In this document: piece after piece, positions 1-64,000 of the stretch
Position numbering within the stretch: the stretch's first letter is position 1
How the letters are laid out: every line of letters starts with the position of its first letter
Assembly: GCA_002989075.1 (NCBI GenBank)
Contig: PSQN01000004.1
Coordinates: forward strand, 1,178,001-1,242,000
DNA length: 64,000 nucleotides
Origin: Arthonia radiata
Taxonomy: Eukaryota > Ascomycota > Arthoniomycetes > Arthoniales > Arthoniaceae
Direction: 5' to 3'
Position numbers and translations under genes: made by a program
Notes under the pieces: model-generated
What the model was told of the DNA's origin: nothing
Database searches by the model: none
Seen by the model: only the letters and a program-made list of their open reading frames with translations

Positions 1-153
1 CTCCTCCTTCCCTTCAGCCATCCACATACCTTCATTCACACTCTTCGCTTCTGCAATCGCTGCTGCGCACGCCTTTTTGCACACCACCATAGCTTCAATC
101 CTCCACACCAACAATCACCCCACTCTTCGCCAGCATCACCACCATCAAGCGCA

Positions 154-728
154 ATGGCCGCCTCCTTCCCATACATCTCCATCTCCACCCTCCTCGCCGA
201 CTCTGTCCCGGACTACGACGTCCCCCTCAGCAAGACCGCCCGCTGCGCGCCCGGTGCGCCCCCCTCACAGCCCTCGACTACCTCATCGCGGCCGACCTCC
301 CGCGACTCCTCCAGCGCGGCGACTTCGCTCTTCTCCGCCGGCAATATCGACGACGCGCAGCTGCCTGAGCGCAAGCGCGTCAAGCTCGCTATGAAAGGCC
401 TCTTCTACAAGATCCCGATGTGGTGGGTGGTGGAGCTGTGCGCGTGTTTTGGGGGTGCGCGGGATGTCACGGTGTACAGTGAGTTCGCTCTTTCTGGTTC
501 TTGCTTTTGCGCAGCATTTCTTACGTCTCGGCTCGTGCTGTGGCATGGGTGATGCGAGAGTCCAGGTTGTGATATGTGCTGACTTTTTATGACCCAGACG
601 CTGGCGAAGCTACGGTCCTACTGGGCTCTGAAGGAGCAGCGGAGGCGTTCAAGAACTTCTTCGAGATGCAGCCGGAGACGCCAGGTGGAGTGTTCGACGG
701 GTTGCGGGTGCGGTTGTGTCGTGGTTAG
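154..728 (+). CDS. Hypothetical protein, 151 aa, two exons
   Basis: I do not recognise this protein. The model is join(154..478,598..728): the donor GTGAGT at 479 and the acceptor CCCAG at 597 join in frame and extend the second exon to a TAG at 726-728. The first about 60 residues are rich in Ser, Pro and Thr and probably disordered. The middle (KRVKLAMKGLFYKIPMWWVVELCACFGGARDVT) looks folded, and the end is a short Gly/Glu-rich tail. No signal peptide is evident. It is convergent with the zinc-finger gene at 1123. The start is the first ATG after a pyrimidine-rich leader. Without the intron the frame would run only to 552. Confidence 0.5.
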
Positions 729-1122
729 ATAGCTGTTAGCGCGTTTTGCTTCAGCAGAGCAAAGGTCACTTGGACGTGCGGGTGGAGGAAGGAGAGGCAA
801 TACGCCGGCGTGCTGCCTCAAAGGCGTATTTACGAACATCACGAAACACGAAGCTGGGCTCTGCATCTTCATATTCGTCTATGCACATCCAACATCTCTT
901 CGTCTCCGCATGGGCGGTCGTGCCCTTTCCATGCTGTCGTAAAGTCGTAAGGTGTCATTCAGTAGATCTCTCAATGCTGAGGTGTGATCCTGACGAAGGC
1001 TATTGTGGACTCTCCTAACATGAGCAGCCGACGTTGTGAATGACAAAAAACTTTTCCACGGGCTTCGTGTGCCGTGGCTACTATCTTGAACTGAAAACGC
1101 TGACAAAGGCCTCCCTACCTGC
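729..1122. other. Convergent intergenic spacer
   Basis: Shared 3' region of two convergent genes. I see no supported gene, only short frames without family resemblance. Confidence 0.5.
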
Positions 1123-2891
1123 TCATGACACTCTTATGTCGATCATGAAGGGCTTGAACATGCTGTTTGCGCTGTTGCATTTCGGACACCGCGACCCGCC
1201 GCGCTCGGCCATGCCCTGCAGCACCTCCGCGCAGTCGCGACAGACGCCGCAGATGCAGTCGGTACATGCGAAGCTCTGCTGGAGCGGCGTGGACTTGTGA
1301 CAGGCCGCGCAGTAGTGTTGGACGCTGTGCACTGTCGACTGCTGAATCATACCTGCGTGGGTCTGTGTCGGAAACGAGGGCTGCGAGTACGAGTGGCCGT
1401 GCATTTGGCGACCGTAGGAGACGGCGGTGGCGGACAAAGGATCGTTAGGCGACGATGACAGGCCTGTAGGCTGTATGTGGAAGTTCGAACTTGACGAGGA
1501 CTGCGGCTGATGCGTGCGCGGATGATATCCAAATGCGTTCGAGAGCGATGAGTCTGCGGATGAGTTGTGCTGATGCTGGTACGCGGCCTGCGCATTCACC
1601 TGACTGTAATCGGATGATTCCACAGAAGGAAAGGCTTCCAGCGACGGTTCGCCGAATCCGGTCTCTGGACCCTGATCGTCAGGGGAGTGCTGCAATATTG
1701 TCTGTCCTAACGGTGATGTATTGTACGAGTGGTATGTATTATGATTCTGGCCTTGATAGGGAGGCATCGATCCCCGAGGTGAGCCAGGCATCTGTTTTGC
1801 GATAAATATCGATGACACTGTCAATGGGAAAGAAGGGTGGGCTTACCGGTGTCAGGTCGCGGCTTTCCTCCTCCGTTGCTGAAGCTGCCGCATCTAGTAA
1901 ATCTTCCCACTTGTTGCCAGCGCCTAGCGATCCTAACTTCCGACCACTGCTCAGTCTTTTCTCATCCTTCGACCGCTGCCGCTCATGCTTCGGCTTGCGC
2001 GCATTCTCCACGACCGAACTCTTTCTTGGACGATTCTTGTGACGACCGAATGGTTGTAGACTGTTGCCCCGTGAGCCCGCTCCAGGTGGGAAGTCTGCAG
2101 GTAAGAGGTTGCCATGCCGTGAAGGGTCTGTAAGGGAAGAGTGAGGATTCGAAAAGATGTTCTGCGCGTCGGCGCCAGCAAAGTAGTTGGGGAAGTGGTG
2201 ATCGTTCTCAGTGTCATGAAAGGTATCCTTGAGCGCAACAAAGTCAGTCGTCGGCCTGCGGTTGACGTACATCGATGTAGATCCTACTCGGTCGGTATCC
2301 CAATCTGTCTCTGGCCTTGAGTTGTGGAGTTGCGCCAGCGCTGCTGCTGCGTTTGCTGCCGGAACAAACGACGGCCTTCTCAAGTGATCGGTATGGCCCA
2401 TGTGGTGCGCGCTCGCCGCCGCGCTGTGATCGTAGAAGGCGCTCGGGTCTTGCATAAAGTCTTGCAGGGTGTCAGCTCATCACATAATTCCCATCCCTAT
2501 ATGTCATCTCTTCACATACTCGATGTGCCGTACTGCTGTGGAGTGGTCTGGTTTTGCGGCCGATCCTTCGGGTCTGTATTGACCATGAGACTGAAGCTAT
2601 CTTCGGTAGCCGGAAGCTTGGAGATGTAGTAGTCTGGGTGCGCTCTTCGGATGTGCTCCTGCATTGAGCGAAAACGTTTCTCCTGCGCAGCGATGATATG
2701 TGTCAGCTAGTGTACTTGTCTTTGTCATGTCGCGACACTGCTAGCCGATGTTCGGGAAACGAAAGCGCACTACTCACTCCGAAACATCGCTTGCGACACA
2801 GCGTGCCATCATTGTTCTTAAGCGGGCAGACGACTTCATTTTGGTCGTTCGCCACGGCGAATGATCCTGTGAGTGAGGAGCGCGGTGGCAT
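1123..2891 (-). CDS. Fungal zinc-finger protein with N-terminal C/H finger and C-terminal RING-like cysteine module, 519 aa
   Basis: Model complement(join(1123..1791,1847..2460,2520..2682,2778..2891)); all four junctions keep frame. The N-terminus carries a finger-like set of metal ligands split by intron 1: Cys in CPLKNNDGTLCRKRC, then MQEHIRRAHP. The middle (residues about 90-440) is low-complexity and rich in Ser, His, Asn and Gln. Within the last 60 residues are paired CxxC motifs: CAACHKS, CTDCICGVCRDC and CPKC, a RING- or rubredoxin-like zinc module. Both modules recur together in a conserved but functionally vague ascomycete family, usually labelled C2H2 or RING finger. A nuclear or ubiquitin-related role is inference only. 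Confidence 0.8.
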
Positions 2892-4039
2892 CTCCAGGCT
2901 GGATTATGCGAGCTTGCGGCGACCGGTAAGGTGTTTGGACCCAGCAACATCAGTCCCGAATGGGGAATAGAAGGTTGCTTCAAACGAGCTAGGTAATAAA
3001 GCGAGGCGGCAGTTTCGAGCCAATTGGATAGAGCTTGGAGCACGGAAGTAGTGGTATGCGCAGCAAGCAGCACGAGCAAGGCTTGCTCAGAGGTCGCGAG
3101 GGCAAAAGTGGGGAGGTGTGGAAGTGGGCTGGCGTGAGAGGCGGCAGGTGACCGAGCTGGGAGCGAGCAAAATAGCAGCACCAAGTGTGGTGATGTGCAT
3201 ATGCGTAGCGGCGGCTAGAGGTTGCGTTGGAGAGGGAAGGGGTCCGCAATCGGTGGTATCAGAGCTATCGGCCTAAGACACGATTCAATCTTGACTGCCC
3301 CCAACAACGGGAGCTATTGGTGCTATGGGGAGCTTCGAGGAAAGACAAAACGACCGGAGGAAGGTCGTCCCGAAAGAGAAGAGATGGAAAGTAGAGAGGA
3401 GCCTAGGGATGATGAAACACAGAAGAGTAGTAGAGGGGGTTGGCTCTATGCAGTGTACGAGTAAGGATCGAATGATGGAAGAGACAAGGGTAATGATGGT
3501 CGAGGCCAGCTCCTGGAGGTGGGCAACAGCTTGGAGTGGGCTGCAGCAAGAATGTGACTGAGGCGTGGCTGGACTGGATGGGAGATGAAGTGAGCTCAGA
3601 GTCTCCATCCATCAGCCGAGCGTCAACCTCACCGCGCGGGGTCGGCCCACCTCCGTCCAAAAAGCTGACAAAGCGGGGCATCCTTTAACTTCTTCCGGCA
3701 TCATGTGATGTTTACAATCGTTTCTCCGGCATCATGTGATCTTTCCTACGTTTGTTTACTCACCTCCTTTGTGACTTCAACCTGCGCTTCGAACTGCAAC
3801 CACTAAGAGTCGTAGATATGGTGTTGAAGTGAATCATCAGCATTCATTTGAGCAATGTCCTATACCTTTCCAGTCATGTGCGCATCGAGCCCTCGAGAAC
3901 AGTCCTCCATGTCTTAGCATTGACAATCTTTTCCCGTTCCTGTGCCTAGCAATGCCTTCAAAGCGCGATAGAGCGCCTCTCGATCCCAGCGATACCAAGA
4001 AATCCCGCAAAGCGCGCATTGACGCTGCTCATGTCCCAC
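2892..4039. other. Intergenic region upstream of the zinc-finger gene
   Basis: Purine-rich leader and promoter of the zinc-finger gene, then the 3' flank of the metacaspase. Open frames here are low-complexity and have no splice-consistent structure. The only notable structure is the repeated motif at 3694-3740. Confidence 0.5.
3694..3740. promoter_or_regulatory. Tandem 16-bp repeat containing an E-box-like CATGTG core
   Basis: TCCGGCATCATGTGAT occurs at 3694-3709 and again at 3725-3740, a 31-bp period, about three helical turns. Its inner ATCATGTGAT is a near-palindrome holding CATGTG, a bHLH-type core. It lies about 800 bp upstream of the zinc-finger gene start. A regulatory role is inferred from the exact repetition and spacing. 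Confidence 0.35.
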
Positions 4040-5566
4040 TCACATCACATACAAAAGATTCGTATCTGGGATGAACGTCAGTACACAGTAGATAACACTG
4101 ATCGGCAGCATCAACTTACTCAATGGATGACTCGAGCTCAACTGGGGCTTCTGGCTGTACTTCCCCTCCAGCTCGTCTCTGATGCTGTTCAGCAGCTGCA
4201 CGTAGCTCTGCTGCGGGTTCTTCTTCAGCGCCGTGACAAAGGCGTACGACATCGCACCCGTAGCTTGTCCGCCGATCGAGGCGTCCGCACTAGTCTGCGT
4301 GTCTTTGCTGCCCGACCACATGATGACATCGGCTGGAGACGTTTTCGTCGCGAGATTGCGCTTGTATTTATCATCGCCAGTCATTGCTTTCTTCGCGAAG
4401 CCTGTGAGCGTGGAAGCGATGCCGCCAAGATCTCCTCTGGCATATGAGGATACGATGCCGAGCAGACCCTGGCCCGCTTCCTTCGCCAAGTTGGGCTCCT
4501 TGAGTACGCCCTGCGTGCTGTAGATGTACGGCAAATCCAGCGCGGAACCAGAATGGCATGAGTCGAAGATGGCTGTCAGTCGGACGCCGGCTTGGAGAGG
4601 CTTGACCATGATGTTGTGCATGTCATCGTCAACAATGTGACCATTCTGACGGAAATCTACGGGATAGATGACTTCATCGTATCCATCTTCCTCATCACCA
4701 TCTAGATCTTTTGTTTGACCACCATGGCCTACCAGAGGATTAGTCAGAGCGCTTGAGAATGCCCAACACGCTCGAGCTTACCAGAGTAATGGAAAAACAG
4801 CGAATCGTTTGGTTTCGCATTTGCCACCAGCCACTGCATGGCTCTGATGATGTTTACCCGTGTTGGCTGACTCATTTCCTCGGTGAAATCATCTCGCAAT
4901 ATGACCATATCGTCTCGACGGTAGCCAAAGTGCTCGTTCAGATATGTTGACAAGTTTTTGACGTCATTGTGGCATCCGGCCAGTGTCCCACGCTGGCCCG
5001 TGTAATTGATGCCGATCAGCAATGCCTTCCTCTTGCCCGTGCAATTCGAGTATTGGAATTGATAGCCTTGTGGAGCACCCGCGCCAAATGTCTGCATCTG
5101 TTGAGGCGGCGGGGGAGGTCGACCATAGCCATAGCCGCTGCCGCTGCCGCTGTTGTATTGCTGTGGTGGAGGCCTACCACTGGGGGGCTGGAATCCGTTT
5201 TGAGGTGGGTAGCCATACTGAGGAGCGGGAGAACCCTTCCCAATGTTAGCGCGTGCATGATATGTGAGCCGGTAGTGCACTGACTTGCGGCGGATATCCA
5301 CCGTATGGCTGTTGTGGCGGCCCTTGCGCGTTGTAGCTGTAGCCTGGCTGAGGTGACGGGGAGCCATAGCCTGGCTGGGGTGGAGGAGCGCCATAACCTG
5401 GCTGGGGAGGAGGAGAGCCATAGTATGGCTGCTGAGGATTCCTAACGGCCTTTCTAAGCTGTGCACTTATGAACTTATCGGACAGAGCTTACGGGTAGCC
5501 TCCTTGAGGTGGGTATGGATTGTGTTGTTGGCCACCATGGTAGCCTTGTCCTGGGAAAAACGACAT
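4040..5566 (-). CDS. MCA1: Type I metacaspase, 439 aa
   Basis: Cysteine protease of clan CD, cleaving after Arg/Lys, with roles in fungal stress response and ageing. Model complement(join(4040..4065,4120..4728,4782..5235,5285..5441,5493..5566)). Residues 1 to about 130 are a Pro/Gln/Gly/Tyr-rich prodomain with PQPGYG-type repeats, typical of type I fungal metacaspases. The p20 domain starts at [13 protein letters not shown]. The catalytic dyad is His230 (YSGHGG, split by intron 3) and Cys286 (DSCHSG). The last exon encodes only eight residues and matches the usual family ending. Intron 2 is 49 nt, with its branch site CTAAC close to the acceptor. Length and domain order are normal. Confidence 0.95.
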
Positions 5567-6167
5567 GCTGTAGCCGGGAAGTTGGTAGAAGTGAATGCAC
5601 GGTCTCCGCGAATGTCGTGATCAAGACGAATTGAAATGTTGCAATTCAATAAGAGGCGCGTTGAGGTGTAAAAAAGGCGAAATCTGCGGCTGCGTGTCTT
5701 CAGCGGAGGGCGCGTGTCACCGCCGAGAATTGAGTTCTCGTTTGGTGGGGCAAATGCACGGTAGTATTTCACGACAACAATAGTGATGCAGATGAACGTG
5801 ATAGATTGTTGGTCAATTGCCTTCCATCTGAGCTCGCGAGACGAGTTGCACCAAATAGATCGCTTGCATGGGACAGAACGCCAATTATGGTAAACCCTGC
5901 CTGCCGATGTCACGAGATGCGGGTTGGGGTGGACGGCACGCCCACGCCTCACTCATGCAGCTCTTCACTCGAAGCGTAGCGGTACTGTTACGAATTATGA
6001 TGGAAGAGCTAACGTCTGACTTGGAGTGAAGGAGTTGATCTTCAGACAGCATTCTTCACATAAGTATACTGGTGTTGTATTCCATTGCTTTGATGAAAAG
6101 CTAGCATAACTCCACGTGAATGCGGCGAGGGTGTCCAATAAGGTGACCGACAACAAGCTCGATTGTA
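5567..6167. other. Intergenic, promoter side of the metacaspase
   Basis: Lies between two genes on the minus strand. No supported gene seen; presumed promoter of the metacaspase. Confidence 0.5.
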
Positions 6168-7107
6168 TCATGGCTTGGGTACTTTGAACGTCTTGGAACA
6201 CATCAAGCATCCGTGCAGGACAAATAATCCCACCACCGGATGGAACTCAACCAAAGAGCCTGTCGCGACCGTTCCGAATGGTATACTGTCCAACATCTTG
6301 CCTTGACTAACCCAATACGCCATGAGAGCTGCGATGGTCGGTGATGTGGGTGCTGGTAGTCCCTCGAAATACTTCGATTTTCCTGTCTTGTCTTTCGGTA
6401 GCGTGGCTACTGTCACATTGAAGCGGGCAAGTCGTAGGAGCGCGCAAAGGACGAAGAATGTGAGGAAAAGCTGGTCCAACGGTGTGCGCATACCGATCGC
6501 AAAAGCGACGGCCGCTGGTGATGCGCCAAATGATATCTGCTGCACGTCAGTAATCTGGAAGGGGCCGCATTGGCTGAGAGCAATCACCAAGTCTGCCAAC
6601 GAGTCCAGCTCCTGGCCCATGAGCGACGCCTTGCCTCTCCACCTTGCAACTGCGCCGTCGAAGAAGTCGAAGAAGAGTCCGAACGGCATAAACGCTAACG
6701 CTAACCACAGGTTTGTGAGGTGTGTTGGATCGCCCAGGCAGTAACGTAGAGATGAGAGGATTGACATGTAGCCGCAGAACCCTGTGACTTCGCGTTAAGT
6801 CATATCCTTTGCCATGCAAGACTGTCATATTATGGCTCACCGTTGCCAACTGTGACCAAGTCTGCCAAGTGCAGTGCCCTGAGCCTCGTTAGTCTCGGCG
6901 CTCAGGTACAGTCGTGGATGAGCTTGCTCGAACCTAATCATGGAGAAGTGGCCAGTGTCACCGGCAAGAAGGTGCGCTTGTTTCTCTTGGCCTATACATA
7001 GGCGTCAGAATGCCACATCTTGAAGTCATCTTGCAAAACGAACCCTTGTCTGAATCCATCTTGTTGTTGCTCACCGGCCCACTGGATACTCCGCTGCGTC
7101 GCGACAT
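6168..7107 (-). CDS. CHO1: CDP-diacylglycerol-serine O-phosphatidyltransferase (phosphatidylserine synthase), 240 aa
   Basis: Makes phosphatidylserine from CDP-diacylglycerol and serine in the ER membrane. Model complement(join(6168..6536,6588..6781,6841..6878,6934..6991,7044..7107)). The CDP-alcohol phosphatidyltransferase signature is intact: DGAVAR, then GQELDSLAD eight residues on (DGx2ARx8Gx3Dx3D). The frame also holds the family stretches LHLADLVTVGNGFCG, TPLDQLFLTFFVLC, LARFNVTVATLPKD and GKSKYFEGLPAPT. Several hydrophobic segments follow. The 51-nt intron at 6537-6587 has no stop and could be retained, but removing it restores the family sequence LADLISFG. The first exon and its GTTCGT donor are the least certain parts. 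Confidence 0.88.
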
Positions 7108-8053
7108 CTTCCCAGACAAGGATGTGACTAAAGTGGAAGATGAACGGAGAGAACGTAAGGAGGATGAGAAGAGCGAGAGTTTTGGAGGGTTAAAGAGGGG
7201 TGAAGAAGTCAATTGAAAAGGCGTGGCTTCCAAGTTGCTGGTAGACCTGTCAACACGACCTGCTCCGTGGAGCTACGTCAATGGTCCGTGCGCTACTACC
7301 TGACAGAATCGGTTGTCGACCTCGAAACAACGATCTCGACAACAGCTCTTTACAACGTCATCTAATTCATACAACACAAACGGTTTCTGCAGATGCCAGT
7401 ATTCAAGCTCATGAGTCTGTTCGGGGGTTCCAGACACTGTCAAAGCTTTTGCTGTAAGCTCTCCTACGTGGTAGGTATCCGCACCGTAACTTTGAAGATC
7501 GGATAATATCCGCTAGCAAAACGACGCTAAAACCCACGCTTCTTGTCTCGTTTCCAGAGAACTGTCCTATGTCAAGTCTTCATCTTGTTCTTCCTCGCTT
7601 TTCCGAGTTCACGAGAGGAAGATCCGATTTGAGTGCACTCAATACTTGTTTTGGTCCAGGTTTTGGCCTACATTGTCCAGCACTGTCGTGAGGTCCCACT
7701 CAGGAAGGTCCCACAGCGCGAAGGTTGCGGCGAGCGTGTTTTGACGCTTCTCAACTGCTACAATGATCAGGAAGAGCTCACTTGAAACCAGTCACTAGCT
7801 GGCAACGCGAGATACTACGTTGACATCGCAGCGCTGCGACCAATCATGAATCTTCGACAGGATGTACAGCCGCCGTCGCAGCTCCAGCTCCTGCAGGAGA
7901 CGTGCATGGCGCTTCTGCGGCACCCGCCTCGATCACTCGGGCGTGTGATAAGGCAAAATTGTCAGTACAATTGTTGCTGTAGATGTCGCCCATGAAATTA
8001 GGCAGACTACGTTCACGATAGCAGTCGCTGCTTTGCCACGCATGTGACTTGCC
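7108..8053. other. Divergent promoter region between CHO1 and the NLR gene
   Basis: 946 bp between two divergent starts. I see no gene and no obvious repeat. Confidence 0.5.
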
Positions 8054-11000
8054 ATGGATCCTGCAACGTCGTTCAGCATCGCTTGCGGGGTTGTGCAACT
8101 TCTACAATTTGGCATCGAAGTCGGCCGCGAGTGCTACGAGATCTACAGCAGCACATCCGGCTTGACCAACAAGCACGAGTTTTTGAAGAGTTCTGCCGAT
8201 CAGACTGGGCAGCTTGTACAGCGAATACAAGCTCGTCTGCAGAATGTCTGCTACGTTCAAGCGCTTACCAAAGAGGACAAGCAGGTCCTTGACGCTGCCG
8301 AAACTTGCTCAGCAGCAGCTCGGGAACTTCAGGAAGTTTTCGATGACTTGCAGCCGTACAGTACACAAAGCAGGCATCGAGCGCTGGAACTGATGTTGAA
8401 AGGTCGTCTGAAGAGAGCTAAAGTAGAGGATCTAAACAACAGAATGCGAGGCTGTCAAAAATCCATGGACACGGCTTTGCTTGCAAGCATTAGGTGAGAT
8501 TGGTCCCTCAAAGCTGTGTGTTCTGCGAGATCAATAAGGAATCTGCATGTTCAAACTCAGACGCATATTTTGCGCGTGCGCGCACAGACTGCCCCTTTGA
8601 TCGGTAAAGTAGCAAAAAATTGGCACAAATTTGGCCTCTCCGTCACAGTTAAGTTTTTTGTGTTGCTATGATAGAGTTCGAGCCGCGTTGGCGCCTATAC
8701 ATCAAACAATCAGAACCTCTTGGCCCAAGAATTTTGGAAGCTGACCGCCCTGCAGTCAAAGAATCGATGTGGCCGATAGCAAACAGAATGAAATCATGAG
8801 GCAAATCGACCTCGGGGCATTGCAGCAGACGCGGGGCTTCCAGGAAATAGCTTTACTCATTCAGGGATTGATCAATCGTCTGCAAGAAGTGGAAATCAGC
8901 TCCAAGGACCAAGGACGGCAGACAAGAGCGCTCATTGAACAGACCCATCAAGATAACCGTGATCATATACAGCTGAAACAGCTTCTCGATAGCCTGTACT
9001 TCCCGGCTATAGCTGCGAGAGAAGAAAACATACATGAAGCGTATTCTGACACGTTTCAGTGGATCTTCGACGATGCAGAGGACGCCGTTCGACCATGGTC
9101 TAACTATGTCCACTGGCTGCGCAAAGACCGCAGGTTATACTGGATCAATGGCAAAGCAGGCTCCGGCAAATCGACACTAATGAGCTTCATTGTCCATTCG
9201 CGAAAATTGAAAGAGCATTTATACGCTTGGGCTAGTGCCTCGCAGTCGGACCTCGCAGTCTTGCACCATTTCTTCTGGCGTAGCGGCACGGTTGAACAAA
9301 AAAGCAAGTCCGGGCTCATACGCACTCTAATGAGACAGCTCGTTACAGCCCGTCCATCCCTGGTAGTCGCGCTAGATACAATGCCGACGCAACCCATTAC
9401 ATGGACTGAAGCAAGACTAAGAGCAGACTTTGAAGCGCTAGTTGAGGAATCGAAACAGGGACCTCGTCCCTTGAACATCGCCATTTTTATTGACGGTCTG
9501 GACGAATACAATGGCAGCCACGTCGATCAAGTCGACCTTGCCGCTTTTGTGAAGCGCCTGTGTATTCATCCCAATGTGAAGGTCTGCGCTTCAAGTCGTC
9601 CAGAGCAGGCTTACCGAGACGCATTTGACTATTGTGCTCAGCTCAGGCTACATGATCTCACACGCACCGACATGAGTATCTACATTCGTGGTCGTATTGA
9701 ATCGATGCCTACACTGAAAGAGCTACAAGATGCGAACCCGAGAGCAGTCCAGCATCTGATCGAATCTATTTGTAGGAATGCGGACGGGGTGTTTCTCTGG
9801 GCAAGCCTCGTTACGAACGATGTTATGGACGGTCTTATCTGCGGAGACAGTCTCGAGATGCTTCGCGCACGGCTTGAGCGAGCTGACAAGACATTAGAGG
9901 GTTTGTTTGAGCAGCTCCTTGGACGTATTGACCCCATTCATCGATCCAAGTCAGCTAAATACCTGCAGGTCATGGCTCTCAAAGAAAACGGTCGCATATC
10001 GTTTCTTGAACTCCTGCTCGTCGACCAGCAAAAGCTTGAGGCTATGATACCAACCACTGACGACCAAGCCAGGAATATCAGGAGTGCCGCGGAGACTTTC
10101 AAAAAGGAAGGCACAGCCCTCAAACGCCACATTGTTGCTCGGTGCGCGGGTTTACTCACTGTAGATGAGCAACCATGCAGAAGTTGTCTTGCGCATGACG
10201 AGCAAAACCCCGTAGGAAGATTATGTGCACATTACAACGATCACATCAACGTCGGTGAGTGGGGCGCTTTGATTCTTCCATGGGGTTGCGTGAATGCTGG
10301 ACTGACGCTCCACCGCCTAGATTTCATCCATCGTAGCGCACATGACTTTCTCTCGGACAATGGCAAAGCTCGCGACTTCTTGACGATATCGGGGACTGAC
10401 GACGGCCTTATGCTCCTTGACATATCCCGCGCATTGGTCCAGATCTCTCGATGCCCTTTCATCATCGGAAATGAGCTCCGTAATGGTAATTGGTCGGAAT
10501 GGGCGACACGAATGCTGAGCAGGTTGATGCCAATCATCAGATCCCTCGACGATCGTGATCACATTCGAGCGGCTGGGGTGATAGAAGGATTCGATGCTGG
10601 CTTTACGCAGACATTGGCATTCCAGAGGCAGCACCGTCCAGAAGACATATATGAGTCCGTTCCGTCTAATTCTAACTGGGTTGCAGTTCTCGGACACACT
10701 CATATTAAAGACACCAGTCGAGACTTAGTGGGCTATGCCATGGAATGGGGCCTTACGCGCTACGGCCTAGGCAAGCTTCAGATATGCCCGAGGGAGGAGC
10801 AGAGGGAATTGGCTACATACCTGTTACAATGTGCACGTTATGGCGAGCTGTTCAGATGGACGCAGAACAGTATGGACGTAGTCGCTCTGGAGCAGCTTCT
10901 CAGTTACGGTGCCGACCCTAATACTGTCCACGTAATTAGAGACTGCCCAGTAACAAAATGGCAGCTGCTGCTGATGGAGATGGCAACTACAATCGTGCCG

Positions 11001-11573
11001 CAAGGTACTTGGGAAGCCAACCAGACCGACTACAGTCCCTCCGATCAGCGAGAGATGATGAGGACGACCACTGCAGCGTTTCTGAAAGCTGGCGCAGACA
11101 TGTGTGCGGAGTGGACTTTCGCGCTACAAGAACAGGATCCGGTTGAGTTCATCGAGTTTGAGACGTTCAAGCTGTATTATGTATACGAAGCCGGATGGAT
11201 CGTCTTGCAGTTGGACGAAGGTGTTGACGAGCATAATCGCTTGCGAGACCAGTTCCCTGTTGCCGACGCAGCACGATATCCACGCGTCAAAGTGGTCGGT
11301 GCTCCGGCCAGCCGATCGCCATTCCGGTGGTTCGAAGACCTCAATCGCATACCTGGTATCTACGAATCCGACTCGACTTTCACACCCACAGAGGAGCAGA
11401 GCAAAGCGCTCGGCAAGGCTATGTACATCTGGCAGTACAGCGAAGAGGGCAGCGGGGAGAAGCGTGATAATGCAGCTGCGCTGATGAAGCTGTTGGAAGG
11501 AGTGTACAGCGATCTGTATGAAACCCACCATCAGGCTTCAGCAGCGCAGCAAGAAGTCGCACCCCCAGGATAG
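8054..11573 (+). CDS. NACHT-domain NLR-like protein (STAND P-loop NTPase), 1085 aa
   Basis: Model join(8054..8493,8756..11573). The 262-nt intron starts GTGAGA, ends TGCAG behind a CTGAC branch site, and restores frame (SISQRIDVADSKQNE). Residues 1-150 form an alpha-helical N-terminal domain starting MDPATSFSIACGVVQLLQFG, the kind found on fungal NLRs (HeLo-like or fungal_N). The NACHT P-loop GKAGSGKST lies at about 279-287 and Walker B IFIDGLDEY at about 390-398. The sequence after about residue 500 is long and diverged. One ankyrin-like stretch is visible (YGADPNTV), but there is no clean WD40, TPR or ankyrin array. Such proteins act in non-self recognition and programmed cell death in fungi; that role is inferred here. 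Confidence 0.85.
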
Positions 11574-12520
11574 GTCAAAAGCTGGGTGAGCAAGCGAATT
11601 TGATGCGGCGATCTGTTCTTTGCCAGGCCAATGTCTGGTGAGAGGCTCCCGGCAGAATCAGCGATGGATGGGTATTGGACCTTACAGCTGATGGGCACGG
11701 CGCCGTGCGTCTATGTTTGTTATTTGCGGTATGCGTATGCATAGTTTTACAGGCTCCTGGTACACTTTAGACAGCGGCCTTGAATGAGATGCTGAGAGAA
11801 CAGGTGTTCCATCCATATACCTGTTTATCTGTGGACGGACACACGTCCCTTGGACCATGGTCTGAATGTCAACACGTACAAAGATGTCTGTATGCTGCGT
11901 TCGAATGATGCCCCCCCTCAATGGTGCAATCCCATGCGCCTTACCTTGATAGTAGCGCCCCTTTCATTGCATATGGGACCAGAGCGGCATATCCAGCCGC
12001 GTGCAAGCTTAGTGTAATGCGAATGGGAACCAGCGCGACGGGTCGAAACGAGAAGGATTGCTGACTTGCATATTGAGCTCGCGTGGGCCCTGAAAAATGG
12101 GTGAAGAATGCTTGTCAGAGCAGCAGGATAGGAGGGGAAGCGGGCCAGAGTCAATAGGGCGAGTCAGCGTGGGACATTGACGGCGCTCGAGTTGCAGGGC
12201 TGTCGCTTCAGACGCAATCCTTCGCTGTGTGGCCGCCATGCCCTTCTCTCGAGGCAGCTTCCATCAATTTGTTGAATACTCACTCGCTCATAGCCTACTC
12301 CACGGCCTCCACGGTCTCCATGTAATTCTTTTGCAAATATGCACACTTACAGCTGGTATATCGCCCTACCCTTATACATGCAGCCCCACACGAGTGTATA
12401 AGATAGCTGGTTTCGTCATTACATCGCACCCTCGGCAGCCGGAGGCGACCACGCTCCGACATCCGTCTTGTCCACCACCCACCACTAGGACTTTCCCCCA
12501 AACCCGAACACTGCACAAGC
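11574..12520. other. Intergenic region upstream of the Zn2Cys6 gene
   Basis: No supported gene. Contains the 3' flank of the NLR gene and a C/T-rich leader for the following transcription factor from about 12300. Confidence 0.5.
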
Positions 12521-15499
12521 ATGACCGCAAACCTCGACGCTCGCATGCGATATCCTCACCCCGATGCACAACACTCTTCGGCCCCACCTCAGCAGCCAGA
12601 GCCCTCGCAGCAGCCTCTCAACCCCTCCGCATACGCCTATTCCAACCCTCCACCACGATTGCCACGCATCCAATCCAATGCTTCCGACGCACATCCTTAT
12701 CCTCTGCCACACCACCCATCCTACCAACAGCCCTATTACCATGCGCCGCCTGCGCCTCAGCATGCTCCCGCGCCCCAGCAGGCTGCAGCCGGCGCCGCCG
12801 TGACACAGCGTTACAGTAGTCCCCCATATCGTTCGGAAGAGCCTGCAGATGAGCAGGGCGACTCGGCGCCTTCCCCTGTTGACGGGTATGTCGTGCACTC
12901 TCTTTCGGGCTCATTGGGTGACTTTCGTCATCGCAGCCTTGCACGCGCGCATCACATACTGACAGTACCCTAACAGTCAGGACGCAAACGATCCCAAGCG
13001 ATCGCGCGCGTGCGAAGCTTGTCGAGGCCTGAAAGTTCGGTGCGACCAGGATCCTGAGAAACCCGACGCCCCATGCAAGCGATGCGCCAAAGCCAAAAGG
13101 CAATGCGTCATCACAGCGCCGAGTCGCAAGCGGCAGAAGAAGACGGACAGTCGCGTCGCAGAGCTCGAGAAGAAGATTGATGCCTTGACGGCGTCGCTCA
13201 ATGCGCAAGGCCAGCCGGGCATGTCATCACCGGAAGCTGGACAGCATGGACGCTATGGGCCGGCCAATGTCTCCTCGCCAGACTCGACGAACAGCTACAC
13301 ATCACAGCATTCTCGCCCGACGGAGCAGTCGCAGAGGCATGGATCTGCAGCGCCCGCATCTCATATGCACAGAGACTCAACAGACAGGAATTCGATACAC
13401 AAGAGGCGACTATCAGATGGACCCTACGGTAAGCGCGAATCTCACACTCGACTGTTTGAGAGACAATGCTAACGATGGCGTTACCATGTATAGACAGGCA
13501 ACGTGAACCTCAACTCAGACGAGCGACACTGAAATCTGCTCGTGACGCTCCACCTGGTGACACCCTGCAGCGTGTGGCCGCCAGCCTCAGCAAGAAGATT
13601 GAGGGTGTGATTGACGAGCGCACAGCAAACCAGATATTTGATCGATACGTCGTGGAGATGGCATGTCATATGCCCTCGGTAGTCTTCACGCCACAGACGA
13701 CAGCACATCAAGTGCGCACGACCAAACCAATACTCTTTCTATCCATCCTTGTGGCAGCTTCAGTCGGCATGATGCCTCTTCAACCGCAGGAAGAACTCAC
13801 TGATCTTCTCATGGAGACGCTGGCGCACTGCATCATGCGTCTGGGAGGCAAAAGCTTGGAGTTGGTGCAGACTTTGATCATCGCCGTGACGTGGTATCGA
13901 CCGCCGAAGCGGTATGAGCAAATGAACTTCTACCAGCTGACTCACATTGGCGCGACCATGGCCATTGACATTGGAATGGGCAAATGCGCACCAAATTCGA
14001 AGACCTTGAGGCCGGAAAGAGGGGGAGAGCAAGTGCGCATGCCAAAGTATCTGATGCACCCGGGCACACTCGAAGCACGGAGGACGTGGCTGGGGTGCTA
14101 TCTTCTCTGTTCTAAGTAAGCGGCATGTCCGGTCGAGATGAACTTCAGCTAACAGATGATGCGCAGCACCGCGATGACGCTAAGACGGCCGAATCTAATA
14201 CGCTGGTCCTGCTACATGGATGAGTGCCTCGAGGTGCTTGAGACATCTGATGCAGCACTGCAAACCGACAAATTACTTTACCAATTCGTAAGGCTTCAGC
14301 ATATAAGCGAGGAGGTTGGCCAACAATTCTCCATGGATGATCCTTCCGCTACCATCACCATCTCCGACTCCCGAGTGCAGTATGCACTGAAAGCATTCGA
14401 GAACCAGCTCAAAGACTGGAGCACAGCCGCTTCCGCGTCGCCAGCCTGGAATGTACAGCTTCAATTCCACGAACATGTGACTGCATTGTATATGCACGAA
14501 GTCGCGCTGCACATCAATCACAACATCGATGACTTTCGCGCGCCGTTCACGGAAGAATCCCTGCGTGCTGCTTCAGGCCAGACGGTCATACTATCTTCGT
14601 CGCATTCCAAGGCGCTGACCGAGTGTTTGACGTCTGTCCACGGCACTATGCAGGCCTTTTTCAACATGGACATCTCCACCATAAGAGCCCTTCCAATCCT
14701 CTATTTCGTCCGTGTCGCATACGCAGTTGTCGTGCTCATCAAGCTATACTTCGCCGTCACAGCACCTGGCTCAGAAGTGGGCAAGGTCATCAGCAAAGAA
14801 GACCTCCAGGTAGAACATCACCTCGACACGCTTTTGCGCATATTCCACACCATTGATGACGAGGAGTCTTTCAGACCAGCGAACAAATTCCTACTAATCC
14901 TGGGTAAGCTACGAGAGTGGTTCACGAACAACAAAGAGAACAAGAACATTCCTCGCGATGCATCCAGGTTCAATCCATGGGCGGCATCGCAGCACGCCGA
15001 GGACATTATACACAACCCACAGCGAAGAGATTCGCCTGTCTCACAACGGTCGGAACCCGTGCATACAACTTCGCGACAACAGCAGCCAACCCCCAAGTTC
15101 AGCAACGAGTCTACGCCGCTGCAAGTGCTCAGCGCAGTCGCAACTCAAAACTCGAACGCAAATACCCGAGCGCTCTCCTCTACCAGCAGTCCCGGAAAGC
15201 AAGTGCCACGGCCATCGCCCGGACAGCAAATGCAGCAACCAACCATGACGCAGGCGCAAGCGCAGGCATACTATCAACGTGCTGCCGAGAGCAATGCGCC
15301 CATGCCACCCGGAATATACGACCCAAATGTCGTTGGCGATACTGGCGACTTCAATATGGGCGTTGGCTTCGAGCAGGCCATGGATATGGCAATGGGCACT
15401 ACAGACGCGGATCTATCAAGTATCTTCATGGGTGACCCCATGTTCAACTTTGGCGCTGTGCAGGGGCCCGATGGGATGGCCTATTATCAGAGTTGGTGA
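12521..15499 (+). CDS. Zn2Cys6 fungal-specific transcription factor, 923 aa
   Basis: Model join(12521..12885,12977..13428,13494..14115,14167..15499), phases consistent throughout. Residues 1-120 are Pro/Gln/His/Tyr-rich. The binuclear zinc cluster lies at about 134-165 (CEAC, RGLKVRC, then CKRC and RQC), followed by a basic linker and a short heptad region (RVAELEKKIDALTASL) for dimerisation. The middle homology region spans roughly 330-720, with the typical RRTWLGCYLLCSNTAM motif split by the third intron. The C-terminal 200 residues are Gln/Pro/Ala-rich with acidic and aromatic patches, a likely activation domain. The middle region recalls War1-like weak-acid-response regulators, but I would not assign a target set. 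Confidence 0.9.
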
Positions 15500-16835
15500 A
15501 AGAGGAAGAGCCTGGACGAGACATGTGTATGAAGCGACATTATGGATGAAATCAAGCTGTACAGGTGGGTTATTAAGACGTATTGGACATGAGAAGACTT
15601 GTACATGCTTGATTATATACTCGCGAGATACCCTTTGCTGAATCTGTATGACATGTCTCGACACTCCTACCACTCTGAAGCAGGGCTATTTTACGCGACT
15701 GGCAAAGGCGTTTCGCACGAGAAAGGCAAGTCTAGCCGGACCGCGCTGTGGCCAATCAGATGACTAGCGTCGTTTGCTTTGAAACTCTGACTTTAAGCGC
15801 GCATCCTCACTTCGACATCCTCTCTTCACCAATGGTCTCGCTTCTCTGTCTATCTTCGACACCTGGAACTCTGAAGCATATCGAAGTGTCGCGCCATCCC
15901 TCTGAAGCAGAGAGCGACTGCCCAGGAACCTGCGGGTATGCCGATGAGCACTGTGCATCCGCTCGCCTTTGTGAAGCTCAACAAAACGCTTGTGGTTTGC
16001 ACAGTGCCGCAAATGTTGTCCTTTCGAGCGCGTTTGCAATTCAGCTATCTGATGCTCTGAGAGCGGGCTCAGCAACGGATTTGTTTTGAGCGCGCCTGCA
16101 GCTTCAAACAAGCGCTTGAGCTGTCCACTTCAATGAGGCTCAACGGCTACACGAGCACTGGACGTCGATCAATCGCCCCTTCACTATGATAATGTTTCAC
16201 CTCGTAGAGCGGCTGCAGGCCCTAGCAAAGAAGCGCCGTCATTGGTGTTCATAGTTGTAAGCATCTGTGACAGTAAGTGTTCCATTTAATCACCTGTCTT
16301 GTATCATCACCTTTGAGATCTATTCTGGGGAAGATCTAGACGGGCCACTTCAAGACGCGTATTGTGCCAAACGTGGTTGCCTGGCTACGAACGCTTTCTC
16401 TCGTTGCTCCGTCTACGATGGCAAAACACGACCTTGTTTGCGCGCACGGACCGAGCGTCCGCTCTACCCTCAATCTTTTCACACAACAAAAACATTTCTC
16501 AATACCCTTCGTTCCGCCTGCTCTACACTCAGCTGCGCTGCACTGTACCATCACACTCTCTTCATCAACCTTCGTTTCTGCGGACACTGTGTGTCTCGCG
16601 CACCACGCTGTGCAGTTGTTCAATTCGACTTTCTTTGAACCTATTTGAAGACCGCCTTTCACACATTCTTTCAACCACACTCACTCAACAAAGACACTAT
16701 CGCGTCGAGTTGCACCCAGTCTCAAGACTAGCATAGCGATACCAACTTTGCCCGCTCGATCACCTCAGCGACTTCACTCAAATACATTCGCTTCCAATTT
16801 TCTGCCGGTCAGAAGATATTACTAAAACACTCAAG
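15500..16835. other. Long intergenic region
   Basis: 1.3 kb without a convincing gene. The downstream half (about 16200-16835) is C/T-rich and looks like promoter and 5' leader of the secreted protein gene that follows. Short open frames on both strands lack splice support and family resemblance. Confidence 0.5.
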
Positions 16836-18188
16836 ATGCTTCTAGTCACTCTCGGTCTTCTCGCCGCGGCTTTGCTGCCTGGCTCGAGCGCTCACTCATG
16901 GAACGAGCAAATCTCCCTCATCGATGACAAGGGCAACTTCATCTCCAACGGATATCCACGAGGCTACGTTGCACGTACTGATCCCGGCTTCAATGGCAAC
17001 TCCATGATGTGGATGTTACCTTCGGCTGAGTCCAAGCGCTCTCGCATCGACAGCTCCGACTTCGTCTGCCACACCAACCAGCGCACCAAGACTCAACCTC
17101 CAAAGTATCCGCGCGTGCAAGTCGCCCCTGGCTCCACGATCGCTATGAAGTACCTCGAGAACGGTCACGTCACTCAGCCTCTCAATCAGAAGGGCAAGCA
17201 ACTCTCTGGCGGCTCAGTCTTTGTCTTTGGCACCACCCAACCGAAGGATGATGCTAAGCTCATGGACGTGCTGCAGTGGACTACTGATGGTACTGGTGGT
17301 GACAAGTCTGGTCGCCTTCTGGCAGCACAGAACTACGACGACGGCCGCTGCTACCAAATTGCTGGGGCCCCGATCTCCACCGAGCGTCAGTCAAAGACAC
17401 CTAACTTCAAGCCCGGCCAGTCAGCAGGTACGAACGAACTTTGGTGTGACACCTACGTGACAATGCCCAAGGACCTTCCCCAGGGCCAGGGCGCCTACAC
17501 TCTCTACTGGGTCTGGGACTGGCGCACACTCAACCAGCAGCAAGCTTCGACGGAAGGCGGTGGCCAACAAGCTGATCCTGGTCTCCCTAACGGCAAGGAT
17601 GAGTTCTACACAACCTGCTCTGACTTCGATGTTGTTGCTCAGCCTCCTGCCCCGGCCTTCGACAAGAACCAGCTTGGCCAGCAGGATCCTATGAGCAAGG
17701 CTGCACCCGACTACTTGAACAACATCATGGGCGCTTTGGTCAAGAGCCCCGGCGCTGAACCATCACCTGTCTACGCGACCGCCGGTGCTGGCGGTGCTCC
17801 TCAGCCTACCTCTGCTGCTCCACCGGCTCCCCAAGCCCCAGCTCCAGTTGCAACCACTCCTGCTGCGGCCCCTGTCGCTGCTTCACCAGCTCCTGCGGCG
17901 TCAGCTCCTGCGCCATCGGCCGTGACACCCCTTCCCATGAGCGCCTTCAAGCCTGCTGTATCAGGCGCAGCTGCCGCATCAGGCAAGCCATCAGACAAGC
18001 CCTCAACTCCCGCGACCCCCGCTGCTCCTAGTGGTATGAAGACGATAGCGGTGCCTGCCGGTGCTTCAGTCTTTGTTCTGAACAAAGATGGCGTTATGAC
18101 TCAGGTGCACAAGCGCGCTGAGGCTACCACCTTTGCTAAGCTGCCCCGGTCCGTGGTGCACGCTCATGGTGATGCTCACCGTTACTAG
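16836..18188 (+). CDS. Secreted DUF7492-like protein with predicted N-terminal histidine (LPMO-like features), 450 aa
   Basis: Single exon. Residues 1-19 are a signal peptide (LLVTLGLLAAALLPGSSA), and cleavage after Ala19 leaves His20 as residue 1 of the mature chain. A second histidine is in the motif ENGHVT at His111. An aromatic patch, TLYWVWDW, lies at about 222-229. An N-terminal His plus a distal GHVT-type His is the layout of the copper histidine brace of lytic polysaccharide monooxygenases. The opening HSWNEQISLID...GYPRGYVARTD resembles the fungal DUF7492 family as I remember it. From about residue 270 the chain is an Ala/Pro/Ser-rich linker of about 120 residues, ending in a short conserved tail. 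No GPI-type hydrophobic C-terminus is visible. Copper binding and oxidative activity are inference. Confidence 0.75.
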   Translation: MLLVTLGLLAAALLPGSSAHSWNEQISLIDDKGNFISNGYPRGYVARTDPGFNGNSMMWMLPSAESKRSRIDSSDFVCHTNQRTKTQPPKYPRVQVAPGSTIAMKYLENGHVTQPLNQKGKQLSGGSVFVFGTTQPKDDAKLMDVLQWTTDGTGGDKSGRLLAAQNYDDGRCYQIAGAPISTERQSKTPNFKPGQSAGTNELWCDTYVTMPKDLPQGQGAYTLYWVWDWRTLNQQQASTEGGGQQADPGLPNGKDEFYTTCSDFDVVAQPPAPAFDKNQLGQQDPMSKAAPDYLNNIMGALVKSPGAEPSPVYATAGAGGAPQPTSAAPPAPQAPAPVATTPAAAPVAASPAPAASAPAPSAVTPLPMSAFKPAVSGAAAASGKPSDKPSTPATPAAPSGMKTIAVPAGASVFVLNKDGVMTQVHKRAEATTFAKLPRSVVHAHGDAHRY

Positions 18189-18641
18189 AAGGTTGAGATG
18201 ATTGCATAGTTCGGAAGACGATTGATTACGACGATTGATTACGACGATTCATGAATATAGATTGCTGGGCCTGGTGCTTGGCTTGTATTATTACTATTAA
18301 CACCAATCGATGACCAAAGTCACTCATTACACTATGACAACCTTGCTTCCACCTTTCTTATGATCTATGCTTCTGGTGACTCGTCTCTTGGAATTGCTTG
18401 AATATTGACTACGGGGTGACGGTATACGAAAAGCACAGACCACACGATATCATTCACCCATCTTCAACGCGCCTTTCACCTCTGACCGCTCCATTTCCTT
18501 CATACCTTTCAATATGTAAGTTTCCACCTTTCGAGGTGGCCATGATCGCCTCTCAACCAACTTCATCGCCTTTTGTTTGACAACAAAACTTTTGCATTCC
18601 ATAATATCACCGGTTGCACCTCACGCGCCGCCACCACCACA
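18189..18641. other. Spacer with a short tandem repeat in the 3' flank
   Basis: Directly after the stop codon, the 13-bp unit GACGATTGATTAC is repeated at 18217-18229 and 18230-18242, with a partial third copy from 18243. The rest is the C/T-rich leader of the Wss1-type gene. Confidence 0.5.
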
Positions 18642-20321
18642 ATGCCTGTCGGCATCCAACGCCTCAACCAACAGGGCCGCCACCACACCAACGACCGCAT
18701 CATCTTCATCAAACCCCTTCCCGGCCCCACCGCCTCAATCGCCGAGGACTTCCTCTCCCGCATCGCCGCGCAATGCCTCCCCCTCATGAAGCAGCACTCC
18801 CTCTCCGTCATGACGCTGGAAGAACACGAGCCGAACCGCGAGTTCGTGGGCCGCAACTTCAACGCGGGCGAGATCGTGCAGCTGGTGCTACACCCACTGG
18901 GGAACACGGGCAGATGGCTCCCCTTCAAGTACGTGCAGATGGTCATGATGCATGAGTTGGCACATTGCAAGGAGATGAACCACAGCCGTGCGTTCTGGAA
19001 GGTGCGGAATCAGTATGCGGAGGATATGCGCGGGCTCTGGTCGAATGGGTATACAGGTGAAGGACTGTGGGGACGCGGTCAGACGTTGTACTCAGGGCAA
19101 TACGACGATACAGAGACGCCGGACGCAAGTGAACTCCCTGAACATCTGTGCGGTGGGACGTATCGTAGCCGGCGGAAAAGAAAGCGGGGGGCGAATGCAC
19201 AAGGGGAGAAGCCGAGTTACCAAGAGAGGAAGCAGAAGTGGATTGAGAAGAAGTTTGGGAAGGAGGGGCAGGACCTGGGTGGTGATGAGTCGATGCGGAG
19301 GCATCTGGAGAAGGGAAAGTTGAGTTTGAGTCAGCCGAGGGTTGCGAAGAGTAAGCGGGGAAGGGATTTGAGGGCGGAGGCTGCGGCGTTGAGGATGAGA
19401 AGGCTGCAGGCGGAGAAGGAGGCCGAAGAGGCGATTAAGAGGGAGGATGAGGAGGTTGTTGGGGAGGAGACTGAAGATGATGGAGATGAAGCGGATGTGA
19501 CTGGTGTGGATGGTAACAGGATTACTGACAAGGAGGGAAGAGGTATGGTCAAGGTCTGTGAAGATGAGGATGAAGATGACGAAGGCGCGAGGAATGAGAT
19601 GGCGGAGCTTTCGCAGATGGGCAGTTCTTCGAAGAAGAGGGCATGGGCGCCTGCTCGCAAGGGAGGAAAACCAAAAGCTGACCACGCTGCGGAGGAAGAC
19701 GTTTCAACCACTGAAGACGAGAGCGAGGATGGGGAACAATCAAAACTTATTGATACCGCACCACGAGAGTTCAGTCGACTGCGGAAATCACCTCGCAGTA
19801 CGCCACAGAAGAAAGCGAGCGGCTTTACGAACCGAGCCGCAGCGCGGAAACCAGACGTCAATGGTACCGCCGCCGGACGAGTGTACCATCACGACGACGA
19901 ACCCCAGACTCTGGTCCAGCCTCCGCTTCCAAAGGCTCAGTCACCTAGTCTTGAGTCAGTCTCTTATGTTGCCGCACCAGCTGCCAAGGCGAACACCGCA
20001 CCAGCACCGTTAGTCTCATCGACTGAGCCAACCGTCCCTGCCACCTCAGCACCCGCAAAGCCACTCGAAGCGCCACCGCTCAAACTTCGTCCGCCTCTCC
20101 CACCGCCTCAACCAGTCGAACAGAGCTGCTCAATCTGTTCATTCGCCAACGATCCGCAAGCTCTCACCTGTATCGCCTGCGCCCACGTCCTGGACACGAC
20201 AAAGCTAACAAGACATTGGCGTTGCGTGAGCGAGGTATGTGAAGGAAGTGAGTATGTCAACAGCGATGATGTCGGCCGGTGCGGAGTCTGCGATGCCGCC
20301 CGGATTATGAGCGGTGAGTGA
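18642..20321 (+). CDS. WSS1: WLM-domain metalloprotease, Wss1-type, 559 aa
   Basis: SprT/WLM-family protease that removes DNA-protein crosslinks and SUMOylated proteins from chromatin. The start ATG at 18642 follows CCACCACA, and the frame upstream of it has no ATG. The WLM domain covers about 1-200, with the zinc site HELAH at 104-108 and a third ligand His114 (KEMNH). A long charged linker (about 200-470) is rich in Glu, Asp, Lys and Arg, with nuclear-localisation-like clusters. The C-terminus holds CSICSFANDPQALTCIAC, a RanBP2-type zinc finger, followed by further cysteines (WRC, EVC, RCGVC). Single exon. The codon bias shifts to G at third positions in the charged linker. Confidence 0.92.
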   Translation: MPVGIQRLNQQGRHHTNDRIIFIKPLPGPTASIAEDFLSRIAAQCLPLMKQHSLSVMTLEEHEPNREFVGRNFNAGEIVQLVLHPLGNTGRWLPFKYVQMVMMHELAHCKEMNHSRAFWKVRNQYAEDMRGLWSNGYTGEGLWGRGQTLYSGQYDDTETPDASELPEHLCGGTYRSRRKRKRGANAQGEKPSYQERKQKWIEKKFGKEGQDLGGDESMRRHLEKGKLSLSQPRVAKSKRGRDLRAEAAALRMRRLQAEKEAEEAIKREDEEVVGEETEDDGDEADVTGVDGNRITDKEGRGMVKVCEDEDEDDEGARNEMAELSQMGSSSKKRAWAPARKGGKPKADHAAEEDVSTTEDESEDGEQSKLIDTAPREFSRLRKSPRSTPQKKASGFTNRAAARKPDVNGTAAGRVYHHDDEPQTLVQPPLPKAQSPSLESVSYVAAPAAKANTAPAPLVSSTEPTVPATSAPAKPLEAPPLKLRPPLPPPQPVEQSCSICSFANDPQALTCIACAHVLDTTKLTRHWRCVSEVCEGSEYVNSDDVGRCGVCDAARIMSGE

Positions 20322-20849
20322 GTAGGAGTGACGTGGGCTTGTAACGACAAGTCCTGCGTGCTCGCGCATGTCCGGGCCTTCGAAGTGTATTTTCAAAAGA
20401 TAAGGTCAGATCTAAATTTCAATCATATCGCAAGCATGCAGTGCATAAAGTGAATCGCAGCAAGAACTACGCGCAGAATAGCAGACCAGCAACAGAAATA
20501 CGATGAGCCTTGTCAAACATGCACAACTTGTAAACCAACGCTCCCACTTTGCTCAACTTCTTCGTCCGATGTGATGTTGCTTCTGCTGCACCAAAAGCAT
20601 GCATCGACCCCCAGGGTCTTGTTTTAATTCTTTTGAGGAAGGTCTTGGTACAGTTGGAGACAACGATGATACCACGTTACACGCGGCCAGCAAAAGTCGT
20701 GCTCCAGGAGCGGTAAGTATATAAGAGCCAGCTGTTCGATACTGTCGGCATAGATTGTTCCAATATCTATCATAGCGCAACACCACGGGTTTTGACTGTA
20801 AAGAGACCCCCAAGCTTACGTCCGACGTTTCACTCATCCACAGCTGTCA
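20322..20849. other. Intergenic region upstream of the small-gene array
   Basis: No supported gene. Possible promoter of the first array member: a TATA-like GTATATAAG lies near 20716-20724. Confidence 0.45.
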
Positions 20850-21153
20850 ATGGCCGCCATCCACTTCCAGCAGCGCGTGACGCAAGAAGAGCGCGAGGTA
20901 CATCCACCCTCCCATGCCGGCACTAGCACCTGACCCGACATAGACCTGGGACGCCGTCGACGGCGCCCGCATCCTCGCGGACCACAACGCCCGGGTCCAG
21001 CCACCCCAGCACGCAGGCGCCGATGACCTGCTTGACTGGATCAGACATGGGTTCATTCGCCTTTTTCCAACGCATCAGAACCGCGTTTCGGACTTCACGA
21101 TTTGGCATGCGGAGCGGGCGGAGCGGACGGCGAGGATTGGGAGGTGGAATTGA
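20850..21153 (+). CDS. Small protein, array member A, 85 aa
   Basis: Model join(20850..20897,20944..21153). The first exon encodes 16 residues (MAAIHFQQRVTQEERE), then GTACAT to CATAG, phase 0. The second exon begins TWDAVDGARILADHN and ends IGRWN. I do not recognise the family. It is supported by paralogy with the next two genes. All three have a first exon of 14-17 codons, a phase-0 intron at the same place, a GxxIxxDHN motif early in exon 2, and a HxxRVxxFxxWH-like motif near the end. There is no signal peptide or membrane segment; Arg, His and Trp are frequent. Function unknown. Confidence 0.65.
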
Positions 21154-21630
21154 GCGTTGTGAGGCCTGCTAGGGGACGTTTTCGGATGGGGGGCAAGGCG
21201 TACGCTGGCGTTGCGTGCGGAGGATGTGGAGTCCAGGTTGCGCTGCCGTGTCAGGGCTTGCTACCTCGAATATGCTGCACGACTTGTGGTACTCCGAGTG
21301 CACATTTCAGTCCTTGATAGGCACGCCCGTGCGAACGAGATACTTCGATATGTTTGATCGCTTTGTTGCAACGACCGCTGCCGCCGGACTGTGTGACCTT
21401 ACATCAGATACCGTATTCTTGATATTAGAAGACAACACAGTATCCCCACGCCTTACCTCAAAGCTCACACTATACTTACCGGAAAGAGTCAATAAACTCA
21501 CACCACCTGTCCTTCCAACTCATGATAACACAGCACTCCGCTGATATATCAGCGGATCAGCGCCCTTATCAATCGCACCGTCTTCTCCACGCCCACATCC
21601 ACCCAGCACGCATAATCGAGCATTGAGAGT
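21154..21630. other. Spacer between array members A and B
   Basis: No gene seen. Contains the perfect 18-bp palindrome described separately, in the presumed promoter of member B. Confidence 0.45.
21538..21555. promoter_or_regulatory. Perfect 18-bp palindrome upstream of array member B
   Basis: CCGCTGATATATCAGCGG is its own reverse complement. It lies 76 bp before the ATG of member B and includes a TATAT core, so it could be a core-promoter element, a binding site for a dimeric regulator, or chance. Confidence 0.35.
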
Positions 21631-21989
21631 ATGCCCAGCCTCGAGCAAACGGTGTCGAAGCAAGACCTTGAGGTGCGTTCTTACCTTCCCTCCGCTTCCA
21701 AACTTCCACCCAGTTCTTCACACTGCGCACATAGAGTCCAAAGTATTCATGTCACGCCCCACAGGACTTTCGCCAGCTCAATGGTGACCGTATTCTCGAA
21801 GATCATAACACAAACAGCACACATCAGCTGAAGAGCGGACTGCTCTGCCATCCCGCGAGCCATGATGAAGTGATGACCTGGGTGCGGAAACACTTCGCCA
21901 AGCACACGGATGCGACACACGAGGATCGTGTGAGGGCGTTTGGGGTGTGGCATTTGATGCAGCCGCGTGGGAAGTCTGAGGAGAAATGA
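21631..21989 (+). CDS. Small protein, array member B, 88 aa
   Basis: Model join(21631..21672,21765..21989). Exon 1 encodes MPSLEQTVSKQDLE, then GTGCGT to CACAG, phase 0. Exon 2 starts DFRQLNGDRILEDHN, continues with DEVMTWVRKHF, and has HEDRVRAFGVWH near the end. Paralogue of A and C with the same gene structure. The single cysteine (GLLCHP) sits in a loop that is longer than in A. It is hydrophilic, probably cytosolic or nuclear, and of unknown function. Confidence 0.65.
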
Positions 21990-22438
21990 CATCCGTCGAT
22001 GAGGCAATGCTCGTCCAGTTCTATCATACCCCTACTATCTCCAGCAGTATCATGGGTACGAGAATCACTGCCAGTCCTTGCTGTGACACTCGGCTCGGCA
22101 GCCACCAACAGCATGCGGCAAAATCACATCTCAACTATCAGCCGGTGGATGGCCTATGACGAACCAGAATTCTTGCTCAGACTGTTAGTCAGATTAGCAG
22201 ATCGAAGAAGATACGATACCCACCACCAAAAACGGCGAATAATAAATAGCAAGCTGGCCTCTACGGTGTATAAAGCACCCTTGCCACTTCTGCAAACGTC
22301 CAGGATGACATAACGCAATAGCAGAAACTTAGCGGGCAGCGAACTTAGCGTGACCACAGCGACCTCGAAGACAGCTGGCTGGACGAAAGCCATATAACGA
22401 GAGAGAAACACACAAACTTACCCATCCTACACACAACA
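21990..22438. other. Spacer between array members B and C
   Basis: No gene or recognisable fourth copy of the array family seen. Confidence 0.4.
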
Positions 22439-22867
22439 ATGCCAAACCTCCAACACATGCAAGCGGAGTGCTCGCAGATCGACCGTGAGGTACCATATCC
22501 TCTTTCCTATCCTCTGTTTTTGACCTCTCGCTAACAAACCCAGCGCTACAACGCCCTCCAAGGCGACCTCATCGCGCACGACCACAACAACCACCACCTG
22601 CCTGCCGGCGCCCCGAAAGCGACCTCAAACGATGTGATGATGTTCATCAAGAGGCACATGCCGGTGCATGGGCGCTATCTGAAGTGCTCGCATGAGCAGC
22701 GCGTGGGGCATTTTAATCGGTGGAGGGAGGAGCATTTGCGTGTTTTGAAGGGGTGCGGGGGTGGTAGGGAGAAGGAGAGGGTGGAGGGGGAGATGAATGG
22801 GGAAAGGGGGATGGGAGAGAATGGGAAACCTGTTGTTGGCGGGTTTAAGAGTGGGGAGGGGTTTTGA
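22439..22867 (+). CDS. Small protein, array member C, 124 aa
   Basis: Model join(22439..22489,22544..22867). Exon 1 encodes 17 residues; the intron GTACCA to CCCAG is 54 nt with a CTAAC branch site. Exon 2 starts RYNALQGDLIAHDHN, followed by NDVMMFIKRHM and HEQRVGHFNRW. It keeps the array-family core but carries an extra Gly/Glu/Lys-rich tail of about 35 residues after HLRVLKG. The tail is purine-rich and may be extended read-out of a 3' region rather than conserved protein. The gene converges on the DUF6601 gene 165 bp away. Confidence 0.62.
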
Positions 22868-23031
22868 GTGGGAGTGGGGAAGGAGAGGGTTCCTTTGCTC
22901 GTGCTACCGCGATTTCGATATCAGTGAACCAGCGTTGCGCTTGCAATTCTCCCTTGTCTTCAAAGGCGAAAGCCAACCCGACGAACACCAAATCTCGGCC
23001 AGGTGCAGACCAGACCCCACTGAGCGGCGGC

Positions 23032-24198
23032 TCATGCTCCCTTTCTCTTTCGTCGTTTCCGCCATAAGCTGTGTAGAGCGAAGCGCAACTCATTGAGCAG
23101 CAGCCCGAAGAAAAGACAGAGAAGAAGGGCGCCAATAGCGCAAAAACCAAGGAGGGTGGCGATGCAGAACCATAGGACTACGCGCTGAAAGCGCTCCCAC
23201 GAGGCGTCGTCGGTAGGTACCAGCGCGGCGAGACCGGTCTGCATGGCTGATAGCAGCACACTCCAGAAACCGATGATGATCAGGATTGGCGCGAAGACGT
23301 TTGCGAACCACACGTTGTATTGGCCTGGGCGCGTTTTTATTAGTATCGCAATACTTTTTGCTGTCAGTGTGCAGCTAGCTATCCGTGTTACGGCTTGATA
23401 CCGAGAACGTGAGATGGAGGTCCATAAAGTAAAGCATCGAAGCGCGCAATGGACACCATTGTACGTACCGAACACCTTATGATAATTCCACGCACCAATC
23501 GCCACCGGGGCCAATAGATTCAACCTCGACAACCGCAAGTCACCATACCGATACCGCGGACTCACCTCCTCATCGTCCACCTCCTCAAACAGTCCCACAA
23601 ATCGACAAAACGCCTCCCACTCCACCTCCACAGGTACCAACCGCTTCTCCCTCGCCATCTCGAAGTCGCTCTCGTGCGTCACCAGTAGCGAATACGTCGC
23701 CAGGAAGCCGCCCACCGCCTTCAGCACGCTCTCCCTGCGGGTTCGATCGACAACGGTCTTCGGCAATCCAAGGTAGTACCGCCAGAAGCTCGCGCTGAGC
23801 AACCAGCGCGGGATCGGCTTGACGAAGATGCGGTCATTTACCCACACGCAGTGCAGGCGGCCGTGCTCGGTGATGACGATGTGGCGACCGCGGACGAGGT
23901 TGTGCGTCAGCGACGAGACGTGACGGCGCGACGGGGTCGCGACGAGCCAGAGGAGGCTGCGGTGGTAGTAGCGGTCGAGCTCGGGGGTCGCGAGCTCGGC
24001 GGTGGCGTGGGCTTCGACGGAGGCGTGGTCTAAGGGGGTGCGGGGGCTGCCGGGAAGGTGGTTGTGGTTGGACTGTGCTGATGGAGGAGTGGTTGTGGTC
24101 GTTGCTGGGCGAGATAGCTCAATGTTTCCCGCTGGGGTGATGGTCAAGGGGTCGTCTGGGCCTTTGAAGGGGGCGTGTTCTGAAATGTGGAGGAACAT
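23032..24198 (-). CDS. DUF6601 integral membrane protein, 340 aa
   Basis: Model complement(join(23032..23324,23469..24198)). The 144-nt intron (GTACGT to CCCAG) removes a diverged in-frame stretch and restores VFGQYNVWFANVFAPILIIIG. It matches my memory of the ascomycete DUF6601 family: RGRHIVITEHGRLHCVWVNDRIFVKPIPRWLL, then FWRYYLG, then a cysteine-poor helical region, a YRYGDLRLSRLN motif, and two or three C-terminal membrane helices (APILIIIGFWSVLLSAMQ and VLWFCIATLLGFCAIGALLLCLFFGLLL). The tail is basic. Function unknown. The start is the first in-frame ATG, and it overlaps the stop of an upstream short frame (TAATG at 24200-24196). Confidence 0.82.
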   Translation of the reverse strand: MFLHISEHAPFKGPDDPLTITPAGNIELSRPATTTTTPPSAQSNHNHLPGSPRTPLDHASVEAHATAELATPELDRYYHRSLLWLVATPSRRHVSSLTHNLVRGRHIVITEHGRLHCVWVNDRIFVKPIPRWLLSASFWRYYLGLPKTVVDRTRRESVLKAVGGFLATYSLLVTHESDFEMAREKRLVPVEVEWEAFCRFVGLFEEVDDEEVSPRYRYGDLRLSRLNLLAPVAIGAWNYHKVFGTYNGVHCALRCFTLWTSISRSRYQAVTRIASCTLTAKSIAILIKTRPGQYNVWFANVFAPILIIIGFWSVLLSAMQTGLAALVPTDDASWERFQRVVLWFCIATLLGFCAIGALLLCLFFGLLLNELRFALHSLWRKRRKRKGA

Positions 24199-25119
24199 TA
24201 CGAGACTGCTCCACTGCGGAAGATGATCTGACGCGCCTGAGCTGAGGTGCTCATGTGTACGCAGCTGTCAGGAGGTACTGGGCCAACGTCTTCGGAGTCG
24301 TAGGAGTAAAGCGCACTGGAGGGATTTCTATTCGAACAGTAATCGGAGATCATTAGTGGCTGCTGCAGCCTCTGCGCCGTCGTCGTCAAGGCGTTCGTGC
24401 ACGAAACATGCTAGTTCATTTGTCGCAGTGGAGGAAGAGGCAGCGCTATCGGCCAGTGGGTATCTCTACTACCTTCATGTCACAGGAGGCAGCTGAGCAG
24501 AGGTCGCAAACGTCTTCGGACGCATTATGATTGTTGGCCAGCAGAGCCGGGACCCAACGCCACCGACCTACCCGATGCGTTGGGTCACTCCCGCTGGTAT
24601 ACCAGAGGCCAACCACCACTAGCTCGAGTTCGAACCCGGGGAAGGAAAGGGGTGCTTTTAAGATGACGTAGGTTTTATATGCCTACAGATCCTGGTTTCC
24701 CTTCTGCGCCTATCGTTCGTGGGAACGTCTCACAGCCCTCGGAGAAGATGCTTCGTGCTTTCGTTGGCCGGACTGGCCGTCTGATACAGCGGCTTTGTAA
24801 TAGCCGCCCGCCTCTCGGCGCGCCGAAATCGTGACCCGGCTGTGTCCCGTTTACAGCTGCTGATTAATGTATAGCAACTTCGTGCAACTCTTCAATGCGC
24901 GAGACCTAAGAGGTGGCTCGTCAAGGTGTGCAGCATTTTGATCAGCGACAAACTTGTGCAGTCACATAGGCCGTAACACTCCGTCATAAAATAGCCCTGT
25001 AACCCAGCTAAAGTATACCAGCTTCTGACAAAAGGCCGACAGGCAGATTGTCTAGCCTTTCACAAGCTATCTCATCTCTCCTTACTCATCTGTAAATCTC
25101 TCTCCGACCATACACATCT
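24199..25119. other. Divergent promoter region with a short upstream frame
   Basis: Lies between two divergent starts. On the minus strand, an ATG at 24353 opens a 51-codon frame whose TAA overlaps the ATG of the DUF6601 gene. No other gene is evident. A T-arm-like GTTCGAACCC near 24630 is not part of a foldable tRNA. Confidence 0.4.
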
Positions 25120-26865
25120 ATGGGTCTCTTCAGCCCCTCCTCGAGCGATCCTAGCGACAAGAAAGTCAGATTCGACCCAAATTACCCAAAGGCACGGCTC
25201 GTGAAACCCTTCATCGACGGGCAAGAGAGACAGCGCGTCAAGTCATGGGTTTCGAAGTCGCAGGACCGGCAGGCCGATACCGTCTTCCTCGACGCCTGCA
25301 ACAAAGCCAATCTCGCCTCCGTCAATGCTCTCTTTATGACCTACCAGTTCTGTAGTAACCTTGAGACGCTTGTTTGGTGGCAGGAGTTCATCTTCAAGGT
25401 CCACGATCTTCTCGAGGGTACCAGCAAATCAAGCAACTTTTGGCAGGCCCTGGAAAAACGTTTCACCTACTGGATAGGTAACTTTGACACAATGATACGT
25501 CACATTCATGACAATAGCGGTGAGGGTCACAAAGACTTTGTACACGAGGTGGCTCTTCGTCTAGGGGCCGGCAAGGTGCCCACCTTGGAGACGTTGATCA
25601 ACGATCCGTACATGATGGAGACGCTGATTGTAGAGTATTTGGTTGTCATGCGGAAAAACAGCCGCTTTCGACAGACAGCCCCTCTGACTACGCCAGGAGG
25701 TTCGGATTCATAGGTGTGTCATCGTCATATTCTGCGGGATCTCAAACAGAGAGCGAGGTCATAGCTCTCTTGCTAACTCCGCCTCCCTGGCAGTGATGTC
25801 AATATATCAGATCGTCCTCATGGTCTCTTGGTACTGTTCTGAGTATGGTGGCACAAAGTACGACTTGAATTCCACGAAAGTGGCCAAGTTGCACTACCGA
25901 TTGCTTGATGAGATCCCTGGACGAGTACATTTGCCAACTCTTATGTCGGCATCTCATTGGTGCCTTCAGGTTTGTGTCCTCTTTGCCTGGTCTTTCAGTC
26001 CGAACGCTAATGAGCCACTCTTGCTAGATTGGCGAACAATTCTACCAGCTCAAGAACCCGGCGAAGCGGCCCCCTGAATGTCAGAAGTCTTTCATAGACG
26101 CAAAAGATAGCTACGGTGCTCTGCAGAAAGCGGTCTGGGGCGATTCTACTCGCGTCATGGGGACGAAGTCAGACCTGCTCATCAGTGGCAAAGACTCGGC
26201 CTTCACGTCCGTCGTTGGGCAGAACGTGCGCGTTTTAGACGTGCGTTTTACGCTCTCACACGAGGAAATTGATGAACAAGGTACGGCATTTTTTCCCGAA
26301 CAGACAAATCCGCAGGATACCTGTCGCTGACCCGATCCCTACAGCCAAAATCATATTCTCTCAACGCTTCAGCAAACAATATGACGTTATAATCGAGAAT
26401 TGCCAAACGTTCGCCCTCTTCGTGTATATGGCGGCCACTCTCCACGACCCCAACACTCGCCACCCTGGCTCCTCCTACCACGCCGGCGGCCGCTTCAGCA
26501 CCAAAGCCGCAACCCTCTACGCCTACGTGCTCTACCACATCTTCCTCAATGCTCCGGTCCCTGCTCGCTTCTTGCGGGCCTGGCTCCCGGGCGTGCGATC
26601 CTGGATCGATCCCAGCCAAATCGATTGGGCAAAGGTCATCGCGCCGAATAAGCTCCGGGAGCTGAATCAGCAACAGATTGTGCGGTTGGTGCAAGGGGAC
26701 GTGCAGCGGCAGATGGAGCGGTTGCAGCATCTGCGGGACGACCAGACGCAGACGATGATCAACAACCTGAATACGGTGCTCGTGAACGATTTGACGAATC
26801 AGAACAATATGAGTATGATGATAATGCAGCAGCAGAATACGGTTATGTTTAGTGGGCCCAGATAG
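25120..26865 (+). CDS. Papain-fold-like protein with Asn-Cys motif (PPPDE/LRAT-like), 509 aa
   Basis: Proposed single gene join(25120..25699,25794..25969,26028..26280,26345..26865). Introns 2 and 3 are canonical (GTTTGT to GCTAG; GTACGG to CTACAG) and join frames perfectly. Intron 1 has a strong acceptor (CTAAC then CTGGCAG) but a weak donor (GTTCGG), so the first 193 residues could be a separate gene ending at the TAG at 25711. The C-terminal half carries SASHWCLQIGEQFYQL and, about 120 residues on, DVIIENCQTFALFV. A His-containing strand followed by Asn-Cys is the arrangement in permuted papain-fold enzymes (PPPDE, LRAT, NlpC/P60). The tail (about 430-509) is Gln-rich and predicted helical. 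Substrate unknown; the peptidase or acyltransferase role is inference. Confidence 0.55.
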
Positions 26866-27077
26866 GTACCTGTCCAGCTGACGAGCAATCTCGTGGAAAC
26901 ATGTCCCTGAATAGTCTTCGCGGAAGTACACATGGAAAGTGCAAGTTGGCGTTGTCATGTTGGAAATGGACGTGTGGCGGCTCAGATGTGGGACGTCGAC
27001 GCCGCATGACGTATAAAGCCGAGATCTAAATGTGCGAACAACGATGAGCTCCCAGATGGCGCAGCCCTCGCATGCGT

Positions 27078-29207
27078 TCAAAAGACCGCCATTTCCGTGT
27101 CAAGGTCTCGCGGCTCCCCTCTGTTCAGGAGCTGTGGCCACCAATGAGATCCAACGTTTGAGAAATCCATTCGATGAGTGTTTCGGGACTGCCGTCTTGC
27201 TCTCACGTATAGTATGGCCCACATGGCAAATGAGGTCATCGTGAGCGGGATGACGATCGCCCAGAATTTCCAGATATCTCCAGACACCGAGACTGACTTA
27301 CCTGGGCTTCTCGAGAAGAAAGGAGTACTGAAAAGTGCCTGAGGATGGTCAACATGATCTTGAAACAACATGAAGGCTTGACGGCAAAGCGACAGTGTCG
27401 GACATTGGACAAAGGAAGATAAAATGCTGGGGGCTCTTACCGCAATCGAGGCAAAGGGGAGAAACAGAAGACCTAGCACTGCTATTGCCTTCATCGATCT
27501 ACTGTCGTCGATAACTGCGTGGCTACTCTGTTGGGCGACAAGATTGAACGCCTGTCCTCAGATCAGATCATCTTCAGCGCTCATTGAGCTCCCACGGCTG
27601 ACCTACTAGTGCCGTCAAGTTCTGGATCCTCTTGTCTCGAGACGCGGACTGGAGATAAATCGATTTGAATAGCACACATTTATGGTCCAAGGCGTCTTCG
27701 ACCGCGTTGATGGTTCGATTGCCTGTCGCGCTCGGATAGCGCTCAAAGTATTTCGAATGGTGGCGTTTGCCTGCTTCTGCTATCTCGAGAGCAGCATCGC
27801 ATCCGAGATTGAGGCTGTGCTTGGTAATATTGGCGAGACCAACAAAGTCGAACGCTGTGAGACGCGGAGACTGCTGTGCAGCGAGCATAAGTGTTTCCTA
27901 CAGATAGAATAAATCACCGGCTCCTGTTTCGGGGCGAGGAGAGCCATTTACATTTTCGATGCGACCGAACGCACTCCTCAAGTTGTTCTTCTGTTCGTCA
28001 AGAAGTAGAAACAGCTCATCCAGTATCACGTCCAACAGGACAAAGGGATCCTGCAACACGTCTGTCCAGCCTGGTGTTCTGGCTATGTCCCCAAAGCGCT
28101 GAATGATTGATTGTGGAGCTCCCCAGCAGCAGCACGTAATTTGATCGAAGCGAGGAACTCGATTGCAGGGCTGTGTCATTGCAGCTGCATTGAGTGTCGG
28201 CTCCAACGCAGCATCATTCCACTTCAAGAAGAAACCTGCTTTCCGCCAGCTCCAGTCGGATTGGCTCAACTTAGCTGCGGGACCGTCGCTGACGACGTTA
28301 TCGATCTTCCCCTCCCCCGTAAGTTTTATGTTCTTGCACAAGAAGTGCATCCAGATAGCTGAGTAATCATGGCCTCAGTCGCTCAGCTGAGTGCATATCA
28401 TGGCATTGCTTACAGTGCTCGCCATTGTCCCGCGGCCTCGACCCGAACGAGCAGCATACTGACTGAACTCTTTCGGATAAGAAGCTACTCGGTACGTCCA
28501 AATGATCAAATAGGCGACAGAGACCATGCCAGTTTGACGCGCTAGGCACGTCAATGGGGGCAAAACTGTTGTCTCTCACCTCAGTACGACGAGGAGGGGC
28601 TAGCGAACATGGACAGTTTTACATGATGCGCAAAGCTGCCACTTGCCGCTGCTGTAATCCTGAGACGGTGCTCTCGGTGACGAAGTGGGCATTTGCGTCC
28701 CCTGAGGCATGGGTTAGCTTACGCCCACACAGATGTTCAAGATCGAAGACGCGCCCTTGAAGTTTTCTATGATGTGCAGATCCAGATTAGATGTTACAGT
28801 ATCGTCACTATCATCGTCGCCTGATTCGACAGGCTCAAGAAAGGCGGTGTAACGCGATTCATCCTCTAGAAATTGCAACATCGCGCAGAAGATCGAGACA
28901 AATCTGATTAGAGAAGTGTCGCCGTGTGGTACGGAGTGGGCTTTAGGTGCAAGAAAGGCTAGGTAGGCATTATAAAAATACTCAATATGAGGATCATGCC
29001 AGCGTGGCTGTGCTGAATGAATTGCACATGGTCGGTATCAGGATAACTTGCTATTGTCCCGAGACCTTTGTCACCGGCAACCGTCTCGTTTCCAATACCG
29101 TAAGTATCTTTGGGGTCTTTGATGAAGGATCCGGGGATACGGTACGGAGGATAGCGTTGTGCGTCACGTGAGGGTCCAAAGTGCCAAGCCTCCAGATCGC
29201 GTGCCAA
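27078..29207 (-). CDS. CorA-like membrane protein, 5' end probably disrupted
   Basis: Model complement(join(27078..27338,27441..27551,27607..27897,27952..28358,28414..28579,28723..29012,29075..29207)). The six downstream exons join in frame with good signals. They give a fungal CorA-like layout: VRDNSFAPIDV, LFDHLDVPSSFL, SDWSWRKAG, a long helical stalk (LLDVILDELFLLLDEQ onwards), then DSRSMKAIAVLGLLFLPFASIA (first C-terminal membrane helix) and FWAIVIPLTMTSFAMWAILYV (second). The GMN motif of true Mg2+ channels is not visible, as is usual in these fungal homologues. There is no in-frame ATG in the 5' exon, and a LINE sits about 55 bp upstream. The first intron, start and N-terminus are therefore unresolved. 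Confidence 0.65.
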
Positions 29208-29252
29208 GCTATCATGACTCGTTCGTACAAATTAGGAGCGTACAGCACCTTC

Positions 29253-29264
29253 CAGCTTGGATTT
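29253..29264. repeat. Left target-site duplication of the LINE insertion
   Basis: CAGCTTGGATTT, identical to 41593-41604. The pair brackets the whole AT-rich block exactly, with the right copy following the LINE tail. This is what target-primed reverse transcription leaves. Confidence 0.8.
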
Positions 29265-29902
29265 TTACAATACAACGTGGATTTTGATTAATTCTGAGTG
29301 GTTGAACGCGTAGTCTTTGTTAAGATATACACTCTACTCCTCAAGCAGCCCGTTGGGCCTGTTTACAGGCCTTCTCACCCCAATTCGGCGCTAATCTGCA
29401 CCTACAATGGCGTCAAGAACGCGCCACCAGCCACTAAACCCCCTTAAAGTTCTTAATAACGGCGTCGAGCTATTAGTAGATACAGAAATAACCCAAAATA
29501 GGCTAGAGCAAGAGCAGAAACAAGAGTAGAAGGGTTTAAGTGCCCTTTAAAAAGTTACTAGCAGCAAAAGAATCTGTAAGCCGTTAGTAAAGAAGCAGAA
29601 AAATAATGAATATACTGCAACAAAGATTATAAAAAAAACAATATTAGCTACGCTTAGCTCTCTAGTTAAGTAAGTTAATAAAATAATAGGTTAAATAGCG
29701 TCGATAGAGGTATTTATAGCGGTACTAGTAAAAGAAAATAAGAAGCTTAAGGCTTTTATTATAAAAAATAAAGGCTCTATAGATATTATAATCTTATAAA
29801 CTAAACAAAATGTATATAGCGGCTCTACTATTACGATTATAAAAGATTTTATTCTAAAGTAAGCTTTATACGTCGGAGTTAGTACTACTAGTATAGCGTA
29901 TA

Positions 29903-30352
29903 TATAACGCCGGTCGCTAGAGAGACCGAACTAAGGCTTACTTACCTTGTGTACTTGTCGACCTTGATAGTAGGTATCTCGTGTACTAGAGACTAAAAGG
30001 TAGGAGAGGCGAAATAAATTATAGAAGGTAAGAGAGGCTTAACTAAGATAGATAGAAGGTAAAGTACGTTACCTAAATATAGTTAAGAAACTTATATTTA
30101 AATATTAAGTTAATAGACTAAAGTTTATTCTAAGGTTGGTTATTAGTCTAGCTATATAGTCTAAGGTACATAAATATATTTCTCTATGTCTAACGGTCCT
30201 AATAGTCCCTTTGTCGCGTAGTTGGGATTCTATTGCGATATAGCGACGTTACCGACATCGCTATATTAAAGTCGTCGGGTATATTATATAATGCTCTAAT
30301 AAGGTTGGCTACGCTTAGCCTTGTACTAGCCTAATATAGTAAGATCGTAATA
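29903..30352 (-). repeat. 3' LTR of the Gypsy element
   Basis: 450 bp, aligned end to end with 36548-36997. Differences between the two LTRs are roughly one in ten and nearly all transitions, as expected from RIP. Confidence 0.85.
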
Positions 30353-30447
30353 CAAGGTCCTCTCTTTAAGGCTAGTTGTCTTTAACGGCCCTAGAGACAT
30401 TAAAACCTTGTTGTTGCCCTGCAGTAGGTCTAGTTCTATAAGTCGTT

Positions 30448-31050
30448 ATGCTTAAAGTTAAGAAGGCTCCTAACGCTAACAAAGCGTTTAAGATTAATAC
30501 TGTTCTTACTAAAGTCTGTAGTCGAAAGATGCTTCTATGTTCCCGTTGCTCTTATTTGGGTAAGAAGTGTGTTTTGAAGTCGGGAAAGGTATCGTGTTTT
30601 ATGTATATTTGCGACAAGAAGTTATATAACGTTCGCCTGTCGTTAAAGGATGGTTAGTTTCTATCTTACGTTTATTTTTTGTGTTAGTTTAACTTATTTT
30701 AGCTCGGAGTATCTGTTTTTAGTACTTATGGGTATCGGATGTCCTCTAGGGACAACGTAAGCGTCTAGCAGAAGAAAAGGAAGTCGTTTGTACGGCGAAA
30801 AGGCAGCGCGAAGCTGTTAAAGCGGCGGTAGTAAATTTAAAGAAGAAGCTCGAAAGATTGTGCGTCTAGGCGCAGAACAAGATAAATTAGAATAATATAT
30901 TGTTTGAAGAAGAATGGCTGGCGGCTATGTTTCGTGGTAATATTGTAGATGTGCTGAGTAGCCTAAGTATAAATTTTTGTGATAATCTGTTTCTAGAGTT
31001 AGGTGGTAGGCTACTAACATAGTAGGCTAGTTTGTTCGTAGGTAACCTGG
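30448..31050 (+). other. Opposite-strand additional ORF remnant of the Gypsy element
   Basis: Lies between integrase and the 3' LTR on the strand opposite gag-pol. It opens with a Lys/Cys-rich stretch containing CSRCSYLGKKC and continues with a charged, probably helical segment. Extra antisense frames at this position are known in some fungal Gypsy elements. This copy is broken. Function unknown. Confidence 0.45.
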
Positions 31051-34000
31051 GTGCCGGCGAGGCGCACTAGGTAGTAAATTAGGGTGTTAGTACTGCTACG
31101 ACCAATTAATATTCTAGTTCTAATATCGTCGAACGGTGTCTTTATAGTTAGTTAGGTTTTATTTTGGTTCCTATTGATTTTTATGTTCGGAATATTCTTT
31201 CTATTTTATAAGATACTGTCGTTTGCCTTGGTGCTGTCTATAAGCTCGAATTGTTTCGACCTTATACTCGGGTTCTTAATTGTTAGAAAGGACTTCTGGG
31301 TTGGGTCGTTCTACTTCTCGAGAGTAGGCTAGTTTTAACAGCGCTACGTAGAATATAGAATGTATTCTTATTGTCTTCGAGAGTTTAAGTTTGAACGTTA
31401 CGGGTCTTAATTGCTGTAAGATTTTAAACAGTTCTGTTTTAATGTAGTCGAGTTTTTTGCTTAGTCTGATAGTTTTTAAGTTTCTTATAAGTAAGTAAGC
31501 TCTTCTTTCCTCTTTTATGCTTGTGTTCGGGGTTGTTCTTAACTTGTTATACTATTTTCTCGTTTGTTTGGTAATAAACTCGCTGTTAGACTTTAACTGC
31601 TAGTACAGGTATTTTATATTTGTAGCTATTCGCGTAGCTAATTTGTTTTCTGTAGTATTTTATAGTTGTCTTCTCTAAAGAGGGTAATAGCTATATAAGG
31701 CGTAGAACGGAGTTGTCCTGGTTATATCGTTTTTTGTATCGTTGTGCGCGGCTTGTACTACTGGTAGTAATTGTACCTAGTCGTTCTACTGGTAGTTAAT
31801 ATATACTTAGAGATACTATTCTAGTGTTTGATTCGTTCGTTCCGTTTGTCTGTCTGTTTGCGGATAGAATAACGTAGATATCTTTTGTTTTGTTCCTAGT
31901 TGTTGTATTAGAGATGTTTAAAATCGTAAGACGAATTTTTAGTCTCTGTCTAAGACAATTCTTTGTGGTTAACTATAGTTGGCTAAGATAATTTAAAGAA
32001 AGGTATATACTAACTGCTCTAAGTTGCTAGCTTCCTTATAAAGTACGAAGTACGCGTACTTTATTAGTTTGTTGCATATAACTAAGATAGCGTTGTAAGC
32101 TACTTCTATAAGTAAATCCTTAGAGGTTAGTAACTTAGTAATAAAGTCTAGTAAGACTGTATACTATAGTCTCTTAGATATTTTTAGTGGTTGTAGTCTA
32201 CCGTATAATAAATGTCTTAGGTGCTTAGTTTTTGCGTATACGTCGCATTCTTAAATATAATTCTTGACGTGGTGTTAAATTCTTAGGATGTAGTAGGTTC
32301 GTATAATCTTTTTAATAGTGTTATCGATGCCTTTGTATCCCTTCGTTGGGTTATCGTAGAAGTTACTAATAATATATTGGATTAGATTTCTTAGAACGTA
32401 GATTTTGTCTTAGAATTTGTAATAGTCTTTGTTATTTTTGATTAATTCTAGGTGTCGTTTCTCGTTTTTTTGGTAGGTCTTAGGGTCGTTCAGGATGTCT
32501 GGGATTCGGCTGTCTGGTTTAATAACAAACTCGGTTGTTATAGCCAATTGATTGTATCTAATCTCATTATTCTGTTCTTAGAATATTGTGTGCTCGACGT
32601 GGTCCTTGTTATTGAGGTAATCTAGACGTCGGCTTAGAGCGTCGGCTTTGTCATTCTTGGAACCCTTTTTGTAGGTAATAATAAAGTCGTATAGAGCTAT
32701 AGTCTCTAACTATTTAACTTGTCTGCGGTTAAGTTTCTTTGTTGTTGTAAAGTAAGTTAGGTTCTTGTAGTCCGTATATACTATAATTGTATAGTTTGCT
32801 CTTTCTAGGTAAGCTCGCTATGTCTCGAATGCTGCTATAATAGCTAAGAGCTCTTTGTCGTAAATATTATAGTTCTGTTCTATAGGTAATATCTTCCTTG
32901 AGTAGAAAGCTACTGGTCTAAGCTTTCTTTCCTTGTTATTTTAACTTATATATGCTCTAATCGTATAGTTTAACGCGTCTGTTTCTATAATAATTGGTAG
33001 GTTAGAGTCAAATATTGCTAGTACGGGCTCGATCTTAAAAGCTTTCTTAAGCTCTTTAAATACTGATTGTTCTTTTTGCGTCTAGGAGAATTCTGTCGAT
33101 TATTTTGTCTGTTGAGACAGTGGTGCTGTAATTCGGCTAAAGTTAGATATTTACTACCTGTAGTAGTTAGCAAAACTAAGAAACTGTTGTAGTTGTTTTA
33201 TATTCTTTAGTGTAAGCTAGGTTAGAACGGATTAGATCTTCGAATCTTCTATTTAGAGACTGTGCTCGGTAATTATAAATCTAAGAAATTCGACGGATTG
33301 TTGATAGAACTGGGTTTTCTTAATATCGATTTGTAAATTGGTACGCGCTAATCTTTCTAATACCTTTTTAATATATTTTTTATGTTCTTCTAGTATACGG
33401 CTATATACTAGAATATCGTCTAAATAAGCAGTTATAAATATATCTAGGTAATTACTAAGTATGTTGTTAATTAGTTTCTAGAATAATGCTAGTGCGTTTA
33501 TTAGCTTAAAGAATATAATGTAATACTCAAAAAGTCTGTATCTAGTGCGGAAGGCTGTTTTCTATTCTTTGTCTTCCTTTATACGGATTAGGTTATAGGC
33601 TCCTTGTAGGTTAAACTTAGTGAACTATTGCGCGTTATACAATCGGTCTGTAATTCGTTAATACGTAGTAGAGGGTATTAGTTCTTAATAGTTATTCTGT
33701 TTAATTGTCTATAATCTACGTAGAGTCGTAGTTTGCTATTTTTCTTCAATACGAAGAGTATCGGGTATCCGGCTAGTAATGTTAATTTTTAAATAAATCC
33801 TTTCTTAAGGTTTTTATTAAGATAGTCGCGGAGCGCTTAATTCTCTGCTTCTAATAGAGAGTATATTAGACCGAATATTGGCGTCTTACCTTCTTGTAAA
33901 GGTATTGTGTGATCCTACAGTTTGTGTTCTGGGAGAGCTGAGTCCGGCTCAGCTTTCTTAAACAAGTGTTGAAATTAATTGTATTCCTTTAGTATCTTAG

Positions 34001-36547
34001 CGATTAACTAAGTACTTGTTGTTGTATAGAATTGTTGGCGTATAGTTGTCTCTTATTTATACTTGCGTGTAGCTAGCTACAGACAAGATACTGCGTTAGA
34101 CTCTTCTTATAGGATGTCTAAATATCGGAGTATAGTGGTGCTAACCCGCGTAAGTTCTTTATCGCGCTTCTTATTCTTACTACTAAAGATAGCTTATAGG
34201 GTATTTGTTCCGTAGAACGACTCTTGTTTAGAGTGCTTGTACCTAGTAAAGAGGAGTTTCTTAGTTCTCTAATATACTTCTAAATTATATTGTTGTAACT
34301 AAAGTATACCTAGTACAGCGTAGTGCTAGTTAATATCTACGATATTATAAGTAATTTCTTTCTAATAGTTCTTAATTATTATACCTATTAGCGAAGTTTT
34401 ATAGTCGACTCTTTTCTCTACCCCTTAAAATTTAGACAGTACGTAAGGTAATTTCTTTTTTTATATTTATATCTAGTACTCCTTAACGCAGCGTATTAAA
34501 ATAAAGTTGCCTGTTACGTTTAAATTAATTATAATTTTAATATTCTTATAGTTTATTGTTGCCTAAGTATATAGATATGTTTCGTAAGAAGCTAAGCTTA
34601 TACAGAGCTAGACTCTTAAAGAGTCTAACCGTTAGACGAGCCGGTACTGCTACCCTTAAAGTAGTCGATCTAGTCTTTTTTCTATTAATTGTGTACGTTC
34701 TGGAGTAATCTAGGTACTAGAACTTATTGTCGGTTGATTTGCTGTAAGAATTCCTGTATAAGGTGTCTTAGTACTGCTCTTATTATAACGTTTAGTTTGT
34801 TGTTTACGATCTCTACTTTAATTATGCAACTATCGCTGGTTAAAACTCGTTGTATTTATAGGTTGTATATTGTTAGTTGAAGATATTAGTACTAACTATA
34901 TAATTCTAGACTCCTAATAAGGTAGTCTACTAGTTGTCGTAAGCGTAAGTAAATATATTTTAGAATATCGTTAATATCTCTATTAGCGCTTAACTTCTTA
35001 TTATAGAAGGCTAACTAATAAAGTCTCTATATTATTCTTTTCTAACGGATTAGAGTTTGTTCTTTCTAGTTAGTATCGTCCTCGAGCAAGAATTCTGTAC
35101 CATTAGAATCTATATTTTTGTCTTTAAGTCGTTGTCTTGCCTATAACGCATCGTAGCTACTATCTTGCTTAGCCTCTACGGTCTATTCTTTCTTAGATTC
35201 TCCTTAAGTTTTTAGGTAAGGTGACCTAGATCGTCTTCGAGTAAGTCCTAGTTCTTGTGTCGAACCTTGTTTTAGAGATATTAGTTTCTTTAGCTATTAT
35301 TTTAACTCTAATTTATTAGATTTATAGATCGTATAATTATTATTGTAGCACACAGTTTAGGATAGTGTTTCGTGTAGTACAACGGTATCTCGTACCTATT
35401 GCCTTGAAATTGTACGGTTAATGTTATTTCAGTCCTATAGATTTTATTGTTCCTGTTTTATTTGTTGTTCCTTTGTTTCTTTCTATAACTCAATGTCTGT
35501 ATCCTAGTTCTTATGTAAGTTAAATAAGTTCTATTTGTTATACTTTTTGTTAGAAGTAACCTAGTGGATGTCCTCCTGTATCTAAGTAGTTATATTAAAA
35601 TGTTGTCGTAGAAAATAGAGTCTCTAGAGTCGATCGTTGTACTTGTTTCTACCAGTACTATTGAACTATTGTTTCTTAGAACAGTATTCTTTAACTTAAT
35701 GCTCTGGTTTTCTATAATACAAGCATAGCTTATTCTTTATTCTGTATTCTTATTTCTAGTTATTTAGTTTTCTACGGAGCTTTATAAAGTCTAATTCTAT
35801 TGGATTACCCTAGTCTTATTGTAAGTTGTACTTACTCTAAGTTTAGATAAACTTATCTAAGTTAGTTCCTTTCTTTTCTAACTGTCGTTCGAAGTTGCTG
35901 TCGTTAATTTCCTTGACTCGTTCTATAAACTTTTCTAGTTTAGTAAACTTTTCTCTACGGATATATATAATTTCCTTAATATAGTCCTTTAAGCCTTTAT
36001 AAAAGGCGTCGACTAGGGGTCCTTTATTCTATCCGGTTTAGTTAGTATACTATAGGAACTTAGCGGTATATCGGCTAGCTAGTTCTATCTAACGGAGTGT
36101 CTTAAGTTTGCGTACAGCAGTACGTCTAGAATCTGTATCTCTGTACATCTATTGAAGCTTTTGCTAAAACGCAGCAAAGCTAGAGAAGAGCTCGTTAGTC
36201 TCTTTCTATCGTTTGTTAGGTACCTTATAGAGGTAGTCTTTAAGATAAAAGTTAAACTATTTATATATCTCGCTATCTATACAGAATACGGCAAATAAAA
36301 CTATAGTGCTGTTATTCAGGAACTAATCCTTATAAGTCTTAAAATATATAGTCAAGTGTATTAGAAATAAAGTAAGTTTAAAACGTTTATTAAAAAAGCT
36401 TTTACTTATCTTAGTGTTAATATCCAATATCTTACCTATAGCGGCCATTTTGCTAGCTAGCCTGTTCGTAGCGTTGCGGCTGTTAGGTACTAAAGTAATA
36501 GACATAATTAATCTACTTTTTCTGCTTTTATAGCGAGTCTATTAAAG

Positions 36548-36997
36548 TGTAACGTCGGTCGCTAGAGAGACTGAACTAAGGCTCACTTACCTTGTATACT
36601 TATCGACCTTAGTAGTAGGTATCTTATGTGCTAGAGACTAAAAGGTAGGAGAGACGAGATAGATTACAAAAGGTGAGAGGAGCTTAATTAAGATAGATAG
36701 AAGATAAAGTACGTTACTTAAATATAGTTAAGAAACTTGTATTCAAATATTAAGTTAATAGACTAAAGTCTATCCTAAGGTTAGTTATTAGTCTAGCTAT
36801 ATAGTTTAAGGTATATAGATATGTTTCTCTGTATCTAATAGTTCTAATAGTCCCTTTGTCGCGTAGTCGGGATTCTATTGCGATATAGCGACGTTGCTAA
36901 CGTCGCTATATTAAAGTTATCGGATATACTATATAATGCTCTAATGAGGTTAGCTGCGCTCAGCCTTATACTAGCCTAATATAGTAAGATCGTAACA
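36548..36997 (-). repeat. 5' LTR of the Gypsy element
   Basis: 450 bp, plus-strand ends TGTAACG and CGTAACA form the terminal inverted repeat. It pairs with 29903-30352. Confidence 0.85.
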
Positions 36998-39900
36998 AGA
37001 ATAAGTATTACTTAGTAGTAATCTAGTAAATTAGGTAGTAGAAGGACTATAAGCAGTATTACTCTATTTTAGTGTAGTTCGACAATATTAAGTAGTACAA
37101 CTTAATATTTTAGAAGACCGAGGTAAGTATTAATAGATATACAATATACACTAATTATTTTAAGCGTTGTTTGATACTAGTACAATATATAAAGTACTAC
37201 CGATTTAGCTATAAAGTAGTCTAATATAGCAACGAAGAATACTACGGTCGATATAGCTAAAGAGGCTATATATACAAAAACTGCTCTAATAAACTATAGT
37301 ATATTAACTACAGCTAGACTTACCTAGCTTAGGTTGCTTACTGTACAGAATTTAAGAATTAACGCTATAATATACAGTTTAAATAAGTATATACTAGACC
37401 TAAACTATAGAGTACCAGCTAATAGAGACAATATAGCTATCAGGGGTCTTCTCGGTACTTTAGTATAATATAGGTAAACGTAAGATTACTTGCAATAGTA
37501 TATTTAATAATAAGACATTACGTAACTTTAGTGCTATTGTAGTATAAGAGCTATACTCGTTTATATAGCAGATTAGAGTCTAATAACTCTATTAGTAGTA
37601 TCGTTATATTAGATATAGTTTTTTTCTATAGATTGCTTTTAAGCGCAATTTACTGCTAATTTATAGTTAGATCGCTATTAAACGGGCTTATAGATAAATA
37701 AGTTACTTGAAACAATATTAGTAGCAATTAAGTCTATAAATATAGTAGCTGCTACGTTATACTTACCGATACGAGTTATCCTCTTATTTTTAGTTTATAT
37801 CTCGTCTATTAAGCTGTAAGCAGAAGAACAAGAAATTCTCGAGAAATCTCTATAACTAATTATTAACGCAATTATAGAAACTAAGAAATAATATATTACG
37901 CTCAATATACTCGTTACTAGAGACTTTAACCGATACAATCTACTTTAAGGTAGCTCTAAAGCTATAGAACAAGGTCTTTAAGACAAAGCTAATATACTAT
38001 ATAAGCTTATTAAATCGCAGAATCTCTGTTCCTTACTTTTAACAGAGACTATTACTTTTAAGGAGGCTCTCAAGTTGTCTACAATTAACCTTGTTTTTGC
38101 GTTAGCTTAGCTCGCCGAGGAAGTTATTTAATGCTCGACTCTCTTTAATAACTACGAATTAAATTATCTATTAATTTAGACAGTCTTTACGATTAAAGCG
38201 CCTATAACGGTATAAGCTTAAAAACATAACTTTAAACAGGCCCTTTAGGCTAAAATTAATGCCTATGTTTTAGAAGAAGTTTAGTACTAGAGCGTTAAGC
38301 GTACAATAAATCTAATAATCGATTTTTAAGAAGTAAGACTAGTAGAGATAGTTTATAAAGCTCTAAATCTATACTATTCTAAATATAAGCCTTTGCTATA
38401 TATAAAACGTTGGTAGTTGGCCGACTTTACAGTACTACAAAACAATTACTACCGTAAATAGAACGCAGTACGCTCTACTCGCCGCTAAAGTACTAAGTCT
38501 CAATATTTAAACTTAGTAGCAAGAGAGGCTCTATATAAGTAGTTAAAAATAGTTAAGGCTAAAAAGAAAGACTACTAGTTATCCTTTCTTAACGATACTA
38601 ATAATATTTAAAGAGCCTTACAATATCTTAATTTAGTAAAGTTAAGCGTATTTATATCGGTACCAGCAATTTAAGTAGATAGAATACTTTATACTAATAA
38701 CATATTAATTGCTAATAAACTAGTCTTAGCGTTCTTTTTATAAGTATTAGATACGGCGGAGAGACAGCAACAGCTAGTTTTTTAGTAACTCTCTAACACT
38801 CCTCTTAGTAACAATAAGATCTGTAGGACTGTTTTTACTTATAGTTCTAATAAAGCTCTAAGTCTTAATAAACTGTCTATATCGGTATAGCAAAAGATAT
38901 AGGAGTTGCTCGGTTCTTACGTCTACCGTCTCTTTAAGAATAGCCTAGTCTAAGCGAAGCTACTAGAATCGTAGAAAGCTGTAAAAATTGTCTCTCTTAA
39001 GAAGCAAGGTAAGCCTAATTATATAGCGCTTAAAGCGTATCGCTTAATTTTGTTACTTGCTATACTAAAGAAAGTACTAAAGTACTTAGTTGCTAAATAT
39101 ATCTTTTTTTTAGTTAAGAAGTACTTGTTGCTATTTACTATATATTTTAGTAGCCGTAAACAACGCTCTACTATTTAAATATTAACGTACTTTTAAAAAA
39201 GTATCTATATAGTATAGCGGCAGAAAAAAGTACTTTTAATAATTATATTTAATAATAAGGGTACCTTTAATAGAGTCTTAAAAGCTATTCTTTTTATACA
39301 GCTATACAGTCGGTAGATACTAAAGTAGCTTATACGCTAAATTAATAACTTTTGCTTCGATAGGCAAGTATTTATACTTATTAACGGATATAAATTATCT
39401 AAGGTCTTACTATATTAAACTAAACTGCCGCAGAGATTATCTTTATTGTCTATATTATTCTTATTCTTTAATACCAATTTAATACAATACAACGTATAGG
39501 AGGGAGACTTCTTTGCTTACGTTAATAATTATACAGCTTAAGTAGTAGAAGACTCTATAGTAGACAATAGAGCCTAAATTAAAGCTAATTTACTGCTAAT
39601 TCTCTGTAAATAGAAAGTAAATAGTAGCACAATATTTAAAACTAAGAAGACGCAATTCTGCTACTATACGCGGTACCGCGATAAAGTAGAAAGTTAGTAT
39701 CTTATATTTAAGGATTAAGAGATTTAACTTACTAGAGATATAAAGCTCTTAGAAGTTATATTCGACTTAGTACTTTATTTTAATAAGTATATTATTAATA
39801 TAGTAGTAAAAGTAACTAAAGCGGCCCTCGTACTATAGCGTTTTTAAAGCTTGTGCTCGGTTATTGCTCGCTAACTATTTACTTTAACGGTTGTATCGGT

Positions 39901-41592
39901 AGAAGACTACGCTTTATTTATCTAGTTACAGTAAATAGCATTAGAGCTTCTATGTTAATTCTATAGGAACTAATATATCGCCGTAGTATCGATTATAGAA
40001 GAGTTTTAATTTAACTTGTTAATAGTTTTAAAGTACGAGACAGCTATCGCGCCGTTTTTAGAGCGCTATTTATTGTAAGCTTAAGCCTTCTAAATAGCAA
40101 TAAATACTCTACTAACTCGATATCCTCTATAGAGACAACGTATTAGCCGAAGTAGACGATTTTTAAGTTCTTTACAACGTATTTAGAAATAATTTAGCGA
40201 TATAGATATTGCTCGTTTAAAAGTAATTAAGCTGTTTTATATATCTTTATAAAGAATACTACTAAAAGTAGAGGTTCTTTAATAAAAGAAAGCTATAAAG
40301 AAAACTAGTATATAACAGGTTAGTAATATATTTATAGACGCTTTAATCTAGAAAGAGCGTTTAAACCTAAATATATAGTATTCTAAAGGCTATTAAGTAT
40401 CTATCTAGGTTATTAACTATTAAACACTATATATAGATAAACTACTTACTATTAAGTAGACTACAATTATAGTAGTACTACTATATTAGATAGTTAGCCT
40501 AGTTATAGTTTATTTAGACTATTTAGCAGCAATCTAGTTAATTTAACGACTAAAGCATTAATTAGAGCAAGTAGTTTTATATAGAATACTTAAATTAGTA
40601 TATACGTAGATAAGCTTTTACTAGTATTTTAGTTACTCTAAGATAACTAGTAACGAGTACGTCTATTAGTTAACTAAGCTAGCTACGCTATATAAAGAAG
40701 AAATTAGAGATATAATAAGATACTACTTAATAGTTAAGAGTAAGATTTATAAACAGAAATTATAATTAGTAGAGAAATTAACAGTAAATATACGTAGTAA
40801 ATAAATTATAGGGTATATTAATAAGACTCTAATAGTACGGCTATATCTTAAGAAGCTATATAACTCTCTTTTACGATAGAGTACAGCAATTCTATATTAG
40901 TTATAAACAGAGAAAGCTAAATTTGATAATTATTTATTAAAGATTAAAATAGCTAACACTAATTTATATAAATACAGGTAGCTAAAGATAGTATAATACT
41001 TTCTCTTTTATTACCTAAAATAGAGAGAATACTGCGGTAAGCTACTTAGTTACCCTTAATTTAGTAATATTACGGTCTTTATTAGTATATACTTAGTAAC
41101 TAAACTTCTTACTAGAGAATTAAGAAATAGTCTATTATTAAAGTAAACTCTAAATTTAGCAACAGTTGCTGCTACTATTAAGTACGCTTATACTATAGAG
41201 CGTCTCTTACACTAAGGATAGTACTTATTTACGTACGCCTCTCCGTCGATCTACCGTACCTTCGCACTACGCCGCTAAAAACTAGTATATCTATAAGTAT
41301 TAGCTTATAGATTAATAAGCTTTATTACAGAGCTTAGCGAAAGTCCTACGTTAATTTATACTACCCCCTTCTTTCCTCCGCTACCTACCTACTCTTACAC
41401 CTATCGACCTACGCACACGCCTAAGTGCTCAGACAGCTAGATAGACGGCTTTCAGGCAATTAGGAGGCTCCTTTTAGTAAGACGAGGATAAATTATGACT
41501 GCTGTTGAGCAGAATTGCTATATATAGTACTTACGTATGCTCATGCCCACTAGGGCGACACGGCACCTGAATAAATCAATCAATCAATCAAT

Positions 41593-41604
41593 CAGCTTGG
41601 ATTT
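41593..41604. repeat. Right target-site duplication of the LINE insertion
   Basis: CAGCTTGGATTT, directly after the tetranucleotide tail and identical to 29253-29264. Normal base composition resumes here. Confidence 0.8.
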
Positions 41605-42313
41605 CTCAACGTCTTTGCTACAATCATCGCCTTGCGCATCTGTAGCGTTCGAGGTGTCCTACTCCGCAAGTGGATAGGGGTCGCTTGCCTAGCAACTTGT
41701 ACCTCTTTGGCGGGGAGGGGCCGATCGCCTCATCGGCCTGGTTTCATCAGCACTGCGCTGCCTAGTGACGGTCAGGATGGGCATGTGAATAATCTGTACA
41801 TCGAGCTGTTCAGGCATCCTTTCGAAAATATGGCTTTCACCGCCTGTGACTGCGACCGACTTCTGCAACCATAAAAAAGCTCTGGAGACTGAGCGCCGCT
41901 CGGCGATGAAAAGCAGGCACGATTATCCGCAAGTAGACAGCTGTTCACCGGGCGAAGGCATATGTCTGCCTGGCATATGACTGCCTGGCAAACATCCTGC
42001 ATAAAAGCCTGTGGGCATCCAGACGCCTGGCTATGGTCCCCGTTCTGCGGCTGGACACTTTTCAGTGTTGGCAGGCGAAAGGCCCTAGTTGGCGTGGGAT
42101 TGCGAGCTACTACAAGTGGCAGTAGCGTAGGCAACTGCTTGTTTGCCTGAGGCGGCATTCTCCACACGGGGCAGCGGGGCAGCGGGGCAGTGAGATGCAA
42201 GATCCGCGATATCATTCCAAGCGTATAAATGCTGACTTCAATGCATATTCCGTTCTTCGACAGTCAGTGTTCCTGTGTATTCGATTAAGCCCAAGCCAAA
42301 GACCTGGAACAGT
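41605..42313. other. Host flank of the transposon island
   Basis: Before the insertion this sequence adjoined 29264, so it may hold the original promoter or 5' exon of the CorA-like gene (minus strand). A run GGGGCAGC repeats near 42166-42188. No gene is supported on its own. Confidence 0.45.
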
Positions 42314-42582
42314 ATGAGCGCTGAACAACCCAAGAAGGTAAGAGTGGCTTGCTTTCATAACGAAGCAGAGTTATCTGATTGTTACATCATCCATTCTAGA
42401 AAGAGGATCACAAACAAAAAGATCCTGATCCAACCCAATTCCCTCCGCTATCGCTAAGTGAGCGTCAAGCCTCGGCGAAGAAGAGCTACGAACGCGAAGC
42501 AAAGCCAGGCGAGAGCCGCGAGGCCAACAGAGCGGACCACCCAACGAGTTCATCATCTGCCTCTCAGTCAAACGCTCGTTGA
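42314..42582 (+). CDS. Small hydrophilic hypothetical protein, 68 aa
   Basis: Model join(42314..42337,42400..42582): donor GTAAGA, acceptor TTCTAG, phase 0. The product starts MSAEQPKK and is very rich in Lys, Glu, Ser and Ala (LSLSERQASAKKSYERE), probably disordered. There is no recognised domain and no signal peptide. It lies 125 bp upstream of the HET-like gene on the same strand. The call rests on splice signals and a plausible start only. Confidence 0.4.
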
Positions 42583-42707
42583 TTTCGGGAGCTTGCCAGT
42601 GCCGTTGGGTAGCATCTTACGCCGTCGAGGTCCTGAGCATAGACGAGAACGTATTACGCTGATCGGCTGGTAGCGTTGCGTGATTCTAGGAACCACTGTG
42701 TGTCAGC

Positions 42708-45550
42708 ATGTCTACGCAGAACTTGTTAATGGATGCTGCCCCGTCCGGCAATGTCCCCACCGAGGCTTCCATTGAGATGCAGGCAATGGACAAAATCACC
42801 AACAAGAGAGTGATATTGCAGGAACACGGAAGACTGCGACAGAAGTTCAGGTTTTCTTCAGCTGCTATCAAAGAGCCCGGTCAACCCTACCTCGAAGCGC
42901 AGAAAGAGTATCCGTTCATCGACCCTATTGGCCGGTCAGGCATGATTCCTGTCAAAGATTATTATCTGAGCCCAACTCATGGCAAGCTAAGGGAGCTAGT
43001 TGTTCAGTCTTCGATTGAAACGTTTGGTGGCGCCAATAATTCTACGTGGGCAAGAAGAGCATCCAGAAATATCAGTTCTAAGACAGTGCAATTAGTCGCC
43101 GATCTGTACCACGAGCAAGATATCGGGAAATTCGTCGTGAGATGGCTTACTACCTGCCTTCTTCTTCCCTTTACCTTGTTGGCCTTTTGGCATAAGGAGG
43201 GTATACGGTGGAACGGCAATTACGCTCCCTTCCCATACATCGTGAGTCGATCGTGCAATACGAATGACAGCCATTTCTGACACATACTGACTATGGGTAG
43301 TATCACGGATATCCGAAAGCTGCGCGCAACAGCCTTGAAGAGCAGCCAAAAGACTCGCGCACTCGGACGATCATCGAGGCCTCAGACACTCAGGAACTTG
43401 CACAAAGGCAAAGAGAGTCTCTTCCTACGGGTCCTACTCGCTCCAGCCCTAACGCAGGCTTATCACTACACTCGCAGCTACGCAGACGCCTTCGTCCATC
43501 TCGTTTGAACATCCTGACCACATTCCAAGATGAGAACGGAGTTGGGAGGCGGGGCTTCCTTTCCACAGATACCTCGGAACATAGGAACCTCCGAGACACT
43601 GATATTGATCCGGAGTACGTATTCATTTGCTATACGCGCGATCAATTTGCGGAAACTGATGTGCAGCAACTCCATCAATTGGCCTCGAGAGCTGCGATGG
43701 ATGCTGGTGTGGAAGCTTATTGGCTTGATAGTAAGCTATGCACCTACTGCTTCGGCTGCGTTTCGCTTGACCATGCTAACCTTTCCTTGCCAGACTGCAT
43801 TCCCGAGGGAGCAGAGCATGAGCAAGAGATTTATCGGATTCCTGACTACGTGCGCCAGTCTAAGAGAGTGGCCATCATCCGTGGGTCATTAAGAAGCGAC
43901 CAGCCAACCTCTAGCGATCTTGTCGTGGGAAATGACGACAGAGAGTTTACCAAAGATGGCCTCAAACATATGCTCGAAGTTTTGGGTCAGAGAGTTTGGA
44001 CGTTTCCGGTATGCTACGTCCGACCGTCCATGGGGACAATGCTAACCCGGTACGCACAGGAAGTACTCCTAGCGCCAGGCGAGTCCATCTGGGTCTACAC
44101 GAAAGGAATGGAGCAAGCTGAGCCCGATTCAATACCAAAAATGCAAGTCGCCGACATTGCGTTTCGTGATGCTCCGCTTTCCGGTGATCTCATCAACCAT
44201 TTCCAGGGTTCACTGATCTTGTCTCGTCTCGAGCTGATCACAATAGCACTGAAGTGCTTCCACTCGCGAAAACTGCAACGCAGCACCAAAGAGTGCAACC
44301 CTGAAAGTGACCAAGAGAATCACTGGACTGAAGATCGACGAAAAGGCGACAAGGCCTACGCCTTGGCAGGCTTGCTCCGCGTGCGCCCGTCAGCCGATAT
44401 CACTGACTCGGAATTTCAGGCGTTTGCGCGCTTGAGCCTGACGAATGACAGTGATCAGATCCTGGAACGATTCATATGCATGCAGCCGAAGTCTTCGAGG
44501 CAGTCGTGGCAAACTTTACAAGACGCTTGGAATATTTCGCTCTCAGTAAGTAAAGGCGTCCGCCTCTCTGATGGCTACAGGCTCACTTTTGGTCCAACGA
44601 TAGGACATTCTGCCGACATGCCAGATCTCTGCCATTGGGCGGGACGATACAGTCATCATTGACGGGGCTCGAGGAGCCTCAGTTCGGTGGAAAAGCCTCG
44701 CTCCTGTCGCGAAATTTGTTGGCTTCAGCTGGAAACGCCTGTTTGTCAGCATCCTCATACGCCTGACGCCGTTGGTATTCTGGTTTTCGATACCACTGAT
44801 TGCTTTTGGTACCGCCTACTCAGAAGTCGGTGGTGTGTTAAGCGCCATAGGTGGCACTGGCCTTGCACTGGGTGTCGTACTACTGTTCTCGCTTCCAAAG
44901 TTTATTCAGAAGCGGCTTTCCGGAAAAGCATATGGATACCAAGCTTGGCTTTTCGGTATCGAGGGTTATATGCCAATCGAAGAGATTGAGAGACGCATCT
45001 GGCATAATAATTCTAACCGTCTGAAGTGGTCACCATATGGCTCGCCCTTATCCGCCCACCGAGCCGTGAAGATAGTCGGCGAGCATGGCTCTCAAGCGAC
45101 CATTCACGTAGAAGGTGCAGACCCGACGAAGGACGCAACAGTACAGAAGCATATCGACGGCGCTAAAGCAAAAGGTCTAAAAGTAGGTTACAATGGCAGA
45201 TTGCGCCAAGCCGCTGATAGCTATGCTGATCTTGCTACCTACAGCTCTTCACGCTCATTGACACAGTGACTATGACTGTGTTCCTTTTTCTCGCCCAGCG
45301 ACCTCCTGTGGCTTTTCTCATCTGCGGCCAAGAAGGCGGCATGCAACGTGCGGTTGGAGTGTCCTATGACCACGTCACCGAGACTGTGCATCGAGAGGTC
45401 GTGCTACGCATGGAGACGCCGATTCTCAACCGCATGGGGCGCGTTCCTCGATGCAGGATTGGGCTTGGTACGGATAAAGATAACCTCAGACGGGTTACGG
45501 GTATGAAACACGATACCTTGCATGGTCGTACTGCCAGTGGCTTCGCTTAA
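42708..45550 (+). CDS. HET-like membrane protein, 859 aa
   Basis: Model join(42708..43241,43301..43730,43794..44545,44625..45182,45245..45550), all junctions canonical and in frame. After a 250-residue N-terminal region comes a HET-related block: DPEYVFICYTRDQF, AYWLDNCIPEGAEHEQEIYRI (intron 2 lies inside it), SKRVAIIRGS, then RVWTFPVCYV and LSRLELITIALKC. GDKAYALAGLLRVRPS follows. The C-terminal third has one or two hydrophobic segments (LTPLVFWFSIPLIAFG and GGTGLALGVVLLFSLPKF), then YGYQAWLFGIEGYM and a last conserved region VTMTVFLFLAQRPPVAFLICGQEGGMQRAV. This domain order belongs to a large fungal family annotated as heterokaryon-incompatibility-like. A role in non-self recognition is inference. 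Confidence 0.8.
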
Positions 45551-45845
45551 TGCAGGCGTTGAAGAGCTCCTTTCAATGTCTCTTCTGACCACCCCCGAGC
45601 AAGGAAACACTTACAGCTCCGCCAGCTTGTACAGGGGCTGATACTGCAGACGTTTACTACGAAGACTTCAAATAATTAGCAGGATGCCTGTTGTGCCTCT
45701 CGCATTGATTTGCTGCCAGTACATCGTCTCTGAGAGACCGCAAGAACGGAGCAATCATCGCATGTCGGCCTCATCTGAGGTCGAAAAGAGACCCCGCTGC
45801 CGACCGGGGGTGTTATCTGACTATGCCATTGCGCCGAGGACCGGG

Positions 45846-46850
45846 TCAGTCGCCGAACTGGCGTGAGTATGTGTGGCGTACCCAACGATCCCAGTCCCAA
45901 TCAATCCAGTCTCGGAAATCATCAATGGTCTCTTCATTCAGCTCTTGTGTCCATCGTTTGCTGGCTTCGGTTGCTGTCTCTTGTGGACGATGACCATTAG
46001 AGTTTATCATGGGAATAAGGCTGAGCTCAGATAAATACCCGCAAGTCGAGAGGTCAAGGTCGACGACGTAAACTGGGGCTTCGCATATCGTCCCGCTGAC
46101 ATGTAACAACATAATGTTGCGGGGGTGAAGATCACCATGTATGACGTCGCACAGGCGTATCATTGAGTCTGCCCGGATAATGGCTGCCATGATCGACTGA
46201 CGCTCGATCTGGCTGTAATGAAGTGGATCGATATTATTCAGCGACTTGCCCGGGGCCTCATGAGTTTTCGAGGCAGAAATTACTTCTTCCAAGATCATAC
46301 GGACGATCGGAGAATGATGCCGATGGGGCACGGGGATCTTGACGCTGTAAGAACCATAATACAGTGGAACAACTTTGCCATAGAGGCTTTTGATGTGGTG
46401 GAAGGCTTGCGCTTCGTGTGCGTAGCTAGAGTCGGCACCCTGTAAAAAGTCGTCTCCCCAGTAATCGATCTCGGCATACAGTGGATCGTAGAACTTAGCA
46501 ACGAGCTCTGCTGTCCTCGGAAGTGTTTTCAGAGGAGCAATGGACGCATCCGCGTCTAGTATGCGGACCTTGACCAGCTGAGCCGAGCGATTGTCGCCTG
46601 TCAGCACAGTCGAGCTGATTTGGAACTTAATCCCGCCCTGATCATCCGCGGCGGACATTGGCTGATGCTCGAGACATATCTGAAGTGGATGAACATCTGT
46701 AATCTTCTGCTTGAGATCACGCGAAAGGAAGAATGCGTGGTCGTCTGGTGGAGCGGGAGGGTGGTGGAGCTGTGCGTGCAGTATAGCACCAACGGTGTAT
46801 GGCAGAGGTGGCTTCTCCTCGTCTGAGTGAGCACGCAGGTAGGAGATCAT
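45846..46850 (-). CDS. Protein-kinase-like (APH/fungal kinase) protein, 334 aa
   Basis: Single exon. Catalytic features of a kinase fold: LVAKFYDPLY with a candidate ATP-binding Lys119, the catalytic loop IHGDLHPRN at 237-245 (Asp240, Asn245), and VVDLDLS at 262-268 in place of the DFG motif (Asp264 or Asp266 as metal ligand). The N-lobe is short and lacks a visible Gly-rich loop, typical of fungal aminoglycoside-phosphotransferase-like or FunK1-like kinases found in large families in Pezizomycotina. Substrate unknown. It converges with the HET-like gene, about 300 bp apart. Confidence 0.75.
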   Translation of the reverse strand: MISYLRAHSDEEKPPLPYTVGAILHAQLHHPPAPPDDHAFFLSRDLKQKITDVHPLQICLEHQPMSAADDQGGIKFQISSTVLTGDNRSAQLVKVRILDADASIAPLKTLPRTAELVAKFYDPLYAEIDYWGDDFLQGADSSYAHEAQAFHHIKSLYGKVVPLYYGSYSVKIPVPHRHHSPIVRMILEEVISASKTHEAPGKSLNNIDPLHYSQIERQSIMAAIIRADSMIRLCDVIHGDLHPRNIMLLHVSGTICEAPVYVVDLDLSTCGYLSELSLIPMINSNGHRPQETATEASKRWTQELNEETIDDFRDWIDWDWDRWVRHTYSRQFGD

Positions 46851-48344
46851 CGTAGAATTAGCAACTCAATGCCGGTACGGACAACGGACGTAAACTTGTG
46901 GTTCTTGAAGCTTGAGCGCCTTTACCTCATGAGCAGTAAGCATTGGCATCTTCGCGAGGGAAGTGGGCGTGTCGCGGCACGGAGTATGAGGCGTTGACGC
47001 CGCACGGCGTGTCATATCTTTCCAGATATTCTCTTGGTTTGCCTCGCCCCTGGTGCGCGGTCCCGTCCCATGCTGCAGACAGCAAAGCATATGAACGGAT
47101 GACGAAGACGACAGAGGTTGGAACGAGGCGTTGCTGGCCAAAACGGCTCGTCGTGCACGGGCCAATACTTGTTGTGCATCCGAATCAGGTTAGAGAGCCA
47201 AGCCTTTATTCCTACGGCGTAGTTTTTCATCAGGAGATTCTTTGCTCCGCTTCACAGATATCGTCTTCATAAGACACCTGCTACGCCAGCTCTTTGCTAC
47301 GCATAGTATCAATTTTGAGCTCAAAATCACTTCTCGGCATGTCCTCGATATCTCGGGGCCTGCCCGTGTTGCATCGTGAGACCAGAGTGTCGAAGTATGA
47401 GCGTCCCCTGACGCATTATTGGCAAGGTATCCTGGCATGCCCACGATCTACAAGGCGAGGCGGACTGTTTTGTGTGAGCCAAGTGCCTCCAAACATTAGA
47501 GCTTGAACCCTGGCAAGTAAGACACAGTAGCTGCGCCATCTCAAATGAGCTGTTTTGCTGCACGAAGACTACCAGTAAGTATTATAAAGTAGTTCGTCGG
47601 TCAATCGTTGGCACGTGCCATCCTTCGAAACAGCTACAGTCTCCCTCTGTAGAGCTAACGCAGTGACTTATTGGAGCAAGATACGCATCAGCGTGTGCTG
47701 TCTCAATACATCTCGCTCTCCAAGTAGTTGAACACAGGCTGCTGTCGACCAAGTAACAGTTGGAGACGTGCAATATGGGGCGATGTTGAGCTGCAGTAGT
47801 CGTTGTCGACACGCCGATGAAACACCGGGAAACACATCATAAGCGATGTGAGACTTGACTCACTTAGCGTAGTGCGACTTTTTAGGTGGGGTGACGGTCA
47901 TGGATGGCGAGAAGACTTGATCGGAAGTCAGAATACGAAAGCTTCCGAAGAGGGACGGCGGGTCGGATCGGCAACCCACGCAGCGTCGGTGAAATGGCCC
48001 ACACGCAGGTTGTTCACTAAGGCCACCGCCTCAGGCACAACAAACTTCACATCCAAAGGACTCTTGGTCGCGTGAAGATACAACGGTTCAGACTACCCTG
48101 GCTACGATACATGGTCCATGATTGCAATACACCACCATCAATACAACACAAAGCCCATTCAACGTTCTGCCACAAAATTGATAGAGCTCGCATGCGCGTT
48201 CAGAGACGATGGAAGAGCGGATCCCCGCGAACGACATTCCACATCAACATCTTCGTCTACTTGCTACGCGAAGTGAAGGTTCTGATCCATTGTTACAAAA
48301 TGTTGGCCGGGAAAGCAGAGACAGCCCACCCTTCGATTTGTCAT
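46851..48344. other. Long intergenic stretch
   Basis: About 1.5 kb. Short frames on both strands show no domain and no splice-supported extension. I see no third copy of the peptide-repeat genes here. Confidence 0.45.
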
Positions 48345-48845
48345 TCAGTATGGAGCGGAACAACCATCATTGTTTCCAAAGGCGCAGAGTCGACTACTCC
48401 TGTGTTAGGATATATTGGTTCAAAATGCGGAGGAAACTTACTCAGGCTCCGGCTCCGGCTCCGGCTCGCGCTCACGAAGGAAGGGAGCGGAGCAGCCAGC
48501 ATCGCCGAACTCCTCACAAACCCGACTGTTCTTTTGTCAGACTTCGATGGTCAAGAGCGCAGAGAAAACTTACTTCGGCTCCGGCTCTGGCTCGCGCTCA
48601 CGAAGGAATGGAGCGGAACAGCCAGCATCACCAGCCTTCTCGCAAAACAGACTGTTCTTTCGTCAGACTACGTTGGCCAAGAACGCAGAAGGAACTCACT
48701 TCGGCTCCGGCTCTGGCTCGCGCTCACGAAGGAATGGAGCGGAGCAGCCAGGATTCCCCGACAATTCGCAAATTCTGTTAGCCACGGGAAGGCTTGAGCA
48801 CCCGATGAAGAGTAGGCATGCAATGGAAAGCAGAGAGGCCTTCAT
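48345..48845 (-). CDS. Secreted multi-repeat peptide precursor 1 (pheromone/KEP-like), 120 aa
   Basis: Model complement(join(48345..48399,48442..48525,48574..48651,48700..48845)). A signal peptide (residues 1 to about 22, ending SSLPVA) is followed by four repeats, each on its own exon with a phase-2 intron of 42-48 nt. The cores are CELSGNPGCSAPF, CEKAGDAGCSAPF, CEEFGDAGCSAPF and CAFGNNDGCSAPY followed by the stop. The linkers read LRERE then EPEPEP: basic residues suiting a Kex2-type protease, then X-Pro dipeptides suiting a Ste13-type dipeptidyl peptidase. That is the layout of alpha-pheromone and Kex2-processed repeat precursors. The Cys-x7-Cys core is one residue longer than the usual pheromone Cys-x6-Cys, and Trp is absent. 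Mature peptide and role are inferred. Confidence 0.8.
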
Positions 48846-48960
48846 TTTGCTGAGATGATATGGGAAGGTGCTTGAGCGAAGTTTCGGTCTGTGAGTGAGT
48901 GAGTGATTGATGTGAGTGTGGAGTGTGGAGTGAGCGATTGATAGCCGGCCTGTGTTCACT

Positions 48961-48968
48961 TTATATAA
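48961..48968 (-). promoter_or_regulatory. TATA box of precursor gene 1
   Basis: TTATATAA, about 116 bp upstream of the ATG. The paralogous gene has the same octamer at a similar distance (129 bp). Confidence 0.6.
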
Positions 48969-49037
48969 CCGCGAGCGAACGGCAGTATCAGAGATGAGAT
49001 GAACATCTCATCCCGCGCCTGGGAGACTGTATCCTTC

Positions 49038-49065
49038 ATTAGGACAAGAGCCACAGTTCAATTAG
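49038..49065 (-). promoter_or_regulatory. Bipartite promoter element of precursor gene 1
   Basis: ATTAGGAC, 12 bp, TCAATTAG (plus strand). The same two octamers with the same 12-bp gap occur upstream of precursor gene 2, while the sequence between them differs. Conservation of ends and spacing suggests a bound element. Confidence 0.5.
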
Positions 49066-49906
49066 CTCACTATTCACGCAACAATACTAACGCCCTCCGC
49101 GTTTGTGCTGCATATTTGCAGAACGGGCTGTTAGCGAGTTCCTGAAGGTCTTTCGCGAATGCAATGGCCGAGACGTAGGCGATCGCAACTAGAGCGCACG
49201 GGCATCGAGAGTTCGTTTCACGGCTAGCAATAGCGAATCTGCCTGAGCTCGCTAAATGTAAAAGAGGCGCGCGATCTTGCCATTGACATGATTTCTGTGC
49301 ACATTGATTCGTCAAGAAAAGCGCTAATAGCCCGTCCGACCTCCTCAAGTATACATAAAGACTACGGAGTACAATGCCACCACCCGCCCCCAGCGCTAGC
49401 GTCCACTGAATCGTGCAAGTTATACCTTGTACAAAGTCTTCCTTGCAATATGTCTGGCGGTGTTTTGAAACCACGAGCATTCGAGTATCTACGTGTACAG
49501 AGATTCATATGCGAAGTCAGCTTTCTCCTGTCGAGTCTCTTCCCAACGGTTTGAACGTTCATTGTTTGATGTCGAAGAAAAACAAGGGCCGACAGAAAAA
49601 GAGTTCACGCTAGTATCGCAAACCCCCTGGGACGGCTCCGGGTGCCCGGGACATCGTACCTTTCCAACTCTTCATTAAACTTTAATAAAGCAGCTTTGGG
49701 GAGTATTGCAGTACGGAGCACAATATTACTCGATGGTACCGTTTACCGTAGATAGTAAAGACAAGCAGCTTCTAAAACGTTGGGCTGACCTCGATGACTC
49801 CTGCCATGAGGTTATGTAATCGAACCATACGGAACATGACACCCTTCCTTCTGTCGCTCAAAGCGGAATCCCGCACCCATCATCGCCCATGAGCTTGCTA
49901 AGCGCC
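49066..49906. other. Intergenic region between the two precursor genes
   Basis: 3' flank of precursor gene 2 and distal promoter of gene 1. No supported gene seen on either strand. Confidence 0.45.
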
Positions 49907-50402
49907 CTACACCCTCCACTGGCACATCGGCGCCAAGATCACAGAGGCAGCATGCTCCTGCCAATCGCGAAGGAACGGAACGGCGCAACCAGCATCGCCG
50001 ATCACGTCACAAGGCCCCTCCTCATCTCGTTCACGAAGGAACGCGGTGAAGCAGCCATTGTCGCCCCCTAGCTCGCATGCCTCGCTACTTCTACATTAGA
50101 CCAGTTTGGCTAAGAGCGTGTGAATGTAAGAGCAACATACTCGCGTGCGCGCAGGAAGGGAGCGGCGCAGCCAGGATCGCTCCCCAGATCGCATGGCTCA
50201 CTACTGTCTCGTTAGACTGCGGCCGCTAAGAACGTGTGAATGTAAGAGCAACTTACTCTCGCTCGCGAAGGTCTCGCTCTCGAAGGAAGGGAGTGGCGCA
50301 GCCAGCGTCGCCAATGATTGCGCAAAGATCATCCGCCGCCATCGGAAGGCTTGAGCAGGCGATGGAGAGGAGGTATGCGATGGTGAACAACGAGAGCTTC
50401 AT
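49907..50402 (-). CDS. Secreted multi-repeat peptide precursor 2, paralogue of precursor 1, 129 aa
   Basis: Model complement(join(49907..50087,50141..50203,50257..50402)). Exon 1 is 146 nt, exactly as in precursor 1, and encodes a signal peptide (MKLSLFTIAYLLSIACSSLPMA) plus repeat 1. The cores are CAIIGDAGCATPF, CDLGSDPGCAAPF, CELGGDNGCFTAF and CDVIGDAGCAVPF, each followed by LR and mostly by RE or RD. Repeats 3 and 4 share one exon: the intron between them is absent. The EPEPEP linkers of precursor 1 are missing; acidic DSE or EEG spacers stand before the first Cys instead. The last acceptor is AAG rather than CAG. A 20-residue tail with one Cys (MCQW) ends the chain. Confidence 0.78.
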
Positions 50403-50530
50403 GTTGCGTGAATATCTGAACGGGGTTGGAACAGAGGGAGTGTGAAGATTGAGCGATTGAGGTGCTGTTGACGATTTGGGTTAACTACTGAGGAGCTGAT
50501 CTGATTGCATTCACGCGGCCAGAGTCGAGT

Positions 50531-50538
50531 TTATATAA
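50531..50538 (-). promoter_or_regulatory. TATA box of precursor gene 2
   Basis: TTATATAA, 129 bp upstream of the ATG; same element as in the paralogous gene. Confidence 0.6.
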
Positions 50539-50617
50539 TCCAGAGCACATTGCGTGTCCAGAGGCGAGTCTAGAGCCCGAGCCCAACAATGACAAGGATT
50601 GAAAGACTCTGATCTCT

Positions 50618-50645
50618 ATTAGGACTACAATCACTCCTCAATTAG
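50618..50645 (-). promoter_or_regulatory. Bipartite promoter element of precursor gene 2
   Basis: ATTAGGAC, 12 bp, TCAATTAG (plus strand), matching the element at 49038-49065 in both halves and in spacing, 216 bp from the ATG. Confidence 0.5.
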
Positions 50646-51375
50646 AAGAGCCATTTCCTCGGTCGTGGTAGTGCCAACTGCAGTCCCATGTCCATCTGGG
50701 GCTGCGCCCTATCCTTGCAAACACTGCGAACCTCGATGATACCGCTGTCCTGAAATGGTAGAACATACTTGGCTTTTGAAGCGTCGGTTCCGGGACTGGA
50801 AGAGGCTGCGAGTGGATTACAAATACATCAACGTGAGTATCAGGTCGCACTTCTCGCTTTCTGGCCGGCTAGGATCATCTTCCTGTTGTCGAGATCACAC
50901 TTGACCGGTGCATCCCGGAATCACCGCGGACCAGCAGACGTGAGGCTCAGAGCATCTCCATTCAATCAGCTTACGTCAATAGTACCACAAGCACAAGAGA
51001 CCCCAGCACGCCCGCCCACTTCCAACCTCCAATTGCTTGTAATGCTGGAACTTGATCCCGTGTATCAATGCCGCCTTGCGTGAAGTCTTTGGGTGTGACA
51101 ACCGCCGGGTGTTGTTACCAGCAGGACTACGCAAAGACCTGCACACGGAGAGCAGCCACGCCCAGGGGAGACATACTTACAACACGTGCAAGTTCGAGCG
51201 ACGCATCCGGATTGGTTGTCATCGTGGATATATTGTCCGTCCTGGAGTTTTCAGATCTTGCTATTCGTGCAGACATCAGCCTGTTTTCCAACGTTGTCAC
51301 TTGCCATTCTGGTGTGACTCTTGTTCTGGTCGAGCGCAGGAGTGCTTCAAGCTTCCACGGTCCTATTTCCCCTTA
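50646..51375. other. Intergenic spacer
   Basis: No supported gene. Lies between the promoter of precursor 2 and the 3' end of the three-repeat gene. Confidence 0.4.
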
Positions 51376-53094
51376 CTACATAGGCCAAGTAATCCTTACC
51401 AATAGATTCCGCACACAATCTCTTGCCTGCCTAAGACGTACTACTGCCTGCGCTGCTGCAGTCCGACGCATCATATATGTCGGCATATCCTCCGCGCGCC
51501 GACGCTGATCGTCAATCCGTCTCTCGCACTCCTGCAACCAGGCTGTAATCCGTTCTCTTACCAACCTCGCGCTTGCTCGGTTCATGCTTGCAATGACCTC
51601 AAGCTGCCTAATTTGATTATCTGGAATGTCTTCGGTGTTGCGACCGAGGGTCAGCCCTCTTCTAACTCTCTCCAAGCAGTGATTGTGGGAGCGGGACGGT
51701 GCCTCCTCATGCTCGCGGAGCGCGCGATCGATGTTGCGCGTAAGGATGTTTTGCTGAACAGCAGGGGAAAGAGGATCGGCTGGTCTGTTAGGATCTCGCG
51801 TGTCCATGCCAGCTCTTTGCAGATTCACCCGTGCCACGCATTCTCTCGTCACTGTCAGCACGTCTAAAGACTGCAGAAGATTTCTACGCTCAGCAGACAC
51901 CCTGGGTTGTAGGGCTTAAATCTCCGCATTTTTGGCATCAATCCGCCGGTCGAGCTCTCGCAAATATTGCGCGATCCGTAGTCGTACTGCAACTGCACTG
52001 TCGCAGTCTGCCCGCCCGATCTCGTAGATTCGTCGAATGTGTAGCGTTCTCGGGTCCGCTTCCACAAGTTGATCTCGCGGGACTCGCACTTTTCTCCAGC
52101 AGTCTAACCAACCAGCTGAGGGAACGCGCTGGTGGTAGAACTCATGATCATGGAGCGCGTGGTCAATGTTCCGACGGAGGATAAGTCGCCTCAGATAGTT
52201 AGGCAGCACTACAGGGCCCCGCACCTGCGTCGGAGTTGGACGAAAGATCGACTCGATTCCCTCCACGCACACCCGTACATCCCTCATCCGCGACAGCATC
52301 CGCCGGCCTTCGTTCTGGCGGGATGCGTTCATTTCCTGCCTTGTCGTGGCCTCCTGTGCCTCTATCCGTCTGCGAAGGTCTCTTGCGTAGTGCGATACTC
52401 TGAATCTGACAAGGTCTGCGCACTCTTGATTTCTTTGCTGGATTCGATGGAGACTCCTCATGTGCTCTGCTCCCGGGTCGACCTGAAAGACGGGGCCAGC
52501 ACGCGCGCGATCTCTTCGCACTGCCGCTCGGCAACTACTGTGCGACATGTCGCTATCGGTGAGGAAAATGCGCTCGTGCTCACGGAGCGCTTCATTGATC
52601 CTGGTTGTCAGTTCTGCGCGCCAGACGTCCCTAGGCATAGTTTGCGAGCGAGGGTCTTCGTGATGACCCTGGGCGAAAAGAGTGGTTTGGTGGTCACGTC
52701 GCCTTCTGGTGGGAAGCATGTAACCAAACCGAGACAGGGGGCCGAGAAGTCCTTGTCGTCCCCGTATCTGTGGAATATTCAGCGGGGAACATGTTGGGAT
52801 ATTCGGTGGGACTTGCGGTGGGATTTGTGGTGCAATGCAAGGTAACTTGTTCGACCGTTCGCTTGGTGAGAAGTCCCGTGGATCGCTGAGCGGATGTCCA
52901 GACGGTTCTCTTGTCAGTGGGCTCTGTGGAATGCTGAGTGGATGAGTCGGCAGCGTCTCAAGATCAAGCTCGGCGCTGCTAGATTGCATTGGTGGACACT
53001 CATGTCCCGGCTGGGGAGCTTCGTCCCTGCGGCGAGAGAACACATCGCGTGGCCGCTTCTCGCCTATGTTGGTACCACGTCTCTGGCGCACCAT
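51376..53094 (-). pseudogene. Three-repeat helical protein with one in-frame stop
   Basis: One frame runs from the ATG at 53094 to the stop at 51376, interrupted once by TAA at 51918-51916. The intact upstream part encodes 392 aa. After a Pro/Ser-rich N-terminus of about 150 residues come three units of about 130 residues, each with RNID.ALREHE-like and R.RI...L.E..RRI..-like stretches. Unit 1 is about 53094-minus-450 nt onward, unit 2 contains the TAA, and unit 3 ends at 51376. Because units 1 and 3 read straight through the position where unit 2 has the stop, the stop looks secondary. No GT donor nearby allows it to be spliced out. Charged, helical, possibly coiled-coil. I do not recognise the family. 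Confidence 0.55.
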
Positions 53095-53412
53095 GCTCAC
53101 AGTTTGATCTTGAACTTTGAAGGTAAAGCTTTGTTATCGGGTTGCAAACGTGCTAATTGTCAGATTCAGGCGATACAACAGATGCAACTTGGGACTTGCA
53201 CTAAGTACTACTGGGGAGCTTAGGTGTCCACGATCGTGATAGGAAAGTATCCAAGTTGAGCTATGCTGTGAGCTCCCGCAGCCGAACAAGCTGTGCCGAC
53301 ATGGTGTCTGGAACTTATAAGCAACCTGTCAGCATAAATTCCTGAAGAACATTGACGTCGACTGTGCCACAAGCACAGAGGACATCTACACGTCCATCCA
53401 CCTGCCACCCAC
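53095..53412. other. Intergenic spacer
   Basis: 318 bp between the 3' end of ACH1 and the start of the three-repeat gene; no gene seen. Confidence 0.5.
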
Positions 53413-55188
53413 CTAAAGCTTCGCACCCCCACTCTTACTCCCATAGAAATCCCACGAGGGAATCTTCATCGTCCCCTCCTCCATCAGGTGCCGATGCATA
53501 TCAAACGCATTCCACAGCAAATGCGGCTCATGGCCCCACCCCCGTCTCATGCACTCCCACTCCGCCCTATCCAGATACTCCCTTAGTATCGGCTTATAAT
53601 CCGGGTGCGCACACCTCTCCACAATCACTCGACTCCGCTCCCGCGGCGCCAACCCCGTCACGTCCGCAAACCCCTGCTCCGTCACCACCACATCCAAGTC
53701 ATGCTCCGTCTGATCCACGTGCGTGCACATGGGCACGATGCACGTGATGCCCGTGGGATCGGTCTTGGACGGCCGCGTCGACGGCGTGTGCATGATGCTG
53801 TATTTAGCACTACGCAAGAAATCTGCGCTCCCCCCGATCCCGTTGAGCATGCGCGACCCCATCACGCACGTGCTGTTCGCGTGCGCGTAGACGTCCACTT
53901 CGACGGGCGTATTCATGCCGATGACACCTAGCCGTCGAATGATCTCTGGGGAGTTGGAGACCTGCTGGGAGCGCAGCAGGAGCTTCGGCATGTAGGCCTC
54001 ATGATTAGCCCAGAAACGTTTGAAGCCCTCAGGTGAAAAGCGCATCGAGGTCGCGGTCGCGAAGTCGAGGTTTCCGCTGTCGAAGAGGTCCAGGAAGGAG
54101 TCCTGCAGGACCTCCGTCCAGACCTTAAGGTTCTTGAAGTCCGCGCCGCCGCCGGCGGACAGCCCGCCGATGACGGCGTTAGCGATGTTGCCGATGCCAG
54201 ACTGGAGGGGAAGGAGCCCTTTCTGGGGGAGTCGGCCATGCTGAACTTCGTGCTTGAGGAAGTCGATGAGGTGGTGGGCGATGGCGCGGCTGGTGTCGTC
54301 TTCGGGGGCGTTGGGCTGGGTCTGGTCGGGGTAGTCGGATTCGACGACGGCGACGACGCGCTCGGGGTCGACGGGGATGTGGGGCGTGCCGATGCGGTCT
54401 TCGGGGGCCATGATGAGGTACGGTTTGCGGCGCGGGGGGAGGTCGGTCATGGTGATGTCGTGGAGGCCTTCGAGGGAGGGGGAGGCGGTGTTGACTTCGA
54501 TGATGATCTGGTGGCGTTTAGTGTTCAGGCTGTGACTGTGCATATCCGTGAAGGGATCAGACGTACCTTATCCGCCATCTGGATGATCTCTGGCGATGCA
54601 CCGACACTCGCACCAGGGATGATACCGCCATCCTCGGTGATGGCACTCGCTTCGACAATAGCCACATCCAGCCTGTTCTTCGGCTTGTCCTTCGTGTAAA
54701 AGCCGTACATGAGATCCACAGGAAACATGCTGAGATGCTTGTCGAAGAACTTGATGTTGCCATTATTGATGCCTTTGGCGATCTCCTTACCCACTTGATG
54801 CGGACTGCGCCTCTCGATCATGTTGTTGCGAGCCCATCTGTTCTCTGTCTCTGAGCCTGCTGATGCGCCGACGAAGAGATTGTACTTCAGCTTGCCTTGC
54901 AGGTTGTTCTTCTCGACGTGGTCGGCGAGGGCAGCGGGCACTTTCCTGTACACGTGATAAGCACTTAAACGCAGGCGAGAAAGCCCGTCGAGAGCAGGCT
55001 CTCCAGTAAGCCCCAGCCATCTTGAGAAATGAAATTGATACTCACTTCGGATAGCCCACGCCAGTGAAGCCCGACCAACCCACGTACGTCCCATTCGGAA
55101 ACAATTCAATCAGATCCTCAGCCTTTGTAAGCTTATTCAGATAGCTTGGCCGCCGTACGCGGCTCTTCAGCAGTGCCGAAGCAGACAT
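53413..55188 (-). CDS. ACH1: Acetyl-CoA hydrolase / acetate:succinate CoA-transferase, 538 aa
   Basis: Mitochondrial enzyme that transfers CoA between acetyl-CoA or succinyl-CoA and acetate, needed for acetate and propionate handling. Model complement(join(53413..54507,54567..54945,55046..55188)). Motifs in order: [72 protein letters not shown], then [12 protein letters not shown] across intron 2. Further on are [15 protein letters not shown] (CoA-transferase motif), [22 protein letters not shown] and [20 protein letters not shown]. Length is close to the yeast protein. The intron 2 acceptor was chosen at CCACCAG because it restores the family sequence; an earlier AG gives a wrong frame. Confidence 0.96.
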
Positions 55189-55848
55189 GTTGATTATCTT
55201 GACGCAGTCAGGGTGCTTCAAACCCTCCTTGACTCTGTGAAGTGAGCATAAGAGACAGTAGTGCGAATTTTACGGCGCAGGATGTGTCTAGGCACGTGTC
55301 TTCGTTAGGCCTCGAAGCATTTTGGCATCTTTACAGCGTTGCGTTTAAGGATTCGAAATTCCTAGCAAGAGCTCCCTGGATGCATAGATTCGGACGGGTT
55401 TCGGAGGCGTCAGAACGGAACGGCGGCGGCACCCTGGTCAAGCGGCCTGTCAGGTTGGGATCATGAGTAAGGTGTATCGTTAACGACGCGTCTATTTACT
55501 CCGTAGTATATGGGTCTATGAGCTTTTGCAGCCTTTTGTACCAAGTGCAATCCTGAGTAGACAGTGAAGCACGTCCAGACTCCACAGTCTCTTCGTCATG
55601 GCCGACACTAGTCTGCGAAGGGCACCGAGACAGTCCTAGTCGTCGGGCGCTTGTTGCGTACAGTCAGAGACTGTTCTAGGGTAATTCTGCACCCGCAATC
55701 GTATAAGTACAGCTCTAGGTGTAAATGTCCTTTGTACAATCACTCAGAACACCATTGAATGCATTTGATAGCCATGCAGGTCAGCCATTGGCGACCCAAG
55801 TCGCATTCCACCGCGAACGCCTCGACCGTGCATATTCCAGCTCACGTT
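55189..55848. other. Promoter region of ACH1
   Basis: 660 bp; no supported gene. Also the 3' flank of the mannosidase gene. Confidence 0.5.
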
Positions 55849-58800
55849 TCAATCCAAGTCCCAGACCATGTCTCCACCCAAGCCTTTTCTTCTCCTCGTC
55901 CTTTCCGCAGCTTTCTCTCTCCTTACGTCCAGGTCTGGCCGTCGGAAAGGGTGCGCCTCCGTATTGAACACCCAGTCGTCGAGACTCACCACATCCGGCT
56001 CGCTGAACAGCAACCAGAAGTATTTCAGCGTTTCCGCCGTCCAAAAGCTCTCGGCTCTGTCTTTCAGCTTCACATCCTCAGGCTCAGCCAGCACATCCCA
56101 GATGGCAGAGTTCCCGTGCTCCGCTGCGGTGGCATTATCAATGGCCTCAAACATTTGCCAGCCCTTCTCTCTGAAGTATGGGTCGCCTGTGATTCGATAA
56201 AGGTAAAAGACGCTTTCGATAGCTTCGGGCCGGAGGATGTATTCGGGGTTCAACATCCTCGTAACGCCCGGGGTGAGCTTCTTCCATTTGATCGTTCTGT
56301 CCATGTACTCTGGTATGGTGGTGGGCTGGCCGATAGCTTCTGTCGATGCCGTCGTCGGCGCCGGACGCACGTTGGAGTCGGGTCTGCGCTTGTCAGGCAG
56401 GTGATCAAGCTCAGACGGTGCCTCGACGGTCTGACTGTCGCGACCGATGCGGCTGTTCCAGATGCTGTTGGCGTTAGCCAAAGAGGGATCGACATCACGC
56501 TTGTTTGCCTTCTTTGTGTCCTTTGAACCGCCTTTGGCAGCTGAGATGGTGTCACGGTCTGTGTCTGCAGCCATCGACTGGAAAACGGCGACCCTATCAC
56601 TGGCCCAAGGATCGATCGCGTCCCACCAGCGCGTTTCGTTGAATTTGCAGGGCCCTGTAAGGTTGACGCAAGGGACCATGTCAATGAGCTCTGGCATGAT
56701 ACCAGTCGGGGTCTGCTCGTACGCCCAAATGCAGCCATCAGTGAGTTTGCGAGCCAGGTCAATGTCGCCCTCGTTCCTGAACGCTCGAGCAGCGAGCGCT
56801 ATGAAAGCGCCTTGGAAGCACGTAAGATGACCAGTATGAGGAGTGAAGCTACCACGGACCCGGTCAGTCTCATTATCCAAAAAGCCTTGAGTCTGAAAAT
56901 CGCCCGTGAAAAAGACGGGCCGTTTCGTGTCGTTTGTCATGGTGCGAAAGAGTAGGTAGTCTTTTACGCCTTTCATAGCCATTTCGTGCATCCTTTGATA
57001 CTGCGGCTCAAGCCCGCCAAGGAGGAGATAAGACTTTGGGAGATACTCGTATACGGAATCGGCCATCCCACCAAGCGAGTATTTGTCACTGCCAGTATCG
57101 CCGTAGGTGCTCTGCAGACCTCTTGTGACGCATCTGTGCATGGCTTTGTTATGTTTGAAAGCTGGACGTTCGTCATCTGAGGCGTCACCGAACGATGAAC
57201 TGTCTTTGCTCTTCATATCTATTGGTCTCTGTGTCTTCGAAGGCTTGTTCCGAGCTCCGTGCTTCGAGTCGCTGCCGAATGAGGACTTGTCCTTAACTCC
57301 AGTGTTGTCGTGGTATGAAGAGTCTCCAGCGAGCTTTTTGGCCGGGGAGATCGCCTGGCTTGTTCGGTCACTATTGATCGGATCTTGCTCCTCGTCATCG
57401 TCTAATGACGTGGTCTTGGACTTTGATTTGCCAGCCTTTGCGGTCTTGGAGTTCTTCGAAGATGGCCGTTCGGGTGCAGCAACTTCATCATCTGCGAAGC
57501 TTGATTTTCCTGTGCGTCCTGTCGAGTCGGTCGATGTGAACCTGGGATCAGCGTTGCCCTTCGCGCTAGGGCGCTTCGGTTGATGCACAAGCTGGGTGTC
57601 ATCATCTTCGTTGACGTCCTCCTCCTCATCCTCGCTGTCGACTTGGGCAAGCGGCTTTCGGCTTTTCGTCGAAACGCTGCTTGCACGATCCATGTCCTCC
57701 TTCTCATCTCCTGCATCGTGAGCTGTCTGCGCGCTTGACCTTGTATCCGAGACGTCGTCCTTGGCCTTATATTTAGGAGGGGCTCGCTTGCGAAGCGATC
57801 TGTCCGAGCTGTCCAGCACCTCCACTTCCTCGTCCTCGTCTGCATCCATTACGTGCTCTTCCTGGATGCTAGCTTTGGGACTGCTAGCCTTTGAAGGCTT
57901 TCCCTGCTTTGTCTCGACCGGGTTTCTGCCTTTACTAAGCTTTTCATGCTCCTTTAGCGCTGACTGAACCTCGGCTGGCAGCTTGTTTTTCACGGTATCT
58001 TTCAACTTGCGCTCAGAATCCTCTTCCGGCTTGTAAGCATTGGAGGTTCCTTCATTGGAAATGATAATGCCCTCTTTCTCCTTCTTATCCCTCTCAAGGT
58101 CACCCAGCGTACAACCACCCGACGCGTCGACGCTCAGTGGCCATAGCCCGGGTACCTTCGTCATGTTCTGCCAGATTTCGAACTCATCGGTGATGCGCGC
58201 AACCGCATCGTAATATCTATGGTCCTCAGTGATCTGCGCTAGCCTTATAAACTCCATGGACAAGCTGCCGATCTCCGCAAGCACGGTTGAGCTTGAGCCA
58301 ACTGCCATCCTTTGGCGATTCTCCGTATGCCAGTGATAGAATGTGGCCGGCATCCTGTTGGGCGTGTCAAATGCGCCCATCAAAACATCTCCGAGTTGTT
58401 TCGCCTTGTCCAACAAGACGGGGTATCTTGATTCTGATATATCATATGCTGCAATCAGACCACCCATGTATCGAATGGCCACCTCGAACAACGGAAGCAT
58501 CTCCCTATTAGTAGTCGTAAAGTCGATATGTGAAACCTCGTCCACGGCCTCTTCGAACTCCTCTTTCAGGCCCATTATCCACAGCATGTCCAGTGAATCC
58601 ACGAGTGTAGCACGCCATCCAGCAAACGGATCTTGAAATGACCCAGATACAGGTCGCAACTCATCATGGTCCCATGCGTATTCCTTGTAGCCTGCCCAAT
58701 GCCTTAAGAAGGTCTTCTTTAATTTCTTCAACTTCTTCTGTCGGTCCTTCTTTTCATGCGTCGTCTCGCGCGCGAACGCATGCTGTATCCGAGGTATCGC

Positions 58801-59265
58801 TTTGGGCTTGCCATCTGGCAGCTTGATCACAAAGTCGTCTGGGACTGGAAAGTTCTCCGACATCTTCGTGAAATGGGACACTTTGCCGGTGGTCGTGGAC
58901 GTCGATGGTGGATCATGCTTGCCCTTCGGTAGCCTCTCATCGATCGCCGGCTCCTCAGAGGGCTTCTTATGCGGAAACTCGAAGACATCGCCAAAGCCTT
59001 TGCTGGAGCCCTTGCCCTTCCTCTTGCCTTCCGCGCCAGGTATTGCTATCTGGGACTCTGACTTCGAGTTCTTGAACATGGAGTCATTAGGCGTCTTTGC
59101 GCCACGGCTCTTCTCGACGTCATTTGAGGAGCTGCTGGAATGTACATTTTGAAGAAACGCTGGAGATCTGCCCCTCCAACTCCTTGCGTCTGTTAGATAG
59201 TAAAGACCGAATAATATGAGGGCGGCTACAAATAGGAAGACTCGGTAGCGACGTAGCCGCAGCAT
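55849..59265 (-). CDS. GH47 alpha-1,2-mannosidase with long acidic insertion, 1138 aa
   Basis: Type II membrane glycosidase of the ER/Golgi that trims Man from N-glycans. The start is the first in-frame ATG (59265); an N-terminal anchor follows (FLFVAALILFGLYYL, about 10-24). GH47 motifs: HDELRPVSGSFQDPFAGWRA (acid residue Glu202), TLVDSLDMLWIMG, GLWPLSVDA, LGGMADSVYEYLPKSYLLLGG, TGHLTCFQGAF, LRPEAIESVFYLYRITGD (Glu1014) and WTAETLKYFWLLF. VFNTEAHPF supplies the Ca-binding Thr1102. Residues about 390-725 interrupt the barrel with a Ser/Lys/Asp/Glu-rich segment that family members mostly lack, and a smaller insertion lies at about 900-975. Most GH47 enzymes are 500-700 aa. Single exon. Whether it acts in maturation or ER-associated degradation is unclear. 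Confidence 0.92.
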   Translation of the reverse strand: MLRLRRYRVFLFVAALILFGLYYLTDARSWRGRSPAFLQNVHSSSSSNDVEKSRGAKTPNDSMFKNSKSESQIAIPGAEGKRKGKGSSKGFGDVFEFPHKKPSEEPAIDERLPKGKHDPPSTSTTTGKVSHFTKMSENFPVPDDFVIKLPDGKPKAIPRIQHAFARETTHEKKDRQKKLKKLKKTFLRHWAGYKEYAWDHDELRPVSGSFQDPFAGWRATLVDSLDMLWIMGLKEEFEEAVDEVSHIDFTTTNREMLPLFEVAIRYMGGLIAAYDISESRYPVLLDKAKQLGDVLMGAFDTPNRMPATFYHWHTENRQRMAVGSSSTVLAEIGSLSMEFIRLAQITEDHRYYDAVARITDEFEIWQNMTKVPGLWPLSVDASGGCTLGDLERDKKEKEGIIISNEGTSNAYKPEEDSERKLKDTVKNKLPAEVQSALKEHEKLSKGRNPVETKQGKPSKASSPKASIQEEHVMDADEDEEVEVLDSSDRSLRKRAPPKYKAKDDVSDTRSSAQTAHDAGDEKEDMDRASSVSTKSRKPLAQVDSEDEEEDVNEDDDTQLVHQPKRPSAKGNADPRFTSTDSTGRTGKSSFADDEVAAPERPSSKNSKTAKAGKSKSKTTSLDDDEEQDPINSDRTSQAISPAKKLAGDSSYHDNTGVKDKSSFGSDSKHGARNKPSKTQRPIDMKSKDSSSFGDASDDERPAFKHNKAMHRCVTRGLQSTYGDTGSDKYSLGGMADSVYEYLPKSYLLLGGLEPQYQRMHEMAMKGVKDYLLFRTMTNDTKRPVFFTGDFQTQGFLDNETDRVRGSFTPHTGHLTCFQGAFIALAARAFRNEGDIDLARKLTDGCIWAYEQTPTGIMPELIDMVPCVNLTGPCKFNETRWWDAIDPWASDRVAVFQSMAADTDRDTISAAKGGSKDTKKANKRDVDPSLANANSIWNSRIGRDSQTVEAPSELDHLPDKRRPDSNVRPAPTTASTEAIGQPTTIPEYMDRTIKWKKLTPGVTRMLNPEYILRPEAIESVFYLYRITGDPYFREKGWQMFEAIDNATAAEHGNSAIWDVLAEPEDVKLKDRAESFWTAETLKYFWLLFSEPDVVSLDDWVFNTEAHPFRRPDLDVRREKAAERTRRRKGLGGDMVWDLD

Positions 59266-59702
59266 GATTAGGGAGCGCCGGGGACCAGATCGACGCAGAC
59301 GGAGAGGGGGAAGATGTGCAGAGCACAAACGTGGGCTGAGACTCTCCCATGCGGCGCGAGAGCGTCAGAAAGATCCACGTCGGTTTCAGACGCACGGAGG
59401 GTGACATGCGCCGGCGCTTTGCTGTGAGAAGCGCTTGTCGGACTAGGGAACGTAGCCTTTGGGGATTTCAAAAGAGCGAATCGTTCACACAGGGCATAGA
59501 TTGAAGAGAGCAAGGCCGTGCATGGTCGACTGAACGGTTGCATGCAGTACGCCGCCAGGTACAAAAGCAGACGCTTGGCATCGGACGGCGCATTACAGCC
59601 CTGACTCAAGATATGTTGTCAGGAGACAATTGTAGATGAAACTTGTAATTCGAAAGTGTGTCAATTGAGCATTCTTACGCGCTGCTACGGTATCTTCCTC
59701 CT
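59266..59702. other. Promoter region of the mannosidase gene
   Basis: 437 bp between two minus-strand genes; no gene seen. Confidence 0.5.
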
Positions 59703-62147
59703 TCATGCTTCGCGAGCTCTCGGCCATTCCCCTGGAACATGCAAATCACGGCCACTCAATGCGGTATCGTGCCTTAGCACCGAGGGAAACATATGGCCCG
59801 TCGGACGCAGAACGGGTGTATGCTGGGCTTCTGGTGCAACTGCTGCTGTTTCCACAGTTCGATCGGGGAAGTTTCTAGCTGGCTGAGCTGCTTCTGGGGG
59901 ACCCGAGGCTTCCATGGTCTCGGTATAGTCGGACATCACGCCGCGGTTGAGCGCAGGCTGCGCTTCTGCTGAGCGCGTGGTATCGACAGCTGCCACGTCC
60001 GAGACCACGTCCGAGACAGCGTTGCCTGACTCTCGAGCCGGTTGTTGTTCAGGCGCCATCTCAGCCATCGCACCCCCGGCAGCTATCGGTGCAGCCAGTA
60101 CAGTGCTATCGTTACGAGGCACGCCTTCCGGATCTTCGGCCTGATAGCTGTCGGGTCTCAACACTGTGTCATGCACTACTGACTGTGTTGATTGGCGTGC
60201 TGGCGCAAGGTCGGATGCGTAACTCTGGCGATATTCATTCAAAGACGTCGCGATCGGCCCAGCAGAAGCAAGCGCTCCCGTCATCATGGGCTCGCGTTCT
60301 TGATAAGAGCTTCCACTAGACTGTGACATCGGCCTATCGCGGCTCTTCAGTTGCTCAACATTAATATCCGACGGACTGTAGGATTATGAGTTAGCTTAAG
60401 CAATCTATCCAACTGGTGTTCGAGAGTTGACATACAATCTCCCACCTGGCGATGGTCTCTTTGGGGGCGGTGGTTCAATTACCTCTCTTTTGGCTGTTTG
60501 GTTCGCAGCATACGGTACCTCGTCCGCCTCGTCATCTTCAACGCCGTCGCTGCTGATTGAAAGCGCACGTTGACTGGCAGCGCTCATACTTCTGGCATGG
60601 CGTTTCACGTATTCGTTGCGCTCATGACCGGTCTTTTCTGTCAAATTCCGGATGTCCTCATACCAAGCCATCATTGTATCGTATGATTCGGCTCGGAACA
60701 CCCACGAGTGTCCACGATGGATACCACCACTCTGGCGTCCCTTGAGACTGAATTTGTGTGACGTAGCGTCAGGCGCCGAGCGTGAGCCCAGCCTTTGGTC
60801 CGTCAAGCTAAGAGACATGACGGGCTGCTGAGTATGTATGTGGTCTGCAGATTTGAACTCATGGAGGTGTGTTGGCGACAACACATACCTGATGGTGTTA
60901 GCAAAGAGCGCACATTCATGCGCAGTGCACTCACCACCCTGGCGTGTAGCTCTTCAGGTACTTGCTCTTGCGCTCCAGCATGCCACCGCGAATCTCAGAG
61001 GCGGCAGGATTGTATTTGCCGGGGTAGTGAACATCCTCTAGCTGCCGCAGCGGCACACTAGGATTGACAAAATGAGGGTCATTTTCCACAAACGTGTCCC
61101 ATTCGTGATCCTTGTGCATGCCAAGTGGCCCAGCACGCAGATCATCAATGGTCGAATGAGCGGCATCGGCCTCTCTCTTCAGGATACCAGCGTACGCGTT
61201 GTACGCCTTTTGAATCTCGCCAACCACGATGGACTCCAGCTCTCGACCAGAGCCCTCCAGATTCAGGTACGCGCGGTGCAGATAATTCTCCTCTTCAATC
61301 TGCTTCTCGACTTGCCGATCGACAGAGAGCTTTATGATGAATGGATCATTCTTGCCGCTGGCATTTGCTGGGTCCGACTCCGCAGCTGCCAGCGCGTCCT
61401 GCAGCGAGGCCACCGCTTTGCGGGTAGTGTCTCTTTCCTTATCCACGTTGTTTTTGAAGTCTCCAGAGAGCGACTTGATCTCTTTGATCTTTTGATTTAG
61501 GTCACCGCGCAGACCATTGAGCTGCGTGATTACGTCGTTCTCAATATCTTTAGACTTGTTTGCTTCGGAGACTGACTGCTTGTGGAACCCACGAAGTATT
61601 TTGGTCGCGTCGTCAAGTCCTCCTTCAGACATGAAGATGGACGGCGTCGTAGTATTATTGAGGACGTTGGAGACTTTGAGCAATGACTTTGAGCGCTGCT
61701 CGTAGGATGTTTGGATTTCGCGAAAGTAGGTTATCAGGTCTTTGAGAAGCTTGCGCCATGCTACAGGACGTGAGCGCGTCGTAAATAAAGGGGGTCTGAA
61801 CTCTTGAGAGATCAAGTGAGCACGCTGTTGCTATTCTGAGACGCACCTTGAAATCGATTGGCCAACACTTCAGTTGGGTTGCCAGAGGTCGGTACGGGGG
61901 AGTGGAAGACGCTGTTGTAGTTGTCCTCATCGTCGCGCATGCCTTTGATGCTCCCAGCTCTGAGAGACTTCCTGCTACCTCGTCGCATCAAGCTCCCGCT
62001 CTTCTTGAGCGACTGCCTTTTCTTCAGCGTGCCGCCGCGCGAAAGCCCGCCCTGGTCCGCAACCTTAGTTGAGGCGCTCGACGCGGAGCGATGCATTGCA
62101 GTCCCGACATTGGTCATAGCTGCTTCGCTGCCGTCGGCGGTAGACAT
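59703..62147 (-). CDS. SLM1: SLM1-type F-BAR and PH domain protein, 750 aa
   Basis: PI(4,5)P2-binding eisosome/plasma-membrane protein that recruits and activates TORC2 targets. Model complement(join(59703..60375,60436..60888,60935..61760,61847..62147)), with all phases consistent. The N-terminal 90 residues are basic and Ser-rich (LKKRQSLKKSGSLMRRGSRKSLRAGSIKG). The F-BAR-like helical domain spans about 95-370 (WRKLLKDLITYFREIQTSYEQRSKSLLKVSNVLNN). The PH domain runs about 365-490, with GMLERKSKYLKSYTPGWYVLSPTHLHEFKSAD across intron 2 and HSWVFRAESYDTMMAWYEDI as its last helix. The C-terminal 230 residues are disordered and rich in Ala, Pro, Glu and Ser, after a conserved RFPSDINVEQLKSRDRP. 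Confidence 0.95.
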
Positions 62148-62870
62148 GCCGCTTTGCTGATCAAGCTATGCTTTCAAGAAGGCTGCCGGTTGCAAGCCTC
62201 AGCTCTACGGGAGCTGTACCACAAAGGAATGAGATGACGGAGTGATCTGTAATGATAACCGATGCCGCGATGGGAGATGTGGTAGGGGGTTCAGGCAGAG
62301 CCGATACCGGTACGGTTAGCAAAGGGAGGAGTCTCACGGTGATGTGAAGGGGATGGCTGCTGCTAATAGATTAGCCAGGCGATGTGTGACGTATTGTCCG
62401 GGCGCAGTGAATAGCAGAGCTGTGCTGGCGGAGAGCTTCGATGAGCAAAGGCCACGCAATCAGGGACTGTGCCCTCCCGTAGTGACCGATCACATGTTCT
62501 TCCAGCTCTCCAAATTTGGTCCAAGAGCAACAGAGCAAGCCAAAGCAATAAACAAGCTCAACGATTCATTTCGGCGCGCGGCCTTGCGGGTCTTGGCACT
62601 CGGGAACGGCACCCGCCGTATCATTTCGAAGTGCTGATATGTTATTGAGTCTTTGTCTTTGGACAGGAGTAATGAAGTCTGCCACGTACTACTGTATCAC
62701 TTCAGCGAGCTGAGACCGAGTCGTCGTGCTCGCTCTGTAGACCGTGTTTACCACAACTAGCTTCTCTGGCTCACCGAGTCCACTCTCAGCGAGCGGTGAC
62801 AGCAACAGTGTATGCTTGCGTCAGGACGAGGTATCTACGGCCTTATGAGCATTTTGTTAGGTCAACCGTC
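62148..62870. other. Divergent promoter region between SLM1 and EFM5
   Basis: 723 bp between divergent starts; no supported gene. Confidence 0.5.
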
Positions 62871-63767
62871 ATGTCGCAAGATCAAAATTCTGACGATGAA
62901 ATGTGCGCCCTGCCCACGCGTTCAACTCATCATGTCCACTGACTTTTCGGTGACCCAGAGAGCTTCCTATCTCCACGCTGAACGCTCTCGCCGAGTTCTA
63001 CGAAGAGCGCGATGCCAAAGAGGAGCAATTCGAAGAGCTCAAGACACAAGCCGAAGATGACTTTGTCACTAAAGCCTGGTCTATGGACGCTTTTGCTGAA
63101 GACTGGAACGCCAGCCAATTCTGGTACACGGATGAGACAGCTACTATTCTTGCCCGCCAATTACTTGACGGCGCAACCTCTCAAACACGCGTTGCCGTAG
63201 TTTCTGCACCCAGCGTATTTATCCAGCTGAAGAACCTACTGGTAGGCTTTGCTGAAGACCGTTGCGAAGTAGAGTATCGACCAATACAAGTAGCCAACTA
63301 TCAGAGCAGAAGATCGCCCACAGGTGACGCTGTTTGAATTCGACGACCGCTTCTCAATATTCAAAGAGTTCATCTACTATGACTTCGCGCAGCCACTCAA
63401 GCTCGATACCGGCCTGAAGGGGACCTTCCACCGCATCATCTGCGACCCGCCGTTTCTGAGTGAAAACTGTCAGACCAAGAGTAAGTGAAATTGTCATAAC
63501 ATCCGACAGCACTGACCAGACGGTATTTCAGCGGCATTGACCGTCTCATGGCTGGCCATACCAAAACAGACTCTCTCGAACCCTGGCAGTGGTGATGCTT
63601 TCCGCCTTATTTCCTGTACAGGCGAGCGCATGGCTGAGCTTTTGCTTCGGCTGTACGCGAAGTTTGGCATGCGCACGACAACATTCAGACCATCGCATTC
63701 AAGGGGGCTTAGCAATGAGTTCTGGTGCTACGCAAACTTTTCGTGTGAGTTGTGGGAGCTTACGTAA
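62871..63767 (+). CDS. EFM5: Protein-lysine N-methyltransferase EFM5 (eEF1A-Lys79 type), 251 aa
   Basis: S-adenosylmethionine-dependent methyltransferase of the N6AMT2/EFM5 family, which trimethylates a conserved lysine of elongation factor 1A. Model join(62871..62902,62959..63289,63324..63480,63532..63767). The first exon encodes only ten complete codons, and the junction gives DDEIELPISTLNALAEFY, the family start. FWYTDETATILARQLL and VSAPSVFIQLKN lead to TLFEFDDRF, and IICDPPFLSENCQTK carries the DPPF catalytic motif, followed by CTGERM and LSNEFWCYANF near the end. Intron 2 is short (34 nt: GTAGCC to CCACAG), below the usual size. It is accepted because it restores the family frame. The length is normal. 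Confidence 0.92.
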
Positions 63768-64000
63768 CAGACGAGGACGTAGCTGGCGTTGAAGCGAAGT
63801 GCAAGACGGGCACACCCGAGCATGAACAATGAACTGGACTTGATCTCATTACGAGCTCCAAGTCGAGATCTAGAGTGGTTGGAAAGTCGAATCTTTCACG
63901 CTTCGTCAGCAGCGTGTACGCTGTACCGAGAGTGCTTGACGTGCACGGACTGGGCGCAACTGAAAGTCCAGCATCAATGATAGTTAGCTCGCCAGTAGTA
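63768..64000. other. 3' flank of EFM5 to window end
   Basis: No supported gene; a 63-codon frame here has no recognisable features. Confidence 0.4.

Follow-up and report, generated by a model that had tools for sequence, protein, structure and literature searches.

Tandem genes for putative secreted precursors of repeated, disulfide-looped peptides with LxxR separators in Arthonia radiata

Gene models and peptide units

The window, i.e. the whole stretch of DNA analyzed (64 kb), belongs to a genome of 33.5 Mb distributed over 16 contigs. Two genes were recognized on its minus strand, arranged head to tail and spaced by 1.06 kb. The outer ends of their coding models coincide exactly with the limits of the interval 48345–50402, for which an earlier note had proposed a tandem pair of multi-repeat precursors; this proposal was borne out by two minus-strand models with four units each. 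Gene 1 (48845–48345) encodes a protein of 118 aa with four units and ends at a stop codon. Its predicted model comprises four exons (48845–48700, 48651–48574, 48525–48442 and 48393–48345) and three predicted introns of 48 nt each (48652–48699, 48526–48573 and 48394–48441). Gene 2 (50402–49907) encodes a protein of 127 aa, in which four units are followed by an unrelated tail; the predicted model has three exons (50402–50257, 50200–50141 and 50084–49907) and two predicted introns of 56 nt each (50201–50256 and 50085–50140).

All five predicted introns have GT–AG ends, with GTGAGT, GTAAGT or GTATGT as donors and CAG or TAG as acceptors, and each contains a branch-like CT[AG]A[CT] motif. The five junctions are all in phase 2 and each falls inside the first codon of a unit. 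A second in-frame acceptor is located 3 or 6 nt upstream in three of the introns (ending at 48400 in intron 3 of gene 1, and at 50204 and 50091 in introns 1 and 2 of gene 2, respectively), which could shift the start of three exons; the acceptors chosen for these introns are those that give the best match to the other exons.

Both genes start with a hydrophobic N-terminal leader of 22 aa (48780–48845 in gene 1 and 50337–50402 in gene 2, minus strand), which by inspection is a putative signal peptide and which ends with SSLP[VM]A in both cases. The earlier view of the products as secreted is borne out, at the level of sequence, by these leaders recognized by eye. The first-exon products of the two genes, each 49 aa long, share 54% identity.

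The units of gene 1 (all units being on the minus strand) are NRICELSGNPGCSAPF (48732–48779), NLFCEKAGDAGCSAPF (48606–48651; its first codon has the first two bases at 48701–48700), NRVCEEFGDAGCSAPF (48480–48525, first two bases at 48575–48574) and DRLCAFGNNDGCSAPY, which ends at the stop codon (48348–48393, first two bases at 48443–48442). Those of gene 2 are ADDLCAIIGDAGCATPF (50286–50336), DEPCDLGSDPGCAAPF (50155–50200, first two bases at 50258–50257), DEACELGGDNGCFTAF (50039–50084, first two bases at 50142–50141) and DEEGPCDVIGDAGCAVPF (49973–50026). The last of these lies in the same exon as the third and is followed by LRDW, with no LxxR.

The units differ from one another and all eight contain a C-x7-C core, whose invariant residues (8/8) are limited to both Cys and the Gly preceding the second one. 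Asp/Asn, Pro and Phe/Tyr recur across the units, and the pattern C-x3-[GNS]-[DN]-x-G-C accommodates the complete set. The shared core proposed previously, C-x3-G/S-[DN]-x-G-C, fits seven of the eight units, but not unit 4 of gene 1, which has Asn at the G/S position. Trp and Gln are absent from the eight units, and Tyr is present in one. When C-x4-[DN]-x-G-C was searched for as a degenerate DNA pattern on both strands of the 64 kb, eight matches were obtained, all of them within the two genes; 0.40 matches are expected by chance, the maximum reached by chance was 2, and none of 100 dinucleotide shuffles reached 8.

We read the products as eight different, mostly acidic, disulfide-looped peptides of 16–18 residues. 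The monoisotopic masses calculated for their predicted disulfide forms are 1661.73, 1626.68, 1698.68 and 1699.67 Da for gene 1 and 1649.71, 1590.60, 1645.60 and 1790.71 Da for gene 2; reduction would add 2 Da to each. The net side-chain charge of the eight predicted peptides ranges from 0 to −5, which disfavours a cationic antimicrobial action. The plant CAPE1 motif is PxGNxxxxxPY. Mimicry of this peptide was considered and rejected, as GN is correctly placed in one of the eight units and the leading Pro in none.

Exon cassettes, probable duplication and decay

Six of the eight units, including all four of gene 1, occupy an exon of their own (units 3 and 4 of gene 2 share one), and five are opened by a predicted intron (units 2, 3 and 4 of gene 1; units 2 and 3 of gene 2). 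Analysis with Tandem Repeats Finder revealed an exon-plus-intron period of 126 bases in gene 1. The first two introns of this gene are 81% alike and the third is 60–62% alike to these; the introns of gene 2 are 75% alike to each other. Given this likeness of the introns within each gene, exons were probably duplicated jointly with introns. The cassettes begin and end in phase 2, and units may therefore be gained or lost without a change of frame; if true, this arrangement lets a gene gain, lose or diversify its peptides exon by exon. No report of introns between the repeats of Kex2 precursors was found in the open-access literature, and neither “intron” nor “exon” appears in the main text of PMC6339444 or PMC7329392.

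The whole gene was probably duplicated as well, because the regions upstream of the two genes are alike and both contain TATATAAA, starting 122 nt before the ATG of gene 1 and 135 nt before that of gene 2. The two 401-nt regions compared (48846–49246 and 50403–50803, respectively, minus strand) gave a local score of 87, while the scores of 200 first-order Markov resamples averaged 36.7 and did not exceed 62.

Behind the stop codon of gene 2 (49858–49943, minus strand), two additional units persist as relics, namely CDLGAD... at 49943–49923 and ...GDDGCGIPL followed by a stop at 49899–49858, neither of them in frame with gene 2; the 3′ end of this gene is decaying, with loss of units. Pooled over all 28 unit pairs, pN/pS amounts to 0.57, the pairs being non-independent and single pairs lying above and below 1. 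For the leaders, pS is 0.48 and pN 0.16.

The relics would suit the view that the locus contains no genes, only chance open frames or a dead remnant. This view can practically be dismissed, given eight core matches where 0.40 are expected by chance, five predicted introns consistently in phase 2, and a pooled pN that is below pS.

Predicted cleavage and relation to known repeat precursors

Neither precursor protein contains KR, RR, KK or RK (0 of each). The motif LxxR, by comparison, was found seven times in the two proteins, six times as LRER and once as LRAR, in all cases between units (7/7), and the six junctions between units carry one or two copies each. No LxxR follows the last units: unit 4 of gene 2 leads into LRDW and unit 4 of gene 1 into the stop codon, ending as SAPY-stop at the point where LRER would begin. 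Since neither protein has a dibasic pair, LRER/LRAR is taken as the most plausible cut site, a predicted Kex2 site of the LxxR type. In the extended Kex2 site, as given in excerpts of PMC8528282, Leu is preferred at P4 and Glu is among the residues listed for P2. LRER conforms to this rule; the Ala at P2 of LRAR is not one of the five alternatives listed in those excerpts. Leu at P4 and Arg at P1 are present at six of the six junctions, cleavage at these being a prediction.

The spacers that follow LRER in gene 1 read EPEPEP, EPEPEP and EPEPEPEP, i.e. 3, 3 and 4 whole Glu-Pro pairs, and end at the Asn or Asp that opens the next unit (N49, N75 and D103). Removal of the leader after PVA would, in our reading, give unit 1 of gene 1 the same start. 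If the alternative acceptor of intron 3 were used, the last spacer would no longer consist of EP pairs alone. In gene 2, a cut after LxxR would itself open the next unit. The earlier note had interpreted RERE plus EPEPEP as Kex2-type cutting combined with X-Pro trimming, which is supported as a model, with the site now refined to LRER/LRAR. Searches of the genome revealed one match to P_proprotein, within an 860-aa frame, and one match to DPPIV_N.

The maturation of the precursors may be envisaged as follows. The leader would take the chain into the secretory pathway, and the two Cys of each unit would be joined by one disulfide, giving a loop of nine residues. Kex2 would cut after L-R-E-R or L-R-A-R, as suggested by the published extended motif, and in the case of gene 1 a Ste13-type dipeptidyl peptidase would strip the Glu-Pro pairs and stop at Asn/Asp. 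The units may also undergo C-terminal trimming, although their C-terminus perhaps retains LRE(R). The peptides leaving the cell would number up to eight, all different, mostly acidic and 16–18 residues long.

The lack of dibasic sites is also consistent with precursors that remain uncut and function at full length, as secreted or wall-bound repeat proteins, and the Epichloe repeat protein SspN, which carries an LxKR kexin site, was uncleaved in culture (excerpts of PMC6374014). We consider this rather improbable, since LxxR occurs solely between units, the spacers of gene 1 are made up of whole EP pairs, and the last unit of this gene ends just before the position of LRER.

If cut as predicted, the precursors would work like Kex2-processed repeat proteins (KEPs), yet they fall outside the published definition of these proteins because they have no KR, RR, KK or RK. 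The rule of Umemura, as quoted in excerpts of PMC7329392, comprises three or more units of at least 8 aa between KR, KK, RK or RR; that of Le Marquer, in the corresponding portion of PMC6339444, places cuts at KR/RR and then KK, with the remark that other sites are not excludable for some fungi. In the window genes, four tandem units were found per protein (at least three being the KEP criterion), and dibasic separators (KR, RR, KK, RK) numbered 0 in both. Features shared with KEPs are the leader (recognized by eye), at least three similar units in the class of 9–24 aa and protease-type sites between them; gene 1 also carries Ste13-type dipeptides, which according to the same portion of PMC6339444 follow the Kex2 site in pheromone and other repeat precursors. 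Unlike KEPs, the window genes have LxxR sites and no dibasics, and an intron opens three of the four units in gene 1 and two of the four in gene 2. The dibasic-only rules of both large surveys, as they appear in the portions of PMC6339444 and PMC7329392 cited here, would miss such genes. If LRER works as a Kex2 site, the known number of repeat peptides is an underestimate, and a search rule consisting of a unit plus LxxR, with provision for introns, would uncover further examples.

Pro-domain effectors of the SnTox3/ToxA class, which are secreted proteins of plant pathogens, share the use of LxxR as a site accepted by Kex2 (excerpts of PMC8528282). That class, as described there, has one N-terminal pro-domain and one mature protein, whereas in the window genes the site recurs between small units.

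For UstYa, 18 candidates were scored in the genome and 16 matches were listed, including 2 under the cut-off; among the matches listed, none is located on the window's contig. The observation that no UstYa-type gene is visible in the window was thus confirmed, and among the matches listed it holds for the whole contig. Since no listed match lies on this contig, a UstYa-type cyclopeptide is unlikely. Very little credence can be given, in particular, to side-chain-crosslinked RiPP precursors of the ustiloxin/epichloecyclin type. The window genes resemble these in being multi-core and secreted, as described for the class in excerpts of PMC9233826, but differ in that none of the 16 listed UstYa matches shares their contig, Tyr is found in one of the eight units, and the two Cys favour a plain disulfide. 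A further point against this type is that UstYa, where it accompanies precursors, is on average 3.09 genes off (excerpts of PMC7329392), although only 22% of precursors have one.

The canonical alpha-pheromone and the presumed target of the peptides

A canonical alpha-pheromone precursor was identified on contig C6 (195504–196076), as a 190-aa frame for which no intron is needed. It starts with a leader-like sequence and contains two identical WNHWCHRPGQGCGK cores (WCHRPGQGC), three KR sites and stretches of X-Ala/X-Pro pairs. Two types of alpha-pheromone are reported for Dothideomycetes, characterized by two Cys and by PYGxPxG, respectively (excerpts of PMC6339444); the C6 gene agrees with the former type, also present in other classes. 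One match to Ste2 was found in the genome (contig C16).

The C-x3-G-Q-x-C pattern (24-place) was matched 172 times in the genome (88 and 84), compared to 37 and 50 for the reversed control. The 100 of these 172 that were listed cover contigs C1 to C9, so a second canonical precursor may exist on C10–C16. Among the matches listed, two lie 129 bases apart on C6. The sole other cluster among them, of three matches on contig C2, falls within a Cys-containing frame of 486 aa and was rejected as a pheromone precursor. This frame (C2: 1349515–1350972) contains the Cys-rich pieces CGYYGQVCC and CCASGQYC and a hydrophobic, membrane-like stretch. Two weak look-alikes obtained with a typed pheromone consensus (E 0.14 and 0.71) were also discarded, as they have C-x3-G-Q-x-C in no frame.

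The canonical W-C-x3-G-Q-x-C core is absent from the eight units. Since the C6 precursor carries WCHRPGQGC and KR sites, and since there is one Ste2 match, the window genes are, on this evidence, not the canonical alpha-pheromone gene of this fungus, but a separate set. The suggestion in the earlier note of a diverged pheromone, if meant as the main alpha-pheromone, is unsupported for the same reasons. The two Cys, the Gly and Asp/Asn of the loop, the length of about 16 residues and the X-Pro pairs would suit an additional, diverged pheromone of the alpha type that acts on Ste2, and one Ste2 match is available in the genome; nonetheless, this is quite improbable. A canonical precursor with WNHWCHRPGQGCGK twice and three KR sites is already there, and the window peptides have C-x7-C in place of C-x6-C, lack Trp and Gln, and form eight mutually different units. 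Compared with alpha-pheromone precursors of the Ppg1 type, the window genes share the leader, the repeated two-Cys peptides, the loop Gly and X-Pro/X-Ala pairs, and differ in having C-x7-C instead of C-x6-C, no Trp/GQ, variable units and several introns.

Comparison of the two pheromone copies on C6 with each other revealed 5 synonymous and 0 amino-acid changes. For units 1–3 of gene 1, which form the three pairs of lowest pN, 5–7.5 synonymous and 5–7.7 non-synonymous changes were counted. One-sided Fisher tests of these three pairs against the pheromone copies gave p values of 0.04, 0.08 and 0.11 (rounded counts), which is a hint only. The pooled pN/pS of the unit pairs indicates constraint, yet a looser one than for the pheromone copies.

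Homologues of the precursors were searched for with gene 1, with a two-row alignment of the first-exon products and with a two-row alignment of the whole products. None was found at E ≤ 10 among about 5.8 billion proteins, in a set not shown to hold spliced fungal proteins. No solved structure matched at E ≤ 10, the best Pfam matches of both precursors were below the cut-off, and there was no match in NCBIfam, whose models serve the annotation of prokaryotes. A search of the open-access literature for the precursor and pheromone-core sequence strings revealed no mention of them. Within the genome, a protein query from either gene matched only these two genes (5 each). The DNA of the gene pair matched itself and one place on contig C13, the latter corresponding to a stretch between the genes: positions 49114–49338 are 73–78% identical to C13 1257578–1257813, and no gene was recognized in either.

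A block of AT-rich DNA extends from 29500 to 41500 of the window, with a GC content of 0.24–0.38, compared to about 0.5 on both sides. It is of the kind that repeat-induced mutation of transposons would leave.

We favour, with little more than even confidence, the reading that the locus contains tandem-duplicated genes for secreted, KEP-like processed precursors, whose disulfide-looped peptides act outward, on a host or a competitor. The kept scaffold with varied loops, the duplication and loss of units and the AT-rich block about 7 kb away all point, though indirectly, in this direction. The same processing could instead yield hormones for the fungus itself, with roles in quorum, growth or hyphal fusion. 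In architecture, the precursors match those of the alpha-pheromone as well as other repeat precursors with no known function; dipeptides of the Ste13 type are reported for both (excerpts of PMC6339444), and three scaffold residues are kept in all eight units. Such a role nevertheless appears unlikely: the units have not stayed identical, in contrast to the two copies of the pheromone in this genome, and gene 2 is losing units. Outward action is favoured over it on account of the variable loops on a conserved scaffold. More tentatively, and at well below even confidence, the two genes might represent a class of peptide precursors in which every exon cassette supplies one scaffolded loop peptide plus LxxR, the mixed set being aimed at other organisms. 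The presence in a single genome of a frozen pheromone alongside variable loop peptides offers a test of self-signals versus outward-facing repeat peptides.

Beside the gene pair, two frames on the minus strand (51379–53133) contain three similar segments of ~80 aa, recognized by eye (like R.I..AL..HE); no Pfam family was assigned to them above the cut-off. A Pfam scan of 30 proteins (the two precursors and 28 open frames of the window) identified acetyl-CoA hydrolase, GH47, BAR/PH, caspase-domain, SesA and NACHT matches. The caspase-domain frame (Peptidase_C14; 4043–4777, minus strand) possibly encodes a metacaspase. On the plus strand, at 8048–11570, a SesA frame precedes one that carries NPHP3_N/NACHT and DUF7791, and the two perhaps form one fungal NLR-like protein.
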